Positions 1 to 64,000 of a DNA stretch of 64,000 nucleotides are shown in pieces. The translations under genes were made by a program, and so were the position numbers. The DNA is from Psychrobacillus lasiicapitis. GTDB taxonomy: Bacteria > Bacillota > Bacilli > Bacillales_A > Planococcaceae. The notes under the pieces were generated by a model. It was given only the letters and a program-made list of their open reading frames with translations. It did no database searches and had not been told where the DNA came from. Every line of letters begins with the position of its first letter. Positions within the stretch are counted from its first letter, which is position 1. The stretch spans positions 248,001 to 312,000 of the forward strand of contig NZ_VDGH01000006.1 of the NCBI RefSeq assembly GCF_006861795.1, read 5' to 3'.

Positions 1-337
1 CGCCGAAAATAATAGGATTATTGAATTGGAGATGAATTTCTTCTAGTACAGTTTTTAAATTTAGTGCATGTACGGGTTCTGCAATTGTTCCAAAAACATG
101 GAAGGGGAAATTTTGTTCTTTTAACATAGTTCCAACAAATGGACCGAATGAATCTCCGGTCGAACGATCAGATCCAATACATAGAAAGACAATATCACTT
201 TTGGATGCTTTACATAATGTTCGTAGCAAAGAAGCCATCTCATTCATATCTTCTTCCGTAGATGATTCTGCGGAATAAGTGAAATACAACGTATTGTTCT
301 GCATGGTTACTTCTTTTCTTTTCTTAAAAGGAAACAC
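1..337 (-). CDS. yyaC: Spore protease-like YyaC (DUF1256), cut by the window edge
   Basis: The gene reads leftward and its 3' part lies outside the window. The visible protein has the YyaC/DUF1256 signature: FLCIGSDRSTGDSFGPFVG, followed by an FHVFGTIAEPVHALNLK segment. YyaC is related to the germination protease GPR and is found in endospore formers; its substrate is not established. I chose the GTG at 337 because AGGGAG lies about 8 bases upstream. An ATG at 304 is possible but has a poorer ribosome site. Family assignment rests on remembered motifs. The sporulation role is inferred from the family. Confidence 0.8.
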   Translation of the reverse strand, partial: MFPFKKRKEVTMQNNTLYFTYSAESSTEEDMNEMASLLRTLCKASKSDIVFLCIGSDRSTGDSFGPFVGTMLKEQNFPFHVFGTIAEPVHALNLKTVLEEIHLQFNNPIIFG

Positions 338-523
338 CTCGTCACGCTCCCTCAGTTGAAAGTCCACTTTGTTCTTCAGTTGTAACTGTTTATATTAACT
401 GTAGTATAAGTCTGGATTGTTTGAAACTCAAGTGGAGTTTCTTTGCTTTAATCAAGGGGTATTATGTTTCTGAGATAGCGCGCATAGAATAATTAGGATA
501 AACAGTATGAAAGGGATGATGGG

Positions 524-1165
524 ATGTATTTTTCAAACGTTCAATATCCTCCACTGCGGGTCATAACAGTGACGGGAAATGGAAAAGTTGATGCACAACC
601 GAACTATGTACAACTCCAGCTAGAGGTGATTACAGAAGGGGAAGATTTAAGTAGAGTCCAACAAGAAAACGCGAACTTGATGAACCAGGTCATTCAGTCT
701 ATTTTAGCATTGGGGATACCTAGAGAGAATATCCAAACTTCTACTTATAACATAGTTCCGAATTATGACTTTGTAGATGGAAGACAAGTTTTTCGCGGGT
801 ATGAAGTAAGGAATGCGATTACAGTAAAAGTAACAGACACAGCTCAAGTTGGTACTGTTATCGATACTGCCGTACAAAACGGTGCAAATCGAGTTTCATC
901 CGTGCAGTTTAGAATTGATGACACGTCCCCATACTACCAGCAAGCTCTTCGACTAGCACTCCAGGATGCACAAACAAAAGCAAAAACGATAGCTGAAACG
1001 CTGCAATTACCATTACATCCACATCCAATAGAAATAGTAGAAGAAAGTCAAAACCAACCTGTTGCATTTAAGTCAGTCGCCATGTCCGAACAAAATTTTA
1101 CGACCCCAATTGAAGAGGGTCAAATCACTATTAACGCAACTGTAAGGGTTAAGTTTCAATACTGA
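524..1165 (+). CDS. SIMPL (DUF541) domain protein
   Basis: A 213-residue protein that is almost entirely one SIMPL/DUF541 domain. Typical features are the opening ITVTGNGKVDAQPN, the stretch LMNQVIQSILALGIPRENIQT, and the AQTKAKTIAETLQLPL helix before a C-terminal strand. Family members include BP26 of Brucella and YggE of E. coli, which are envelope or stress-associated proteins of uncertain function. Unlike those, this protein has no obvious signal peptide, so it may be cytoplasmic, as several Bacillus relatives appear to be. An AAAGGGATGATGGG leader precedes the ATG. It is monocistronic, with its own terminator just downstream. Confidence 0.85.
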   Translation: MYFSNVQYPPLRVITVTGNGKVDAQPNYVQLQLEVITEGEDLSRVQQENANLMNQVIQSILALGIPRENIQTSTYNIVPNYDFVDGRQVFRGYEVRNAITVKVTDTAQVGTVIDTAVQNGANRVSSVQFRIDDTSPYYQQALRLALQDAQTKAKTIAETLQLPLHPHPIEIVEESQNQPVAFKSVAMSEQNFTTPIEEGQITINATVRVKFQY

Positions 1166-1168
1166 TAA

Positions 1169-1202
1169 TAATCCCTCTCTGAGCTTGATCAGAGAGGGAT
1201 TT
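1169..1202 (+). terminator. Terminator after the SIMPL gene
   Basis: A 13-bp stem, AATCCCTCTCTGA paired with TCAGAGAGGGATT, begins 4 bases after the stop codon. The following T-run is short and interrupted, so it may be a moderate terminator or may protect the mRNA 3' end. Confidence 0.7.
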
Positions 1203-1412
1203 CATCTTTAAGGAAACCAATCCTCCCTGAAGAGCTCTGTGAAAATGTTAACCTTTTTAATTGCAAGGGAAAATTATAACAATCGTTGGCTTACTCTATC
1301 TATCGAGGAAGCCAACAATATTTTCTTATATATAATTTGTTAGAAAAAGTCTGACTATTGCTCTTACAACATTTAATGAGTTATTTGTATATGTGTTCTA
1401 CTAGAAATGCAT

Positions 1413-2606
1413 TCATTTCGTAATAAATTTTTCTTCCTTTTCAACCAGATCATCATGATTAACAAATTTTTCGCCGAATATAATACACAGCTCTGCAACA
1501 AGAGCGCATCTTTCTGCAAACAAATCGAATCGTATATGTTCATGTCTGGCATGAGGACCATCCCCAGGAATGCCAAGTCCATCTATAGTAGGAATACCTA
1601 AAGCAGAAGTGAAGTTACCATCGCTTACTCCTCCTACGCTAGTTTCTGTAATTTCAATGTTAAGTTTTTTCCCTGCATTCTTGGCGAGCTTAAACAATTG
1701 TTGATTTGCTTCCGTTCTCTCAAGTGGTGGACGGTTTAACTCTCCTGCAATAGTTAGTTTAGCAAGTGGGTTTTTCGGAGTTAGTTGCTCAATGGTTTGC
1801 ATAATTCGATCTGCTTCATCTAAAGAAGCGATGCGAAAGTCCACTTCAATAGAAGCGTTTTCGGGTACCACATTAGAAGTTGTTCCTCCACTAATAGTGC
1901 CAACACTTACAGTTGTCCCCTTTGTATAATCTGTCAGCTCTTGAAGTTGTTGCACTAGGTAAGCAATCTCAAGGATTGCATTCACACCATCCTCATGGTG
2001 GTTTCCTGCGTGAGCACTTATACCTTGTACATGCAATTCATACATACCTACCCCTTTTCTAGCTGTTTTCAACGCATTTGTTTTACCCTCAGCTGGCTCC
2101 ATTACAAAAACGGCATCACAAGTTTTGGCTACTTCTTCGATTAACTCTCTAGAGGTTAAACTTCCAGTTTCTTCATCTGACGTAAATAGAAATACTGGTG
2201 AAATGGGCAATTTATCTAGTGTATTTTCTAATGAATTTATTGCCCAGATTGATGATAGTAATCCTGCTTTCATATCAAAAACCCCAGGACCGTAAAACAC
2301 GTCTTCTTCGAAACGAAGAGGTATTTCACCTTTTTTCCAAACAGTATCAAAGTGGCAAAGAAATAATATACGAGGTTTCGTGTCTTCCTTTTTTTCGAAT
2401 TGAAGGTGATTACCTGTCTCCCTGTTCTTATGTTCTGTACAGATGTAATTATCTCCAAGACGATTATGGATAATGTCCTTTATTAAATTTCCTGTTAAAT
2501 CCACAAGGCTTTTTTCAGAACTTGGAGACTCCGATTGTACGAGACTTATAAGATCTTTTCTAATGTTCTCTAGATTTTGCGATATAAATTTATAACTGTC
2601 TGTCAT
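1413..2606 (-). CDS. M20 metallopeptidase, carboxypeptidase G2-like
   Basis: About 397 residues. This is a zinc-dependent M20 hydrolase that should release a C-terminal or N-acylated amino acid such as glutamate. Metal and catalytic motifs are visible: FLCHFDTVW (His85), GPGVFDMKAG (Asp111), TSDEETGS (Glu145/146) and GDGPHARHEHI near the end. The N-terminal helix and HFDTVW style fit the carboxypeptidase G2/ArgE branch. The start is unsettled: ATG at 2606, TTG at 2612 and ATG at 2618 all follow GGAG-type sites. The gene is divergent from the peptide operon, and their promoters overlap. It has no signal peptide, so it is probably cytoplasmic. The exact substrate cannot be read from the sequence. 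Confidence 0.85.
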   Translation of the reverse strand: MTDSYKFISQNLENIRKDLISLVQSESPSSEKSLVDLTGNLIKDIIHNRLGDNYICTEHKNRETGNHLQFEKKEDTKPRILFLCHFDTVWKKGEIPLRFEEDVFYGPGVFDMKAGLLSSIWAINSLENTLDKLPISPVFLFTSDEETGSLTSRELIEEVAKTCDAVFVMEPAEGKTNALKTARKGVGMYELHVQGISAHAGNHHEDGVNAILEIAYLVQQLQELTDYTKGTTVSVGTISGGTTSNVVPENASIEVDFRIASLDEADRIMQTIEQLTPKNPLAKLTIAGELNRPPLERTEANQQLFKLAKNAGKKLNIEITETSVGGVSDGNFTSALGIPTIDGLGIPGDGPHARHEHIRFDLFAERCALVAELCIIFGEKFVNHDDLVEKEEKFITK

Positions 2607-2687
2607 TGTCAAATGCATCTCCTTTTCTCCGTTTTTATAGTAATAAGAATAACCTTTTACACTCCAATAAATCAATATATTTACAAC

Positions 2688-2717
2688 ATTTTAAATTTTA
2701 TAAAAATTTATTGACAA
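2688..2717 (-). promoter_or_regulatory. SigA-type promoter of the leftward M20 gene
   Basis: On the minus strand, TTGTCA (2717-2712) is followed by an 18-base spacer and TAAAAT (2693-2688), upstream of the gene starting near 2606. Its -35 box shares five base pairs with the -35 box of the opposite promoter. Confidence 0.6.
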
Positions 2718-2739
2718 GTCACTTTGTGTTCAGTAAGAT
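2711..2739 (+). promoter_or_regulatory. SigA-type promoter of the peptide operon
   Basis: TTGACA (2711-2716), a 17-base spacer and TAAGAT (2734-2739), about 50 bases before the TTG start at 2787. The -35 matches consensus perfectly and the -10 matches well. It overlaps the divergent promoter, so the two should compete for polymerase. Confidence 0.7.
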
Positions 2740-2786
2740 GAAAAGAATTAATAATGGTAAATTTCCAAAAAGGGGGATAATAAAGC

Positions 2787-4175
2787 TTGGATAAAAGTAT
2801 TTTTGAGTTTATTGAAGAGCATAGAGAAGAGTATATAGAGTGGCTGTGTAAATTTTGTGAGATACCTAGTGTTGCCGCACAAAATCGTGGAATGGTAGAA
2901 AGTAGGGATTTCCTAGAAAGTCTTTTTGCCCAAGCTTTACAAACTAAACCTGAAATATTGCCTACAAGAGGACAACCAGTTGTTTACGCTCATTTGGCTG
3001 GGAAGAAGACTACAACCTTAAGTTTTTATAATCATTACGATGTACAGCCGGAAGACCCCATTGAATTATGGGACAGTCCCCCTTTTGAACCAACGATAAA
3101 AAACGGGAAAATCTATGCTCGAGGTGTTGCTGATAATAAAGGAAATATCATAGCACGTATAGCAGCGATTCATGCTATTAAACAAGTAATGGGAGAGTTG
3201 CCTATTGATATTAAATTCATTTTTGAAGGGGAAGAAGAGATAGGTAGTATCCATTTAGCTGACTTCGCTAACCACCACCAAGATAAAATTCAATCAGATG
3301 GATGTGTATGGGAGTTTGGTTACCGGGATGCCGATGATCGTTTGCAAGTATCACTTGGTGTAAAAGGTATGTTATATGTAGAGCTTTTCATTAACGGTGC
3401 AAATACAGACTTACATTCAGCTCAGGCTTCTATTATTGAAAGTCCTATTTGGCGCTTGGTTTGGGCATTAAATTTATTAAAAGATAAGAATGATCATGTA
3501 CTCATACCTGGTTTCTATGAATCTATTCAACCGGTTACTTCCGAAGAGGAAATTTTACTTTCTCGTTATATATTAGAGGAAAACTCTACATTGGAGCATT
3601 TAGGTCTCAAACAATTTATTAATGGACTTTCTGGGGAAAAGTTAAAGTCAAAGTATTTATATGAACCTACTTGTAATATTTGTGGAATCCAATCCGGATA
3701 CACAGGAGAAGGCTCAAAAACAATTTTGCCTTCTTCAGCATTTGCTAAAATTGATTTTCGTTTAGTTCCAGGACAAAAACCTGATCAGTTATTAAAGGAT
3801 TTACGAACTTATTTGAATGTAAATGGGTATGAAGACATTGGCATTCGAGTTTTTGGCGCTGAAGAGGCTGCACGAACCAATCCTAGTGAAAAAATTGCAG
3901 AAGCAGTCATTGAAACTATTAGCACATATAGCGAACTTCCACCAAATATTGTACCTAACACACCAGGAACAGGACCGATGTATGACTTGTGTCAACGATA
4001 TGGTATTCCATCTGTTTCCTTTGGAGTAGGTCACTTTGCCTCCTATACACATGCACCAAATGAAAATATAAGAATTGAGGATTTTATTGAAAATATTAAA
4101 TTGATAGCCGCACTCGTTTTTAAATTTGAAGAAAAGATGAATGAGGAAGGTGGAGTGACAAGTGAAGCAATCTAA
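2787..4175 (+). CDS. M20 family dipeptidase
   Basis: A 462-residue zinc peptidase of the M20 dipeptidase (PepV/CPDG/DUG1-like) branch. Metal sites are YNHYDVQPEDP (His83), ARGVADNKGN (Asp116) and EGEEEIGS (Glu149-151); GTGPMYDLC and HAPNENIR follow in the C-terminal catalytic half. The middle (roughly residues 195-380) is the dimerisation or lid domain. The start is TTG, with AGGGGG 10 bases upstream. It is the first gene of a probable operon and overlaps the next gene by 14 bases, suggesting translational coupling. It likely cleaves imported dipeptides in the cytoplasm. Confidence 0.88.
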   Translation: MDKSIFEFIEEHREEYIEWLCKFCEIPSVAAQNRGMVESRDFLESLFAQALQTKPEILPTRGQPVVYAHLAGKKTTTLSFYNHYDVQPEDPIELWDSPPFEPTIKNGKIYARGVADNKGNIIARIAAIHAIKQVMGELPIDIKFIFEGEEEIGSIHLADFANHHQDKIQSDGCVWEFGYRDADDRLQVSLGVKGMLYVELFINGANTDLHSAQASIIESPIWRLVWALNLLKDKNDHVLIPGFYESIQPVTSEEEILLSRYILEENSTLEHLGLKQFINGLSGEKLKSKYLYEPTCNICGIQSGYTGEGSKTILPSSAFAKIDFRLVPGQKPDQLLKDLRTYLNVNGYEDIGIRVFGAEEAARTNPSEKIAEAVIETISTYSELPPNIVPNTPGTGPMYDLCQRYGIPSVSFGVGHFASYTHAPNENIRIEDFIENIKLIAALVFKFEEKMNEEGGVTSEAI

Positions 4176-5403
4176 TACACAGATAAATCCATTTGAACGC
4201 GTGAAGGAGTTATCTCCTAAACTACTAGAAATGGTAGACGCTATATTTGATGACATGATTGTCATCAGACGTGATTTGCGTAAGTTTCCGGAACTCGCAT
4301 TTCAAGAAAAACGCACATCATCCATTGTTGCCTCATGTTTGAAAGAATGGGGATATGAAGTAACGGAAGGTGTTGGTGGGACAGGAGTTATCGGTATTTT
4401 GAGAGGAGAGCATCCAGGACCGGTGATAGGACTGCGTGCTGATATGGATGCATTACCGATGCCAGATGAAATTGATGAAATCTACAGAAGTGTCAATTCA
4501 GGTATTGCTCATACATGCGGACACGATGTGCACACAACTAATTTACTTGGAGTTGCAAAAATAATTTCTGTTATGGGACTTGAGAGGGGGACCTTGAAAT
4601 TATTTTTCCAACCTGGTGAAGAAGTAGGAGCAGGGGCTAAAGCGATGATTGATGATGGTGCACTACAAAATCCCCCTGTGGATTTAATGGCTGGCCTTCA
4701 TGTTGCTCCTTCGTTACAAGTGGGTGAATTTTCTATTACAAATTCAGAATTTAGTTGTGCAGCAGTAGATATTTTCGAACTAGAAGTGACTGGTAAGGGA
4801 GGACATGCTGCACATCCTCACCTAGCCGTGGACGCTGTGATGATTACAGCGCAAGTGCTTGTTGCCCTTCAACAAATTGTTAGCCGTCAAATTGATCCAC
4901 TGGACTCAGTAGTCCTAAGCATTGGACAAATTCAAGGAGGAACAAAAGGCACAATATTACCGAATACGGTAAAAGTCAATGGAACGGTTCGTACGATGAT
5001 TCCTGCTACACGAGAATCGATGCCAATACGTATTGAGCAAATTGCATCAAATGTAGCCGCCGCTTTTGGCGGTTCGGTACGATTAACATATGAGAAAGTT
5101 ACACCTTCAGTTCAAAATGATAAAACCGCAAAGGCATTACTTCATGATGTGGTAAGTGAGTTATTTGGAGAAGATGCATTGAAATATACTAATCCATCGA
5201 TGGGTGGAGAGGACTTTGCTTACTTTTCCCAAGAAGTTCCCTCTGTATTTTTCAGGCTTGGAACGAATTCCGGAGAATCTACCTCTCATGGCATTCACAC
5301 TACTAAATTTAATGTGGATGAAGAAGCAATTCGATATGGAATTACAGTATTAAGTTATCTTACTTATAAATATTTACAAGATGAAAAGAGGGAAACTAAA
5401 TGA
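4162..5403 (+). CDS. M20D amidohydrolase (N-acyl-amino-acid hydrolase type)
   Basis: A 413-residue member of the M20D amidohydrolase family, whose known members remove acyl groups from amino acids (hippurate, N-acetyl or indoleacetyl conjugates). It has the M20D metal motif HTCGHDVH (Cys119, His121), FFQPGEEVGAGAK with the catalytic Glu, GGHAAHPH in the lid domain, and MGGEDFAYF near the end. The GTG start has GGAG about 10 bases upstream and lies inside the previous gene. Its stop overlaps the ATG of the binding-protein gene (ATGA). The context suggests it processes the substrate imported by the ABC system downstream. Its exact substrate is unknown. Confidence 0.87.
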   Translation: MKQSNTQINPFERVKELSPKLLEMVDAIFDDMIVIRRDLRKFPELAFQEKRTSSIVASCLKEWGYEVTEGVGGTGVIGILRGEHPGPVIGLRADMDALPMPDEIDEIYRSVNSGIAHTCGHDVHTTNLLGVAKIISVMGLERGTLKLFFQPGEEVGAGAKAMIDDGALQNPPVDLMAGLHVAPSLQVGEFSITNSEFSCAAVDIFELEVTGKGGHAAHPHLAVDAVMITAQVLVALQQIVSRQIDPLDSVVLSIGQIQGGTKGTILPNTVKVNGTVRTMIPATRESMPIRIEQIASNVAAAFGGSVRLTYEKVTPSVQNDKTAKALLHDVVSELFGEDALKYTNPSMGGEDFAYFSQEVPSVFFRLGTNSGESTSHGIHTTKFNVDEEAIRYGITVLSYLTYKYLQDEKRETK

Positions 5404-6947
5404 AGAAAAAGATATTTTCATTACTACTAATATTAATTCTTATTGTAACTGGGTGCTCTAATAGTGATAAAGAAGGTGCAGTAGGTGAAGCACCTGTTGA
5501 AAAAAGCGATTCAAAAACATTGGTTATTGCAAATGGAACGGATTTATCATCTTTTGATATTCATAATCACAATACAACTAGTACGGAAGCCGTTCATGTA
5601 AATATGTTTAATTACTTAGTGAAAAACGGAGGAGAAGATGGATTTTTACCCGACTTAGCTGAAAGCTGGGAAAACGTGGATGATAAAACGTGGTCATTTA
5701 AGCTAAAAGAAGGAGTAAAATTTCACAATGGTGAGGATTTAACAGCAGATGATGTTAAGTTCACGCTAGAACGCGTTGCAAAAGATGATACCTTATTAGA
5801 ATATGGTTCTTACAAACAAATTAAAGAAGTTGTTGTACTAGGAGACTATGAATTCCAAATTATTACGGAAAATCCTGAGCCTGCGCTTCTAAATCGTTTG
5901 TCCCGTCTCGGTTCAAGTATTTTACCGAAAGATTATATTGAAACTGAAGGCTGGGATGTATTTTTAGAAGCACCAGTTGGAACTGGCCCTTATAAATTTA
6001 AAGAGTGGAAGAAAGATGATCGCTTAACAATTGAAGCTTACGAAAATTATTTTGGTGAGCCTGCAAAATGGGAAGAAGTTGTATTTCGCAGTATCCCTGA
6101 AGATTCCACACGCGTATCAGAATTGTTAACTGGTGGTGTTGATATTGCAGTGAATATTCCACCGACAGATTTAAAACGTATTGAATCTACTGAGGGTGTC
6201 GATATTTTAAAATCTCCTACGCAGCGAGTTATGATGCTTGTTGCACGTACAGGGGGAGATGGACCAACCGCTGATCCACTTGTTCGCGAAGCAATCGACT
6301 TAGCTATTGATAAACAAGCAATTGTTGATTCTTTACTTGAAGGTGCAGGGAAAGTTACTCGTACCCGTGTTACACCAGGTAACGTAGGTGCAAACGAGGA
6401 TTTATACGAAAAAACTTTATATGATCCTGAAAGAGCCAAAGAATTGTTAAAGGAAGCGGGTTATGCAGATGGCTTGGAACTTTCGCTTAGCTCTCCAAAT
6501 GGTCGTTATTTAAAAGATAAAGAATCTGTTGAGTTAATAGCAGCTATGTTACAAGAAGTTGGGATTACAGTTAATTTAGAACTGCTTGAATGGAGTTCGT
6601 TTAATCAAAAATATCAAGAACGCTCTTTCGGAGACTTATTTTATATTGGGTATGGAAACTCTATGTTTGATGCATCACTTGCGCTTGACCGTTTAAAGAA
6701 AGAAATGGCAGTGGGTGAAACAGATTATGATAACCCGGAAACTGAAAGTTTATTAGTAACTGCAGAATCGAATATGAACTTAGAAGAACGTGCTGAGCAA
6801 TACAAAAAAGCCCAAGAGTTAATTGCTGAAGATCGACCACAAATTTATCTATATCAGTTGGAGTCCCTTTATGGTGTGAATGACCGAGTTTCTTTCGAGC
6901 CTCGTTTGGATGAAATGTTCTATGTAGATAACATTACATTGAAATAA
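5400..6947 (+). CDS. Oligopeptide ABC transporter substrate-binding lipoprotein
   Basis: A 515-residue family 5 extracellular solute-binding protein (DppA/OppA class). A lipoprotein signal peptide ends in IVTGC with Cys19, so it should be lipid-anchored outside the membrane. Typical segments are DLAESWENVDDKTWSFKLKE, VGTGPYKFKEWKKDD and YDPERAKELLKEAGY. It should bind peptides or peptide-like compounds and hand them to the permeases encoded next. The start overlaps the preceding amidohydrolase stop. A stem-loop follows the stop before the permease gene, which would let this gene be expressed above the membrane components. Confidence 0.92.
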   Translation: MKKKIFSLLLILILIVTGCSNSDKEGAVGEAPVEKSDSKTLVIANGTDLSSFDIHNHNTTSTEAVHVNMFNYLVKNGGEDGFLPDLAESWENVDDKTWSFKLKEGVKFHNGEDLTADDVKFTLERVAKDDTLLEYGSYKQIKEVVVLGDYEFQIITENPEPALLNRLSRLGSSILPKDYIETEGWDVFLEAPVGTGPYKFKEWKKDDRLTIEAYENYFGEPAKWEEVVFRSIPEDSTRVSELLTGGVDIAVNIPPTDLKRIESTEGVDILKSPTQRVMMLVARTGGDGPTADPLVREAIDLAIDKQAIVDSLLEGAGKVTRTRVTPGNVGANEDLYEKTLYDPERAKELLKEAGYADGLELSLSSPNGRYLKDKESVELIAAMLQEVGITVNLELLEWSSFNQKYQERSFGDLFYIGYGNSMFDASLALDRLKKEMAVGETDYDNPETESLLVTAESNMNLEERAEQYKKAQELIAEDRPQIYLYQLESLYGVNDRVSFEPRLDEMFYVDNITLK

Positions 6948-6948
6948 T

Positions 6949-6976
6949 AAAGAGGGGGACAATTCCCCTCTTTTTC
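6949..6976 (+). terminator. Intra-operon stem-loop after the binding-protein gene
   Basis: AGAGGGG pairs with CCCCTCT around ACAATT and is followed by TTTT. It lies between the binding-protein gene and the first permease gene and looks like a partial terminator or mRNA stabiliser. Confidence 0.7.
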
Positions 6977-6980
6977 AATA

Positions 6981-7039
6981 TTTATCCCGCTTTAACGGGC
7001 AGTAAGACTCCAACTTCAAGATTGAAGTTTCACTTTATC
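6981..7039. repeat. 59-bp double-hairpin repeat, copy A
   Basis: Matches positions 20374-20432 at all but three of 59 bases. It contains two small hairpins, CCCG...CGGG and CTTCAA-GA-TTGAAG, joined by GCAGTAAGACTCC. It could be the end of a lost IS200/IS605-type element or a REP-like unit. No transposase is nearby. Confidence 0.75.
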
Positions 7040-7167
7040 TCTTAATACTCCATTTATTAGATTGAGTATATACGACTATAAAAGTCCAAAGGTTGAAAAT
7101 TATTCGATGGGGATTAAAAGAATTCTACATATTGAATAGACAACTAGATTAGAGGAGGAGCCATTAT

Positions 7168-8082
7168 ATGAAATATTTTCTTCAAAACTTGTTAAAAACC
7201 ATTCCTGTCTTGCTCCTTATTACATTGATTGTGTTCTTGCTAGTAAGAGTTACCGGAGACCCTGTATCCCTTATGCTACCTGAAACTGCAACTGATGAAG
7301 AACGTGAATCATTGAGAGAAGCATTAGGTTTTAATGACCCCCTTCCAGTTCAATATTTTACATATTTGAGTGATTTAGTGAGAGGAGATTTCGGGGAATC
7401 TTTTAGATACAATACGGATGCTTTTGCTCTCGTATTGGAGCGCTTACCAGCTACATTTGAATTGGCTTTTGCCTCCATGATTGTAGCAATTATAATTTCC
7501 ATCCCTCTTGGAATATTATCCGCAGTAAAACGAAATAGTTTTCTAGATTTATTTATTACGGGTGGTGCAGTACTTGGTAAAGCAATGCCTAGCTTTTGGT
7601 TAGGTATTATGCTCATATTATTTCTAGCAGTTAACACCCAAATATTTCCTGTATCAGGAAGAGGAGGACTTTTGTACTTAGTGTTACCAGCAATTACACT
7701 CGGTACCGGTATCGCTGCTGAAATGACGAGACTCATTCGTTCAAGTATGTTGGAGATATTAGGTCAAGACTTTATCCGAACAGCACGTAGTAAAGGGCTA
7801 AAAGAAGCACTTGTTGTAAACAAGCATGCATTTAGGAATGCATTAATACCGGTTGTGACGATTATGGCATTACAAACTTCTACATTGGTCGGTGGAACAC
7901 TGATTACCGAGACAGTTTTTGCTTGGCCTGGACTAGGTCAGCTACTTGTTCAAGCTGTTAATTTACGCGATATGGCCGTTGTTCAGGCAGCGACATTTCT
8001 GATTGCTATATTTGTTATTTTAAGTAACCTAATAGCAGATTTAACATATCGTCTACTAGATCCGCGAATCAAATACGACTAA
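7168..8082 (+). CDS. Oligopeptide ABC transporter permease, DppB/OppB type
   Basis: A 304-residue inner-membrane permease. A first membrane helix at residues 10-30 is followed by the family N-terminal region (GDPVSLMLPETATDEE, LREALGFNDPLPVQY) and then five more hydrophobic segments. The EAA loop that contacts the ATPase is seen in FIRTARSKGLKEALVVNKHAFRNALIP. The start ATG follows AGAGGAGGAG. Only 13 bases separate it from the second permease. It pairs with that protein to form the translocation channel for peptides. Confidence 0.92.
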   Translation: MKYFLQNLLKTIPVLLLITLIVFLLVRVTGDPVSLMLPETATDEERESLREALGFNDPLPVQYFTYLSDLVRGDFGESFRYNTDAFALVLERLPATFELAFASMIVAIIISIPLGILSAVKRNSFLDLFITGGAVLGKAMPSFWLGIMLILFLAVNTQIFPVSGRGGLLYLVLPAITLGTGIAAEMTRLIRSSMLEILGQDFIRTARSKGLKEALVVNKHAFRNALIPVVTIMALQTSTLVGGTLITETVFAWPGLGQLLVQAVNLRDMAVVQAATFLIAIFVILSNLIADLTYRLLDPRIKYD

Positions 8083-8095
8083 GGAGGCTGATGAA

Positions 8096-9001
8096 ATGAC
8101 TTCCACTATAGAACGGACAGCTATTGCTGAAAATCGTAATTATGGAAAGCGATTAGGAAAATTAGGAAAACGTTTATTGAAAAGTAAAACTGGGCTTGTT
8201 GGTCTTTCAATTGTACTTGTAGTGAGTCTTATGGCTATTTTTGCGCCTTTTATTGCGATGTATGATCCAGCAAAAACAGATGTTGTCCATCGGTTATTGC
8301 CTCCTTTTTGGGCAGAGGGGGGAAATATGGATTATCCACTGGGGACGGATAATTTAGGACGAGATGTACTAAGTCGTATTATCTATGGCTCTCGTATTTC
8401 CCTATTAGTGGGTATTAGCTCTGTAATACTAGCAGGCATCATTGGTATGTTTTTTGGATTAATTGCGGGTTATTACGGGAAAATATGGGATTTCATAATA
8501 ATGAGAACTGTAGATTCCTTTCTCGCAATTCCGAACATCTTATTTATGTTAATTATTCTAGCTGTGTTAGGACCAAGTTTAACAACGCTCATACTAGTGC
8601 TTGGTGGAACTTCATGGGTTGTATATGCACGTATGGTGCGAAGTGAGACGCTAAGTGTGAAAGAGAGAGACTACGTAAGGTCTGCTAAAGCTATTGGAGC
8701 TAAAGACTTTCGAATTATTACCAAATATATTTTGCCGAATGTCATTTCTTCTTTTATAGTCATAGCTACATTAAATGTAGCTACAACCATAATAATGGAA
8801 GCAAGTTTAAGTTTTTTAGGTTTAGGTATTCAATCACCTGATGTCTCTTGGGGGCTTATGTTAAGCGATGGACGACAATACGTTGCTACAAGCTGGTGGG
8901 TAGCGACTTTCCCAGGTATAGCGATAACAGTTACAGTACTGGGTGTTATTTTCCTTGGAGACTGGCTAAGGGACATACTTGATCCGAAAATAAAAGACTA
9001 A
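8096..9001 (+). CDS. Oligopeptide ABC transporter permease, DppC/OppC type
   Basis: A 301-residue partner permease. After a cytoplasmic N-terminus of about 35 residues come one membrane helix (36-58), the family motif PLGTDNLGRDVLSRIIYGSR, and five further helices. The EAA motif is visible as YVRSAKAIGAKDFRII, and the end shows the usual GDWLRDILDPK. AGGAGGCTGATGAA provides the ribosome site. Its position between DppB-like and DppD-like genes is the standard order, so the assignment is firm. The transported peptide remains unknown. Confidence 0.92.
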   Translation: MTSTIERTAIAENRNYGKRLGKLGKRLLKSKTGLVGLSIVLVVSLMAIFAPFIAMYDPAKTDVVHRLLPPFWAEGGNMDYPLGTDNLGRDVLSRIIYGSRISLLVGISSVILAGIIGMFFGLIAGYYGKIWDFIIMRTVDSFLAIPNILFMLIILAVLGPSLTTLILVLGGTSWVVYARMVRSETLSVKERDYVRSAKAIGAKDFRIITKYILPNVISSFIVIATLNVATTIIMEASLSFLGLGIQSPDVSWGLMLSDGRQYVATSWWVATFPGIAITVTVLGVIFLGDWLRDILDPKIKD

Positions 9002-9016
9002 TCGAGAGGTGATACT

Positions 9017-9979
9017 ATGGTGGAAAAACTAATGAACGTTAAGGATTTAAAAGTACGTTTTAAAACTGAAGACGGTCATGTATCAACTGTAAATGGTGTT
9101 ACGTTTAATGTGAATGAGGGAGAAACATTAGCGATAGTAGGTGAATCTGGAAGTGGAAAGAGCGTTACTTCTCTTGCTTTAATGGGAATTCTGCCTCCAA
9201 ATGGTGAGGTATACGAGGGTGAAATGACATTTAACGGAAAAAACTTACGTACACTAAGTAAAAAAGATTATAGAGCATTACGGGGAAATGAAATCTCAAT
9301 GATTTTCCAAGAACCTATGACTGCTTTAAATCCTGTTTTTACAATTGGTTATCAAATTCGAGAAACTTTAATTGTTCACTATAAAATGACAAAAGAGCAA
9401 GCGAATATTCGTGGAATAGAAATGTTAGAACTAGTTGGAATCCCGGACGCAGAAAAAGTAATGGGACGCTTCCCTCACCAATTATCTGGAGGAATGCGTC
9501 AACGTGTGATGATAGCAATTGCTTTATCTTGTAATCCACGATTATTAATTGCTGATGAGCCCACAACGGCGTTAGATGTAACTATTCAAGCACAAATTTT
9601 GACATTAATGCGAAATTTAAAAGAAAAATCTAATACGAGTATTATGATCATTACCCATGATCTAGGGGTGGTAGCGGAGCTTGCTGATCGAGTAATTGTA
9701 ATGTATGCAGGCGAAGTGGTAGAAGAAGCATCTGTATTTGAACTGTTTAAGAATCCTAAGCATCCTTATACAAAGGGATTAATGGCATCGATACCAAAAG
9801 TACATGATGTCGTAGATGATTTATATTCTATAGAAGGAACTGTACCAAATCCGACGAATATGCCATCAGGATGTAAATTTCATCCTAGATGTCCATTAGC
9901 AGACGTTGAATGTAAAAGAATTCATCCAGATTTAGAATATGTAAGTGAAGGACATGCGAAGCGTTGCATTAAAGTGTAG
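9017..9979 (+). CDS. Oligopeptide ABC transporter ATPase, DppD/OppD type
   Basis: A 320-residue ATPase. It has Walker A (GESGSGKSV), the Q-loop (MIFQEPMTALNP), the ABC signature (LSGGMRQRVMIA), Walker B (LLIADEPTTALD) and the switch His in ITHDLGVV. The C-terminal oligopeptide-ABC extension contains the four-cysteine region CKFHPRCPLADVEC, which in relatives binds an iron-sulfur cluster or structural metal. GAGAGGTGAT precedes the ATG. It forms a heterodimer with the next gene product to drive import. Confidence 0.93.
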   Translation: MVEKLMNVKDLKVRFKTEDGHVSTVNGVTFNVNEGETLAIVGESGSGKSVTSLALMGILPPNGEVYEGEMTFNGKNLRTLSKKDYRALRGNEISMIFQEPMTALNPVFTIGYQIRETLIVHYKMTKEQANIRGIEMLELVGIPDAEKVMGRFPHQLSGGMRQRVMIAIALSCNPRLLIADEPTTALDVTIQAQILTLMRNLKEKSNTSIMIITHDLGVVAELADRVIVMYAGEVVEEASVFELFKNPKHPYTKGLMASIPKVHDVVDDLYSIEGTVPNPTNMPSGCKFHPRCPLADVECKRIHPDLEYVSEGHAKRCIKV

Positions 9980-9993
9980 GAGGTGAGGTTGAA

Positions 9994-11046
9994 ATGATTC
10001 AATTAAATGAGGAATTAAGCACAGAAGAGAAAGTTATAATAGAAGTACAAAACTTGAAAAAACATTTCGACATGACAAAGGGATTTGTTAAAAAGACCAC
10101 TACAAAGGTACGCGCGGTAGATGGCCTTAACTTTAAGGTGTATGAAGGAGAAACGCTTGGGATTGTGGGGGAATCTGGTTGTGGAAAGTCGACTACTGGT
10201 CAATTGATTCTTGGTTTATTGGATGCCACGGAAGGCCATATATACTTTAAGGATAAAGACATTGCGGGTATGTCCCAAGAGGAATTAAGGAAAGCGAGAC
10301 GTGATTTGCAAGTTATTTTTCAAGATCCCTATTCTTCCTTGAACCCACGAATGACAGTTGAAGAACTCATTGGTGAGCCCTTGGTTGTCCATGGACTGGC
10401 AAGGGGACAGGCATTACGTGATGAGGTAATGCAATTGATGAAGTTAGTAGGCTTGGGAGAACACCAGCTAAAAAGATTTCCACACGAGTTCAGCGGTGGA
10501 CAAAGACAACGCATAGGTATAGCACGTGCCCTAGCTTTAAAGCCACAAGTAATTGTATGCGATGAAGCTGTTTCTGCTTTGGATGTATCGATTCAAGCAC
10601 AAATATTAAATTTATTAAAAAAGCTTCAGCGTGAAATGGGCTTGACTTATATATTCATTGCTCATGGATTACCGGCGGTTCGTCACATTAGTGATCGAAT
10701 CGGGGTTATGTACTTAGGTAGAATGGTAGAACTTGCTGATCGGAATGAAATTTTTGAGAGACCGCTTCATCCATATACCCATGCTCTTCTCGATTCGGTG
10801 CCGATTCCCGATCCGCTTTTTCGAAAAGAACACCAATTAATCGAAGGAGAAATACCGAATCCGAGCAATCCACCATCAGGCTGCCATTTTCATCCTCGAT
10901 GTCCTTATGCTACAGATCTTTGTAAACAAAGTGATCCGGATTATTTAGAGGTATTTCCAAATCATTTTGTCGCGTGTCATTACCTATTAAGTGACAAAAA
11001 TACAAATATATTACCAGAAGTTATGAAGACTAGAAAGGATAAATGA
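9994..11046 (+). CDS. Oligopeptide ABC transporter ATPase, DppF/OppF type
   Basis: A 350-residue second ATPase. Motifs are GESGCGKSTTGQ (Walker A), VIFQDPYSSLNPRMT (Q-loop, with the DPYSSLNPR typical of OppF), FSGGQRQRIGIARAL (signature) and VIVCDEAVSALD (Walker B). The switch region reads FIAHGLPAVRHI, with Gly where Asp is usual after the His (HDL to HGL), a mild oddity. The CHFHPRCPYATDLC cysteine region is present. GGAGGTGAGG is the ribosome site. The stop overlaps the next gene's ATG, tying the following regulator to the transporter. Confidence 0.92.
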   Translation: MIQLNEELSTEEKVIIEVQNLKKHFDMTKGFVKKTTTKVRAVDGLNFKVYEGETLGIVGESGCGKSTTGQLILGLLDATEGHIYFKDKDIAGMSQEELRKARRDLQVIFQDPYSSLNPRMTVEELIGEPLVVHGLARGQALRDEVMQLMKLVGLGEHQLKRFPHEFSGGQRQRIGIARALALKPQVIVCDEAVSALDVSIQAQILNLLKKLQREMGLTYIFIAHGLPAVRHISDRIGVMYLGRMVELADRNEIFERPLHPYTHALLDSVPIPDPLFRKEHQLIEGEIPNPSNPPSGCHFHPRCPYATDLCKQSDPDYLEVFPNHFVACHYLLSDKNTNILPEVMKTRKDK

Positions 11047-12359
11047 ATATGAAAGTGAGGATTGGAGCAATTGGACCAAGTGATTCACTTATCCAGATTA
11101 GGGAAGTGGCAAACAAGGATGCACGTATTGAATTAGTAGAATATGAATATTCGCACCCGAGTCAATTGTCCACCATTTTAAGTGAACATCGATATAATGT
11201 CACGCAGTGGATATTTTCTGGTCAAAATCCTTATTACTATTCATTGCATCATGGGTTAATTTCTGAAGAAGAAGCAAGTTTTCCCCCGCTTCATGGAATC
11301 AGTTTGCTTGGGACCTGTCTGCGAGTTGTTCAGGATAAGGAAACTATCGTGAAGCGGATAAGTTTAGATACCGTTGATGAGACAACAGTAAGGCTTGTAT
11401 TGAATGAGTTTTCATTAAACAATTTATCATTCGAATTGTTACCTTATGAACGCTACAAACCATATGATGAGCTAATTAATTTCCACTCAGACTTATATGA
11501 AAAAGGAAAGACTCAGGTAGCGCTAACTTGTTTGTTAACGGTATACCAGGAATTAACGAAAAAAGGTATTCCTTGTTATCGTCTTGTCCCTTCTCAACTT
11601 GCCATCAAGACTGTTCTGAATTTACTTGTCTCCCGAGCGAATAGTCAAATATATGAAAAATTAAAAGTCGCTATTATTGGATTCGAGTTACGTGCGAAGT
11701 TATCATCTAATTTATCTACGTACATATATGAGAATCGGAAAAAAAGTCTTCATCTTGAGTTAGAATTACAAAAGGTTGCTGAATTACTAAACGGTGCTTT
11801 GAGCAATCAGCAGGATGGTCGATTCCATATTTACACGACGTATGGAGACTTTGAACTACTCAACTCGGAAAGGTCTTTTGAAGATATCGTTAAAGAAGTA
11901 GAATTGCAGACGTCTTTAGGGTTAAGGGTAGGTATCGGATCAGGCTATACTGTACATGAAGCGCAAAAGCATGTAGACTTAGCATTTTCACAAGAATCAT
12001 CTAAACGTGAGACGAGTATTTTATTTGTTAATGAAGAAAAGAACGTTATTGATTATTCCAAAGAGCATACAAGCTATTATACAGTAGAGAATTTACCTGT
12101 TTATTGGAAGAAAACTTTACAAGAAAATTCTTATACACCAGTAATTCCTGCGAAAATATATCACTTTCTAAAGTTAAAACACATTCAGCAATTTAGCAGT
12201 GAACTAATAACAGACCTTTTAAAAAATACGGATCGAAACACACGTAGAATTTTAAATGAGCTTGAACAAATGGGGTTACTAGAAGTTGTAAGAGAAGAGT
12301 CTTCTGGTAGACCCGGGAGACCGAAAAAAATTTACGAAATCGTGTCAGAATTAACATAG
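11043..12359 (+). CDS. Putative ligand-sensing transcriptional regulator (GGDEF-like core, C-terminal wHTH)
   Basis: A 438-residue protein I cannot assign to a named family. The first ~200 residues have alternating strand/helix character and a conserved FSGQNPYYYSLHHG segment. Residues ~200-330 resemble a degenerate nucleotidyl-cyclase/GGDEF fold: FHIYTTYGDFELL, then LGLRVGIGSGYTVHEAQKHV, the latter recalling GTP cyclohydrolase III and GGDEF_2 regulators. Residues ~365-438 look like a winged helix ending in GRPGRPKKIYEI. It overlaps the upstream ATPase gene by 4 bases, so it is co-transcribed with the transporter and probably controls it. It is clearly paralogous to the leftward gene at 12617-13957. 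The regulator role is inferred. Confidence 0.6.
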   Translation: MNMKVRIGAIGPSDSLIQIREVANKDARIELVEYEYSHPSQLSTILSEHRYNVTQWIFSGQNPYYYSLHHGLISEEEASFPPLHGISLLGTCLRVVQDKETIVKRISLDTVDETTVRLVLNEFSLNNLSFELLPYERYKPYDELINFHSDLYEKGKTQVALTCLLTVYQELTKKGIPCYRLVPSQLAIKTVLNLLVSRANSQIYEKLKVAIIGFELRAKLSSNLSTYIYENRKKSLHLELELQKVAELLNGALSNQQDGRFHIYTTYGDFELLNSERSFEDIVKEVELQTSLGLRVGIGSGYTVHEAQKHVDLAFSQESSKRETSILFVNEEKNVIDYSKEHTSYYTVENLPVYWKKTLQENSYTPVIPAKIYHFLKLKHIQQFSSELITDLLKNTDRNTRRILNELEQMGLLEVVREESSGRPGRPKKIYEIVSELT

Positions 12360-12405
12360 CTATGTCTTTGGTATGAGGTTTTGTATCATTAAAATAGATA
12401 CACAT

Positions 12406-12444
12406 AAAAGCTCTAGTGAACTATCAAAGTTCTTAGAGCTTTTA
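12406..12444 (+). terminator. Terminator of the peptide-transport operon
   Basis: AAAAGCTCTA pairs with TTAGAGCTTTT around an imperfect inner stem (GTGAACT/AGTTC) about 50 bases after the regulator stop. It ends in a weak T-run. Confidence 0.65.
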
Positions 12445-12616
12445 ATATATCATGCCCAATAAGACTCTCACCTTAAAGGGGGAGCGAAGGATAGTCTGTT
12501 AAATGTGAGGAATTACTCGAAATAGAAACTACCAAGTGGTTCGATACTATTTTCAACCATATAACTTGCACAAGTAATAGTAATTTATAAAAAACTACAT
12601 ACAAGAGAGTTTGATA

Positions 12617-13957
12617 TTAGTGCATTTGTTGATCTGTCTGCCTCTCTAGCCTGTCAAAATGAATTTCATACACCTTTTTCGGACGTCCTCGTAATTTTTT
12701 CTGAAGTTGTGTAGATACAGTGGCAGCTCCATGTTCCTCTAATTTCTTTAATATGCGATTTGCAGCTCTTGTGGTAATTCCTAGATGGCTGCTTAAGTCT
12801 TCTGACGCGATCATGTTAGATTGTAACTTATCCATTACGGCCATAACTTTTTGTATTTGTAATGGAGAAGTGTTCAGTTTTAGACTTAACTTTTCGATCC
12901 CCAAATCGTATTGCGTGTCTATTCTGATCCAATCTTTGTCGCCTAGCGGTCCGATCAATGTTTCCTCCTTGGACAAAATATAGGACTGAGTTTCTGAAGT
13001 TGCACATATTTGCGAAGCTTTTTCTGCATTAAGTTGTGCTTCTTGAATGGAGTTGCCAATTCCCCAACCGATATGCACAGGAAATTTTAATTCCTGTGTT
13101 AAAAATGATGCCAATTGACAATTCTGCATCTCGTTTGTGATTAATTTGAAATCACTATAGTTAGTTATAATTTCATAATAAAAAACATTTCGATGGATAA
13201 TAAAGGACATGTGGTTGTTCTTACTAAAATCAAGAATTGCTTTATGTAATGACATTTGTCGATATTCTAAATCTGCCATATTATCACGATTAATAGCCAT
13301 TTCCAAGTGACCAATAACTACTTGGTTTTCAATCAATTGAAGGAGCTGTATTTCTTTCAATAACGCCTCAATTATCTTAATCATACTTTGTTCAGAAGGA
13401 ACAACTAATATAGGTTTGATACCATGCGGTTCTAACATTTCAGGCAAATTACCTAGTCGCGTCATACTCACATCCACTTTGTTTTGTTTCCACATCTCTA
13501 TATGAAAATCCCGCAATTTATTATATACATCCATATCTGCGTATGCTTGCATACTAAGATCAAAGAGATACGGGGTATCATCTTTTTCAGCCCATTCATA
13601 TACACCTAAATAATTGTTTTCTTCATACAAAAAATCTACTAAACATCTTTTCATTTGGAAATCTTTATGTTTATAAATATATTCGGAAAGAGCTCTGTAA
13701 AAGTCCGCTTGAGTGACGTCAAAATGCAACATAGGGATGGGTACATTGGGAAAATGTTGTTGAATAAAAAAATAAGGAATCTGTCCACTAAACAATATAC
13801 CATCTACTTGTTGAATTTTTTCTAAAAATATTTCTTGTAAATGAGCTAGTGAATCATAAACAGTAAACTCAAAATTACAAGGTTCAATGCTTAGTAATTC
13901 TACATTTTTAACCCACTTTAATGAATTTTTTGTAGTGAAAATACGAATTCTTGGCAT
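12617..13957 (-). CDS. Putative regulator, paralogue of the 11043 gene, next to abgT
   Basis: A 446-residue protein with the same layout as the gene at 11043. An N-terminal sensor-like region has ILFSGQIPYFFIQQHFPNVP followed by DVTQADFYRALSEYIYKHK, which recalls PrpR_N-type or periplasmic-binding-type sensors. A degenerate GGDEF-like region follows (FYYEIITNYSDFKLI, GWGIGNSIQEAQLNAEKA), then a wHTH (SSHLGITTRAANRILKKLEEHG) and LRGRPKKVYEI. It is divergent from abgT with about 117 bases between, so it is the natural candidate to control abgTAB. I know no characterised member. Function is inferred from domain appearance and position. Confidence 0.6.
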   Translation of the reverse strand: MPRIRIFTTKNSLKWVKNVELLSIEPCNFEFTVYDSLAHLQEIFLEKIQQVDGILFSGQIPYFFIQQHFPNVPIPMLHFDVTQADFYRALSEYIYKHKDFQMKRCLVDFLYEENNYLGVYEWAEKDDTPYLFDLSMQAYADMDVYNKLRDFHIEMWKQNKVDVSMTRLGNLPEMLEPHGIKPILVVPSEQSMIKIIEALLKEIQLLQLIENQVVIGHLEMAINRDNMADLEYRQMSLHKAILDFSKNNHMSFIIHRNVFYYEIITNYSDFKLITNEMQNCQLASFLTQELKFPVHIGWGIGNSIQEAQLNAEKASQICATSETQSYILSKEETLIGPLGDKDWIRIDTQYDLGIEKLSLKLNTSPLQIQKVMAVMDKLQSNMIASEDLSSHLGITTRAANRILKKLEEHGAATVSTQLQKKLRGRPKKVYEIHFDRLERQTDQQMH

Positions 13958-14074
13958 TTTTATACTTTTCTCCTTTTTCTAAAAATATATTGATAATTTT
14001 TTTGTATTAGTTTACTCTGTTATTTAAAGACATATCACAAAGGGGTCTTTTAATCGAAAAAAGGGGTGATTCTA

Positions 14075-15607
14075 TTGCAACAAGTATTTACTAAGGCTGA
14101 AAAGAACGAGGAAAATAGATTTTCAAAATTCTTGTCGTTTATTGAGAAAGTAGGTAATAAGCTTCCACATCCATTTATCTTGTTTTTCTACTTAACTGTT
14201 CTTCTCGTCATTCTATCATGGATTTTAAGTTTGTTTAAGGCGGCGGTTGTCCATCCGAATACGCAAGAGATGGTTGCGGTTAAAAGTATTATATCAGGGG
14301 AAGGTATTCAGTTTATTTTATCTGATACACTTAAAAACTTTACGGGCTTCGCTCCTTTAGGATTAGTTCTAACGATCATGCTAGGTATTGGTTTAGCTGA
14401 AAAAGTCGGATTATTGGAAATGCTCATGAAAAGGGCAATTTTAAGTACACCAAAAAAGATAATTACATTTGCAGTATTCTTCATCGGAATTTTAGGGAAT
14501 GTTGCATCTGATGCAGCTTTTGTTGTAATACCTCCTTTAGCAGCACTTGTTTTCTTATCTGTTGGTCGCCATCCTATAGCTGGTTTAGCAGTTGGTTTAG
14601 CGAGTACGGGTATTGGATTTTCGGCGAATATATTAATTGCAGGTACAGATGCACTTTTATCTGGAATTTCTACTGAGATTTCGAAAGGAATTAATCCAGA
14701 TGTTATAGTGACTCCACTTGATAATTGGTTTTTCATGAGTATTTCTACGTTTGTTCTGGCTGCTCTAGGTACTTTGATTACCGAGAAATATGTCGAACCA
14801 CGTTTGGGAGTCTACAAAGGGGAGCAACAGTCTATCTCCAAAGACATAAGCCCGTTAGAAAAAAGAGGTTTACGTAATTCCTTTATCTCTGCAATCGTTT
14901 TCATCGCAGTTATAGTTGGAGGAATGCTTATTCCAAACTCACCACTTTTGAATGAGGATGGCACTATATTACGCTCGCCATTTTTATCAGGCATTGTGCC
15001 AATTTTATTTTTATTCTTTTTAGTAGTTGGAATCACTTATGGTGTTAGTACAAAAAAGATTCAGTCTTCTGCTGATATTCCCAAATTGATGACGGAAGCT
15101 ATTGGAAGTTTATCTGGATATATTGTATTAATCTTTATGATCGCTCAGTTTGTAGCTTACTTCAACTGGAGTAATATTGCCATTTGGTTAGCAGTTCATA
15201 GTGCGGATCTATTGACCACACTAAATATGACGAATGTATTTGTTATTGTATTATTTGTTTTATTAACAGCATTCTTAAGTCTATTTATTATTAGTGGTTC
15301 TGCTTTATGGTCATTAGTTGGTCCAGTATTTGTTCCACTGTTTATGGTGCTCGGCTATCATCCGGCATTCATTCAGTTAGCATATCGTATCGGTGAATCA
15401 TCTACCAATATGGTGACACCTTTAAATCCTTATTTTGCGATAATTCTTTCATTCATGCACGTATATGACAAAAAAGCAGGTATTGGTACGCTTATGTCTC
15501 TAATGATTCCATATACCATTGGGTTTCTGATTATTTGGACTATATTAATGCTGGTATTTGCATTATTTGGAATTCCAATTGGACCAGGTGTTTCATTGTA
15601 TCTATAG
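14075..15607 (+). CDS. abgT: AbgT-family p-aminobenzoyl-glutamate transporter
   Basis: About 510 residues with roughly 11-13 membrane segments. Family hallmarks include VGNKLPHPFILFFYLT near the N-terminus, the polar GFSANILIAGTDALLSGIS loop, SGSALWSLVGPVFVPLFMVL, and ESSTNMVTPLNPYFAIILSF near the end. Known relatives import p-aminobenzoyl-glutamate, a folate breakdown product, or export sulfonamides. I chose the TTG at 14075 because AGGGGTG ends 6 bases upstream; the GTG at 14066 sits inside that site. It is followed closely by abgA and abgB homologues, supporting p-aminobenzoyl-glutamate as substrate. Confidence 0.88.
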   Translation: MQQVFTKAEKNEENRFSKFLSFIEKVGNKLPHPFILFFYLTVLLVILSWILSLFKAAVVHPNTQEMVAVKSIISGEGIQFILSDTLKNFTGFAPLGLVLTIMLGIGLAEKVGLLEMLMKRAILSTPKKIITFAVFFIGILGNVASDAAFVVIPPLAALVFLSVGRHPIAGLAVGLASTGIGFSANILIAGTDALLSGISTEISKGINPDVIVTPLDNWFFMSISTFVLAALGTLITEKYVEPRLGVYKGEQQSISKDISPLEKRGLRNSFISAIVFIAVIVGGMLIPNSPLLNEDGTILRSPFLSGIVPILFLFFLVVGITYGVSTKKIQSSADIPKLMTEAIGSLSGYIVLIFMIAQFVAYFNWSNIAIWLAVHSADLLTTLNMTNVFVIVLFVLLTAFLSLFIISGSALWSLVGPVFVPLFMVLGYHPAFIQLAYRIGESSTNMVTPLNPYFAIILSFMHVYDKKAGIGTLMSLMIPYTIGFLIIWTILMLVFALFGIPIGPGVSLYL

Positions 15608-15624
15608 TTTAAGGAGTGGAAAAG

Positions 15625-16935
15625 ATGAGTATTTTTACGATTAACTCAAGTTTACCTGAACAAATGATGGAATGGAGAAGAGATTTCCACCAGTATCCTG
15701 AAATCGGTTGGACAGAATTCCGTACTGCCTCCATCATTGCTCATGAATTAAGTCAATTAGGCTTTCAAGTGGAGGTAGGAAAAGAGGTTGTATCAGAAGA
15801 CCGGATGGGTGTACCTGTTCATGATCAATTATTAGCTTGTTACGAAAGAGCTGTAAGTAATGGCGGTTACATGGAATATATGGAAAAGATGGTTGGAGGA
15901 TATACAGGATTAGTTGGAACGATTAAAGGGAAAAAACCAGGACCAACCATCGCATTCCGTTTTGATATGGATGCATTAGAAATAGAAGAATCTAAAGAAG
16001 CGTCCCATATTCCTCAGCAATATGGGTTCCGCTCTCGATATGAAGGAAATATGCATGCTTGTGGTCATGATGCTCATTGTGCAATCGGTTTAGGTTTAGC
16101 GACTGTACTTGCAAATAATACAGATCAGATTGAAGGAACAATTAAAATCATCTTTCAGCCCGCAGAAGAAGGTGTTCGCGGTGCAAAATCGATGGTAGAG
16201 GCTGGCGTAGTAGACGGGGTAGATTACTTTTTGGGTATGCACGTAGGAGCAGGGTCGCCGCTAGGTACAGTAATTGCAGGTACAAATGGATTTTTAGCAA
16301 CAACTAAAATAAATGCAAAATTTGTCGGAAAAGCTGCACACGCAGGAGCAGAGCCTGAGAAAGGACGCAATGCTTTACTTGCTGCCGCTTCCGCTATTTT
16401 AGGAATTCATGCGATTCCCAATCATAGTGGTGGTGCATCCCGTATAAATGTAGGTACTTGTATAGCGGGAGATGGACGTAATATAGTGCCGGCTCATGCA
16501 TCTTTACAACTCGAAACACGTGGCGAGAACAGCGAGGTACACACATACGTTCATGAACAAGCGATAGCTGTATTAGAGGGAGCAGCGAAAATGTATGGAA
16601 CAGAGCTTTCTTATGAAGTAGTTGGGGCTGCTAAAACCTGTTCCTCTTCTGAACAATTAATAGAATTAGTTGCTAAAGCAGCTAGGAGCATTCAAGGATT
16701 AGAGAAGATTATACCAAGTTCTAAATTTGCCGCTGGGTCAGAGGATGCGACTTATATGATGGACCAAGTGCAAAAGCAGGGTGGACTTGCGACATACGCA
16801 GTTTTCGGAACAACATTGGCAGCTGGACATCATCACGAAAAATTCGATATTGACGAAAAGGTACTCTCTATAACTTTGAACACTTGGCTAGAAGCAATTG
16901 AACAAATTTATCTAAAGGAAGGTGGGCAACTTTAA
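15625..16935 (+). CDS. abgA: p-Aminobenzoyl-glutamate hydrolase subunit A-like (M20)
   Basis: A 436-residue M20 amidohydrolase. The E. coli AbgA/AbgB pair cleaves p-aminobenzoyl-glutamate to p-aminobenzoate and glutamate. Visible motifs are the N-terminal WRRDFHQYPEIGWTEFRTA, MHACGHDAHC with Cys and His metal ligands, IFQPAEEGVRGAKSM with the catalytic Glu, GKAAHAGAEPEKGRNALLAA in the lid, and SEDATYMM near the end. The long insertion after the first motif (SEDRMGVPVHDQLLACYERA) is typical of AbgA. ATG at 15625 is preferred over the GTG at 15616 because AAGGAG lies 8 bases upstream. The stop directly abuts the abgB ATG. Confidence 0.87.
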   Translation: MSIFTINSSLPEQMMEWRRDFHQYPEIGWTEFRTASIIAHELSQLGFQVEVGKEVVSEDRMGVPVHDQLLACYERAVSNGGYMEYMEKMVGGYTGLVGTIKGKKPGPTIAFRFDMDALEIEESKEASHIPQQYGFRSRYEGNMHACGHDAHCAIGLGLATVLANNTDQIEGTIKIIFQPAEEGVRGAKSMVEAGVVDGVDYFLGMHVGAGSPLGTVIAGTNGFLATTKINAKFVGKAAHAGAEPEKGRNALLAAASAILGIHAIPNHSGGASRINVGTCIAGDGRNIVPAHASLQLETRGENSEVHTYVHEQAIAVLEGAAKMYGTELSYEVVGAAKTCSSSEQLIELVAKAARSIQGLEKIIPSSKFAAGSEDATYMMDQVQKQGGLATYAVFGTTLAAGHHHEKFDIDEKVLSITLNTWLEAIEQIYLKEGGQL

Positions 16936-18372
16936 ATGGATAACATGAAAGATTTAATTGGTTCTTTAATAGAGGCAAAAAGTAAGGAAATCACGGAGTT
17001 AAGTGATCAAATCTGGGATACACCTGAAACACGATTTCAAGAACATAAATCTACTAAACTGTTAAGTGATTTTTTAGAGGATAATGGTTTCTCTGTAGAG
17101 CGCGGAGTAGGAGGCATTGAAACAGCTTTTACTGCGACATTCGGTCAAGAAAAACCGGTAATTGGGATTCTCGGAGAATTTGATGCACTTTCAGGGCTTA
17201 GCCAAAAAGAAGCTTCAGATGTAAGAGAAGCGCTTGAGGAAAACGGAAATGGACATGGCTGTGGTCATAACTTATTGGGGACTGCAGGAATTGCAGCAGT
17301 TGTTGCACTAAAGCAACTAATAGAAGAAAAGAAAATTACTGGTTCTATTAAATATTTTGGGTGTCCAGGAGAAGAAGGCGGATCGGGAAAAACTTATATG
17401 GTTCGTGAGGGAGTCTTTAACGATATCGATGTTGCGCTTACATGGCATCCAAACTCATACTCAGGTGTCTTCTCGTTTTCATCGCTTGCGAATTATCAAG
17501 TTTATTTCTCTTTTGAAGGAAAAGCTTCGCATGCTGCAAATTCACCTCATCTTGGACGAAGCGCGTTAGACGCTGTCGAATTGATGAATGTAGGGGTCAA
17601 TTATTTACGAGAACATATTATCTCCGAAGCTAAAGTTCATTATGCAGTAACGAATACAGGTGGTTCTTCTCCGAACGTTGTACAATCAGATGCAGAAGTG
17701 TTGTATTTGATAAGAGCTCCACATATTAGTGAGGTAGAGGATATTTATCAACGTGTTATTAAAATTGCGGAAGGCGCAGCGTTGATGACAGAGACAAAGG
17801 TTACTGTTCGCTTTGACAAGGCATGTTCTAATTACATTCCAAACGATACATTAAATATTGTTTTGCAGGATCAATTAGAACACTTCGGATTGCCAAATTA
17901 TGATGATAAAGAATTAAGTTATGCACATAAAATGGCTCAAACTATTACGCAAGAAGAAGTAGATGCAGCTATTCTGGATGCAGAAAAACTATCTAACTAT
18001 CAACTGACGGAAGAATTTTATACGCCAGAATATCCTTTTTTCAATGAGGTTATCCCTTATGCAAAAACTCGCGAAGTGATGCAAGGTTCGACAGACGTGG
18101 GAGATGTTAGTTGGATTGTCCCAACAGCTCAATTTTTTACAACTTGTTTTGTAGCAGGAACCCCATTACATACATGGCAGCTTGTTTCACAAGGGAAAAC
18201 GTCTTTGGCACATAAAGGGCTATTGTATGCAGGTAAAGTACTTGCTGCTAGTGCCGTAGAGGTCTTTGGAAATCCTGAACTAATCGAAAAAGCGAAGGAA
18301 GAACTAGCTAAGCAAACAAAAAATGCGTATCGCAATCCATTACCAAAAGAGCTGCAACCTAGTATTAGGTAA
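16936..18372 (+). CDS. abgB: p-Aminobenzoyl-glutamate hydrolase subunit B-like (M20)
   Basis: A 478-residue M20 protein of the AbgB branch, the second subunit with the preceding gene. It shows ILGEFDALSGLS, GNGHGCGHNLLG (metal site), FGCPGEEGGSGKTYMVREG with the catalytic Glu, GKASHAANSPHLGRSALDA, and GSTDVGDVSWIVP near the end. It begins at the base after the abgA stop, with AAGGTGG as ribosome site. A strong terminator follows, closing the abgTAB operon. Folate-catabolite salvage is the likely role. A related N-acyl-glutamate substrate remains possible. Confidence 0.87.
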   Translation: MDNMKDLIGSLIEAKSKEITELSDQIWDTPETRFQEHKSTKLLSDFLEDNGFSVERGVGGIETAFTATFGQEKPVIGILGEFDALSGLSQKEASDVREALEENGNGHGCGHNLLGTAGIAAVVALKQLIEEKKITGSIKYFGCPGEEGGSGKTYMVREGVFNDIDVALTWHPNSYSGVFSFSSLANYQVYFSFEGKASHAANSPHLGRSALDAVELMNVGVNYLREHIISEAKVHYAVTNTGGSSPNVVQSDAEVLYLIRAPHISEVEDIYQRVIKIAEGAALMTETKVTVRFDKACSNYIPNDTLNIVLQDQLEHFGLPNYDDKELSYAHKMAQTITQEEVDAAILDAEKLSNYQLTEEFYTPEYPFFNEVIPYAKTREVMQGSTDVGDVSWIVPTAQFFTTCFVAGTPLHTWQLVSQGKTSLAHKGLLYAGKVLAASAVEVFGNPELIEKAKEELAKQTKNAYRNPLPKELQPSIR

Positions 18373-18382
18373 ATTAATAAAT

Positions 18383-18427
18383 AAAGAGGTACCAGGCTAT
18401 GTTTATCATGGCCTGGTACCTTTTTTA
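18383..18427 (+). terminator. Terminator of abgTAB
   Basis: AAAGAGGTACCAGGC pairs with GCCTGGTACCTTTTTT across a TATGTTTATCATG loop. Long stem and T-run: a classical intrinsic terminator. Confidence 0.9.
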
Positions 18428-18443
18428 TGGCTTGTCGATCAGT

Positions 18444-18894
18444 ATAGGAAACTGTGCGGTAAGATACTAAGATGTCCGCCATGATTTCCGCTCCAGGCGG
18501 ACGCTTTCCGTGGGGCGAGCGGTGAGCCTCCTCCTCCGCTAACGCTACGTGCGGGGTCTCACCTGTCTCGCTAATCCCACAGGAGTCGTCGCCTTGCACT
18601 CCAATCAATAGAACCTACTAATAATCACTAAAAAGTAAGTCTTATTGAATTAATCATAGGTTTTCCCTATAGAAAAAACAATATAGTACTAGATCTAGTG
18701 CATTATGACTTAGTAATTAGCAAACTCTACTGGATTGTAGCGAAAGGGTGGCGACTCCAGCGGGAATAGCGTGAGCTGAAGACCCCGCAGGAGCGCAAGC
18801 GACGAGGAGGCTGAAGCCATGCCCGCGGAAAGCGTACGACTCAGGGAAAATCTCGGTGGACACCTGTTAAAGTCTTACCGCGCAGTATCCCTAT
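18444..18894. repeat. Fold-back repeat element, copy 1
   Basis: About 450 bp bounded by near-identical inverted ends (ATAGGAAACTGTGCGGTAAGA at left; complement of TCTTACCGCGCAGTATCCCTAT at right). Inside are two GC-rich arms of about 150 bp, imperfect inverted copies of each other, around an AT-rich centre. The arms hold GGACGCTTTCCG, GGCGACTCC and GCGGGGTCT-like words. No protein is supported. It fills the gap between converging abgB and the PepSY gene. It resembles a MITE or large REP-like element. Confidence 0.85.
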
Positions 18895-18985
18895 TTTATG
18901 CGATATCCCAATATTGTTCCTCATTTTCATTTGCCATATCAAGGTAGACATAGGCCCTTGCACTTTTGTTCCTTCATTTTAAAAC

Positions 18986-19552
18986 TCAGTCGTCGTAGCC
19001 ATCGTCATCAAGATCTAATTCCAACACTTTTCCAGTAGAAGCGTCGATTGTAATGTCAGCTTCTCCTTTATTTGTACGTAGTTCTATTTCATACTCATAT
19101 CTATTATCATCTTTATCCAATTCGATTTTAGTCACTTCGCCTTTTACTTGTTTTTTGGCAATAGCAATAGCTTCTTTTTCAGAAATAAGGGATTTAATCG
19201 ATGCTGCTGTAGTACGTGCATCATCGTAATGATCATCATCTAAGTCTAGTTCTATTACTTTGCCTGTAGAAGCATCAATGGTAATTTCATGCTCTCCATC
19301 AGCGTTTCGTAGGTCTAACTCATATTCAAATCTACCATCATCAGAATCTAACTCAATTTTAACTAAGTCGCCGTCCACTTGATTTTTGGCGATAGTAATA
19401 GCTTCTTTTTCAGAGATAATTGACTTTGTAACACTTGGAACTTGCGTGCTTTCAAGCTTGCTGTCATTTCCTTTTGCATATGCATTAATTCCAATTGCAC
19501 CGCTTACTAAAAGAGTAGTTGCTAATGAACCAATAAATAATTTTTTCATCAT
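18986..19552 (-). CDS. Exported protein with two PepSY repeats (YkoI-like)
   Basis: A 188-residue protein with a signal peptide (basic start, hydrophobic residues 6-22, AYA near 27) and two PepSY units. Each unit contains ISEKEAI-IAK-QV followed by E-DITIDASTGKVLELDLDDD. PepSY domains are proposed to bind or inhibit peptidases at the cell surface; in B. subtilis ykoI lies beside the ykoGH two-component genes, as here. The acidic DLDDDGYDD ends suggest cation binding, which is inference. It has its own upstream region with an AGGAGGC ribosome site and a striking inverted repeat over the -10 region, so it is probably regulated separately. Confidence 0.82.
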   Translation of the reverse strand: MMKKLFIGSLATTLLVSGAIGINAYAKGNDSKLESTQVPSVTKSIISEKEAITIAKNQVDGDLVKIELDSDDGRFEYELDLRNADGEHEITIDASTGKVIELDLDDDHYDDARTTAASIKSLISEKEAIAIAKKQVKGEVTKIELDKDDNRYEYEIELRTNKGEADITIDASTGKVLELDLDDDGYDD

Positions 19553-19569
19553 TTATGCCTCCTAAGTTT

Positions 19570-19606
19570 GTTTTGTCTTACAGTTAACACTATAACCAGA
19601 CAAAAC
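19570..19606 (-). promoter_or_regulatory. Inverted repeat around a -10-like box, upstream of the PepSY gene
   Basis: GTTTTGTCT (19570-19578) and AGACAAAAC (19598-19606) form a perfect 9-bp inverted repeat with a 19-base spacer. The spacer contains GTTAAC and, on the minus strand, TATAGT. It looks like an operator for the neighbouring response regulator or a 5' leader hairpin. Confidence 0.5.
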
Positions 19607-19668
19607 TAAAGGACGGGGAAAGGAAGGTTAAAATTTGGAGAGAAAAAGATTTCATTATTTTAACCAAA

Positions 19669-19712
19669 TAAAACACCAGATTCGACACTAAAATTAGGTG
19701 AACCTGGTGTTT
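19669..19712 (-). terminator. Likely terminator of the two-component/PepSY operon
   Basis: On the minus strand AAACACCAGGTTC pairs with GAATCTGGTGTTTT around a long loop, just after the PepSY gene at 19721. The T-run is short. Confidence 0.6.
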
Positions 19713-19720
19713 ATCTCTTA

Positions 19721-20293
19721 TTAGTCATCCCAATCTACTGATTTCACTTCTCCGGTGTAAGCATCCACTTGTACAACGGCTTCACGATCATCGTCCCCAT
19801 TCTCGATTTCTACTTCTACTAGGTAATAGGGAGATTGACCAGAAATTGCATGAAACTCTGCATCATCCTCTTCTGCCATCCCTTTAAGGTGATTGGCTGC
19901 TATTTCTACTGCTTCTTGTTTTGTTATTAAGGTGATTTGAGCGGGTTCTTCTGCTGGTTTTTCTTCTTTTGTCGGTGCTGGTTCTTCCATTTCTACTTGC
20001 TCCGATGCTTCTTTGATAGGCTTTTCCGCTTTTTCAGTTTGGGCTAGAGAAAGTACGTCTCCATTTTTTGCATCTATTTTAATAACATATACGCCGGTTT
20101 CAAGCTTTATTTCTATTTGATATTCGTCTTTAGTCTTTGTTGTTTTTATAATATCTCCGGGATACTTTTCAAGTACAACTGAATTCGCTTCTGCTTCTGT
20201 GAGGTCTTTTGCTGAGATTGAAGGGGCTAGCCAAAATACCAAGCAAACCACAAGGAGAATAATTCCTACCGGCCATATCCATTTCTTTTTCAT
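19721..20293 (-). CDS. Membrane-anchored PepSY domain protein
   Basis: A 190-residue protein. An N-terminal membrane segment (KKKWIWPVGIILLVVCLVFW, residues 2-21) anchors it with most of the chain outside. PepSY-like units lie at about residues 30-80 (LTEAEANSVVLEKYPG, VYVIKIDAKNGDVL) and 125-190 (ITKQEAVEIAANHLKG, VVQVDAYTGEVKSVDWDD), joined by a Pro/Glu/Lys-rich linker. It follows the histidine kinase gene and may modulate or sense alongside it, as proposed for ykoI. A copy of a 59-bp repeat lies between this gene and the kinase. Confidence 0.8.
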   Translation of the reverse strand: MKKKWIWPVGIILLVVCLVFWLAPSISAKDLTEAEANSVVLEKYPGDIIKTTKTKDEYQIEIKLETGVYVIKIDAKNGDVLSLAQTEKAEKPIKEASEQVEMEEPAPTKEEKPAEEPAQITLITKQEAVEIAANHLKGMAEEDDAEFHAISGQSPYYLVEVEIENGDDDREAVVQVDAYTGEVKSVDWDD

Positions 20294-20373
20294 GTTATAT
20301 CACTCCATGTAACAATTTATTAGCCATAGTATACAACCTGAAAGTAAGAAAACGATGAGAAATAGGCGATTCT

Positions 20374-20432
20374 TTTATCCCGCATTAACGGGCAGTAAGA
20401 CTCCCACTCCAAGATTGAAGTTTCACTTTATC
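20374..20432. repeat. 59-bp double-hairpin repeat, copy B
   Basis: Same orientation and 56 of 59 bases as positions 6981-7039. Its right end overlaps the TAA stop of the leftward histidine kinase gene (20428-20430), so the repeat supplies that stop codon. Confidence 0.75.
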
Positions 20433-21786
20433 CGCTTTCTGTTGATTTGAAAAAAAGAGTAACAGTAGTTCCACGGTTTTCTAGGCTATTAAGTTCTATC
20501 CTTATTCCAATCGCATTTGCTATTTGCTTTGCCATTGTAAGTCCTAGTCCAGAACCACCTTGTTTTCTGCTTCTTGCTTGGTCTACACGGTAAAAACGGT
20601 CAAACACATGAGGTAAATCATCCTTTGGTATTCCTATTCCTTTATCTTCAATTTGGATATATGTCTCATCGGATGCTTGTCCGATATGAATCGTAATTTG
20701 GTCCTCACTATATTTTCTGGCATTATCTAAAAATATATAAAGTAATTGTCTCAGTTTTTGTGCATCTGTATAACCAGTCGTGATATCGTTGCCCTCCACT
20801 AATACTTTTCGTTGATAGGTATTTTGAAAGGTGTTTGCTGTATCTGTTACAAGCTCTGTTAAGTTGATTTGTTCTAATTGGATATTCCATTGTTCCTGTT
20901 GTCTTGCTAGTTGTAATAACTGCTCTGTCATTTCTCTCATTCGCACAGCTTCTGAGTGAATGGCATCAATCGATTCTTCAAATAAATCGGGTCTTTCCAA
21001 GCCTCTTCGTTTTAGAAGGTCAGCATAATTTTCAATGATTGTTAGGGGAGTTCTCAATTCATGTGAAGCATTGGAGACGAATTGTTCCTGTTTTTCAAAG
21101 TTTGACTGGAGTATATCAATCATATGATTAAATGTTTCTCCCATTTCTACTAGTTCACTCTCCGAAGTATTTTCTAGTTCTAATCTTTTAAATTGAGCAC
21201 TTTTTTGGATTTCCTTCATCGTATCAATCATGGATCTAATTGGTTGGATTATCAAGTTACTCAGAACTCTACTAGACAGAAAAACAGGTATCATCGCAAT
21301 TATGGTTACAACAATGAGCACAATTCGTAATATATTGAGCATGTTATCCATTTCCTGTATGCTACTTGTTACTTGCAGGTTCACAACACTTCCATCATTC
21401 CAAATGACTGGATAGGAGACGAATACATAGCGCTTCTTTTCCAGTTTGACTACTTCACTTGTCTTCCCCATAAAAAAATTCTTTGGTCGTGATTCTAGTG
21501 CTGCTTCAGAAGGAGAGGTGATCTTCGCGTGAGTTGTTAAATCATTTTTTACTACTCGAATCATCCCTTCGACGGGAAGATAAGCACGAAGAAGTTGATC
21601 AGGCGGAAGACGATCTTTTGTCTTCCCGATATCTGTGACAATCTTTTCGACATTCGCCTCTGCTCTATTAAGTTCGTTCGTCAGCATTAGGTGGCTGAAA
21701 AGAAAATAGATAGAAGCATTCATTAGGATTAATAAAACAATAAATAACACGGAAGTATATAAATTTATCTTATTTCGAAGTTTCAT
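20428..21786 (-). CDS. Sensor histidine kinase, YkoH-like
   Basis: A 452-residue membrane kinase. Two transmembrane segments (~12-31 and ~151-173) flank an extracellular sensor of about 120 residues. A HAMP linker is followed by the H-box FVSNASHELRTPLTI (His242), the N-box YIFLDNARKYSED, and the ATP-binding G motifs DKGIGIPKDDL and GGSGLGLTMAKQI. It phosphorylates the response regulator whose gene it overlaps by 4 bases (ATGA). The neighbouring PepSY genes match the B. subtilis ykoGHI arrangement. The stop codon lies within an inserted repeat, so the last few residues may differ from the ancestral protein. The signal is unknown. Confidence 0.88.
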   Translation of the reverse strand: MKLRNKINLYTSVLFIVLLILMNASIYFLFSHLMLTNELNRAEANVEKIVTDIGKTKDRLPPDQLLRAYLPVEGMIRVVKNDLTTHAKITSPSEAALESRPKNFFMGKTSEVVKLEKKRYVFVSYPVIWNDGSVVNLQVTSSIQEMDNMLNILRIVLIVVTIIAMIPVFLSSRVLSNLIIQPIRSMIDTMKEIQKSAQFKRLELENTSESELVEMGETFNHMIDILQSNFEKQEQFVSNASHELRTPLTIIENYADLLKRRGLERPDLFEESIDAIHSEAVRMREMTEQLLQLARQQEQWNIQLEQINLTELVTDTANTFQNTYQRKVLVEGNDITTGYTDAQKLRQLLYIFLDNARKYSEDQITIHIGQASDETYIQIEDKGIGIPKDDLPHVFDRFYRVDQARSRKQGGSGLGLTMAKQIANAIGIRIELNSLENRGTTVTLFFKSTESG

Positions 21787-22484
21787 GTGGCATCCTTTAA
21801 GACATAACCGACGCCTCTTACTGTATGGATGAGGGCATGATCATAATTGGCATCCACTTTTTTTCGAAGATATCGGATATATACGTCGACTATCTTTGTT
21901 TCTCCATCGTAATCATAGCCCCAAACCGCTTCTAAAATTTGCTCGCGGTCTAAAACCTGTCGCTTATTTTTTAGTAAATATAAAAGAAGATCATATTCTT
22001 TTGGTGTTAAGTCAATATCGCTTTCTTGGCGAATCACTTCTCGTGTTTTCTCGTTTACCTTTAAATCACCGGCATGAAGCCATTCATCATCTCCGAATAC
22101 TGAGGAGGTTGCAACTTGTTTTATGCGCAAGACTGCGCGAATTCTTGCAAGTAATTCCTCCATTCGAAAGGGTTTGGTAATATAGTCATTGGCACCAAGA
22201 TCCAGACCAGATACTTTGTCTTCAATCGAATCTTTAGCAGTCAACAATATGACTGGAATTAGGGAGTCTTTTAATCGGATGCGTCGGAGTAATTCAATTC
22301 CACTCATTCCGGGCAGCATGACATCTAATAATATTAAGTCCCATTTTTTAGAAAGATAGGCTTCTAATGCATCTATTCCATTTGTTGCTTTCCCTAGTTC
22401 ATATCCTTCATATTCTAACTCGATTTCCAGAAGTCTTAAAATTTTCTCTTCATCTTCTACAACTAAAATAGATTCTTTGGACAA
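21783..22484 (-). CDS. OmpR-family response regulator, YkoG-like
   Basis: A 233-residue regulator. The receiver domain (1-120) holds the acidic pocket VVEDEEK, the phosphoacceptor Asp54 in LILLDVMLPG, the Thr/Lys switch residues in LLTAKDSIED and YITKPFRMEELLAR. A linker leads to the C-terminal winged helix (DLTPKEYDLLLYLLKN, REQILEAVWGYDYDGE, TVRGVGYVLKD). I prefer the TTG at 22484 because AAGGGGTGG lies 8 bases upstream; the GTG at 22496 sits inside that site. It is the first gene of the two-component operon and a likely regulator of the PepSY genes. Confidence 0.88.
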   Translation of the reverse strand: MSKESILVVEDEEKILRLLEIELEYEGYELGKATNGIDALEAYLSKKWDLILLDVMLPGMSGIELLRRIRLKDSLIPVILLTAKDSIEDKVSGLDLGANDYITKPFRMEELLARIRAVLRIKQVATSSVFGDDEWLHAGDLKVNEKTREVIRQESDIDLTPKEYDLLLYLLKNKRQVLDREQILEAVWGYDYDGETKIVDVYIRYLRKKVDANYDHALIHTVRGVGYVLKDAT

Positions 22485-22971
22485 AAGCTTTTCCACCCCT
22501 TGTTCTAAATCAATGTCTATATCTTACATTACTTGAGTAAATAATAAAAAGAAGTTGTTATGAAATCACGAAAAAAGCTCAATTGATTCATCACGAACCA
22601 ATTGAGTTTACTTATTTCTTTATTTTAGACATATACATGGTGAGACGATAGGAGGTAATAGTCTTTCGTGATCAATTAACAGAATCCGACTGAGTTAACC
22701 GTTATACAATCCGATCTATATAATCACCTCCAAATAATAAGTTTTCTCTCATTTAAAGAGATTAGTATAGTGTATTAAATCTATTTGGAAATGCTTAGGT
22801 TCCTATCTTGAATAGAAAAAGTGTTGTGCAAATTTCAACTCATGATTAATGATGATTTTAAAATTGGAAGGAATTTGGTGTTTTTTGTCGAATCTATATG
22901 TAAACCTTTAAATAAAAATGGTTGTATTTGCATATTTTAAGAGAGAAAGAAATTCATGAGGGGGGAGTAGT
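22485..22971. other. Intergenic region with hairpin, no gene seen
   Basis: A 487-base gap between divergent genes. A hairpin CTCAATTG/CAATTGAG (22578-22606) is followed on the minus strand by GCTTTTTT, so it could end leftward transcription. At 22726-22735 the minus strand carries GGAGGTGATT, a good ribosome site, but no convincing reading frame follows. The rest is AT-rich. Confidence 0.4.
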
Positions 22972-23604
22972 TTGAAAAAGGAAGAAGTTAAATCGCTAAA
23001 TCCGTTTTTCTCCATTTGGCTTTCCACAAGAGAAACGATTCGTTATGTGTTGGATTATAAAGATATAAGGTTTTCATTATTGATCGTGATTATTGCAGGT
23101 ATACCAAATGCAATTGGTGCGATAGGAGAATGGGAAACGAGGTTTGATATACCTTTATGGCAGTTGCTCATTGGGAGTTTAGTATTGGGTCCAATAATCG
23201 GTTTAATTGGATTACCAATTGGAGCAGCTCTGTATACTTTTGTCGGAAAATGGTTTGGTGGAACTGGAAAGTTTAAAGAAATGGTTCAAGCTGTAGGAGT
23301 AAGCATGATTCCTATTATTTGGATGACACCTTACTATATAGTAGATGCATTAATTACTAACAAGGCAATGGCAGATACGATAACTTGGCAATTATCCGCA
23401 GGTGCAATTGGCTGGTCGTTACTGTCGTTATTTATCATGGCGACATTTTCGATTTGGATGATTGTCATTCAAAGTAAGGCAATTGGGGAAGTACATCAGT
23501 TTTCTAGCTGGAAAGGGTTTTGGACGATAATTATCCCTTCTACTGTGATTTTTATTATTGTATTTATTATTACAATTACTATTATATTTTCATCTCTGGG
23601 GTAA
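22972..23604 (+). CDS. Yip1-family membrane protein
   Basis: A 210-residue integral membrane protein of the YIP1 family. It opens with the typical NPFFSIWLSTRETIRYVLD and then has five hydrophobic segments, starting about residues 35, 72, 112, 140 and 182. It includes WFGGTGKFKEMVQAVGVSMIP, a family-type loop. The role of bacterial Yip1 proteins is not established; eukaryotic relatives act in membrane trafficking. The start is TTG with GGGGGGAG 5 bases upstream. It appears monocistronic. Confidence 0.8.
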   Translation: MKKEEVKSLNPFFSIWLSTRETIRYVLDYKDIRFSLLIVIIAGIPNAIGAIGEWETRFDIPLWQLLIGSLVLGPIIGLIGLPIGAALYTFVGKWFGGTGKFKEMVQAVGVSMIPIIWMTPYYIVDALITNKAMADTITWQLSAGAIGWSLLSLFIMATFSIWMIVIQSKAIGEVHQFSSWKGFWTIIIPSTVIFIIVFIITITIIFSSLG

Positions 23605-23779
23605 ACATATATTCATATATAGAAGGTGCTAACGCTTTATCTATTTTTCTAGGAAAGTTTTTGCGCCCTTTTGTGTTGATGAAAATAATTAACGAAATTA
23701 AAATAAAAAAATTGAAATAATATTTAAAATATTTATAATAGATGAATATAATTGTATTAATAATGGGGGAAGTGATTCA

Positions 23780-23968
23780 TTGTATCTACTAGGGATAGAT
23801 GGAGGCGGCACGAAAACAGAAGAAGTGGTAGCAGATGCATATGGAAACGTTTTCGCTAAGGTAGTAACTGGATCAAGCAACCCAACATCCATGTCTAGGG
23901 AAGATTTTGAATCGATTATGGAGAAAGCGCATTTCTTCGATGCAAATACAGAGATCCGTATTGTTTAA
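23780..23968 (+). pseudogene. Truncated BadF/BadG-type sugar kinase (N-acetylglucosamine kinase-like) remnant
   Basis: Only 62 residues remain. They match the N-terminus of the BadF/BadG/BcrA/BcrD ATPase family: LLGIDGGGTKTE is the phosphate-1 loop, followed by GNVFAKVVTGSSNPTSMS. Full relatives are about 300 residues. The frame ends abruptly and a terminator-like hairpin follows 17 bases later, so the rest seems deleted. A TTG start with GGGGGAAG is preserved. Without the other ATPase motifs it cannot be an active kinase. Confidence 0.75.
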
Positions 23969-23984
23969 ACAGTTGTCGCATAAG

Positions 23985-24012
23985 AGCCACTCTTCTATTT
24001 TGGAAGGGTGGT
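23985..24012 (+). terminator. Terminator-like hairpin after the kinase remnant
   Basis: GCCACTCTTC pairs with GAAGGGTGGT (one G-T pair) and is followed by TTTATTT. It is probably the original terminator of the deleted kinase gene. Confidence 0.6.
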
Positions 24013-24099
24013 TTATTTGGTTGAACCAGAAATTATAGAAGATATAGACATGTGGACAACTATTTCGAGAGCATAAGCAATGGCATAGTTTAATCATGA

Positions 24100-24130
24100 T
24101 ATAGGGAAACTGTGTTGTGGTTAATGGTGT
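24100..24130. repeat. Solo end of the fold-back repeat family
   Basis: TATAGGGAAACTGTG is very close to the terminal inverted repeat of the elements at 18.4 and 49.0 kb. No arms or second end follow. Probably a decayed copy. Confidence 0.5.
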
Positions 24131-24163
24131 CTTAATCCAAGTAAACTTGTTATTTTAAGAAAT

Positions 24164-24267
24164 GGTTGCTTTCACTAGGAATTTGATTGCTCTTATACTG
24201 ACTTAGTTGCTTTAGGAATGGAATTGGTCGCTTTCCATGACTGAATGATTGCCCTTAGCCATTAACT
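24164..24267. repeat. Degenerate 21-bp tandem repeat
   Basis: About five units of 20-21 bases, each with a TTGCTTT-like core (GGTTGCTTT, GATTGCTCTT, GTTGCTTT, GGTCGCTTT, GATTGCCCTT) and an AATT/ACT tail. It lies in the otherwise gene-free 23.97-24.49 kb stretch. Confidence 0.5.
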
Positions 24268-24490
24268 GGATAATAGTACAGAAAGATACTTAAAATTATG
24301 GAGATTCCGCGTAATAAATAGTCCCAAACTCCTTTCATTTTCGCTACAGGCTCTTCAGCACTTTGAGAATGAAATCTTGCACTTTAGCTTTCTACTAATA
24401 GCTCTTTTTTCATGTTATTATAGGAACAATAAAGGAACTTGTTTCCATATCAATAACAATATTAAAAGACGGATTACTTAGGAGGAAAAA

Positions 24491-25183
24491 ATGAGACAAA
24501 TTATTGCAATGGGGGGCGGCGGTTTTTCAATGGAACCGGAAAACCCGTTATTAGATCGATATATTTTACAGCAATCCACGAAAAAAAGACCGAAAATTTG
24601 TTTTATTGGAACGGCGAGTGGGGATGCAGATAGTTATATAGACAAATTTTATGAGTTTTTTCGACAAGAAGAATGTGAGCCGATGCATTTATCTTTATTT
24701 AAACCTTCTACACGTGATATTAAGAAATTCATTATGGAACAAGACATTTTGTATGTAGGTGGAGGCAATACCAAAAATCTAATGGTTCTTTGGAAAGAGT
24801 GGGAACTTGATAAAGCTATTCGAGAAGCTTATATCAATGGAACAATTTTATCAGGTATTAGTGCTGGATCGCTTTGCTGGTTTGAAGAAGGGGTGACGGA
24901 CTCTTATGGAGATGAATTGGAGCCTATTTCATGTCTTGGTTTAATAAGCGGGAGCAATTGTCCCCATTATGATGGTGAGGCAGATAGACGTCCTGTGTAT
25001 CAAAAGTTTATAGAACAAGGCATTATTGGGGCAGGATACGCTGCCGATGATGGAGTTGCTCTACATTTTACAGACGAAAAGTTGTCCAAGATTGTGAGCT
25101 CTCGTCCACAAGCACACGGATATTATGTGGATAAGGGCTTAGAAACAAAGTTATCCACAACGTACTTAGGTAAGGAAGATTAA
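24491..25183 (+). CDS. Peptidase E (S51 family)
   Basis: A 230-residue serine peptidase of family S51. Dipeptidase E cleaves Asp-Xaa dipeptides; cyanophycinase belongs to the same family. The nucleophile elbow is GISAGSLCW (Ser124), preceded by the oxyanion-region motif YVGGGNTKNLMVLWKEW. The N-terminal strand is IIAMGGGGFS. There is no signal peptide, so it is cytoplasmic. AGGAGGAAAAA precedes the ATG. It adds to the peptide-degrading capacity of the window but is not in an operon with the M20 genes. Peptidase E is more likely than cyanophycinase by length and motif. Confidence 0.87.
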   Translation: MRQIIAMGGGGFSMEPENPLLDRYILQQSTKKRPKICFIGTASGDADSYIDKFYEFFRQEECEPMHLSLFKPSTRDIKKFIMEQDILYVGGGNTKNLMVLWKEWELDKAIREAYINGTILSGISAGSLCWFEEGVTDSYGDELEPISCLGLISGSNCPHYDGEADRRPVYQKFIEQGIIGAGYAADDGVALHFTDEKLSKIVSSRPQAHGYYVDKGLETKLSTTYLGKED

Positions 25184-25275
25184 AAGAGGCAAGATGGTTC
25201 CTGAACACATACCGAAATAATTGGCGCTAATAAAATGTAATGGGTAGTTTTCGATAAAGAGGCGATTTTTTAGAA

Positions 25276-26463
25276 ATGGATTATATACAAAAAGGAACAA
25301 AAGAATTTAAAAAGACGAATCTGGCCTTATTTGCTGCGGGGTTTATAACGTTTGCTAATCTATATAGTACGCAAGCAGTGCTACCAGAGTTTTCAAAGGA
25401 ATTTCATATTTCACCGGCAGTAGCGAGTTTATCCTTGTCTTTTGCAACTTTGGCATTAGCGATTAGTCTGGTCATATTTGGATCCCTCTCAGAAGCATGG
25501 GGACGTAAAAGATTGATGACGATTTCTATTGTTTCGGCATCTGTATTAACGTTGGCAATTGCTTTTTCACCTAGTTTTGAATTTTTGCTTGCTTTGCGAG
25601 TCATTCAGGGGATTGCGTTTGCAGGTCTTCCGGCTATTGCAATGGCCTACTTGGGAGAAGAAGTGGAACCAAAGAGTCTCGGAGTTGCTATGGGACTTTA
25701 TATAAGTGGGAATTCAGTTGGTGGATTAGCAGGACGAATTATTATGGGAACGATGACAGATTTATTTAGCTGGAAAGTTGGAATGATTTTTCTTGGGTTA
25801 CTTAGTATTGCGATTAGTATTTACTTTGTTGCTTCCTTGCCTACTTCTAAACATTTTGAACCACGAAAATTACAGGTGAAAGCATTAGCAAAGTCGCTAT
25901 TGGATCATTTAAGAGATCCAGCAATGCTTTGTCTTTTTGGTATAGGCTTTACTTTAATGGCCGGTTTTGTTTCTTTGTATAACTACATTAGTTTTAAATT
26001 AATTGATCCTCCATATTCATTGAGTACTACCATTGTTGGTTGGATTTTTATCATTTATTTGGTTGGAACGTTCAGTTCTACATGGTTTGGTAGTCTTGCT
26101 GATCGTTTTGGTCGTCAAAAAGTTTTGATTTCGGGGATTATTATCATGTTTGCGGGTAGTCTTATCACGCTTGATGTTCATCTAACCTTGAAGATTATTG
26201 GTATTACCATATTTACTTTTGGTTTTTTTGGTACTCATTCGATTGCGAGTGGATGGGTAAGTCATCGCGCAAATCATGATAAAGCACAGGCTTCATCGCT
26301 TTATTTATTCTTTTATTATGTCGGGTCGAGTATTGGTGGAACTGCGGGTGGTATTTTTTGGTCCAATTTTGGTTGGGCTGGAGTTGTTAGTTTGATCGCT
26401 TTTTTTCTTCTGGTGGCGATGTTACTTTCACGCTTCCTTCATCGATTTTTAGTGTATGAATGA
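25276..26463 (+). CDS. MFS transporter (YnfM-like, 12 helices)
   Basis: A 395-residue major facilitator protein with about 12 membrane segments. Motif A-like sequences occur in both halves: GSLSEAWGRKRLMTIS after helix 2 and GSLADRFGRQKVLISG after helix 8. The start NLALFAAGFITFANLYSTQAVLPEF is typical of the YnfM/drug-proton antiporter group. The substrate is unknown; efflux is the usual role. The gene stands 92 bases after peptidase E, with GAGGCGATT upstream of the ATG, and may be co-transcribed with it. Confidence 0.82.
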   Translation: MDYIQKGTKEFKKTNLALFAAGFITFANLYSTQAVLPEFSKEFHISPAVASLSLSFATLALAISLVIFGSLSEAWGRKRLMTISIVSASVLTLAIAFSPSFEFLLALRVIQGIAFAGLPAIAMAYLGEEVEPKSLGVAMGLYISGNSVGGLAGRIIMGTMTDLFSWKVGMIFLGLLSIAISIYFVASLPTSKHFEPRKLQVKALAKSLLDHLRDPAMLCLFGIGFTLMAGFVSLYNYISFKLIDPPYSLSTTIVGWIFIIYLVGTFSSTWFGSLADRFGRQKVLISGIIIMFAGSLITLDVHLTLKIIGITIFTFGFFGTHSIASGWVSHRANHDKAQASSLYLFFYYVGSSIGGTAGGIFWSNFGWAGVVSLIAFFLLVAMLLSRFLHRFLVYE

Positions 26464-26521
26464 AAACAGGTTTACTAGCCATATTAAAAAGGCACGAATG
26501 AGATGAAAGGGTGATGTAAAC

Positions 26522-26713
26522 ATGTCTTTTGAAAATTATAAAAAAGCAAGTAAATACACGAATTCGTTAAATCCAGACATTAAAAGCAAAAATATGAAAG
26601 AAGAAATTTCGCTTGAGGCTGAATTTGATAGCTTACTACCAAAGCAAGAGCCAATGACGCCGAACCAACGTAAAGAGGGTATATCGGATAAAATGTACAA
26701 AGACAAAGGTTAA
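26522..26713 (+). CDS. Small hydrophilic protein of unknown function
   Basis: A 63-residue, highly charged protein with no hydrophobic segment and no cysteine, rich in Lys and Glu (SFENYKKASKYTN at the start, MTPNQRKEGISDKMYK near the end). AAAGGGTGATG provides a good ribosome site 6 bases before the ATG, which supports a real gene. A bidirectional stem-loop follows. I do not recognise the family. A small cytoplasmic or spore-core protein is possible but not shown. Confidence 0.6.
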   Translation: MSFENYKKASKYTNSLNPDIKSKNMKEEISLEAEFDSLLPKQEPMTPNQRKEGISDKMYKDKG

Positions 26714-26720
26714 TAAAAAG

Positions 26721-26765
26721 GGGGCTATCCACAAGTCATTACTGACAATGGGAATAGCCTCAAAA
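26721..26765. terminator. Shared terminator between the small gene and terD
   Basis: GGCTATCC...GGAATAGCC with an imperfect inner stem. On the minus strand it ends in CCCCCTTTTT, so it suits the leftward ter operon best, and it may also stop the small rightward gene. Confidence 0.65.
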
Positions 26766-26775
26766 TGTTTTCGCT

Positions 26776-27354
26776 TTAGTTTAGTCCAAATTCGGTAATT
26801 AATGCAGCTAATCCACCTTGGAAGCCGCTACCTATTGCATTGAACTTCCATTCGTTATTATGTCGGTAGATTTCTCCAACTACAAGGGCTGTTTCAATGG
26901 AAAAGTCCTCACCTAAATCATAACGGACGATTTCTTCATTTGTATCTTCATTAACAATTCGGATAAACGCATTGGAAACTTGACCAAAGTTTTGTTTACG
27001 CAGTTCTGCGTCGTGAATAGTAACCGTAAAAACGACTTTTTGTACGACGCTTGGAACAAGTGGTAATTTGACGAGTAATTGTTCATCATCCCCGTCACCG
27101 ACTCCAGTACGGTTATCCCCAGTGTGGATAACCGAGCCATCTTCACTTTGGAGATTATTATAAAAGATAAAGCTTTTTTCATTAAACGCTTTCCCGTTCC
27201 CATCCACGATAAAAGCGGAAGCGTCTAAGTCAAAGTCATTTCCACCACTGTACCTATTCGTATCCCAGCCTAATCCGACTATGACATTTTTTAATCCTGG
27301 ATTCGTTTTCGTTAAATCAATTTTTTGCCCCTTTGAAAGGTTAATAACTGACAT
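26776..27354 (-). CDS. TerD-family stress protein (last gene of ter cluster)
   Basis: A 192-residue TerD domain protein. Calcium-binding acidic motifs are visible: [20 protein letters not shown] and [14 protein letters not shown], plus the family end [20 protein letters not shown]. TerD proteins are linked to tellurite, phage and envelope stress responses. It follows telA with a GAGGAGGAAACAG ribosome site and ends the leftward operon. It is one of three TerD proteins here and is closest to the one at 34602. Confidence 0.9.
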
Positions 27355-27387
27355 TCTGTTTCCTCCTCATCCATTGTTAAAAGTAAA

Positions 27388-28464
27388 TTATTTTCTTTGC
27401 CCGTCCTCGTATTTCTTTTGTAGCTCTTCTAGTCGAAGACGTCCTTGTTCTCTCATCTTGCGGTTTTCTTCTTCAATTGCCTTTGTTTCATTCATCCCAC
27501 GCATAATCGTATCCCATGTTTGTTCAATTGTTTCAATTTTAATGCTCGGTTGGCCGGACATTCGAGCGATATCGACACTTTGTTTCGAAATGTCATTGGC
27601 ATTTCGAAGGAGCATTTCATTTGTTCTACGATCTAATTCACTCATCGATTGTGCCACAAGATTTTGTCTTTTAGCTGAAATAGCATTAATAAGTCCGGTT
27701 TTAAAAATTGGAATAGTCGTGACAAATGCAGAGTTTATCTTACCGATTAACTTTGTATTGCCCCGTTGTAGCATTCTAATTTGTGGAGCCGATTGATAGG
27801 AAACTTGTTTAGCCATTTCTAAATCGTATATGCGTTGGTCGAGTAGCTCGATTGCGTTTTGTAGGCTATTTAGCTCCATTAATACAAGCTGATCACCGGA
27901 TTCTGCTTTTTGTTGTAAATTAGGAACAAGTTGTCTTAGCTGGTTTACTTTGAGTTCACCTGCAACAATATACTTTTCTAGTTCCATAAAGTAGTTAAAG
28001 TTTTTATCATACAGCTCTTCTAATGTAACTGTTGAATTTTTCATCTCTTTTTCATATTTTGTTATTTCCACATATACTTTATCTATTTCACTGCCCATTG
28101 TTTGGTATTTGTTGAATAACTTTTCGATAAGCTTTTCGCCTTGTTTGAATATTTTACCGAGGAATGAAGGCTTTTCAACGAAATCTTTTTTGTCGAATTT
28201 ATCCATGATTTTACCAAGCTGTTTTAAAAGCTCGCTTGATTCTTCCATGCTGCTTGATTTGATCGTGTTTAGAATTTTGCCTGTAAAGGTGGATATTTCA
28301 TTTGCTGGCTCACGACCAAATTCCAGAAGTTCCACCTGGTTTTTAGGATCTATTCTAGCTACTAGCTGTAATACTTGAGGATCTCGCTTCAGTTGTGCCT
28401 TTAAATCGGTACTTTCTTCTAAAAGCTTTTCTTGTTGGTCTATTTCTAACTTTTCTAGTTCCAT
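27388..28464 (-). CDS. TelA-family toxic anion resistance protein (YceH-like)
   Basis: A 358-residue, mainly helical TelA/KlaA-family protein. Family stretches include LVARIDPKNQVELLEFGREPANEI near residue 35, LEKYIVAGELKVNQLRQLVPN and SYQSAPQIRMLQRGNTKLIGKINSAFVTTIPIFK. Long coiled-coil segments cover the middle and the C-terminus. It matches B. subtilis YceH, encoded in the same order next to YceG and TerD proteins. The biochemical role is unknown; membrane association during stress is suggested by the literature. GAGGGGGAATAAGAA precedes its ATG. Confidence 0.87.
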   Translation of the reverse strand: MELEKLEIDQQEKLLEESTDLKAQLKRDPQVLQLVARIDPKNQVELLEFGREPANEISTFTGKILNTIKSSSMEESSELLKQLGKIMDKFDKKDFVEKPSFLGKIFKQGEKLIEKLFNKYQTMGSEIDKVYVEITKYEKEMKNSTVTLEELYDKNFNYFMELEKYIVAGELKVNQLRQLVPNLQQKAESGDQLVLMELNSLQNAIELLDQRIYDLEMAKQVSYQSAPQIRMLQRGNTKLIGKINSAFVTTIPIFKTGLINAISAKRQNLVAQSMSELDRRTNEMLLRNANDISKQSVDIARMSGQPSIKIETIEQTWDTIMRGMNETKAIEEENRKMREQGRLRLEELQKKYEDGQRK

Positions 28465-28482
28465 TTCTTATTCCCCCTCATA

Positions 28483-30096
28483 CTAACGAAATTTTTTAAA
28501 GATTTTTTGTACGACACTTGGATTTTTAAATGGTTCATTAAAACTTCGATCATCCATCCAATGTAAGTCGAATGTACCTTCCTGTACCCATTTTTCAATG
28601 TCCAAATGACCTTTGGGGTTAACAATGATAACGTCTAGTCCTAGTAAATGCATCATACACAATGCATTAGCATCTGCTCTACTTAACTCTGGTCCATTTT
28701 CCTCATTATAAAGAAAAATGGTGGGGACAAATTGTGGATAGTCAAAAGTTTGCAAAAGACGAATAACAAAGTCCGGTAATACCATCGATTGTGCAAATGC
28801 ATATAGCTGAAGATCTTCCGTTGATTCTTTTCCTTGAGGAAGTAAAATTGGATCTTCTGCATGTTTAGCTATCGCTTCTCCAATAACAGTTTGTGTGCCT
28901 GTTGGTAATTTGCCATATGTCCACCAATTGGCAGATTTCATCTTTTCGGCATCTAGTATCCCATTTGCTCCTAATGCATCTCGATAATGAAAAAGCTGAT
29001 TTGTTTTTTGCTCCTTTGTGAAAGGGAAATGTCGAATGACATGTGTATCTTCACGTTCAGTTAAAGAGTGCACTTTGTTCCAGAAGCGCTTACGATTTTT
29101 ATCAATTCCCATCATTTTAGCAAACACAACAGGGATAGTTACTTGCTTATTGCTTACCTCAAAATAAGGGCGAATCATCGCTCTTTCTTTTGCGATTAAA
29201 AACGCTTCATCTTCTGTCGTTTTTAATCGGATAGAATTCGTGGAAAAAGACTTGAATTGGAATGGCTTATATAATCCTGAGTTTTCATGATGTAATAGTT
29301 CATTAATCTCTTGGGTTGCTTTAAAAGCAACAGTTCCTGCAATTTTAGGCATTTCATCTGGCAATGGTTTTAGTTCAGTTTCTATTTTCGGAAAGCGATG
29401 GCTATGCTCTGCATCAATTCCTAGCATTTGTTTTGGCCAAGCCTCATCGGAAGGATTAAATACAACTACATGAAAACCAAAATTAGCTAAAAAGGAAAGG
29501 AACCATTTTTCGCTCGGTGTAGACTCGCCGTACCAAAGAAATCCAGGTAGGCCTTTTTTAAAATCTACTTTTTCTAAAGCAGGTTCTACATGGTTGAAAA
29601 TCCACTTCACTAGATCGGTTGTAATTCGTCTATATTCGTGATGAAGGGTTCCTTCTGCATAAGTAGCTTGCAGTTTTTTTAATAGATCTATTAAAGTGGT
29701 TCGAATTCTTCTATTTAGGCCAGTATCTTTTAAAGCAGGCAATAGTGCATAACCGTCTAAAAATGCAACCATTCGATTTGGGGATAATCCTTTTTCTTTT
29801 CGATGCATATCAAACAATTGATTGATCGAGCGTAACCTTTCTGCTGAAATTTCTTTATTGAGCGCATCAGAAAGGATAGTTAACATGCCAGAAGATTCGT
29901 TTACTTGTGTATGCAGGAAAGAGAAATATTCATCTTCATCTAAGGACATACCGACGTATTGGCAAACTAATTGAGGGTAAGTTAATTTTTCCCCGTCAAT
30001 AGATACTTTCGTAGGATCTCCTAAAGAATCTTTTAACCAATTTCCAATATTGGATGAATCCCACGAGTTCATCCGTTTTGGATTTAAATTCACCAT
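28483..30096 (-). CDS. YceG-like protein of the ter/tellurium cluster
   Basis: A 537-residue protein that matches B. subtilis YceG in size and position, between a HAD gene and telA. I see no classical enzyme motif. It is soluble, with blocks such as WLKDSLGDPTKVSIDGEKLTYP, GLPGFLWYGESTPSEKWFLSFL and MMHLLGLDVIIVNPKGHLDIEK. The last has the look of a nucleotide- or sugar-binding Rossmann edge, which is speculation. AGGGGGAGAGCC is the ribosome site. YceG-type proteins are repeatedly linked to Ter metabolite clusters; their reaction is unknown. Confidence 0.75.
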   Translation of the reverse strand: MVNLNPKRMNSWDSSNIGNWLKDSLGDPTKVSIDGEKLTYPQLVCQYVGMSLDEDEYFSFLHTQVNESSGMLTILSDALNKEISAERLRSINQLFDMHRKEKGLSPNRMVAFLDGYALLPALKDTGLNRRIRTTLIDLLKKLQATYAEGTLHHEYRRITTDLVKWIFNHVEPALEKVDFKKGLPGFLWYGESTPSEKWFLSFLANFGFHVVVFNPSDEAWPKQMLGIDAEHSHRFPKIETELKPLPDEMPKIAGTVAFKATQEINELLHHENSGLYKPFQFKSFSTNSIRLKTTEDEAFLIAKERAMIRPYFEVSNKQVTIPVVFAKMMGIDKNRKRFWNKVHSLTEREDTHVIRHFPFTKEQKTNQLFHYRDALGANGILDAEKMKSANWWTYGKLPTGTQTVIGEAIAKHAEDPILLPQGKESTEDLQLYAFAQSMVLPDFVIRLLQTFDYPQFVPTIFLYNEENGPELSRADANALCMMHLLGLDVIIVNPKGHLDIEKWVQEGTFDLHWMDDRSFNEPFKNPSVVQKIFKKFR

Positions 30097-30120
30097 GGGC
30101 TCTCCCCCTATTCACAACTA

Positions 30121-30927
30121 TTATAACAAATACTCACATACTTTTTTTACTATTTCTTCCCCTGCAAGCACTCCACTATTGTTTGTGACGTAAACATGAG
30201 GAGGGAGTAGTTCCCTTTGTTTTACTGCTTCTCCGTGAGAGGGGATATAGCCCTGGTCAGCACTCATAACCATATCAAAATCAAGCATAGAATCACCAGC
30301 AGCAATAACAGTTTTGGCCTCTATTCGATCTTTCACAAATTGAAGTGCCGTTGATTTATTAATACAATTTGGCATAATATACAACTTTCTGCCTTGATGA
30401 GAAAGTGTAAAACCCTGTTCATAAAAAATTTGCGAAAGATTTTCAAGTTCTTCCACTGAGAACATTTTTTCATCAATAATCATATATACAAACCAAGACT
30501 CTGCATGTAAAACGCGTAGAACGAACTCTTTTTTAGCATATGCCTCTAACTGGGGCATTACATGTTCTATCGTTGTACAATCTAGCTGGAGTTGTTTTTT
30601 CACTTTGTCTGACCACTCAGTAAGGGGTTTTCCATTTTCTAAAATAACTGCGCCATTGGAAACGATTGCATAGGTTGGTTTTTCAGATGGTTGGAAAATC
30701 CCTGTAATCCGATTATACTGACTCGCAGTTCTTGTAGTAACAGGTACAAAAGTGATGGTAGGTGAAAGTTTATGAAAGTATTCAATTTCTTTTGTGGTCA
30801 TAAAAGCAGTTGGTTTTTCATCGACCCATTCTACAGCGGAAAGGTCCCTTTCTTGGACCTCGGTACCTCTGGAGTTTTTACTATAAATAAGTGTACGATC
30901 TAAATCACTGGCAAAAAGAATAGTCAT
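30121..30927 (-). CDS. HAD-superfamily phosphatase of the ter cluster
   Basis: A 268-residue HAD hydrolase. Motif I is FASDLDRTLIY (the nucleophile pair Asp-x-Asp), motif II a Thr in FVPVTTRTASQYNR, motif III a Lys in NCINKSTALQF, and motif IV AAGDSMLDFDMV. The C2-type cap fits the Cof/COG0561 group. The start overlaps the upstream StiP stop (ATGA). In the published model of Ter-linked biosynthesis, a HAD enzyme dephosphorylates a nucleoside-like intermediate made by the adjacent PRTases. That role is inferred here from gene order. Confidence 0.82.
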   Translation of the reverse strand: MTILFASDLDRTLIYSKNSRGTEVQERDLSAVEWVDEKPTAFMTTKEIEYFHKLSPTITFVPVTTRTASQYNRITGIFQPSEKPTYAIVSNGAVILENGKPLTEWSDKVKKQLQLDCTTIEHVMPQLEAYAKKEFVLRVLHAESWFVYMIIDEKMFSVEELENLSQIFYEQGFTLSHQGRKLYIMPNCINKSTALQFVKDRIEAKTVIAAGDSMLDFDMVMSADQGYIPSHGEAVKQRELLPPHVYVTNNSGVLAGEEIVKKVCEYLL

Positions 30928-32039
30928 CGTAGATCCTCCGATTCAATCAGTCCAATGGCAAGATAAAATAATTCTGGAACAACTTCAATTGGAATATTTT
31001 TTTCCTTGCTCAACTGCAAGATATGGCGGACTGATTCATGGTTCGTATCCCGTACTAGTATTTTATATGGTTTTCTTCTCAATAATACCCTTGTTGTTTC
31101 TCCAACACTTGGTTTTACTTTACTAATATCTATTGTTTGATAGAACTGTTTACCAATTGCTTCTACTTCCTGCATTCCTCTCCAAGTTCTTGCATCCGTA
31201 ATAGGAAATTCTGCTGCTAATTTCTTGATACTTTCTTCCTGCTCTGAAAATAGTATGGAAATATGGTCAACAAAATTATTGGATACATCTTCATTTTCAA
31301 GTTCTGCATAATACTTTGCACCATGAAAATCACCGGGTTGATGAAATTGATCGTTTAAAACGGTGCGACTAACAAGGCCGGATACTGTAGAGTTTAAGCA
31401 TGCATTTGGAATAAGGAAATCTTCCCGTGTACCAAAAATTGTGGCGCACTCCCCGGGATCGGTTAAAACAGCCAAATCATCATTTAAACGAAATTGATAT
31501 GCTGCATTTAAATGCTGTACTGATTTTGTAAGCTCGTTTTGAATGGCTCCTTTTCCTGTCCAACCATCTACAAATTGTATATGGCTATTTGGGTGAAGTT
31601 CCCTGATTGTTTTAACTGCTTCCTCATCGATTCCTTTTCCTCTTAGTATAGATATACTAAAATGAGGCCAATTAAGTTTCAAAAAGTTTTTAGCATATCT
31701 TTTCATTAATATGCCGATTGGACTTCCTGCTCGTGCAAGGGAAACAAGTACGACATCATCCGTATTTGCGAATTTTCGCACTCGTCTTGTTAAAATGCCA
31801 ACTAGTTGTGCGATATGATCAGCAGAATCCTTTAGCGCTTGCTCGTAAACTTTAACGTATTCAGCGGTGGGGCGATATTCAATCGGTAATGACTCAGAAT
31901 AGTGAGAACCGCTTTGAAAAGACTTTTCCCGTGATTCGATTGATGACTCGATTTGTACGTTCGATAAATCCTTCAATAAAAAAGTAATATCTTCTGGAGA
32001 ATAGCTTGTTTTTACTAACTCATTCGTATGTAACTTCAT
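30924..32039 (-). CDS. StiP-family protein (cysteine protease-like/PRTase-related)
   Basis: A 371-residue protein of the StiP family, named from a tellurium-associated group and annotated as cysteine protease-like. Recognisable blocks are KTSYSPEDITFLLKDLSN at the start, VSLARAGSPIGILMKRYA, VDGWTGKGAIQNELTKSV, and VPELFYLAIGLIES at the end. GGGTxIG/GWTGKGAI-like loops suggest a phosphoribosyltransferase-like fold. ATG at 32039 is chosen because GGAGGAG lies 6 bases upstream. It is one base from the preceding stop and overlaps the HAD gene. Catalysis is unproven; protease versus PRTase is open. Confidence 0.78.
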   Translation of the reverse strand: MKLHTNELVKTSYSPEDITFLLKDLSNVQIESSIESREKSFQSGSHYSESLPIEYRPTAEYVKVYEQALKDSADHIAQLVGILTRRVRKFANTDDVVLVSLARAGSPIGILMKRYAKNFLKLNWPHFSISILRGKGIDEEAVKTIRELHPNSHIQFVDGWTGKGAIQNELTKSVQHLNAAYQFRLNDDLAVLTDPGECATIFGTREDFLIPNACLNSTVSGLVSRTVLNDQFHQPGDFHGAKYYAELENEDVSNNFVDHISILFSEQEESIKKLAAEFPITDARTWRGMQEVEAIGKQFYQTIDISKVKPSVGETTRVLLRRKPYKILVRDTNHESVRHILQLSKEKNIPIEVVPELFYLAIGLIESEDLR

Positions 32040-32040
32040 G

Positions 32041-33414
32041 TTATTCTCCTCCTTCTTCATATGGCATGGTAAGGGATATCCATGTTACAGGTGCTAAATT
32101 TTCTAGATGTGTAAGCAGTGGAAACCAGGTCGTTTTTTCTTTCACAGATTCTGCTATTACAATGATTTGTTCTGCTTCAACTTCTGCTAGGTTATATATA
32201 TATTGATCGATTCCGTTTGAGTCCGGTAAAGTGAATTTACATTTTTGTTTAATAGGATAGGATTTTTCATTTTTAGCGAAAATAGGGCTTCTTGTCGTTG
32301 TTTGTACTTTCGTCTTTTCGCCAAAAGCCAAAGCAAATCTTAATGGAAAATATATATTTTCTCCCACACCAATCACGAGTGTGGATTTGTTTCTATCTAT
32401 AGAAGGGAGCTTAAAAATCATATTTTGAATCCATTCTTCCATTTCTTCGTGATGATCAGCGGTTAAACCAAATCTGCCTGTAAAAGTATTGTACGAAGCA
32501 TGTGTACTATAGTAAGTAGAAGTGACTGGTGTTGTTAATGCTGTGTCCGTAAATAGTTCAAATTTCTTCTTGCCTTCAAGATAAGTCAGCTCTTTTTCTT
32601 CAATCGATGCTTCATTGCTCAATAAAAACTGACCAGAAAGAATAGAAATTACTTCTGCTGATATACCGCGAGCTTTCATCACATGATTAAATTCACTTCG
32701 TTGATCGTCACTTCGCCAATCTAAAATAGATAATACTTTATATTGTTTGTCAGGAAATGATTTACTTAACGCTGCGATAAGGTTGGAGGCGGTAAGGCCT
32801 GTTGTAATTTCATCATCCACCAGGACAATCGTTTCCGCTTCCATTAATATTTCTTCAGGTGCATAGACGCGGTGTGAGGTAGCGTGAGAATGCTCTTCTT
32901 CAAAATAAAAGGAAGGCTTTAAATTGATTATTTCTTCTCTCGTTGTATGGATATATGTTGCATCATAAAAGTGGTTGAATACCGCATGTCCTAAGCCAGT
33001 AGCAGTTTCAGCAAAACCAATAAAAACAGTTTTGGTTGGTAATTTTGCTTTGTATGCCAATGATTTTGCGTTTAATGCTCGATTTGGAATACCTGAATTA
33101 ACCATTTCCACAATTTCATCTAACTGTGGAAGAGGTTTTTGTCCTTCATTCTCAAGTAGCATAGAAGCTAAAATAGACCCGGTTGCAAGAGAGATGGCGG
33201 GGTCTACCGCCAAATGCTTTCCGAGTAAGCGGCTAACGAATAAAAAGTTTCTTTTTTTGTTTATTCTTACCCCCATTTCAAAAAGGGCATCAGGTGAAAA
33301 GTTATTTGGATTGCTTTTTACTTCAATTGTTAATTTTAAGTCTCCGTGTAAGTTGTACGTTTTTGATATGTTGGAGGAAGTCGAGTGATGTAACATTTTC
33401 TTTAAGCACCCCAT
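32041..33414 (-). CDS. Phosphoribosyltransferase with C-terminal TRSP domain (ter cluster)
   Basis: Up to 457 residues. The N-terminal PRTase_2-type domain carries the PRPP-binding motif IVLVDDEITTGLTASNLIAAL, with the acidic pair and TTGLT loop, after GFAETATGLGHAVFNHF. A C-terminal TRSP-like domain (roughly residues 300-450) contains RFGLTADHHEEMEEWI and GVGENIYFPLRFALAFG. The first part overlaps the aldolase gene by up to 92 bases; an internal ATG 6 codons in (33396) is also possible. It would attach a base-like moiety to ribose phosphate in the proposed Ter metabolite pathway. That role is inferred. Confidence 0.8.
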   Translation of the reverse strand: MGCLKKMLHHSTSSNISKTYNLHGDLKLTIEVKSNPNNFSPDALFEMGVRINKKRNFLFVSRLLGKHLAVDPAISLATGSILASMLLENEGQKPLPQLDEIVEMVNSGIPNRALNAKSLAYKAKLPTKTVFIGFAETATGLGHAVFNHFYDATYIHTTREEIINLKPSFYFEEEHSHATSHRVYAPEEILMEAETIVLVDDEITTGLTASNLIAALSKSFPDKQYKVLSILDWRSDDQRSEFNHVMKARGISAEVISILSGQFLLSNEASIEEKELTYLEGKKKFELFTDTALTTPVTSTYYSTHASYNTFTGRFGLTADHHEEMEEWIQNMIFKLPSIDRNKSTLVIGVGENIYFPLRFALAFGEKTKVQTTTRSPIFAKNEKSYPIKQKCKFTLPDSNGIDQYIYNLAEVEAEQIIVIAESVKEKTTWFPLLTHLENLAPVTWISLTMPYEEGGE

Positions 33415-34483
33415 ATATTTCTGCTTGTGTTAGTATTTTTAAAGCCCAGTTATAATGAGGCTTCACTTCATTCATTTTGTTTCTCGCCGAACTTCGTAAA
33501 ACTCCGTTCGTCTCGTCTTTATTTCCGACGATTAATCGTGCATCATCGTATATTTCTTTTGGTACTATGTAAGCAGCATTCACAATGTCAATTTGAGAAG
33601 GATGAATACAGGTTTTCCCGAAAAAACCATTGTCAATATCTAGTTGTACTTCGTTCCATAGAACAGCTTCAAATCCATTTAAGTCATCAGTAGTTATCGC
33701 ATGGTTTTGCGAGCTAAAATAATCATAAACAGGACCAGAGACGATAAAGTTATCCTCTTGTCTTGTGAATTGGTTTAAAATAGCAGTTAAACAATCTGAA
33801 ACAAGTTTTATATCATATACAGTTCGGTTGCCAGGACGTCTTAAACCAAAGAGGCTTGTAAAGTCGGTTGCCCCTACACGAATGGTTAAAATAATGTCTT
33901 CGTATTGCTTGAATAACTTGTACAAGCTTGTAATCTCTTGTTCTCTAGATTCTGCATAAATTATTTCTTTTGTTTCGAGAATAGGCAATGCGTATAAATA
34001 GGTTGAATAATATTGATTAATATCTTGTAAGCAGGATAAAAAATTCTCGGCATTCGAAGTTGTACATTTTGGGAAAACAATCCCAGTGAAAAGGCGAATG
34101 GTGCTTCCTAATTGTTCTGCTAGTTTTTGAAGCTGCTCTGCATTTCTGATGCGAAGGAATAGAAGGGGGAGTTCATGTTCTGAAATTACTCCTTTTTCAA
34201 AACCTTGGTCTATTAAGCGGAGCTCATGGATCACGTTATTTTCTGCCAAGAAAAGCTCGGAATCTGCAATCGAGTCTTCTAAGCAAATAATAGCGTTTGT
34301 TAAATTTTTTAACTGATTGTTCGTTAACTTTGATTTGATGTCGGGCATAGAACCTGGAATATATAAGGTAGCTCCTAGTGCAATGCCTAAATTTTTTTTA
34401 TCTAGATCTTTCGAAAAATCTTTAGGCGTTGCATGAAAAAATTGTTGTAATTCCTTTTCATGCACTCCTCTAAAATGCTTCAT
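33323..34483 (-). CDS. HpcH/HpaI-CitE-type TIM-barrel aldolase/lyase (ter cluster)
   Basis: A 386-residue CitE-like protein. Blocks typical of this fold are LGATLYIPGSMPDIKSKL, NAIICLEDSIADSELFLAENN (metal-binding Glu and Asp), LFLRIRNAEQ with the conserved Arg, and GFFGKTCIHPSQIDIVNAAY, matching the CitE GKxxIHPxQI motif. ATG at 34483 is preferred, with AGGAGTGG 5 bases upstream. CitE-like aldolases with PRTases are a hallmark of predicted Ter-linked nucleoside-like metabolite operons. It begins the enzyme part of the cluster, after a stem-loop that separates it from two terD genes. Confidence 0.82.
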   Translation of the reverse strand: MKHFRGVHEKELQQFFHATPKDFSKDLDKKNLGIALGATLYIPGSMPDIKSKLTNNQLKNLTNAIICLEDSIADSELFLAENNVIHELRLIDQGFEKGVISEHELPLLFLRIRNAEQLQKLAEQLGSTIRLFTGIVFPKCTTSNAENFLSCLQDINQYYSTYLYALPILETKEIIYAESREQEITSLYKLFKQYEDIILTIRVGATDFTSLFGLRRPGNRTVYDIKLVSDCLTAILNQFTRQEDNFIVSGPVYDYFSSQNHAITTDDLNGFEAVLWNEVQLDIDNGFFGKTCIHPSQIDIVNAAYIVPKEIYDDARLIVGNKDETNGVLRSSARNKMNEVKPHYNWALKILTQAEIYGVLKENVTSLDFLQHIKNVQLTRRLKINN

Positions 34484-34557
34484 GAATACCACTCCTAAAA
34501 ATGAAGAAGGCGCTGTTAGGTTCACCCATATTCCACTTATGTTTTACTTTTTGTAAA

Positions 34558-34592
34558 ATAAAAAGCAAGGAAAAAGACCCTTGCTTTTTGCT
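34558..34592 (-). terminator. Stem-loop between the terD pair and the ter enzyme genes
   Basis: AAAAAGCAAGG pairs with CCTTGCTTTTT around AAAAAGA, with T-rich flanks on both strands. It lies between terD and the aldolase gene and probably lowers expression of the enzymes relative to TerD. Confidence 0.75.
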
Positions 34593-34601
34593 TGTGCTGT
34601 T

Positions 34602-35177
34602 TTAGTTAAGACCGAAGTCAGTAACTAAAGCTCCCAAACCACCTTGGTATCCACTACCAATTGCGTTGAACTTCCATTCGCCATTATGACGATATAATTC
34701 TCCTACAACAACTGCAGTTTCAATGGAGAAGTCTTCCCCAAGGTCGTAGCGGATTAATTCTTCTCCGGAATCTGCATTTAAAATACGTACATACGAGTTA
34801 CTTACTTGACCGAAGTTTTGCCCACGTGTTTCTGCATCGTGAATAGTAATGCTGAATGCGATTTTTTCAATGGAAGATGGAACAGTTGATAAGTTGACAT
34901 TTACTTGCTCGTCGTCACCATCACCGTCTCCAGTACGATTATCTCCTGTATGGACAACAGCACCGCCTCCACCTGTTGTATTGTTATAAAATACGAAGTC
35001 GCTTTCAGAAGTACATTTCCCGTTGCTTCCAAGTAAGAATACGGATGAGTCTAAATCGAAATCATTACCACCGTCGTATTTGTTTGTATCCCAACCTAAC
35101 CCGATTGTTACATTCACCAAACCTGGGTTTGTTTTTGTTAAATCTACCTTTTGTCCTTTTGATAAGTTAATGCCCAT
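34602..35177 (-). CDS. TerD-family stress protein
   Basis: A 191-residue TerD protein with all calcium-site motifs: [34 protein letters not shown] and [20 protein letters not shown]. It is very similar to the TerD at 26776 (shared [14 protein letters not shown] and [18 protein letters not shown]-type end), so the two arose by duplication. It is the second gene from the ECF-type promoter and has a GGGAGC ribosome site. A stem-loop follows. TerD proteins act in the cytoplasm, often at the membrane, in stress complexes with TerC-like partners; no TerC gene is seen in this window. Confidence 0.9.
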
Positions 35178-35192
35178 TCATAAACAGCTCCC

Positions 35193-35807
35193 TTATAAGT
35201 ATTTGTTTGCAATTGAACCTATGTCTAAATCGGAAGTACCTTCACCGACAGCGGAGAATTTCCACTCAGAACCGTGTCTATATAACTCGCCTGGGAAAAG
35301 AGATGTTTTTCCGGCGTAGTTCTCGGATAAGTTATAATGTACTAATTCTTCTTTTGTTCCGTTATCTACAAGTCGGATGAAGGCATTTTGAATAAGACCG
35401 AAATCTTGCTTTCGTTGTTTTGCTTGATAAATGTTTACTACAAATACTAACTTATGCACGGAAGGTGAAATCGCGTTTAAGTTAACATTGATAACCTCGT
35501 CATCGCCTTCACCAGCTCCAGTTAAATTATCCCCTGAGTGAACGACGCTACCATCTTGACTAGCTTTGTTACCAAAATACACTAGATTTTTTTTAGATTG
35601 CAATTTGCCGTTCTCATCCAAAAGTAGCACTGATGCGTCACAATCTACTTCAGCTCCGCTAGCCCCGCCACCTAGTAGACCTCCTAAAAAACCACCACTT
35701 TTTTTCTTTTCAACTGGATCCCAGCCTAAACCAACCATAACGCTTGATAAGGAAGATCTACCTTTAGTTAAATCTATTTTTTGACCTTTTACCAAATTAA
35801 TGCCCAT
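35193..35807 (-). CDS. TerD-family protein with glycine-rich insertion
   Basis: A 204-residue diverged TerD protein. It starts with the family [13 protein letters not shown] and keeps the GDNLTGAGEGDDE acidic motif. The first calcium loop is altered: after GWDPVEKKK a glycine-rich insertion, SGGFLGGLLGGGASG, precedes EVDCDASVLLL, where the usual DFDLDAS has become EVDCDAS. The insertion resembles the YceC/GSP-type branch of B. subtilis TerD proteins, though I cannot confirm this by alignment. It is the first gene after the predicted ECF promoter. ATG follows TGGAGGGATATGA. Confidence 0.85.
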   Translation of the reverse strand: MGINLVKGQKIDLTKGRSSLSSVMVGLGWDPVEKKKSGGFLGGLLGGGASGAEVDCDASVLLLDENGKLQSKKNLVYFGNKASQDGSVVHSGDNLTGAGEGDDEVINVNLNAISPSVHKLVFVVNIYQAKQRKQDFGLIQNAFIRLVDNGTKEELVHYNLSENYAGKTSLFPGELYRHGSEWKFSAVGEGTSDLDIGSIANKYL

Positions 35808-35843
35808 TCATATCCCTCCATTTAAAAATAGCCTTATAAATGA

Positions 35844-35869
35844 TACGTTCTTGCGTGCAAAAAGTTTCA
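35844..35869 (-). promoter_or_regulatory. ECF-sigma (SigW/SigM-type) promoter of the ter cluster
   Basis: On the minus strand TGAAAC (35869-35864), a 16-base spacer and CGTA (35847-35844) match the Bacillus ECF promoter consensus exactly. The first terD start lies 37 bases downstream of the CGTA. In B. subtilis the yce operon is controlled by ECF sigma factors. Confidence 0.75.
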
Positions 35870-36002
35870 AAAAATAGAAGAAATCATACATTCTGTTTTT
35901 ATAAAGAACAGAATTTTTTACCTATTACTATTATTAACACAAAAAGAGCTGAACTTCACTTAATATGAAATTGTGTTGTAATCGTTTTTGATTTTCTTTT
36001 TT

Positions 36003-36475
36003 TCATATATAACAAATTGCAGACCCTATAAATGCAGGTACAATCCATCCTAGCCCCAGCTCTGAAAAAGGAAGATAGCCCCTATATGTGTCAATTATGC
36101 CGAAAGTGAATCCAAATGCTCTAAGGCCGTCATATAAAGCTATTATACTAGTAAGTGATATCGCACCGATATAAACATAAGAAGAGCCTCCAAATAGCGG
36201 ATGAAAATAGAAATTACTATTAACACAATCGAAGAGTAAGTAGCTACTAAAAATGGAACACTCAACGAGAAAATTGTATTTAGTCCAAAATTTACAACCC
36301 CAAACTAATGAGTGTAAAAAATAATGCAATCTTTTTATAGCTTACTGTAGGTACTCACGAATGAAAATAGTTTCCACAAGCAGAAACTAGCCCTACACAA
36401 ATAGTAAAACAGGCTAACACGAAAATAACTCCTAACAGCAAATTACCCCACGGACCAAATATTTGTATTATTTAT
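36003..36475 (-). pseudogene. Decayed BrnQ branched-chain amino acid carrier
   Basis: Leftward remnants of a BrnQ/LIV-II carrier in at least two frames. One piece encodes FGPWGNLLLGVIFVLACFTI and GLVSACGNYFHS before a stop. A second, in another frame, ends with LPFSELGLGWIVPAFIGSAI, the typical BrnQ C-terminus. The N-terminal half is missing and several frameshifts separate the pieces, so no working transporter can be made. The decayed gene fills the gap between the ter cluster and the AraC-type regulator. Confidence 0.75.
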
Positions 36476-36573
36476 TTTACCGGTAGATACTCGTTCTATG
36501 TGAACTGATAAGTGTTGCACCATATACTTCTCAATTAGTAAGATGACGATAAGGGTTTTAGGAGGTGATCGTT

Positions 36574-38913
36574 ATGGACGAGCGATTAAAGGATTTTCAT
36601 CTTCGTATACAAAAAATTGGTCACGTAGACCGTGAAGTAAATCGCGGGATTGAATTTGTGTTAGTGATCGAAGGGGAACTTACGATCGAGACGAGTAGTA
36701 GAATTTATCAAATGAAAGAAAAGGATCTACTTGTTATTAATCGAAACGAGCTTTTTGAGATGAAAGGAAATAAAGAAAACAGTGTTCTGCGATTCACCAT
36801 TTCTGATTTGTATATGGAACAATCCTATAAAGATTATCGATACCAATGGTTTGAATGCTTTTCACAAAACATAGACATCGGGCGTGAGGCATTAATGGAT
36901 CAGCTCCGGACATTATTTGGTGAAATGGTCATCACTTTCTATCGTAAAGACGATATTTACACGATAGAAATGCAACGGATTGTAAGTGAAATTCTTCTTA
37001 TACTTATTCGTCGTTTCAAAGAGGAAGGAAATGCATTAGGGCAGCTAGATACTGAAGATGATAGACTCGTACAGCTCATTGATTATATGGAGAGACATTA
37101 TCAAGAACAGATGACATTAGAACAGATGGCCCATATGTTATATATGTCACCGGGATACTTATCTCGCTATTTCAAACGAAAAATGGGCGTGGGATTTAGT
37201 CGTTTTTTGATGGATGTCCGATTAAGACATAGTGTGAAAGACTTGCTTTATACAACAGACTCCATTGCTTCTATAGCGATGAATAATGGTTTTCCGAACA
37301 CGAAATCCTTTACGAGCCTTTTTAAGGAAATTTACGAGGAAACACCAAAAATATATCGGGAAAGACATAAGAAAGAGAATGTAAACATTGATAAAACGGC
37401 AAACATAAAAGGCGTGGAAACAATCACTAACTCATCCTCCATTTTTCTTCAATTAGGATCAATGCTTGCTGAAACAAATAAAACATACAGCAATACGGAA
37501 ACTCGTTTTGAAGAGTTGCGTATTGATGTGTCTGTTCCTTCCAGTGACAAAATTACTCGCCCCGATCATGTCTTAATCGTTCGAGAATTAAAAGAGCTCT
37601 TAAAGGAGGATATACGGGAGCAAGTACTAACTGTAAAAGAAAATTTGAGGCTTAGTTATATAGGCATTCAGAACTTAGTCAGTAATGCTACATTTCTACC
37701 CACTGTTGAAACAGACGAGGCGATTGCGACTTCTTCCCCGTATTTTAAAGCGGATATGGCTATTAACTTTTTGAAGAAGCATGATCTTGCCATATTTAGC
37801 CGTGTTAGCTATCAAGATATATCAGTGGATGAAGCTTCTTATTTTAAAAAATTGGAGGAATTTCTTCGCCATTGTCTTCAAGTGTTTGGAGAATATTATG
37901 TAAGTAAGTGGCATGTTCTCTTTTATGAATCATATTTTACAGCAGTTGAACCAAAAGAATTATGTCGGATGTATAAGAAATTGTATAGCAGTATCAAAAA
38001 AATTGTTCCTGGAATTCATATTGGTGTGTATTTGCCATTTTCTTATAAAGAAGAAAAAACAAGCAATCGCCATACGTGGATTTTACAAGAAGACGATCGC
38101 ATAGATTTTATTGGTTTCCATGCCAATCAAAATGAAGTCATTGATTTTGAAGAGACGAGTAATGATCGATTTTTGTTAGCAAAGGATTATATTAAAGAAA
38201 AAACAAATAAAGTGAAATATTTTTTAAAGCAGCATCATATCGACAAACCGCTCCATTTAGTGACGTGGAATACGTTATCTGGAAATACACGTTATACAAA
38301 TGGCACATTTTTCCGAGGGGCTTTAGTGTTAAAAAGTGCTTGGGATATTTCAAATGATGTCGACTCACTTGCTTTTTGGATTAACACGGAATTGCATGAA
38401 GTCGATGATCAGTATCACCGAATTCAGTTAGAAGGAATGGAATTGTTTCATTATTTTAATGGAAAACGTCCGGCTTTTTATGCAATGTCGTTTGCGGAAA
38501 AATTGTCTGGAAGCATTGTCGCACAAGGCCCAGATTTCATCATGACGGAGTATGAGAGGGGCTATCAATTAGTGCTCATGAATTGCATTAATGTAAACCC
38601 CTATTTCTCTATTGAAGATGCATTTTTGAAAAAGTTGAATAAAGATATACGTGTAATTATTGAAGGCTTGAAGCCTGGGGAGTATCAGGTACGAAAGTAT
38701 ACGTATGATAAAGATAATGGAGCTCTTTATACAAACTGGTGGAATTTAGGTAGTAAGCATGGAGTAGATATAGAAATAGCTGAATATATTCATCGACTCA
38801 GTCATCCATCCTTGCAAATTTTTGATGAAACAATAGATGGAGACTGGTCATTCTACTCATATTTAACGATCAATGCCATTCACTTTTTTGATATACGCAA
38901 ATCGTACGTTTAA
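36574..38913 (+). CDS. AraC-family regulator fused to a GH39-like domain
   Basis: A 779-residue protein. Residues ~1-80 are a cupin-type sensor (GIEFVLVIEGELTIET), and ~165-265 an AraC double helix-turn-helix (EQMTLEQMAHMLYMSPGYLSRYFKRK split over two motifs, then SIASIAMNNGFPNTKSFTSLFK). The remaining ~500 residues resemble the TIM-barrel of glycoside hydrolase family 39/beta-xylosidases (ISVDEASYFKKLEEFLRHCL, SLAFWINTELHE). In such fusions the barrel is thought to sense a glycoside; whether it is catalytic here is unclear. ATG at 36574 follows GGAGGTGATC. No sugar-use genes are adjacent, which is odd. Confidence 0.82.
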   Translation: MDERLKDFHLRIQKIGHVDREVNRGIEFVLVIEGELTIETSSRIYQMKEKDLLVINRNELFEMKGNKENSVLRFTISDLYMEQSYKDYRYQWFECFSQNIDIGREALMDQLRTLFGEMVITFYRKDDIYTIEMQRIVSEILLILIRRFKEEGNALGQLDTEDDRLVQLIDYMERHYQEQMTLEQMAHMLYMSPGYLSRYFKRKMGVGFSRFLMDVRLRHSVKDLLYTTDSIASIAMNNGFPNTKSFTSLFKEIYEETPKIYRERHKKENVNIDKTANIKGVETITNSSSIFLQLGSMLAETNKTYSNTETRFEELRIDVSVPSSDKITRPDHVLIVRELKELLKEDIREQVLTVKENLRLSYIGIQNLVSNATFLPTVETDEAIATSSPYFKADMAINFLKKHDLAIFSRVSYQDISVDEASYFKKLEEFLRHCLQVFGEYYVSKWHVLFYESYFTAVEPKELCRMYKKLYSSIKKIVPGIHIGVYLPFSYKEEKTSNRHTWILQEDDRIDFIGFHANQNEVIDFEETSNDRFLLAKDYIKEKTNKVKYFLKQHHIDKPLHLVTWNTLSGNTRYTNGTFFRGALVLKSAWDISNDVDSLAFWINTELHEVDDQYHRIQLEGMELFHYFNGKRPAFYAMSFAEKLSGSIVAQGPDFIMTEYERGYQLVLMNCINVNPYFSIEDAFLKKLNKDIRVIIEGLKPGEYQVRKYTYDKDNGALYTNWWNLGSKHGVDIEIAEYIHRLSHPSLQIFDETIDGDWSFYSYLTINAIHFFDIRKSYV

Positions 38914-38934
38914 CAGCAATCGTATGAAATCTTG

Positions 38935-38985
38935 GAACACATCAGTGAATACTAGCGTAGCTAGTGTCCACTGGTGTGTTTTTTG
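38935..38985 (+). terminator. Terminator after the AraC-GH39 gene
   Basis: AACACATCAGTG...CACTGGTGTGTTTTTT with inner stem ACTAGC-GTA-GCTAGT. Long stem and T-run. Confidence 0.88.
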
Positions 38986-39287
38986 TACAACAAATTATTC
39001 TCTATTCCTCCAACCCTCGAGGAAAATTTACACCAAAAGGTATAATATTAACCGTCTTTTTTGTACCTAACATTTCGCTAATCATAATAATATCCAATTT
39101 TGTATAGCAACACATCAAAAAAAGCATGATGAAATAATGATCATTCTTTTAAAATATAGCTATAGGGAAGCTTACCTAACAAGTTAAAACAGGCCTTGAA
39201 CTAATTATTAAATATTTTGCATGAAACAGCATTTTTAACAAATAATCAATACGTACGTATGAAGCAACGAAATAAGGAGTGTATATG
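38986..39287. other. Intergenic region, nothing recognised
   Basis: About 300 AT-rich bases between the AraC gene terminator and the MFS gene. It contains AT-rich stretches and an ACGTACGT palindrome (39250-39257). I found no gene, RNA or clear promoter. Confidence 0.4.
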
Positions 39288-40673
39288 ATGGGAACAACCT
39301 ATAAAGGTTCAAATAAAATGATTACAGGTATTGTATTTGGTGTATTAACATTCTGGTTATTTGCCCAAGCAATGGTTAACGTAGTTCCAGCGATCCAAAA
39401 AGATTTAGGGATTTCAATGGGAACATTAAATATTGCAATTAGCTTAACGGCATTATTCTCAGGTATTTTTATCGTTGCGGCAGGTGGTCTTGCAGATAAA
39501 GTAGGACGGAAGAAAATCACTAATATTGGACTGATTTTAAGTATTATCGGTTCACTTTGTTTAGTGTTAGCAAACGGTGCTGCATTACTCATTATTGGTC
39601 GTATTATTCAAGGGATTTCAGCGGCATGTATTATGCCTTCTACAATCGCGTTAATGAAAGCTTACTTTGAAGGCGCTGAGCGTCAGCGTGCACTAAGCTT
39701 TTGGTCTATTGGTTCATGGGGTGGTTCTGGTGTTTGTTCTTTATTAGGCGGTGCAATCGCAACATATATGGGTTGGAAATGGATTTTTATTTTTTCCATT
39801 ATCTTCGCAGTTCTTGCGTTATGGTTAATAAAAGACACGCCTGAAAGTAAAGCAAAAGACAGTGGTAATTCGAAATTCGATATAGGTGGATTAATTATCT
39901 TCATTATCACGATGTTGGCGTTAAATATTTTCATCACACAAGGTGCTGAAATTGGCTGGACAAACTGGATTACAATCGCTTTAGTAGCGGTGACAATCAT
40001 TGGGGCAATTATCTTTGTGAAAGTAGAAAATGGTAAATCGAATGCGTTAATCGATTTTGGGCTATTTAAAAATGCCCCATATACGGGTGCAACAGTTTCT
40101 AACTTCTTGCTTAATGCGGTTGCAGGTACATTGGTGGTTGCAAATACGTATGTACAAGAGGGTAGAGGATTTACATCTTTCCAATCGGGTATGTTATCAA
40201 TAGGCTACCTCATTGCAGTTCTGGGTATGATTCGTGTTGGTGAAAAAATTCTACAAAAAATCGGTGCGAAAAAACCAATGCTTTGGGGCGCATTTTTGAC
40301 ACTGATCGGTGTTGGTGTAATGGGCTTAACATTTTTACCGGACGTAGCTTATACAATTGTCGTATTCATCGGTTTTGCACTGTTCGGCTTAGGTTTGGGG
40401 CTGTACGCAACACCGTCTACAGATACAGCGGTATCCAATGCACCTGATGATAAAATTGGGGCAGCATCTGGTATTTACAAAATGGCTAGTTCCCTCGGTT
40501 CAGCTTTTGGGGTTGCGATTTCAGCTACTGTTTATGCAATGATTGCAGACAAAAGTGGGGTTGATGCAGCGGCAACTGGTGGTATTATAACAAACGTGAT
40601 TTTCGCGATCATTGCATTGCTATCAATTCTCTTCATGGTTCCTAATAACGCTGGTAAAAATGAAGTTAAATAA
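39288..40673 (+). CDS. MFS transporter (14-helix DHA2/QacA-like)
   Basis: About 461 residues with roughly 14 membrane segments. The motif A region GGLADKVGRKKITNIG follows helix 2, and the DHA2-type motif C area is seen as GSWGGSGVCSLLGGAIATYMGWKWIF. The size and the 14 helices fit proton-driven exporters such as TetL/QacA, but the substrate cannot be told. AAGGAG lies 8 bases before the ATG at 39288 (ATG at 39285 is an alternative). It is co-transcribed with an M20 amidohydrolase 16 bases downstream, suggesting transport of the amidohydrolase substrate or product. Confidence 0.82.
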   Translation: MGTTYKGSNKMITGIVFGVLTFWLFAQAMVNVVPAIQKDLGISMGTLNIAISLTALFSGIFIVAAGGLADKVGRKKITNIGLILSIIGSLCLVLANGAALLIIGRIIQGISAACIMPSTIALMKAYFEGAERQRALSFWSIGSWGGSGVCSLLGGAIATYMGWKWIFIFSIIFAVLALWLIKDTPESKAKDSGNSKFDIGGLIIFIITMLALNIFITQGAEIGWTNWITIALVAVTIIGAIIFVKVENGKSNALIDFGLFKNAPYTGATVSNFLLNAVAGTLVVANTYVQEGRGFTSFQSGMLSIGYLIAVLGMIRVGEKILQKIGAKKPMLWGAFLTLIGVGVMGLTFLPDVAYTIVVFIGFALFGLGLGLYATPSTDTAVSNAPDDKIGAASGIYKMASSLGSAFGVAISATVYAMIADKSGVDAAATGGIITNVIFAIIALLSILFMVPNNAGKNEVK

Positions 40674-40689
40674 GGAGAGTGCAGATATT

Positions 40690-41871
40690 ATGAAAGAAAC
40701 ATTAATGAAAATGTTAGAAGAACGAGAACAAGAAATTATTCAAATTCGCCGTTATTTACACGAAAATCCAGAACTATCATTTAAAGAAGAAAAAACAGCT
40801 AAATATATTGAAGACTTTTATAAAGGAAAAGACGTGGAAGTTCAAACGAACGTTGGAAATGGATACGGTATCATTGTTACGATTAAAGGGGATAAACCCG
40901 GTAAAACTATTGGGCTTCGTGCAGATTTTGATGCACTCCCAATTATGGAAGAAACACCAGTTCCATTTAAATCAAAAAACGAAGGAGTTATGCATGCATG
41001 TGGTCATGATGGACATACCGCTTATTTATTGGTATTAGCTGATTGCTTGATCCAATTAAAATCAGAGTTATCTGGAACGATTAAAATTATTCATCAGCAT
41101 GCAGAAGAAGTTCCACCTGGTGGGGCAAAAAGCATTGTGAAATCTGGATTAATAGATGATTTAGATGAAGTGTATGGAATTCATTTGCTACCAATGGGTC
41201 CGGCAGGATTAGTCGGCTATCACGCAGGTTTTGCTTTCAATGGAAGAGCGTATATGAAATTAAAGATTCAAGGTAGAGGTGGACATGGTTCCTCTCCCCA
41301 TTTAGCAAACGATGCAATTGTTGCGGGTGCTCATTTTGTTACGGCAGCTCAAACAATTATTAGTCGCAGATTAAGCCCATTTGATATTGGAGTAATTACC
41401 ATTGGTTCGTTTGATGGGAAAGGCACATTCAACGTCATTAAAGATAGTGTTGAACTAGAAGCTGACATTCGCTATATGACAGTGGAAACAAAAGAAACGA
41501 TTGAAAGGGAAGTAAGACGCCTTGTGAAAGGATTGGAAGAAGAGTTTGGTGTTACTTGTGAGTTAACATACACACCAGATTATCCACCAGTTTACAATAA
41601 CCCTGAGTTAACAGCGAAAGTGGCTGAGACACTAAAAAATGCAAATGATCCACATATTAAAGAAGTGAGAGAGTTCCCGGCATTAGCGCCATCGGAAGAT
41701 TTTGCTTACTACGCGGAGAAATTCCCAGCGTGCTTCTTCTATATTGCTTGTACACCTGAAGGAGTGGAGGATCCATACTTCAATCATCATCCAAAATTTG
41801 ATATTGATGAAGCATCTTTATTAGTAGCAGCAAAAGCTGTAGGACAAGTTGTATCTAGTATGCAGGAATAA
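40690..41871 (+). CDS. M20D amidohydrolase, paired with MFS transporter
   Basis: A 393-residue N-acyl-amino-acid amidohydrolase-type M20D protein. Motifs are IRRYLHENPELSFKEEKTA, LRADFDALPIMEE, MHACGHDGHT (metal ligands), HQHAEEVPPGGAKS with the catalytic Glu pair, GRGGHGSSPHLANDAIV (lid) and APSEDFAYYAEK. ATG at 40690 is supported by TAAGGAGAG about 10 bases upstream; longer starts would overlap the MFS gene. It should hydrolyse an acylated amino acid or peptide-like amide carried by the adjacent transporter. Substrate unknown. A strong terminator follows. Confidence 0.87.
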   Translation: MKETLMKMLEEREQEIIQIRRYLHENPELSFKEEKTAKYIEDFYKGKDVEVQTNVGNGYGIIVTIKGDKPGKTIGLRADFDALPIMEETPVPFKSKNEGVMHACGHDGHTAYLLVLADCLIQLKSELSGTIKIIHQHAEEVPPGGAKSIVKSGLIDDLDEVYGIHLLPMGPAGLVGYHAGFAFNGRAYMKLKIQGRGGHGSSPHLANDAIVAGAHFVTAAQTIISRRLSPFDIGVITIGSFDGKGTFNVIKDSVELEADIRYMTVETKETIEREVRRLVKGLEEEFGVTCELTYTPDYPPVYNNPELTAKVAETLKNANDPHIKEVREFPALAPSEDFAYYAEKFPACFFYIACTPEGVEDPYFNHHPKFDIDEASLLVAAKAVGQVVSSMQE

Positions 41872-41878
41872 ACTAAGT

Positions 41879-41927
41879 AAGGCTATCTCCCAGTCAGTTT
41901 TGACTGAAGAGATAGCCTTATTTTTTT
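41879..41927 (+). terminator. Terminator of the MFS-M20 operon
   Basis: AAGGCTATCTC...GAGATAGCCTT with inner stem CAGTCA/TGACTG and a following run of seven Ts. Confidence 0.9.
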
Positions 41928-41930
41928 CGA

Positions 41931-42014
41931 CAACGTTGCGCATTTGAATTGGAATGTTGCGCAAATTCTATATCATGTTGCGAGTAATGACTGGAACGTT
42001 GTGCATTTTTTATT
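41931..42014. repeat. Degenerate 21-bp tandem repeat, second locus
   Basis: Four units of 20-22 bases, each built around (A/G)TTGCG(C) with tails such as ATTTGAATTG or AGTAATGACTG. It starts right after the operon terminator, like the array at 24.16 kb. Confidence 0.5.
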
Positions 42015-42203
42015 AAGAAATCTTCTCCAGCTAAATAACTTTTATATATGTGCCGTAGCGCGCTGGGCCGCATAAACCTCAGCCATGAGACCAGCTCGTG
42101 TGCAACACAAGTTGTTCTCATGCAAGGTGTGGCAAGCAAGAAGGCTAACAATCACCTTTTGAGATAAACAATCCCAAACTTATTACTGTGTTCCGTAAAT
42201 CCC

Positions 42204-43853
42204 TTACACCGTAAACTTCGAAATTCTTTGCTGTAACTCTTCTGCAAGGTTAGCTAAGGAAACGGCTGCAGCTGTGACTTCTTCCATAGAGGCTAATTGC
42301 TCCTCGGAAGCAGCAGCAACGGAATTAGAGCTGTCCGCAGTTATTTTAGCGACGTTAGTCATCTCTTGCGCATGAGTAGATACTTGTACCATTTGATCGT
42401 TAATATTGTTAGTGACTTTCGTAATAGTGCTTACCTGCTCTTTTACAAGCTCTACAGAAACAAGGATATCGTGGAATGTCTCTTCGGTATGATGGGCAAT
42501 TTCTAGACCTGCATTCACTCTATCTTTCACATCATTAATCGAAGCAATGGTCTTGTTTGTATCTAGTTCAATTTCAGAGGCGATTCCAGAAATACTTGAT
42601 ACAGAATTTCTTGTTTGCTCGGATAGTTTCCTTACTTCATCTGCTACCACGGCAAATCCTTTTCCTGCTTCCCCGGCTCTTGCAGCTTCAATCGCAGCGT
42701 TTAGTGCAAGTAAATTTGTTTGTTCTGAAATATCAGTAATTAGTTTTAATACGTGTACGATTTCTTTAGTACGATCATTTAGTATAATAAGTGCTTTGTC
42801 TGTTTCTTCAACGGATGTGCTGATCGATTTCATCTGTGAAACGGTTTCTTGAACGAACTCAGCACCTTGTTTTGTTTTTTCATTGGTTGATACGGAAAGC
42901 TCCATAACAGCATTCGCTTGCTCTGCTATTTGTGTTACTGCGTTTACACTTTCTTCAGCTGAACGTGCAGATTCATCAGACATGAAGGTTTGTTGGTCCG
43001 CTCCATCTGAAACGAGTTGAATAGAAGTAGAGATTAGCTCGGTTCCTTTCATAGTTTCATCAGCACTTGCCATTAATTCTTCTGCAGAAGCAGCAACTTG
43101 GTTGGAGCTATCTGATACATGTGTAATGACATCTCTTAAATGGATGGTCATTTGTTGGAAGGAATTTTGTAAAGCTGCCACTTCATCCCGAGTTGTGACA
43201 TTTGCTAGTTTGACGGTTAAATTTCCTTTTGCAATTTCTTCTGCGTTATTTGTAATTTGCTTTATTGGATGTACAATCCGGTTCGTAAAGAAGAAAGTAG
43301 ATAAAATACTGCCAATTAAAAGGGTTGCAACTAAAATAATGGAAATAGACATAATTCCATTAATCTTCGTTTGTAAGTCAGACTGCATCATTAGATATTC
43401 AGATGTAATACTTCGTTTTAGTTCGATTACATCATTTATCATCCCTTTTGTTCGGAGAGATTGCCGCTTTATTTCTGCTATGTTTTGTGTACTTAACGCG
43501 CGGTTTGTCTCGTTTAAAATTTCTTCATATTTACGCAAGAGTTGTTTCGAAATAGCTTGCTGGTCCTCTTTCGTTAAGGTAGGGCTTAGTGAGTCGTAGA
43601 GCGATAGCATATTTGCTAAGTCGATGTCTATATCGTTTTTATTGCTCTCGGAAATATTTAAAGAATAAGCGCTTAAAGATTTTTGAAGGCTTTTTGCGGT
43701 GCTATTCAGTTCTTCTACTTTCACTAAGTCCTTCACGATTTGTTCGGTAGAAGATTTTAGTGAAGCTAATTGAGTAATGTTATATCCAATAATGCAAGCA
43801 GAAAGCAGTAATGGAATAAGAGAGATCAGTAATATTTTTTGTTTAAGTTTCAT
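42204..43853 (-). CDS. Methyl-accepting chemotaxis protein
   Basis: A 549-residue chemoreceptor. Transmembrane segments at about 8-26 and 170-190 bracket an extracellular four-helix-type sensor of about 140 residues. HAMP (~193-245) follows ([21 protein letters not shown]). The signalling hairpin tip is [20 protein letters not shown] with [13 protein letters not shown], the CheA/CheW contact region. Flanking glutamate-rich helices can be methylated. It lies 21 bases after the BMP lipoprotein gene on the same strand, so it probably reports on that protein's ligand. GAGGTGAAAGTAG precedes its ATG. Confidence 0.88.
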
Positions 43854-43874
43854 CTACTTTCACCTCGCTTTTTA

Positions 43875-44852
43875 TTATTGTATGGTAATTGATCCATTTG
43901 AAATCTCTTCTTGTAGTTTATCGAGTTTACTCTGTTCGTCGGGTGAAAGATTAATGACACGAATAGGAGCCAAATTTACACCTTTTTCTTTTATGCCTAA
44001 CACCTGATTTTTTTCGGAAATTTTCCCAGTTTCCACAAACTCTTTGATCGTATTGAAAATGGCGATGTCTACTTGCTTTAACATAGAGGTCACGATACTG
44101 TTCTCCGCCAAATAATATTGATCGCTATCTACTCCAAATGAGTAAATACCAGCTTTCTGGGTTTCTAGAATTGCCCCCACTCCTGTAAAGCCAGCTGCAG
44201 GATAAATAAAATCTGCTCCCCCAGCAATCATCTCTCTTGCAATACTTGCTCCAAGTTTGTCGTCACCAAAACTATTGGCATAAGTAGTAAGCACTTGTGC
44301 TTCTGGGTTTTGGGATTTGACTCCTGCTGTAAAACCTTTCTCGAATTTTTGGATAAGGGGAGTATCCATGCCACCTATAAATCCAACAACATTACTTTCT
44401 GTTCTAAGAGCAGCTAAAGCACCTAATAAATATGAGCCTTCATCTTCTTTAAAAGTAACATTATAAATATTAGGCACATCCGATACGGAATCAATAAGTA
44501 CGAAAATAGTATCTGGATATTTTGGAGCTATTGTTTCAAGTGCCTCTTGTAAAGAAAAGCCTAATCCTATGATTAAATCATTTCCTTGTGCAACTAGCTC
44601 TTCCAAGCCATTTTCATATGTCTTTGTATGTTGAATTTCTCGGTAATCAAAAGATATATTTAACTCGTCACGAGCTTGTTCCAAGCCTATTAAACCAAGA
44701 TCCGAGAATGATTGATCTCCTAGACCATCATCTGAAAGCATAACCCCTATCTTTACTCGTTCATTGGCATTTGTACGCTCTTCCTTATTCGAACATCCAG
44801 TGAGTATAAGCGCCAAAACGATGAACGTAGATAAAATAATGCCCTTCTTCAT
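43875..44852 (-). CDS. BMP-family substrate-binding lipoprotein
   Basis: A 325-residue BMP/PnrA-like binding protein. The lipobox LILTGC (Cys20) marks a surface lipoprotein. Family landmarks are GVMLSDDGLGDQSFSDLGL near the start, GFSLQEALETIAPKYPDT, GALAALRTESNVVGFIGGMD and YPAAGFTGVGAILETQK. BMP proteins usually bind nucleosides for ABC import (BmpA/PnrA/YufN), but no ABC permease or ATPase is adjacent. The partner is a chemoreceptor gene, so the two may form a nucleoside-sensing chemotaxis unit. The ligand is inferred from the family. Confidence 0.85.
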   Translation of the reverse strand: MKKGIILSTFIVLALILTGCSNKEERTNANERVKIGVMLSDDGLGDQSFSDLGLIGLEQARDELNISFDYREIQHTKTYENGLEELVAQGNDLIIGLGFSLQEALETIAPKYPDTIFVLIDSVSDVPNIYNVTFKEDEGSYLLGALAALRTESNVVGFIGGMDTPLIQKFEKGFTAGVKSQNPEAQVLTTYANSFGDDKLGASIAREMIAGGADFIYPAAGFTGVGAILETQKAGIYSFGVDSDQYYLAENSIVTSMLKQVDIAIFNTIKEFVETGKISEKNQVLGIKEKGVNLAPIRVINLSPDEQSKLDKLQEEISNGSITIQ

Positions 44853-45167
44853 AAAATCATTCCTAACTATTTATTATTTCCACTTAATATGTATCGGCAA
44901 GTCGGTAAAGTTATTAAGAATTAGTGGTATGGGGTGTTAAAAGTAACGATAAATTACAATCTATTTACAAATTATTTAACACTTATGAATAAATACAATG
45001 ATTAGATAATTAAATATTTCCAAGTTATAATGAATTGAGTAAAAAGTGAGTATAAAAAAATGGATATATAGGTAAAAGTGATATTCAACACTTCCTATAA
45101 AACGGGTACTAAGTATCATTCGTATTATTTTAATCTAGAAACCCGAAAAGATTGGAGGAAAGTGGTC
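44853..45167. other. Divergent intergenic region, nothing firm
   Basis: About 315 AT-rich bases between the BMP gene and the GGDEF gene. A lone TATAAT (45026-45031) could be a -10 box for the rightward gene, but no clear -35 accompanies it. Confidence 0.4.
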
Positions 45168-46571
45168 ATGAAAGAAGTGTTAAGCAGATTGCAGGCAGAG
45201 GTTACGCAGTTACGAGCTGATGGGAAATACCAAGAAACAATAGAGCTAGCCAGCGAGCTATTAGAGCTTGGAACAGTACATAAAGATTACAAATCTATAC
45301 TTATCGCTCATATCACTCAGGCCGCTTCTTATTATTCAATTGGAGACATAGAGGAAGCCTTTATAAGTATGGAACGGTATGAAGAAATTACACTGGCTCA
45401 TGGAGATGATACAGACTATCTGCAATTATATAATGTATTGTTTTTGTTATATGAATTCAACAAACAATATGAGTCTGCAAAGGAAACCTTAAACAAAAGT
45501 ATGCAGCTTGCGAAGCGACTAAAGAGATATAACATTTTGAGTAATGCCTTTAGTAATTATAGTCATGTTTGTATTAAGCTCGATGCTTATGAAGAAGCAT
45601 TAGAAAATGCTAAAAAAGGACTTGCGGCCGCAAAGCAACACGAGCCTAATTCTCCTGTTCTAGAAGTACGGGTAATGTTCAATATTGCTCATGCGTATAT
45701 TTGTTTGAATCTATTAGAAGATGCGAGATTAGTGATGGATGAAATGGAAAAGAAAAATGTGTTCGAATCCTTTATACGAGAACGTGCACAGTTCCAAATG
45801 TTAAAAGGGGACTGGCTAAGTAAGAAAGAAGCGTATGAAGAATCATTTCAAGCATATTCAACTGCTAAGGAAATTGTAGATACTTATCAGGATGTGTATT
45901 TATTAAAGACTATCCAAGAAAAACGTTTGAAAATAAGTGAGGTGATGAAGGACATCCATCAATCCTATCAAGTGCAAAAAGAATATATTCAGCTTTTACA
46001 GACGATTAATGAACGAGAACTTGAATTTAAGGCGATAAAGCTGAATATAAAACATCAATTGTCTAAGATACAGAAAAAAGCAGAATTAGATTACTTGACA
46101 GGTTTGTACAATCGAAGCTATTTAAATGAACTTGCTACTAGCTGGTTCAGTGATCTAACAAATACAAATGCACCAATTAGTTGTATAGCATTTGATCTAG
46201 ACGGGTTTAAGATGGTTAATGATGTACATGGACATTTGATAGGTGACGAAGTTATTCGAGAAGTAGGGATGCTATGTAAAAATACGTTAAGCTCGGGGTG
46301 CTTTGTTGGTCGTTACGGTGGAGATGAATTTGTAATAATTAGTAGAAAACCTTTTGAGGAGACGCTGAGACTTGCGAATATCCTAAAAGAATCGATAGCA
46401 AGCCTGCAATTAGTGAAAAACGGGCAATCTATACAAATAGCGGCCAGTTTTGGAATTTCTTCTACGGAACATGAGTCCATTAATTCATTCAATGAGCTTT
46501 TCCATCTAGCAGACATGCGGCTCTATCATGCAAAGCAAAATGGAAAGAATCAAGTTTACGCTAGAAGCTAA
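45168..46571 (+). CDS. Diguanylate cyclase with N-terminal TPR repeats
   Basis: A 467-residue soluble protein. Residues ~1-280 form TPR-like helical hairpins (ETIELASELLELG, YEEALENAKKGLAAAKQHE), followed by a helix and a C-terminal GGDEF domain (~310-467). The active site is intact: FDLDGFKMVNDVHGHLIGD for metal and nucleotide binding and RYGGDEFVII for the GGDEF motif. No RxxD inhibitory site precedes it (the sequence is SSGC), so product inhibition may be absent. It should make cyclic di-GMP under protein-interaction control by the TPR part. ATG at 45168 follows GGAGG. Confidence 0.87.
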   Translation: MKEVLSRLQAEVTQLRADGKYQETIELASELLELGTVHKDYKSILIAHITQAASYYSIGDIEEAFISMERYEEITLAHGDDTDYLQLYNVLFLLYEFNKQYESAKETLNKSMQLAKRLKRYNILSNAFSNYSHVCIKLDAYEEALENAKKGLAAAKQHEPNSPVLEVRVMFNIAHAYICLNLLEDARLVMDEMEKKNVFESFIRERAQFQMLKGDWLSKKEAYEESFQAYSTAKEIVDTYQDVYLLKTIQEKRLKISEVMKDIHQSYQVQKEYIQLLQTINERELEFKAIKLNIKHQLSKIQKKAELDYLTGLYNRSYLNELATSWFSDLTNTNAPISCIAFDLDGFKMVNDVHGHLIGDEVIREVGMLCKNTLSSGCFVGRYGGDEFVIISRKPFEETLRLANILKESIASLQLVKNGQSIQIAASFGISSTEHESINSFNELFHLADMRLYHAKQNGKNQVYARS

Positions 46572-46620
46572 AAATCAACAAATAAATGCTAGCCAAATAA
46601 GTTGTTGGCGAAATAGAAAT

Positions 46621-46641
46621 GGGACTCTATCAGAGAGTCCC
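46621..46641 (-). terminator. Terminator of the esterase gene
   Basis: GGGACTCT-ATCA-GAGAGTCCC, followed on the minus strand by a T-rich stretch. It lies between converging genes and may act both ways. Confidence 0.75.
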
Positions 46642-46652
46642 GCAAGTTAGTA

Positions 46653-47279
46653 TTATTGATCCTTCAGAAATGCTAGTAAATCTTGATGATTTTCTGGAGT
46701 TACCCCGTGCCCATCTCTGTAAGCTTTAAACGTTACATTTGCTCCGAGCGCTTCGAAATAATCTTTGCTTTCTGCCCCCCACTGGGAAGGAATGACATAA
46801 TCATAATCCCCATGTGAAATGAAAATGTTCAATTGATCGACTGGACGTTTACTATATTCTTCTTTTACAAAATCAGGTATGTATCCACTTAATGCAACAA
46901 CGCTGTTAATAGCATTCCCCATAATTAGTGCTAATGATTGTACAAGTATTGCTCCTTGGCTAAAGCCTAAAAGCGTAATACCGTTTGGATCTAGGTCATA
47001 CTCTTCGATTGCTTCATGTATAAATGATTGAATAAAGGTTAGTACTTTATCAAATACATCGCGATCAGGTTTTCCTACTTCCGCAATGGTAAAAAACGCA
47101 TAACCTGGATTGTGAACAATCGGTCCACGTAAACTGAAAATATGGTGGCTCTCCTCAAAATTTTTAACAAGTTGTGGTAAGTCTTCTTCGTTACTTCCCA
47201 TGCCGTGTAATAAAAAGATAGCCGGTTGCTTTCCAGCTTCTAATGGAGCTGTATGTTTATACGTAAAAGGTGAGTTCAT
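46653..47279 (-). CDS. Alpha/beta-hydrolase, phospholipase/carboxylesterase type
   Basis: A 208-residue serine hydrolase. The family HGMGSNEEDLPQLVKNF oxyanion region, nucleophile elbow GFSQGAILVQ (Ser), the Asp in FISHGDYDYVIP and the His in GHGVTPENHQDLLAFL form the catalytic set. No signal peptide. Relatives are carboxylesterases or thioesterases of wide specificity. ATG at 47279 follows AAGGAAG by 7 bases; an upstream TTG at 47297 is less likely. It converges with the GGDEF gene. Confidence 0.85.
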   Translation of the reverse strand: MNSPFTYKHTAPLEAGKQPAIFLLHGMGSNEEDLPQLVKNFEESHHIFSLRGPIVHNPGYAFFTIAEVGKPDRDVFDKVLTFIQSFIHEAIEEYDLDPNGITLLGFSQGAILVQSLALIMGNAINSVVALSGYIPDFVKEEYSKRPVDQLNIFISHGDYDYVIPSQWGAESKDYFEALGANVTFKAYRDGHGVTPENHQDLLAFLKDQ

Positions 47280-47431
47280 TTCATTTCTTCCTTTCAAGCT
47301 AAAAGTACTTCCATTTTATCATAGCAGAAGTTTTTCATCGTCAGATTTCTATTTAGTGAGTTTTAATAGGAAGGATAAGGGAAGAATAAGTAAAGGAGAA
47401 ATCTATGGAGATGTAAAAGGAGACGGATCAT

Positions 47432-48684
47432 ATGACGGGTTCTAGCCAAGTACCGCGTGAAGAGGGAATAGATAATAGTTTAAGCTTGTTAAGAGAAGGA
47501 TATATGTACATTCCAAATAGACGGCATAGCTTTGCAACTAATGTTTTTGAAACACGCTTATTAGGGCAAAAAGCAATTTGTATGGGCGGAGAAGAAGCGG
47601 CTGAGATTTTTTATGATAACGAAAAATTCATAAGAAATGGGGCAGCTCCCAAACGTGTGCAGAAAACATTATTTGGTGAAAAAGGGGTTCAAACCTTAGA
47701 TGGAGAGGCCCATACGCATCGTAAAAAGATGTTCATGTCCTTAATGACTCCGGAAAAGCTAGAAGAACTTAAAAGTATTACTACAAAGCAATGGGCATAT
47801 GCCGCGGAAAAATGGGAACATAAAGAAGACATCATACTTTATGAAGAAAGCAAACAGATCATGTGCCGCACAGCTTGCCAATGGGCAGGTTTCCCATTGG
47901 AGGATGGTGAGGTACTAGAACGAACGAAACAGCTAGGGGATCTATTTGAATCTCCAACTTCAGTAGGCCCAGAGCATTGGAAAGGGAGACATTCACGTAA
48001 AAAGGTGGAAAAATGGGTAGAGGAGATGATTCTACAAGTAAGAGAAGAGACGATGAAATGCTCGGAAGATTCTGCGCTATATACTATTTCTATGCATCGT
48101 GATTTAGAAGGAGAATTATTAAATATAGAAATCGCTGCTGTGGAATTGGTCAATATATTAAGACCAATTGTGGCGATTGCAATATTCATTAATTTTACGG
48201 CGTTGGCCGTACATCATAATCCTAAGGAAAGAGAAAAGCTGAAAACAGGGGACGATCAATACACTTACATGTTTGTTCAAGAAATTAGACGCTACTATCC
48301 ATTCTTTCCTTTAGTGGCAGCTAGAGTAAAGAAAGAATTCACTTGGAAAGATTACACATTTGAAGAAGGAACACTAACCTTGCTTGATTTGTACGGAACA
48401 AATCAGCGAAGCTTTGGGAGGATGCTGATATATTCAAGCCAGAAAGGTTCGCTGACTGGAAGGGAAGTCCATTTAGTTTTATGCCTCAAGGAGGCGGAGA
48501 TTATATGATGGGTCACCGCTGTGCAGGAGAATTTGTCACCATTGAAGTGATGAAGGTAAGCTTAGATTACTTGGCGAATCGTTTATCCTATCGATTTCCG
48601 GCACAAGATTTAAGTTTCAGTATGGTGAGCATGCCAAGTATCCCACATAGCAAAGTAATTCTTCAAAACGTCAAACGATTATAG
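47432..48684 (+). pseudogene. Frameshifted CYP152-type cytochrome P450 (fatty-acid hydroxylase-like)
   Basis: Two frames together make a full P450 of the CYP152/YbdT (peroxygenase) type, about 417 residues. Frame 1 (47432 to ~48412) includes [17 protein letters not shown], the [17 protein letters not shown]-helix and [20 protein letters not shown]. After LLDLYGTN the frame slips; [20 protein letters not shown] and the haem loop [19 protein letters not shown] are in the next frame, to 48684. A small deletion near 48405-48416 explains it. The haem cysteine is lost from the main frame, so it is inactive unless the shift is a sequencing error. Confidence 0.8.
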
Positions 48685-48706
48685 TATGGGACAGGAGATA
48701 TTAGTA

Positions 48707-48931
48707 GTGAAAGAATTCAAAATAACTTACTTTTTTGATGAAGAGCATTATATTCGGAGATTCATCCATATAGAGTCCCAGGAAAAAGCGGAAGAACTCG
48801 TTCAAAAGGAGCGAGATCAATATATTTCTTTCACTGATAGCAGAGATATTTACCATGAACTGAATACGCGAAACGTTCGAGTGATTCAAATATCTGAATA
48901 TCACAGAATAGATAAAACGAAAAAATATTAG
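48707..48931 (+). CDS. Small protein of unknown function
   Basis: About 74 residues, GTG start at 48707 with AGGAG 9 bases upstream; an ATG at 48686 lacks a site. Composition is charged and mixed strand/helix (KEFKITYFFDEEHYIRRF, ESQEKAEELVQKERDQY). No signal, no cysteine. I do not recognise the family. It follows the broken P450 by 22 bases and ends at a good terminator, which supports a real gene. Confidence 0.6.
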   Translation: MKEFKITYFFDEEHYIRRFIHIESQEKAEELVQKERDQYISFTDSRDIYHELNTRNVRVIQISEYHRIDKTKKY

Positions 48932-48957
48932 GTTATACTGAAACCTAATATTTTTTT
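48923..48957 (+). terminator. Terminator after the small gene
   Basis: AATATTAGGTT pairs with AACCTAATATT around ATACTGA, followed by TTTTTTT. The stem overlaps the stop codon. Confidence 0.88.
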
Positions 48958-49039
48958 AATAAGGAATCTATAAAGGTTTAGTCATGTGATACTTTTTCAA
49001 GTAGCATCAGGGATGGAATATTTTTATTTTAAACATGGT

Positions 49040-49464
49040 ATAGAGAAACTGCGCGGTAAAGAGACATGGCAAAGGCAATTGATTTCCGCTCCAGGCGGAC
49101 GCTTACCGCGGGGCGGGCGGTGAGCCTCCTCGTCGCACGCTCCTGCGGGGTCTCACCTGTCCCGCTGTTCCCGCAGGTGTCGCCGCCTTGCGCTTCAATC
49201 AATGTAACTTGCTGACTAATCAAAGGTTTTCACCCATAGAAAATGCAACATAATACTAAATTTAGTATCTCCTTATGGAGTAAACAGCAAACTCTATTGG
49301 ATTGTAGCGAAGGAGTGGCGACTCCGGCGGGAACAGTACGAGCTGAAAGCCCCGCAGGAGCGGGAGCTCCGAGGAGATTGAAGCCGTGCCCCCGGAAAGC
49401 GTCCACCCTGTAGCGGAAATCCCAGCGGTCACTTCATTCAACTCCCTACACGCAGTTTCCCTAT
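49040..49464. repeat. Fold-back repeat element, copy 2
   Basis: Same family and orientation as copy 1. Ends are ATAGAGAAACTGCGCGGTAA and the complement of CACGCAGTTTCCCTAT. GC-rich inverted arms (CTCCAGGCGGACGCTTACCG; GGCGACTCCGGCGGGAACAG) flank an AT-rich centre. Located between two converging genes. No supported protein. Confidence 0.85.
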
Positions 49465-49531
49465 TATACGCGTTATTCCATTTATCATTCCTATAAGCTA
49501 AATCGGATCAGAAACAGGAGCTTTAGCACTT

Positions 49532-50431
49532 TTATATTTCTTTTTGGGGAACAGAGCCTCGTCTTCTACCATACAAATGTACAATCAATACACCTGCGAT
49601 TGCTGTAGTTCCTCCAATGATAGAAAGAAGAGTTGGTAGTTCACCTAACCACAACCAAGCGACGACTATTGCAATAACCGGTTCTGCATAGAGTAAGCTT
49701 GAGATGGAGCTTGCTTTACTTAGCGATAGAGAAATCGCCCAAGTTAAATAGGCAACGGCTGTTGGAAATACTCCTATGTAAATTGCAGACAAATTTGCTT
49801 CTAGAGTTGCATGCCCGATGTCTTCTAAGAATCCTGGAGCAAACACCAGAAAAGGAATGGTACCTGTCCAAGTAAAATAGGCAGTCAACTCAATTGGATT
49901 GTATTTTAACAGTAAGGATTTCTGATAAACAAAAAATATGGAAGTTGCAATAGCTGCTATAATAACTAGAAATACGCCAGGTGAGATGTTGAATAAGGAA
50001 TCTCCAGTACCTATTCCGATTAACAATATCCCCACAAAACCAAATCCTAATCCAAACCATCCAATTGTTCCAAGACGTTCTTTTAATACGATTACTGCGA
50101 TAATAGTTGTGAAGATGGGAGCAGAACCAATTAGCATCCCTGCAGTTCCGGCAGTAATAGTCAGTTGTCCAAAGGTCACACATATATGATATAAGCTGAT
50201 CCCGATCCAACCAAGAACCGCTATTTTCAGTAAATCTTCTTTTTTGGGTAAACGAAAACTAACCCCTGGCCAACATGCAATTATAGCGAAAATAATGGAT
50301 GCGATGATAAAGCGGAATAAAATCAAGTGACCGGCAGAATAGCCTCCATGTAAGCTAGAACTAATTGCGGCAAAAGTAGAACCCCAGATAAAGACTGTAA
50401 ATGAGGCTAAAATGAGTGCTTTCTTATTCAA
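49532..50431 (-). CDS. DMT/EamA-family transporter
   Basis: A 299-residue membrane protein with ten predicted helices in two EamA repeats. The start is ASFTVFIWGSTFAAISSSLHG, with the WGSTF motif; the second half begins near PGVFLVIIAAIATSIFFVYQ. Family members move amino acids or metabolites out of cells; substrate unknown. TTG start with GGTG 7 bases upstream, a weak site. It is monocistronic and divergent from the ATP-grasp gene at 50646. Confidence 0.83.
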   Translation of the reverse strand: MNKKALILASFTVFIWGSTFAAISSSLHGGYSAGHLILFRFIIASIIFAIIACWPGVSFRLPKKEDLLKIAVLGWIGISLYHICVTFGQLTITAGTAGMLIGSAPIFTTIIAVIVLKERLGTIGWFGLGFGFVGILLIGIGTGDSLFNISPGVFLVIIAAIATSIFFVYQKSLLLKYNPIELTAYFTWTGTIPFLVFAPGFLEDIGHATLEANLSAIYIGVFPTAVAYLTWAISLSLSKASSISSLLYAEPVIAIVVAWLWLGELPTLLSIIGGTTAIAGVLIVHLYGRRRGSVPQKEI

Positions 50432-50645
50432 TTTTTACACCAGACTTTCTACTAACGGATAGACGAAAAAACGCCTACCGTTACTTATATTACATAGTAA
50501 AAGTAAACAACTAATACTACAATAAAACCCACTATAAAACAACTGATTGAAAAGTAGTATCCTATTAGGCGAATGTAGTGGCTAAATGGTTTTCCATACA
50601 TACTTTATAGAGAAAAAGTGGATAAATGAATGGGTGGCTATTCCT

Positions 50646-51869
50646 ATGAAAACCATTGTGTTTATTGGAAGTTACAAGTATGGAACAAGTAAGGAAGCCC
50701 TGATGATAGCGAAAGAAATGGGATATTATGTCGTTCTGTGCACGGACAAGACTAAGCACATCACGAGCAATTCTGATTTCTCGGAAGTTGATCAGATTGT
50801 GTTGATGGAAGATTTATTAGACGAACAGCAAATGGTGGAAGAAATAACGAGTCTAATGGACCAAGGGAAACAAATTTGCGCATGCGTTAGTTTAATTGAT
50901 CCATATGTTTCTTATGCGGCTAGTATTTCGAAGTATTTTGAGCTAGCTGAAACCTCCACCGATTCCTTAAGATTAATGGAAGACAAAATAGCGATAAGGG
51001 AAAAACTAAAAAACCTTCCGATAACCCCTTTTTATACAATTTTTCAACCTGAGGATTCCCTTGAAAAATTGGAAAATGAATTTAAATCCCTCCTACCCTT
51101 TATTATAAAACCCCCCATATCAAATGGTTCAAAGGATGTACTACTTGTCGAAACGATAGAAAAATTTGCAAATGCTTTAAAGTTGCTGAAAAAAAATCAC
51201 CCAAATAATCCACTGTTAATAGAAGAATTTTTACAGGGACCGCAGTATCTTATTGAGATTTTAGTTTATAACAACGACATTAAATTTCTGGGATTAGTGG
51301 AGCAGGAAGTATTATACAATGGCAGATTTATCGTGACTGGTTATAGGTTTCCGGGAAAAGTTGATATAGCTGAATATCGTAGCTTATGTACTTGCATTTC
51401 CAAAATTATAGAAGAAATAGGTCTTGAAAATGGCTCCTGTCATATGGAGATGAAACTTGTTAGTGGTGAATGGAAACTAATAGAAACAAATCCGAGGATG
51501 GCTGGAGGAGAGATGAATAGAATTATAGAAGAAGGAACCGGGATTAATCTGTTAAAAGAAATATTAAAAGTACATTTAGGTGAGGAGCCTATTCTACTAG
51601 AAAAGAAGAAAAAGCATGTGTATGCCAAATATCTAACGATAGGTTCTCGAGGAAAGCTACTTAAAATTTTAGGAAAAGAGCAGGCTTTAATGCATGAAGG
51701 TGTGAGGCACGTTCACATTAAACCACTTGAAGGAAGAATTCTAACGACCCCATACTCAATGGGAAATCGCTATGCATGTGTCATTGCTGTTTCAGAAACG
51801 GCGGAACAAGCAGTAGGGATTGCCCTAGAAGCTGCAAAAGAAATTAAATTTTATCTGGAACCTTTTTGA
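50646..51869 (+). CDS. ATP-grasp ligase, L-amino-acid-ligase-like (first of two)
   Basis: A 407-residue ATP-grasp enzyme. An N-terminal Rossmann-like part (MKTIVFIGSYKYGTSKEAL) leads to the ATP-grasp core: PFIIKPPISNGSKDVLLVE (Lys for ATP), LIEEFLQGPQYLIEILVYN, and the metal-binding WKLIETNPRMAGGEMNRII. The C-terminal domain (RGKLLKILGKEQAL, RILTTPYSMGNRYACVIAVS) resembles that of BacD-type L-amino-acid ligases, which join two amino acids using ATP. ATG at 50646 is chosen by alignment with the paralogue at 55413. Substrate unknown. It heads a cluster of spore-coat-like and Mur-ligase-like genes. Confidence 0.8.
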   Translation: MKTIVFIGSYKYGTSKEALMIAKEMGYYVVLCTDKTKHITSNSDFSEVDQIVLMEDLLDEQQMVEEITSLMDQGKQICACVSLIDPYVSYAASISKYFELAETSTDSLRLMEDKIAIREKLKNLPITPFYTIFQPEDSLEKLENEFKSLLPFIIKPPISNGSKDVLLVETIEKFANALKLLKKNHPNNPLLIEEFLQGPQYLIEILVYNNDIKFLGLVEQEVLYNGRFIVTGYRFPGKVDIAEYRSLCTCISKIIEEIGLENGSCHMEMKLVSGEWKLIETNPRMAGGEMNRIIEEGTGINLLKEILKVHLGEEPILLEKKKKHVYAKYLTIGSRGKLLKILGKEQALMHEGVRHVHIKPLEGRILTTPYSMGNRYACVIAVSETAEQAVGIALEAAKEIKFYLEPF

Positions 51870-51966
51870 AACCAACATGGTTCAATGAGGTAGTCTGTTT
51901 ACCCGTGTAACCTTCTCAAACCGTAATATTATAAGTACTAAGAGTAGGAAGGGGGTTGAAAATCAA

Positions 51967-52398
51967 ATGAGCAGCGAAATAAAAAGTAACCAATGTATAT
52001 GTGATGCACTCTGTGAATTGAAATTGCTCCAGGATTTATTGAATAATTCCCAAACGAAATTTTTCGGTCGATTACTTGCCAAAATAGCAGGTACCGATAC
52101 GATTCCCTTACTCTTAATAACAAAAAAAGGGGACCCTTTAAGCTTTAGCAGTACGGAAGAGTGTTTTGAAACAATTTATTTTAGAATAGAGTCCATCGAT
52201 AAAGAAAGTTGCTGTACAACAATTTCGTTATTACGTCCTCTTGATATTGAAGGCAATTACTCTAATTCTTTTTGCGATTTGGTTAGATTAGAAAAAACAT
52301 CTATATGTAAGAATGTTGATTTGTCGCGTATTTGTGCCATACAACTATTGGAGACCGAATTGTTAACAAGAAAAATAATTATTGAGCCGAAGTGGTAA
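51967..52398 (+). CDS. CotY/CotZ-type spore coat protein
   Basis: A 143-residue cysteine-containing protein. CICDALCELKLLQDLL at the start and ESIDKESCCTTISLLRPLDIE in the middle match CotY/CotZ-type outer-coat/exosporium proteins, which form disulfide-linked lattices. Cysteines at about 9, 11, 15, 56 and a CC pair near 80 fit that role. AGGAAGGGGGTTG precedes the ATG. It lies between two ligase genes, linking the cluster to the spore surface. It is shorter and more diverged than B. subtilis CotZ, so the exact role is open. Confidence 0.8.
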   Translation: MSSEIKSNQCICDALCELKLLQDLLNNSQTKFFGRLLAKIAGTDTIPLLLITKKGDPLSFSSTEECFETIYFRIESIDKESCCTTISLLRPLDIEGNYSNSFCDLVRLEKTSICKNVDLSRICAIQLLETELLTRKIIIEPKW

Positions 52399-52410
52399 TG
52401 GCATCTCTTC

Positions 52411-52440
52411 ACCCTACAAGTATTGGGGTGTTTTTTTATT
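52411..52440 (+). terminator. Terminator after the coat gene
   Basis: CACCC...GGGGTG with a TACAAGTATT loop and seven following Ts. Short stem but good T-run. Confidence 0.75.
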
Positions 52441-52535
52441 TTTACTAAAAAAACTGAACGTTTGTCCGTATCCAAAGCAGGATGGATGAATTTAATACAA
52501 ATATAATCACACGAATGTTAAAAGGAGAATATTAA

Positions 52536-54704
52536 ATGACAACAATAGGAATGCTGCACCATCGTAAAGATCCAAAATCCGTCATTAAGTCATATGCATA
52601 TGCTGCAGTCGCCAAGGCAGAAGGGGTCAACTTTTTTTACTTTTCACCCGGTGTAGTAAATTTTGTGAATCGATCTATTCGAGGTCAAGTTTATGAAAAT
52701 GGAAGCTGGAAAGAGAAAACCCTGCCTTTTCCAGATGTAATTTATAACGCAGGGAGTCCTGAAAAATTAGCTAAGTCAAAAGAAATCATTGATAAATTGA
52801 AAAGTGAAATTCCATTTACTACAAACTCGATAGGTAACAAATGGAATATAAATGAACGACTCATGGAGGCTAAGGAATTTGCAAGTTACTTAATCCCTTC
52901 TGAAGTGGTAAAGAACGTAGAGAACTTTTACAAGTTCATTTCTTCTTTTCATAAAGTTGTCCTTAAACCGATTGATGGAAGAAAGGGCAAAGGAATCTTT
53001 TTTATTTCGGAAATAGAAAAGGGTTATGAAGTAAGGAAAAACACAGAAAATGAATTTTATACAAGGGAACAACTAAATGTCTTTTTGGAGGATAAGCTAT
53101 CGTCTGGCACTTTTATAGTTCAACCATATATACAATCTGTCAATAAATCTGGTCAAGTGTACGATTTTAGGCTTCATGTCCAAAAAAATGGAGAAGGCAA
53201 GTGGGTGATCACAACTATTTACCCACGTGTAGCTCCAAAAGGATCGATTATTCCCAATATTAATAATGGTGGTTTTACCAATTATTTAGATCCATTTTTA
53301 CTACAGGAATTCAAGGAAGAAGCATTTGATATTAGACGGATGCTAGAGCATTTTTCGTTATCGTTAGCTAATCATTTAGATGAAATACAAATGGTGAAAT
53401 ACGGAGAGGTTATCGATGAAATAGGAATTGACGTTGGACTAGATGAAAATTTAAAAATTTGGATTTATGAAGTAAACTGGCGTCCAGGCTGTCCTCCTGC
53501 TTTTTATTTGGAACTAGATGTAGTAATTCATTCCATTCAATATGCAAAATTTATAGCAGAAAATCAAGTGAAAATAAAAAAGGAAATTAGCAAAGTAAAG
53601 AGGAAAAAAATCGAAGAAAAAGGAGATATACCGATCATTGCAATAACGGGAAGCGCTGGTAAAACAACGACAAAGGCATTCCTTGCATCGATTTTGTCTA
53701 AGAAGTGGAATATTTTTGAATCCAAAGATTATTGGAATACAACAGAGCATACCAAAAAACATGCTGCAGAAATTAATGATGCTCACGAGGCGGTTGTATT
53801 AGAATATGGTATGGCTTATCCAGGGGTTATTACAGAGCATTGTAGCATTATTAAACCAAACATTAGTATAGTGACCAATATCGGTCTTGCCCATGTCGGA
53901 AACTTTGATAGTGATATTAGAGGAGTTGCTCATGCAAAATCCGAACTTATTCACGGGATGGATCAAGAAGGTATCCTTGTTGTAAACAGAGATGATGAAA
54001 ATTCTAAATATTTAGAGACTCAGCAATTTAAAGGAAAAATAATGACAGTTAGTACAAAGTCACCAGCAAACTACAGAGCTTATAAGATTCAATATAAAGA
54101 GAACGGTATGAGTTTCAAAATGAGGTTGCAGCGACAAGAAATTGAACTATTTATCCCTATTTTAGGGGAGCATCATGTATACAATGCATTAAATGCGATT
54201 GCTGTGGCTGATTATTTAGGTTTCACACCAATGGAAATTAAAGCCGGGTTGATTTTTAGAAAGCCACCTAGAAGATTAACAATATATAATTGTCGAGACA
54301 ACATTACAGTAATTGATGACACTGTCCACTCCCATCCACAAGGGGTTCGTGCTGCGTTGGATGTACTAGCTAATATAGGGAAACAACGAAAAATAGCTAT
54401 CATTGGACAAATGAGAGAGTTAGGGGAGTTGAGAGAAGAAGAATATCGGAAAGTCGGCGATTACGTTTATGAAAAAGACATTGATATATTAATCACCTAT
54501 GGATTTAGAACGGAAGAAATTGGTGCTCAAGCGAAAGTAAAAGGATTTCCCTCAAAAAATGTTTATCATTTTCTAAACAAGGAACAATTACATGAATTAT
54601 TGGTAGAGATTGTGGAGAAAGACGATACGATCTTGATCAAAGGAGCAAGTAAAACGAATATGTTTGATACAGTTAAGTTTTTGGATCAAACGTTTAAAGA
54701 ATAA
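52536..54704 (+). CDS. YheC/D-type ATP-grasp fused to a MurF-like ligase
   Basis: A 722-residue fusion. Residues ~1-345 form a YheC/YheD coat-associated ATP-grasp domain (HRKDPKSVIKSYAYAAVAKA, VLKPIDGRKGKGIFFIS, and GIDVGLDENLKIWIYEVNW for metal binding). Residues ~365-722 form a Mur-ligase unit with P-loop ITGSAGKTTTKAF, NIGLAHVGNFDS, GEHHVYNALNAIAVADYL, and VIDDTVHSHPQGVRAALDVL in place of MurF DDAYNANP. ATP-grasp plus Mur ligase in one chain also occurs in cyanophycin synthetase. It could build a peptide- or amide-linked spore polymer, which is inference. AAAGGAG precedes the ATG. Confidence 0.85.
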   Translation: MTTIGMLHHRKDPKSVIKSYAYAAVAKAEGVNFFYFSPGVVNFVNRSIRGQVYENGSWKEKTLPFPDVIYNAGSPEKLAKSKEIIDKLKSEIPFTTNSIGNKWNINERLMEAKEFASYLIPSEVVKNVENFYKFISSFHKVVLKPIDGRKGKGIFFISEIEKGYEVRKNTENEFYTREQLNVFLEDKLSSGTFIVQPYIQSVNKSGQVYDFRLHVQKNGEGKWVITTIYPRVAPKGSIIPNINNGGFTNYLDPFLLQEFKEEAFDIRRMLEHFSLSLANHLDEIQMVKYGEVIDEIGIDVGLDENLKIWIYEVNWRPGCPPAFYLELDVVIHSIQYAKFIAENQVKIKKEISKVKRKKIEEKGDIPIIAITGSAGKTTTKAFLASILSKKWNIFESKDYWNTTEHTKKHAAEINDAHEAVVLEYGMAYPGVITEHCSIIKPNISIVTNIGLAHVGNFDSDIRGVAHAKSELIHGMDQEGILVVNRDDENSKYLETQQFKGKIMTVSTKSPANYRAYKIQYKENGMSFKMRLQRQEIELFIPILGEHHVYNALNAIAVADYLGFTPMEIKAGLIFRKPPRRLTIYNCRDNITVIDDTVHSHPQGVRAALDVLANIGKQRKIAIIGQMRELGELREEEYRKVGDYVYEKDIDILITYGFRTEEIGAQAKVKGFPSKNVYHFLNKEQLHELLVEIVEKDDTILIKGASKTNMFDTVKFLDQTFKE

Positions 54705-54713
54705 TCTTAAAAA

Positions 54714-54758
54714 AACCTGAAAAACGCACTCTTACTAAAAGAGCGTTATTCAGGTTTC
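54714..54758. terminator. Terminator after the fusion gene
   Basis: AACCTGAAAAACGC-CT...AG-GCGTTATTCAGGTT, a long imperfect stem, then TTCTTG. A-rich on the other side, so it may act in both directions. Confidence 0.8.
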
Positions 54759-54847
54759 TTGTATTTGGCTAAGAAACAATAAAAATTTAGACATGTTAAT
54801 AACTTTTTTAAGTAACATAAGTTATGGCAGTTTTTATGATTCGTTAT

Positions 54848-55303
54848 ATAGGGGTAATGCGTCTTAAGACAGAGCTATTATGTGTCCGCTGGGATTTTCG
54901 CTACAGGGTAGACGCTTTCCGCGGGCACGGCTTCAATCTCCTCGTCGCTCACGCTCCTGCGGGGCTTTCAGCTCGTGCTTTTCCCGCTGGAGTCGCCACC
55001 CTTTCGCTACAATCCAGTAGAGTTTGCTAATTACTAAGAAATGATGTACTAGATTTCGTACTATATTGTTTTCTATAGGGAAAACCTATGAATAATTGAA
55101 TGAGACATACTTTAGCAATTATTAGCAAGTTCGATTGATTGAAGCGCAAGGCGGCGACTCCTGTGGGATTAGCGAGGCAGGTGAGACCCCGCACGTAGCG
55201 TTAGCGGAGGAGGAGGCTCACCGCTCGCCCCACGGAAAGCGTCCGCCTGGAGCGGAAATCATGGCGGACATCTTAGTATCTCTTTACGACGCATTATCCC
55301 TAT
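54848..55303. repeat. Fold-back repeat element, copy 3 (inverted)
   Basis: The reverse complement closely matches copy 1 at 18444-18894. Ends are ATAGGGGTAATGCG and the complement of CGCATTATCCCTAT. Two inverted GC-rich arms of about 150 bp flank an AT-rich centre. Located between converging ligase genes. Confidence 0.87.
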
Positions 55304-55382
55304 AATATTCGTCACTCCATGTATCTTTCCCCCTTGCTAAATCGAGCAAAGACTGGAACTACACTTTTGTTTATAAAATTAA

Positions 55383-55408
55383 AAAAAGAGCACCTATAAG
55401 GTGTTCTT
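55383..55408 (-). terminator. Terminator of the second ATP-grasp gene
   Basis: On the minus strand GAACACCTTATAGGTGCTC followed by seven Ts, five bases after the stop. Confidence 0.85.
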
Positions 55409-55412
55409 CGTG

Positions 55413-56642
55413 TCACTCTTCTTCTAAATGAAAAGTAATTTCACTTGCTGCATTATTTGCGAGTTTTTTGGCTTCTTCTAAACTACTACCCACCGCAATG
55501 ACATAAGCATATCGATGCCCCATGGATAATGGTGGCGTTAAAAGAGTTCCTTTTTTAGGCTTTACGTAAACCTCTACGACTCCCGGTGATTTTTTAGCCC
55601 TCGCTTTTCCGGTTACTTTTGCTAGTATTCCTTTCTTGGTGGCAATAACATATTTGGTAAAAACAAACTTCTTAAATTTAGGTAATATAGCAGGGCTTTT
55701 TCCTAAATATAATTTAAGCGTCTCTTCTACTAAATTAATTCCGAATGCTGCTTGAATCATTTTGTTCATGGCACCTCCGGAAATTCTCGGATTAATCTCG
55801 ATTAGTTTCCAACCATTCTTAGCCAAACGGATTTCCAAATGTAAAGCTCCATTTTCAATATTTAATTCTTTAATGATGGATTGAAGAACATTTTCAATTC
55901 CTGTTCTAATCGTTAAAGGAACATTTGCAAGAACACCATAGCCTGTAATGATAAATCGCTTGTTCTTTGTAATTTCTTGTTCAAGAATTCCAACAATACG
56001 AGGTTTCTGTTTGTGAACGAGTACTTCTACCAAATATTGAGCACCATCTATATATTCTTCGATCATTATTGTGGTATCCGGATTCTTACTCAGAAGATTT
56101 TCAATATGCTTTTTTAATTGTTCTTTTCCTTCAGCTAGCAGTACGTCTTTAGATCCGGTAGACTTGGGTGATTTTATAATAATAGGAAAATCAAACTGTT
56201 CACATATTGTTTCTATAGGAATCGTATCGCCTGGGTTAATCAAGAAAAACTTAGGGGTATACGGCTGATCTTTTAAAGCCGACCTTGTCTCCTCTTTATT
56301 TTCCATTATTTCAATGGCTTTAGACAGAACATAATTGTGACAAAATTCATCACAAAGGATGGATGCAGTATGAACAAAAGGGTCCACAAAACTAACGATG
56401 GTTTTTATATCGACGCCAACTTTTTGTAACTTGAAAATTTCTTTTCTCATATCGTCTAACTCATATGTGTTTACAAAAACCATTTTATGGATATCTGTAT
56501 ATTCCTGTCTTTGTTGAATTTGCTTCTCGTTGTTTGTGAAAAGGATGGTAAAGTATCCTAAATCTCCAGCTGCTTTAATCGCTTCCCTGCTAGATCCGGA
56601 TTTGTTTGTGCTGATGAAAATAATTGCTTTCAAACGGCTCAC
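55413..56642 (-). CDS. ATP-grasp ligase, L-amino-acid-ligase-like (second)
   Basis: A 409-residue paralogue of the gene at 50646, same layout throughout. It has AIIFISTNKSGSSREAIKAA at the start and FPIIIKSPKSTGSKDVLLAE (ATP Lys). MIEEYIDGAQYLVEVLVHK and KLIEINPRISGGAMNKMI supply metal ligands, and the C-terminal KGTLLTPPLSMGHRYAYVIA domain follows. All catalytic motifs look intact. It is divergent from the MurF-like gene at 56796 and convergent with the fusion gene. Activation of a carboxylate by ATP and ligation to an amine is expected; substrates unknown. GGAGGGAGTGAGC precedes the ATG. Confidence 0.8.
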   Translation of the reverse strand: MSRLKAIIFISTNKSGSSREAIKAAGDLGYFTILFTNNEKQIQQRQEYTDIHKMVFVNTYELDDMRKEIFKLQKVGVDIKTIVSFVDPFVHTASILCDEFCHNYVLSKAIEIMENKEETRSALKDQPYTPKFFLINPGDTIPIETICEQFDFPIIIKSPKSTGSKDVLLAEGKEQLKKHIENLLSKNPDTTIMIEEYIDGAQYLVEVLVHKQKPRIVGILEQEITKNKRFIITGYGVLANVPLTIRTGIENVLQSIIKELNIENGALHLEIRLAKNGWKLIEINPRISGGAMNKMIQAAFGINLVEETLKLYLGKSPAILPKFKKFVFTKYVIATKKGILAKVTGKARAKKSPGVVEVYVKPKKGTLLTPPLSMGHRYAYVIAVGSSLEEAKKLANNAASEITFHLEEE

Positions 56643-56795
56643 TCCCTCCTGAAAAATTGATAAAGACTTTTCTTTCTATATTTATGACATGTTCTAGCTT
56701 TGGCATAGTTATGTATCACGCAATTATATTCCATTTATCCAGTCAATTTCCGTTTGAAAACATATTATATAGATGAAAGGAGTGTGAATAAACTA

Positions 56796-58175
56796 ATGAA
56801 ATCCCATACAGTCGGCAATATAAGAGCAATCATCTCTGGTGAGTTGGTGCAAGGTTCTGATGAAGTGCTAGTTAAATACGGGGCATACCGTTTAAAACAA
56901 ATAAAAAATCAAAATACCATACTTTTTACTGACAAAAGAATTATTGACTGGAGAAGCCTTAAAAAGTTTTTCCCTTTAGTACTTGCAACAGAGTGGAAAT
57001 ATAATAAAGATGAAATTCCGGAGAATGTAACTGTCATCCAAGTAACGAATGCCGACGAAGCATATTGGAAATTTGTTCGCTACTATCGCAGTCTATTTCA
57101 TATCCCTGTGGTAGCCATAACAGGAACCTCAGGGAAAACAACAACAAAAGAGATGATCAAGCATATTCTTTCAGCAGATAGGATAGTTACAGCTACAAGC
57201 CTTACTAGTAATTCTAGAACAGCAAATCTGCAGTATCTTTTGAGCATAGACGAAGAAACGGATGCGGCTATTTTTGAAACGGCTGTTGGTTCACCAGGGG
57301 ATGTATTAAAAGCAGGGGAATATTTCAAACCTACCATAGGGATCATTACGAACATCGGGGCACATCACCTAAATTATTGCAAAACGCTAGAAGCCTATAT
57401 TGATGCGAAAGGGGAGATGTTACAAATTGTTAATCCGACGGGTGTATTAATTATTAATGCGGAGGATAGCAATACAAGCAAGATTAATATGAGTAGTTTT
57501 CAAGGGAAAATTATTAAAGTTGGAACTCATAGATCTTGTCATTTTCGAGCTCGTAATATTCAGTACTGTCAAGATGGTATGGAATTCAGTGTTAAGCACA
57601 AGAAGAGAAATTATCAAGTATACGTACCTGGACTCGGTGTTCATCAAGTCTATAATGCGCTAGCAGCTATTGCGGCTGTTTATGAAATGGGAGTAACTAT
57701 CCCGGAAGCTGCTTATCAATTAAAAACGTTCCGGAAGTTTAATAAGCAACTGCAAGTGGTGGATGGTATAAATGACTCTGTGATTATAGATGATACGTGG
57801 AGTATAACAACAACCTCTTTAGAAGCAGCATTAAAAGTATTAAATGAAATTGGCAAAGGAAAAAAGAAGGTAGCAATCATAGGGACAATTACTGATTTAG
57901 GTTCATGGGGTTATTTTATTCATGAACAGGCAGGAGATTTAATATACCAGAATGGAGTGGATGTACTCATTACGATAGGAGAGCATGCGAGCATAATAGC
58001 AGACCATGCGGTAAAAAGAGGTTTTACTTCACCGGTCTACACATTTAGGAATGAAGTCCTTGTTTTACATCTATTAAATAAAATTATAGACTCCAATACA
58101 ATTGTTCTGATTAAGGGAGATATGTACAGCCAGCCAATAATTGAGTTAGCTGCATTATTGAGGAAGAAGAAATAA
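56796..58175 (+). CDS. MurF-like ligase, stand-alone (first)
   Basis: About 459 residues. An N-terminal MurF-type domain (VGNIRAIISGELVQGS) precedes the P-loop AITGTSGKTTTKEM (~108-117). Then follow NIGAHHLNYCKTLEAYIDAKGE split over two motifs, LGVHQVYNALAAIAAVYEMG, and IIDDTWSITTTSLEAALKVL. In canonical MurF the last motif reads DDAYNANP, so this enzyme probably does not handle the normal UDP-MurNAc tripeptide. AAAGGAG lies 13 bases before the chosen ATG; an in-frame GTG at 56784 sits too close to the site. It is followed by a close homologue. Confidence 0.8.
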   Translation: MKSHTVGNIRAIISGELVQGSDEVLVKYGAYRLKQIKNQNTILFTDKRIIDWRSLKKFFPLVLATEWKYNKDEIPENVTVIQVTNADEAYWKFVRYYRSLFHIPVVAITGTSGKTTTKEMIKHILSADRIVTATSLTSNSRTANLQYLLSIDEETDAAIFETAVGSPGDVLKAGEYFKPTIGIITNIGAHHLNYCKTLEAYIDAKGEMLQIVNPTGVLIINAEDSNTSKINMSSFQGKIIKVGTHRSCHFRARNIQYCQDGMEFSVKHKKRNYQVYVPGLGVHQVYNALAAIAAVYEMGVTIPEAAYQLKTFRKFNKQLQVVDGINDSVIIDDTWSITTTSLEAALKVLNEIGKGKKKVAIIGTITDLGSWGYFIHEQAGDLIYQNGVDVLITIGEHASIIADHAVKRGFTSPVYTFRNEVLVLHLLNKIIDSNTIVLIKGDMYSQPIIELAALLRKKK

Positions 58176-58328
58176 TGCATCACCGCACCAAGCTACTAAT
58201 TTAACCGATAATACTGTTTTGAAATATTGGTGATAAATAAATTTAAAAAGATGGACAAACACTGTGCACATTTCATACCTAATCATCTAAAAACTGATTT
58301 CATACTATACAAAGGGAAGGAGGGTACT

Positions 58329-59723
58329 ATGAAACCTTTACGTGTGAAAGAAATCCGGAATTTATTACAAGGGGAACTAATAAGTGGTTCCGAACTTTGG
58401 AATGTAAGTAATGCTATTTACTATAATCGGCATGAACTAACAACACGAAATTCACTAATGTTTGTAAGCAGAAGTGATTCTATTAACTGGCAGGAAATTA
58501 ATAATAAGGGACCTTCTCTTGTGATTTCAGATAAGCCTTCCTCAGAATTGAAAGATGCTCTATCGGATACAACCGTTATAAGAGTAAGAAGTCTCGTGCA
58601 AGCGTACTGGAAATTCATGGATTACTATAGAAATCTATTTGAAATACCAGTAGTTGCAATAACAGGGACATGTGGTAAAACTACAACGAAGGAAATGATC
58701 AAACATATTTTAAGTAAAAAATGGAATGTGCAAGCATCTATTAGCAGTAAAAATGAACCGCGTCAATCTTTACCTTATTTGATGGGCATTGCTGAAAACA
58801 CAAATGCAGCTGTTTTTGAGCTTGGATTGGGTAATACCGGGAATATAAAACATCAGTGCAATATTTATCAGCCGACAATTGGTATTATTACAAATATCGG
58901 TGTTCATCATTTAGATGGTTGTGGAAATCTGGAAGGATATATAAAAGCGAAGTCAGAAATAGTGGATGGTATAAAGAAAAACGGCACATTAATACTAAAT
59001 GCCGATGATGCTAATACTAAAAAAGTTCCGTTGCAATCATTTAAAGGGAAAATAATTTATTTTGGAGTAAGTGAGAAGTCTCATTTTAGAGCTTCTAATA
59101 TTAAATTCGCAAATAATGGAATGAATTTTCAAATTCATATTTCCAATAAAAAATATAATGCATTTATACCAGGGTATGGAGAGCATCAAGTGTATAATGC
59201 GCTAGCAGCAATCGCAGCTGTAAATGAAATGGGGATGGATATAAATGAAGCCATTTCCCAATTAGCGACCTATAAAAATATGACAAGACACCTAGAATTT
59301 TCAGATGGTCTAGGTGGAAGTACAATTATAGATGATACTTGGACAAATAATCCTACATCTGTCGAAGCTGCATTAAAGGTGCTAGATTCAATTGGGCAGG
59401 GTAAAAAAGTCATCCTTGTACTCGGCGATATTAAGCGATTAGGAAACTTTGAAAAGAAATATCATCGAGAAATTGGAAGTATGGTTGCGAAAAGAAATAT
59501 TCATACACTTATTACAATAGGGAGCAAAGCAGAAGATATTGCAAAACAAGCAAAAAAAGATGGAACAGAGGCAACAGTCCATATTTTTTATGATGTCAAA
59601 GGGGTTATTGATATATTAGATCCTATCCTTGACGAAAATTCCATATTATTGATAAAAGGTCCAATGTCGAGCCGATCGATGATTGAATTCGCCAATAGCT
59701 TGAAAGAAAATAAAAGAAAATAA
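58329..59723 (+). CDS. MurF-like ligase, stand-alone (second)
   Basis: A 464-residue homologue of the preceding gene. N-terminal VKEIRNLLQGELISGSE, P-loop AITGTCGKTTTKEM (with an unusual Cys), NIGVHHLDGCGNLEGYIKAK, GYGEHQVYNALAAIAAVNEM and IIDDTWTNNPTSVEAALKVL, nearer to the MurF DDAYNANPDS motif than its neighbour. GGAAGGAGGG precedes the ATG at 58329. The pair lies about 150 bases apart and probably shares a transcript. Cell-wall MurF is usually single and located with ddl, so these are likely specialised spore or secondary-metabolite ligases. Confidence 0.8.
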   Translation: MKPLRVKEIRNLLQGELISGSELWNVSNAIYYNRHELTTRNSLMFVSRSDSINWQEINNKGPSLVISDKPSSELKDALSDTTVIRVRSLVQAYWKFMDYYRNLFEIPVVAITGTCGKTTTKEMIKHILSKKWNVQASISSKNEPRQSLPYLMGIAENTNAAVFELGLGNTGNIKHQCNIYQPTIGIITNIGVHHLDGCGNLEGYIKAKSEIVDGIKKNGTLILNADDANTKKVPLQSFKGKIIYFGVSEKSHFRASNIKFANNGMNFQIHISNKKYNAFIPGYGEHQVYNALAAIAAVNEMGMDINEAISQLATYKNMTRHLEFSDGLGGSTIIDDTWTNNPTSVEAALKVLDSIGQGKKVILVLGDIKRLGNFEKKYHREIGSMVAKRNIHTLITIGSKAEDIAKQAKKDGTEATVHIFYDVKGVIDILDPILDENSILLIKGPMSSRSMIEFANSLKENKRK

Positions 59724-59730
59724 TAGAACG

Positions 59731-59775
59731 ATAAAAAAGAAGCATTCAGGCGCTACGCATTGAATACTTCTTTTG
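59731..59775 (+). terminator. Terminator after the MurF-like genes
   Basis: AAAGAAGCATTCA...TGAATACTTCTTTT around a GGCGCTACGCAT loop, then TGTTTT. Confidence 0.8.
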
Positions 59776-59802
59776 TTTTACCAGCTTTTAAGATATCGAA
59801 AA

Positions 59803-59840
59803 AGAGGGAAGGAAAGTGGCCGACCACTTTTCTTCCCTCT
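59803..59840 (-). terminator. Terminator of the NlpC/P60 gene
   Basis: AGAGGGAAGAAAAGTGG pairs with CCACTTTCCTTCCCTCT around a short loop; on the minus strand TTTTT follows. Confidence 0.88.
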
Positions 59841-59881
59841 AAAAATATAGTGACTTGTTTTTCGATATACGGTTGAAACAT

Positions 59882-60811
59882 TTAAAAAACGCGTTTTGCT
59901 GTTATATAATGCTGATTGTAATAATCAACAAATAGCACTCTTGTTATAACTCCGTTTGAATTTGGAATAATGATACGATGATCCCCCGCGTAAATTGCTA
60001 CCATAGTTGGTGTTTTAGATCCTTTAGTACTGTTAAAGAAGATTAAATCACCTTTCTTTAAGTTGGAGCGAGATACGGTTGTTCCTTTTTTCATTAGTTC
60101 TTTCATATTAGTTGTTCCTAATTTAACACCATTTGCTTTGTACACATAATCCACAAACCCAGTAGCAGTGAAACGTAATGCTGCAGCATTATTGACATTA
60201 CCCATCTTCACTTTGCTCTTTAAACTGATCGTTTTTGCGACGATATTATCCCCTTTAGTTGCAGGGTTTGCAGGAAGTAGAGTCGGTAATACTCTTCTTG
60301 CTGTAATATAGTTATCTTTATAATATGGCTTACTATTTAAGTCTGAAATAACAATATTTTGTTTTGGGTCTGCCATGTGAATGACTTTATTGTTCCCTAT
60401 ATACATGGCAACGTGATTTGGCACTTTACCACCTCTACTATCAAAGAAAAGAAGATCCCCTTTTTGTAGTTGAGCTCTAGAAACGGCTGTTCCTTGTTTC
60501 ATCATATAATCTTCATTATACGTTCCAAGGTCTACTCCATTTTTCTCAAAAATGTACATTAGAAAACTTGCACATGAAAATTTGTAAGGATATATATCCT
60601 TGTAAACTGTATTACTATAAGTAGCCTTGCCTATTAAACTCTTAGCTGTTTGAATTAATTGATTGGCCTTTGCTTCTACTGCTTGTTGGTTATGCTGACT
60701 ATTAACGGCTGCAGCTGAAGCCTCTATTGGATGAATAACAGTAGGAGAAACCCCTAATGCACTAAAACCGATTACTACTGATAATGTAGTTGTGATGAAT
60801 TTTTTTTTCAT
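59882..60811 (-). CDS. Secreted protein with two NlpC/P60 domains, second one degenerate
   Basis: A 309-residue protein. A signal peptide (hydrophobic ~6-24, ASAAA near 33) precedes NlpC/P60 domain 1 (residues ~48-175) with Cys80 (KFSCASF), His133 (PNHVAMYIG) and His145. Domain 2 (~195-309) aligns well, but these become Ala216 (RFTATGF), Met270 (PTMVAIYAG) and Ile282, so it cannot be a peptidase. NlpC/P60 enzymes cut D-Glu-DAP bonds in peptidoglycan; the dead copy may bind substrate. Both domains share VSR-(A/S)NLKKGDL-(L/I)FF. AGGAGGGACATA precedes the ATG. It could act in growth or spore germination. Confidence 0.87.
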   Translation of the reverse strand: MKKKFITTTLSVVIGFSALGVSPTVIHPIEASAAAVNSQHNQQAVEAKANQLIQTAKSLIGKATYSNTVYKDIYPYKFSCASFLMYIFEKNGVDLGTYNEDYMMKQGTAVSRAQLQKGDLLFFDSRGGKVPNHVAMYIGNNKVIHMADPKQNIVISDLNSKPYYKDNYITARRVLPTLLPANPATKGDNIVAKTISLKSKVKMGNVNNAAALRFTATGFVDYVYKANGVKLGTTNMKELMKKGTTVSRSNLKKGDLIFFNSTKGSKTPTMVAIYAGDHRIIIPNSNGVITRVLFVDYYNQHYITAKRVF

Positions 60812-61164
60812 TATGTCCCTCCTGAATTTTATTGGTGGCTTTCACTGCACTGATTTTAGCATGTAAAAGTGTGGCTACTTTTAGGTAGATTATTCCACGA
60901 GACTATGTGACAGGAAGGAAGCCTTGCCACTAATAGGTTTGTCGAGGAACTTTACATTTTGATTACAAATGTTACGAAAACCTCATATTTTTCCGTACAG
61001 AAGCATGGAAAGTAGTAGATGCATCTTTACGGTTTGGTTAAGTCTATAAACAGCAAGTACGCTTCTTCGTACCATTAATTCCAATGAAAATATCAATCAC
61101 TATATTTTTAAACTAATAGGCCACATTTGCCCAAATTTCTGCATATGATGTGGAGAAGGGGTGT
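60812..61164. other. Intergenic region, nothing firm
   Basis: About 350 bases between divergent genes. A TAAAAT on the minus strand near 60852 could be a -10 for the NlpC gene; no clear -35. No gene or RNA recognised. Confidence 0.4.
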
Positions 61165-62616
61165 ATGATGAACGATTATATAAAGATGTTTAAGCAATTT
61201 TTACCGCAAACTGCAACTGTATTAGAATTGCAACAACCTGAAAAGAAACCTGCAGTGATAGTAGCAGATATTGACGGGGATCATGTGGCTGAGTTAATCG
61301 GGGCTTTCCAGTATCAAGGGAAAAACTATATTTTAATTCTAAAAAACAGAAACAATCAGTGGCAGCCATTGATCATGATAAGTGGAGGTGGTTACGGTAT
61401 TTCAGATTTGTTAGCCTTCCCACTCACAGATACTGGTGTAAATACGCTCATCATAGGTTGGCAGCAAGGTAGTATATGGTCCCAATTAAATTTACTACAA
61501 TGGACAAATAACGGTTTTGTCTGGTTACCTACAAATGATATTGTCTATAGTAAGCTAGAAGTAGAAGATATGAACGAAGACGGTAAATATGAACTTGCTA
61601 TTTGGACGCATGATACTGGAGAAGCTTATAAAGTAGAAGTTTATCGCATCGAAAACAACAATCTTGTACAGGCGAAAGACGTCTATCCTTATTATTTTAA
61701 AAAAGTAGCGGCCTATTATGAAAACTTACTTCAAACAAATGATTATTCTTACTACTGGTACTACTTGGCTGATGCTCAAATGAAAGCGGGGGAGCTGGAT
61801 CAAGCTTTAGCGTCTATTGATAAAGCTCTATCTTTTTCTTCTCCGTATCCATCAAAAGAAGTGCTGACAGAAAAAAGACAGGAAATATTAAATCAACAGG
61901 GGACAACAAATTCAAATAGACCAGTTGTAATAGATTGGGTAATGGGAGATGTAACCGGTGATGGAGTCCAGGATACTGTCTATTTAACCGGGGAAGTGAC
62001 AGAGGGAAGTCCACTTTGGAAAAACATTACCCTTGTAATACTAAATGGAAAAACGAATATGTACGAAAACATACCTTTAAAAGAAAATATGGGATACAAT
62101 CCAACGATTTTTCTCGGTGATTTTACTGGAAATCAGGTAGATGACATTCAAATAGTGATCGATACTGGTGGAAGTGGCGGTACGATTTATGCATATGTTT
62201 TTGCATTTTTAGATGGGAAAATGAAACAAATATTTGATACCGATGTATATAATGAGCATTCCAAATATGAAGTTAACTATCGAGACCATTATAAAGTAAC
62301 AGTAACTAGCTCGAATCCAATGAAGGAATACACAATAGATTTAATGTACAAAGGAGAAGAGTATTTATCGGAAATTTATAATAAGGACGGTACACTAAAA
62401 GAACTGATAGAAGGATGGGTAGACCCGATTAGTGGTTTGTATCCAATTGATTATGCAAGAGATGGCACTTATGAGCTCCTGTCTTATCAAGAAATTGCAG
62501 GTAGATACCACGCGGATGCACTGGGATACGTTCAAAATGAATGGAAATGGGATGGACAGGAATTTGTAGTCAATCGACAAAGTGTTTCTATATTCGGTAA
62601 GGATTTAAATGCATAG
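61165..62616 (+). CDS. FG-GAP/VCBS-like repeat protein of unknown function
   Basis: About 483 residues with no signal peptide or membrane segment. Calcium-site-like loops are repeated: IVADIDGDHVAELIG (~37), EDMNEDGKYELAI (~138), GDVTGDGVQDTVYL (~270) and GDFTGNQVDDIQI (~320), typical of FG-GAP/beta-propeller proteins. A central helical TPR-like segment (YYLADAQMKAGELDQALASI) splits the propeller. The ATG at 61165 follows GAAGGGG; 61168 is equally possible. Role unknown; a cytoplasmic or spore protein is possible. A clear terminator follows. Confidence 0.7.
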   Translation: MMNDYIKMFKQFLPQTATVLELQQPEKKPAVIVADIDGDHVAELIGAFQYQGKNYILILKNRNNQWQPLIMISGGGYGISDLLAFPLTDTGVNTLIIGWQQGSIWSQLNLLQWTNNGFVWLPTNDIVYSKLEVEDMNEDGKYELAIWTHDTGEAYKVEVYRIENNNLVQAKDVYPYYFKKVAAYYENLLQTNDYSYYWYYLADAQMKAGELDQALASIDKALSFSSPYPSKEVLTEKRQEILNQQGTTNSNRPVVIDWVMGDVTGDGVQDTVYLTGEVTEGSPLWKNITLVILNGKTNMYENIPLKENMGYNPTIFLGDFTGNQVDDIQIVIDTGGSGGTIYAYVFAFLDGKMKQIFDTDVYNEHSKYEVNYRDHYKVTVTSSNPMKEYTIDLMYKGEEYLSEIYNKDGTLKELIEGWVDPISGLYPIDYARDGTYELLSYQEIAGRYHADALGYVQNEWKWDGQEFVVNRQSVSIFGKDLNA

Positions 62617-62628
62617 AGGAACAAGTTA

Positions 62629-62659
62629 CAACCCCTTTTTTAATTGAAAGGGGTTTTTG
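62629..62659 (+). terminator. Terminator after the FG-GAP-like gene
   Basis: AACCCCTTT...AAAGGGGTT with TTTAATTG in the loop, followed by TTTGGG. Short but GC-rich stem. Confidence 0.8.
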
Positions 62660-62723
62660 GGTTTGAGGAATAAAAAATAGGGCACTATAAGCGTGTTATC
62701 TCAAATGAAAGGAGAAACTTCAT

Positions 62724-63407
62724 GTGAAAAAAACTTGGATCATGACTCAGGAATGGCATCATGTATTATTTCTGCATTGGCCAGTTTCTCCTGAGAAAGT
62801 ACGCACATATATCCCCGCCGAACTCGAAATGGATTTATATAATCATCAAGCATGGATTGGAGTAGTATTTTTCCAAGTGAAAGGAAATCGCCCAAGATTC
62901 ATCCCTCCTTTACCTGGGTTCAAATCTTATTTAGAACTAAATGTTCGAACATACGTTACTTATAAAGGAAAAAAAGGAGTGTATTTCTTCAGTTTAGATG
63001 CTAATCATCCCTTTGTTGTGGAATTAGCGAACCTGGGTGGTTTTTTACCGTATCGTAATGCCAAAATAAGTTTTAAAAAACATAAAAAAACATTTTCACT
63101 TTACAGCAAATACGAACGCCCAAATGAAAGTATCCTTACTACATTCAAACCGAACGCTAAACCTTTGGAAAGCACTCGGCTCAATACTTGGCTTACAGAA
63201 AGGTACTGTCTATGGACGAAAACAAAAGGACGATTGTTCCGAGTAGAGATAACCCATACTCCTTGGAAACTGCAAAATGTAAATGGGCTTGTTTATGAGA
63301 ATACAATGGCTCCCTATTTAAAAGAGAATTTTAGTATGAAGCGTCCCATAGCTCATTATTCCACGATGAAAAAAGCTCGATTTTACCCTCCAATATTAGA
63401 AAAGTAA
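62724..63407 (+). CDS. YqjF-family (DUF2071) protein
   Basis: A 227-residue protein of the YqjF/DUF2071 family. WHHVLFLHWPVSPEKVRTYI at the start, then WIGVVFFQVKGNRPRF and SYLELNVRTYVTYKGKKGVYF are family-typical. The fold is related to acetoacetate decarboxylase-like barrels; the reaction is unknown. The start is GTG at 62724 with AAAGGAG 9 bases upstream. Length agrees with B. subtilis YqjF. Monocistronic. Confidence 0.85.
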   Translation: MKKTWIMTQEWHHVLFLHWPVSPEKVRTYIPAELEMDLYNHQAWIGVVFFQVKGNRPRFIPPLPGFKSYLELNVRTYVTYKGKKGVYFFSLDANHPFVVELANLGGFLPYRNAKISFKKHKKTFSLYSKYERPNESILTTFKPNAKPLESTRLNTWLTERYCLWTKTKGRLFRVEITHTPWKLQNVNGLVYENTMAPYLKENFSMKRPIAHYSTMKKARFYPPILEK

Positions 63408-63472
63408 ATGAATAAATAGTAAAAAACAACGCACACTATCCTCGAGTAATTAGATTAAAAGGAGGATTTAAT

Positions 63473-63994
63473 ATGAACAAATTGCTACAAATTTCTATGA
63501 TGATGCTTCTGGTTGGATCATTAGCAGCGTGTGGAACAAATAACAAAAATGATGATGTTGCTGACAATAACGCTACTACAACGGATAATGCGACGGATAC
63601 AAACATCAATACAGACACCGATACTGTTAATACCGACACGGACGATACAAATGGTCACGAAGGTCATAAAGTAGAGCTAGCGGATGATGTGGCTGACAAA
63701 ATCGAAGGAATGGAAGAAGTAAAAGGTGCAAGTGTATTTGTAACAGATAACAATGCTTATGTAGCTGTTGACCTGAAAGATGGGGTAGACGCGAGCGAAG
63801 AATTGGAAAATAAAGTTGCAGATGAGGCTAGAGCGGCAAATGCAAACTTTAATAATGTGTACGTGACAACAAATCCAGATTTCACTAAACAATTTAATGA
63901 ATACGGCGAGAAAATTAGAGCCAATGAACCTGTAGAAGGATTTTTTGAAGAGTTTTCGGATACGGTAAAAAGAGTATTCCCAGATGCACATTAA
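63473..63994 (+). CDS. YhcN/YlaJ-family sporulation lipoprotein
   Basis: A 173-residue lipoprotein. The lipobox LAAC (Cys20) is followed by an Asn/Asp/Thr-rich spacer (~residues 23-60) with DTDTVNTDTDDTN repeats, then the YhcN/YlaJ domain (ADKIEGMEEVKGASVFVTD, YVAVDLKDG, NFNNVYVTTNPDFTKQFNEY). Family members are in the inner membrane of spores and affect germination or outgrowth. The gene is complete; the window ends just after its stop. AAAGGAGG precedes the ATG. Confidence 0.85.
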   Translation: MNKLLQISMMMLLVGSLAACGTNNKNDDVADNNATTTDNATDTNINTDTDTVNTDTDDTNGHEGHKVELADDVADKIEGMEEVKGASVFVTDNNAYVAVDLKDGVDASEELENKVADEARAANANFNNVYVTTNPDFTKQFNEYGEKIRANEPVEGFFEEFSDTVKRVFPDAH

Positions 63995-64000
63995 TTAAAA

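Follow-up and report, generated by a model that had tools for sequence, protein, structure and literature searches.

What might two amino-acid-ligase-type enzymes, a coat-type protein and three MurF-like ligases build together when their genes lie side by side? The locus that raises this question spans positions 50649-59723 of a 64,000-nt stretch of Psychrobacillus lasiicapitis DNA (hereafter the window, meaning the whole stretch analysed), and was assessed with the curated cut-offs of Pfam and NCBIfam. The gene set named in a preliminary description (two L-amino-acid-ligase-type (LAL) enzymes, a CotZ-type protein, a YheC/D::MurF fusion and two further MurF-like ligases) was confirmed, as each of the six ligase and coat genes is an uninterrupted ORF and all claimed families score above their Pfam cut-offs; motif alignments likewise bore out the intact catalytic motifs claimed for all six. 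On the plus strand, LAL_A (50649..51869; LAL_C2 57.4 bits, ATP-grasp_4 51.1 bits, motif ETNPR), with a SigK-type -10 box upstream (CATACTTTA, 50599..50607, plus strand), is followed by a CotZ-family protein of 143 aa (51967..52398; PF10612 Spore-coat_CotZ, 47.3 bits against a cut-off of 24) and by the fusion (52536..54704). The latter consists of a YheC/D ATP-grasp domain (approximately residues 1-345; ATPgrasp_YheCD, PF14398, 206.8 bits against a cut-off of 26.8, the one match in the whole genome) and MurF-like M and C domains (Mur_ligase_M/C, approximately residues 364-722). LAL_B (55413..56642, minus strand; Pfam LAL_C2 78.6 bits) is oriented divergently from MurF2 (56796..58175, plus strand; Mur_ligase_M 132 bits), which, like MurF3 (58329..59723, plus strand; Mur_ligase_M 139.8 bits), is a MurF-like ligase whose N-terminal domain is degenerate. 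Both have SigK-type -10 boxes upstream on the plus strand, namely CATATTATA (56761..56769) for MurF2 and CATACTATA (58301..58309) for MurF3. A gene for an NlpC/P60 hydrolase (59882..60811, minus strand; PF00877 in two stretches) is counted as a member of the set because it is conserved across loci. Since LAL_B and the NlpC/P60 gene sit on the opposite strand, the cluster is not one operon. Judging from ribosome-site spacing and from relatives, the start codons of LAL_A, MurF2 and MurF3 are likely those at 50649, 56796 and 58329.

Both LAL proteins combine LAL_C2 and ATP-grasp domains with the ExNPR motif, as do L-amino acid ligases of the BL00235 type, and LAL_B matches the L-amino acid ligase 3vot (E 2.5e-9). 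They differ from the solved LALs, however, in being only remotely similar to them in sequence and in belonging to a spore-linked cluster. The CotZ-family protein falls below the equivalog cut-off of the NCBIfam model CotZ_rel (31 of 90 bits), and a second CotZ with a stronger match is encoded elsewhere in the same genome. In the NlpC/P60 protein, the first domain carries Cys80 and His133, which are present in 65 and 67 of 70 aligned proteins, respectively, while the second domain has no aligned Cys. By eye, the N-terminus of this protein resembles a signal peptide.

The preliminary description had predicted a conserved neighbourhood in relatives, and this prediction held in a pre-set test. Counted over 80 named fusion-related loci (kept from 127 relatives after a scan had dropped 47; 12 of the 80 are shorter than 20 kb), LAL_B was found in 77, MurF2 in 70, NlpC/P60 in 69, CotZ in 65 and MurF3 in 61, whereas eight flanking genes were retained in only one to three loci each. 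A chance neighbourhood was ruled out by this difference: the neighbourhood is kept over 14 named genera (taken from record titles) and the flanks are not, so the arrangement exceeds chance. The minus-strand position of LAL_B is occupied by a LAL in 76 of the 80 loci, and a LAL_A-type gene was counted, by best hit, in 24; in the nearest relative (97 % identity in the fusion), LAL_A appears as two ORFs. The architecture also varies. Locus L144, from a Clostridia MAG, has a compact YheC/D-MurF-MurF-LAL arrangement on a single strand, and in locus L145 YheC/D and MurF are split genes adjoining LAL_B. At all five loci with YheC/D only, LAL, CotZ and YheC/D are grouped, and no MurF-like gene was found in the 20 kb read at each of them. 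Within the genus, a full-length fusion was not found in 6 of 19 genomes. Related loci furthermore encode spore-surface-like proteins, namely one BclA_C protein and a small Cys-containing protein for which no Pfam family was found in the two members scanned. Across the 80 loci, this small protein and a second YheC/D gene occur together in 33, the small protein alone in 1, the YheC/D gene alone in 7 and neither in 39.

The MurF-like units share fold and catalytic core with MurF (the UDP-MurNAc-tripeptide:D-Ala-D-Ala ligase), which is their best match by both profile and structure. For example, the model of MurF3 (pLDDT 93.2) matches MurF 4qf5 with a TM of 0.84-0.85, and the P-loop Lys, Glu, His, Lys and Asp-Asp are invariant in two alignments of 38 and 37 rows, both being selected subsets of the orthologues. 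All three units nevertheless fall short of the TIGR01143 (MurF) cut-off of 288.6 bits, with 263.3 for the fusion, 237.4 for MurF2 and 266.7 for MurF3. By sequence comparison, the UDP-sugar-binding N-terminal domain is absent from the fusion. The elements [DN][ST]R and [ND]GH before the P-loop, which we take to be motifs of that domain, were found in none of 37 MurF2/3 rows, as compared to 12 of 12 housekeeping MurFs. In a tree of 85 rows (at most 18 drawn per large group, with a P-loop and length filter that removed some, including L052), a 100/100 branch splits the 12 housekeeping MurF rows from the other 73. Ordinary MurF paralogues were ruled out by this combination of curated score, motif loss and tree placement, and the sequences thus mark the MurF-like enzymes as something other than ordinary MurF. 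As to whether these genes act on normal UDP-MurNAc-peptides, which had been named as a point that could overturn the preliminary description, the UDP-binding features needed for this appear to be missing.

The fusion had been likened to cyanophycin synthetase, in which an ATP-grasp and a Mur-ligase domain likewise follow one another in one chain. This comparison stood with respect to domain order and fold: among the 50 structural matches listed, cyanophycin synthetases were the only ones to align over both halves, with CphA1 structures 7wae, 7lgq, 7lg5 and 7lgj covering the model from residues 12-16 to 721-722 (430-545 positions, beginning at CphA residues 162-164). The rmsd of 17-25, however, indicates that the halves are arranged differently or unreliably in this comparison, which tests the ATP-grasp half poorly. 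Family membership did not stand. The fusion reaches 71.4 bits against the TIGR02068 cut-off of 850, on its Mur half alone, by which cyanophycin synthetase proper was ruled out; moreover, its ATP-grasp is of the YheC/D type and its Mur half is nearest to MurF (20-29 % identity). The ATP-grasp half also matches the sugar-transfer-associated PF14397 (34.8 bits, cut-off 31.4), and the fusion shows weak similarity to a TTL profile (23.9 bits).

The PF14398 family links the fusion to YheC and YheD of B. subtilis. According to PMC7911427, YheD surrounds the spore and the YheC/D proteins are without a determined function; yheC and yheD are described as SigE-regulon genes upregulated by SpoIIID (PMC7911427, PMC517825). 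Unlike these proteins, the version in the window shares its chain with a MurF-like ligase, and its gene has LAL, CotZ-type and MurF-like genes as neighbours. Another point of comparison is CapB/PgsB, a ligase of the Mur family described as building a polymer from an amino acid (PMC11915815). In three of five distant loci, stand-alone relatives of the Mur half of the fusion are adjoined by a CapA/PgsA-type gene. The units in the window differ from CapB/PgsB in being MurF-like by profile and in having ATP-grasp enzymes as partners, and no CapA/PgsA-type partner was found among the window proteins scanned. The sole PGA_cap gene above cut-off in the genome lies on another contig; by eye, and from sequence starts, it sits among seemingly unrelated genes.

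How closely is the cluster tied to sporulation? In the host family, 62 of 200 genomes carry a full-length fusion and all 62 also carry the sporulation marker SpoIVA, which corresponds to 62 of 154 SpoIVA-positive versus 0 of 46 SpoIVA-negative genomes (the Fisher test being uncorrected for relatedness). The 62 were tallied by hand and comprise 60 genomes with one full-length match plus G151 and G156, in which a single frame holds both halves; G077 and G092, with the Mur half within a frame of more than 800 aa, were excluded. As 92 of the 154 SpoIVA-positive genomes have no full-length fusion, it is an accessory of spores. Upstream regions were counted only where an orthologue had 100 or more bases upstream and its start codon lay close to the aligned start. 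Predicted SigK-type -10 boxes occur far above control at LAL_A (21 of 24 orthologues, at -70..-24), MurF2 (48 of 69) and MurF3 (24 of 60), as compared to 11 of 489 control ORFs, which were taken from the first and possibly not the true start codon; the minus-strand LAL has such a box in 20 of 73. A matching AC -35 element is present at only part of these sites. At the fusion (boxes in 6 of 74 upstream regions) and at NlpC/P60 (1 of 63), there is little or no excess. The signs of the sporulation-dependent expression anticipated earlier are therefore indirect, namely the SpoIVA co-occurrence and the SigK-like boxes of some genes, the fusion and NlpC/P60 not being among these.

Taken together, we read the cluster as a sporulation amide-ligase assembly line that serves the spore envelope, probably late in the mother cell, a reading that is plausible while still somewhat short of probable. 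Acting jointly, the genes would yield an amino-acid or peptide polymer, or a decoration, presumably located at the spore surface. The LAL-type ATP-grasp enzymes would produce or couple small amino-acid units, and the MurF-like ligases, without the usual UDP-sugar recognition, would attach these putative substrates to an acceptor that is not a nucleotide. In cell-wall synthesis, MurF similarly adds a dipeptide produced by an ATP-grasp enzyme. With two ATP-dependent ligase sites per chain, the fusion could alternate two amide-forming steps on a single growing chain or side chain in the manner of cyanophycin synthetase, while the CotZ-type protein may serve as a scaffold or as the layer for attachment, and trimming or release of the product may fall to the NlpC/P60 enzyme. 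A further-reaching proposal is that the spore surface bears a polymer of amino acids or peptides not described before, made by an ATP-grasp/MurF polymerase of an origin separate from cyanophycin synthetase, and that the YheC/D family thereby gains its first biochemical role; this is possible, with doubt prevailing. The titles and abstracts listed in searches of open-licence literature yielded no account of this gene cluster; the nearest prior prediction is reportedly a 2009 amidoligase survey.

Other products have to be weighed against such an envelope material. Because the closest profile of the MurF-like units is MurF, they and the LAL enzymes might be cortex versions of MurF and D-Ala-D-Ala ligase, with the NlpC/P60 protein as matching endopeptidase in a sporulation-specific peptidoglycan pathway. 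NlpC/P60 enzymes commonly cleave wall stem peptides, and many hosts of the cluster belong to the Planococcaceae, whose vegetative and cortex peptidoglycans reportedly differ. We nevertheless regard this as quite improbable, given a fusion that lacks the UDP-binding domain and is missing from most SpoIVA-positive genomes of the family, MurF2/3 rows devoid of the motifs that every housekeeping MurF retains, the separate branch of the cluster ligases, and a CotZ-family gene in most loci. It is unlikely, to a lesser degree, that the YheC/D and MurF-like ligases put amino acids or short peptides on coat proteins, for example, the CotZ-type or the small Cys-containing protein, without any free polymer. 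The joint occurrence of the small protein with a second YheC/D gene and the weak TTL similarity of the fusion would fit this modification, whereas MurF-type ligases usually use small or polymeric peptidic substrates, the small protein had no match in the window's genome (in a search run without a positive control), and no site of attachment on a target protein was recognised.

Characterised LALs produce dipeptides, and the similarity of LAL_B to 3vot would agree with a diffusible peptide or small metabolite of sporulation, such as a bacilysin-like dipeptide, made by the LAL and MurF-like ligases. In some genera, genes for transporters are found repeatedly close to the cluster, which would be compatible with an exported product: of the 80 loci, 27 have an ABC-transporter-like family (named by eye) and 18 a small-multidrug-resistance family, and in the window an EamA transporter gene adjoins LAL_A. 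Both recurrent families, however, lie mostly upstream of the core (medians of 3.7 and 8.0 kb, with the fusion at 10 kb), the EamA gene is retained in only 2 of 80 loci, a dipeptide needs fewer than three MurF-like units, and the set includes a CotZ-family gene, which leaves a diffusible product quite unlikely. Little probability likewise attaches to a teichuronopeptide-like decoration of a spore polysaccharide with amino acids, to which the PF14397 match of the fusion's ATP-grasp half could point, but for which no glycosyltransferase was recognised by eye among the 25 largest unassigned families (one sequence start each).

The enzymes of the cluster, which is conserved in spore-forming bacteria of the soil, appear to be repurposed from cell-wall synthesis. 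If the reading as an assembly line for the spore envelope is true, the spores of many Bacilli would bear enzymatically built, amide-linked material that has so far gone without description in the literature searched. The MurF-like units would then add a further Mur-ligase branch beyond the 12 member groups set out in a recent survey (PMC11915815), and the YheC/D proteins would acquire a testable role.

The gene cluster is genuine, is maintained among relatives and is linked to sporulation. All six open reading frames that the preliminary description had judged intact at catalytic motifs are indeed open and intact, namely the genes for the two LAL-type ATP-grasp ligases LAL_A (50649..51869, plus strand) and LAL_B (55413..56642, minus strand), the CotZ-family protein (51967..52398, plus), the fusion of a YheC/D ATP-grasp with the M/C domains of a MurF-like ligase (52536..54704, plus), MurF2 (56796..58175, plus) and MurF3 (58329..59723, plus), and Pfam profile search confirmed the families assigned to them. 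The 4.49 Mb assembly holds one YheC/D match and two LAL_C2 matches, all within the cluster, as well as two CotZ-family matches, one of them within it. Across 38 aligned fusions, and likewise across 37 aligned MurF2/MurF3 proteins, there is no variation at the P-loop, Glu, His, Lys and Asp-Asp positions, and the ExNPR motif is retained by both LALs. In the nearest relative, LAL_A appears as two neighbouring ORFs (L070 and L032, the same locus), which may reflect either gene damage or an assembly error. The fusion and LAL_B are separated by an intergenic repeat (54870-55300) that gave 112 matches in a DNA search of its own genome; many are dispersed copies of 80-99 % identity, and the opposite strand gave weaker matches. 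Elsewhere in the window, a P450-like ORF (47432-48508, named by eye) is shorter than the nearest relative's copy, the match spanning 325 of 358 residues.

Full-length fusions occur in 16 of 61 genomes (the own genome and 60 relatives), comprising 13 of the 19 genomes of the genus and three from other genera of the family; identity in the 15 relatives is 68-97 %, and Psychrobacillus sp. NEAU-3TGS, the closest named relative returned at the locus, has 97 %. Scanning named genomes yielded 127 relatives, of which 80 loci were kept, and the conserved co-occurrence that the preliminary description had proposed to look for was found in them: the N half (YheC/D) and C half (Mur) of the fusion are present in 79 and 80 of these loci, LAL_B in 77, MurF2 in 70, CotZ in 65 and MurF3 in 61, while each of eight flanking genes tested is kept in 1-3. 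LAL_A is found in 24 of 80 by a best-hit count, outside which upstream LALs closer to LAL_B fall; by strand, a minus-strand LAL occurs in 76 and a plus-strand LAL in 39 of 80, and some LAL is present in every one of the 68 loci that reach 20 kb. The loci span 14 genera by record title (including Psychrobacillus, Lysinibacillus, Sporosarcina, Neobacillus, Lederbergia, Domibacillus, and Solibacillus) and also include a Clostridia MAG, in which YheC/D, two MurF-like genes without domain 1 and a LAL adjoin on the same strand. In a Bacillus locus, YheC/D and MurF are separate genes adjoining LAL_B. Since all five YheC/D-only loci hold LAL and CotZ genes and no MurF-like gene was found in the 20 kb read of each, the older core seems to be LAL-CotZ-YheC/D. 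In a distant SpoIVA-positive genome (G045), a MurF3-like gene stands directly between two LALs (L061:8537-12718), with no CotZ or YheC/D match in the 20 kb read.

A second YheC/D gene is present in 40 of the 80 loci. A small Cys-containing protein of about 144 residues (L079:16271-16705 and relatives) occurs in 34, accompanied by this second gene in 33 of them; two members scanned matched no Pfam family, and the protein is a candidate spore-surface protein or substrate. At the same Neobacillus bataviensis locus, a BclA C-terminal-domain protein (L079:12311-12745) adjoins the fusion.

SpoIVA was found in the window's genome, which thus carries a sporulation marker. By hand tally, 154 of 200 family genomes have SpoIVA and 62 the full-length fusion, which falls in 62 of the 154 SpoIVA-positive versus none of the 46 SpoIVA-negative genomes (Fisher p 2.7e-9, relatedness ignored). 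The box CATANNNTA, which we take to be the SigK-type -10 consensus, was sought at -70 to -24 relative to the start codon, where 11 of 489 control ORFs carry it. It precedes 21 of 24 LAL_A orthologues (24 of all 39 plus-strand LALs), 48 of 69 MurF2, 24 of 60 MurF3, 20 of 73 minus-strand LAL and 13 of 65 CotZ genes, but just 6 of 74 fusions and 1 of 63 NlpC/P60 genes. A relaxed box (HATANNNTA; 55 of 489 controls) is found at 40 of 65 CotZ genes and 31 of 32 genes for the small Cys-containing protein. A matching AC -35 element at spacer 17 accompanies 15 of 25 MurF3 and 6 of 21 LAL_A sites, but a fraction of only 0.02 of 47 MurF2 sites; mononucleotide-shuffled upstream regions agree with the excess for LAL_A, MurF2, and MurF3. 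Judged from box counts against the control, AC spacing and shuffles, predicted SigK control has good support for some genes, modest support for LAL_B, and weak or absent support for the fusion and NlpC/P60. A GAATTTAATA- or GAATGTAATG-like stretch, not a SigK box, recurs 5' of the fusion in most of the 12 named loci listed.

A 2009 survey reportedly predicted that YheC/D enzymes modify spore wall or capsule. B. subtilis YheD is described as forming a shell around the spore and as having no determined function (PMC7911427), yheC and yheD are listed as SigE-regulon genes upregulated by SpoIIID (PMC517825), and both YheD and CotZ are mentioned in connection with coat assembly by a sporulation gene survey (PMC3533761). 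No prior description of a LAL/CotZ/YheC-D::MurF/MurF cluster was found in the titles and abstracts listed by searches of open-licence literature.

The cluster probably forms amide bonds on non-UDP substrates. The fusion, MurF2, and MurF3 all score under the curated MurF cut-off. In the fusion, YheC/D replaces the UDP-sugar domain of MurF and the Mur part begins at the ATP-binding domain, whereas MurF2 and MurF3 retain an N-terminal domain as long as that domain; N-terminal to the P-loop, however, none of 37 MurF2/MurF3 rows has a [DN][ST]R or [ND]GH motif, both of which occur in 12 of 12 housekeeping MurFs. A 100/100 branch sets the latter apart from all other rows, in a tree with long branches flagged elsewhere. 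The acceptor-side motif is altered in the MurF-like proteins, for example, to DDTVHSHP in 34 of 38 fusions. The Mur-domain family is divided into 12 groups, CapB, CphA, and FPGS among them, in one account (PMC11915815).

As to the product, the NlpC/P60 gene of the cluster (59882..60811, minus strand) is present in 69 of the 80 loci; of 70 aligned proteins, 65 keep the Cys and 67 the His. One genome of the genus (L063) has a second MurF2-like gene elsewhere, with an NlpC/P60 neighbour. Five distant genomes carry a lone gene related to the Mur half of the fusion; in three of them it directly adjoins a PGA_cap (CapA/PgsA-type) gene, the other two loci being judged by eye, and one of the three has an NlpC/P60-like gene on its other flank (26 % identity to the window's). 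These findings hint at product bonds cleavable by an NlpC/P60 enzyme but do not show what the product is. In some genera, families of transporters are found repeatedly in the cluster's vicinity, which argues against a product that is purely structural. The lone MurF-like genes that adjoin CapA/PgsA-type genes in distant members of the class (L053, L054, L056) have no UDP-sugar domain and are possibly part of an undescribed polyamide system.

The predicted chemistry of the cluster is of a known type, amide synthesis by ATP-grasp and Mur ligases, and not a categorically new system. The best single reading, which we hold tentatively, is that the cluster may build or decorate an amino-acid polymer of the spore envelope.
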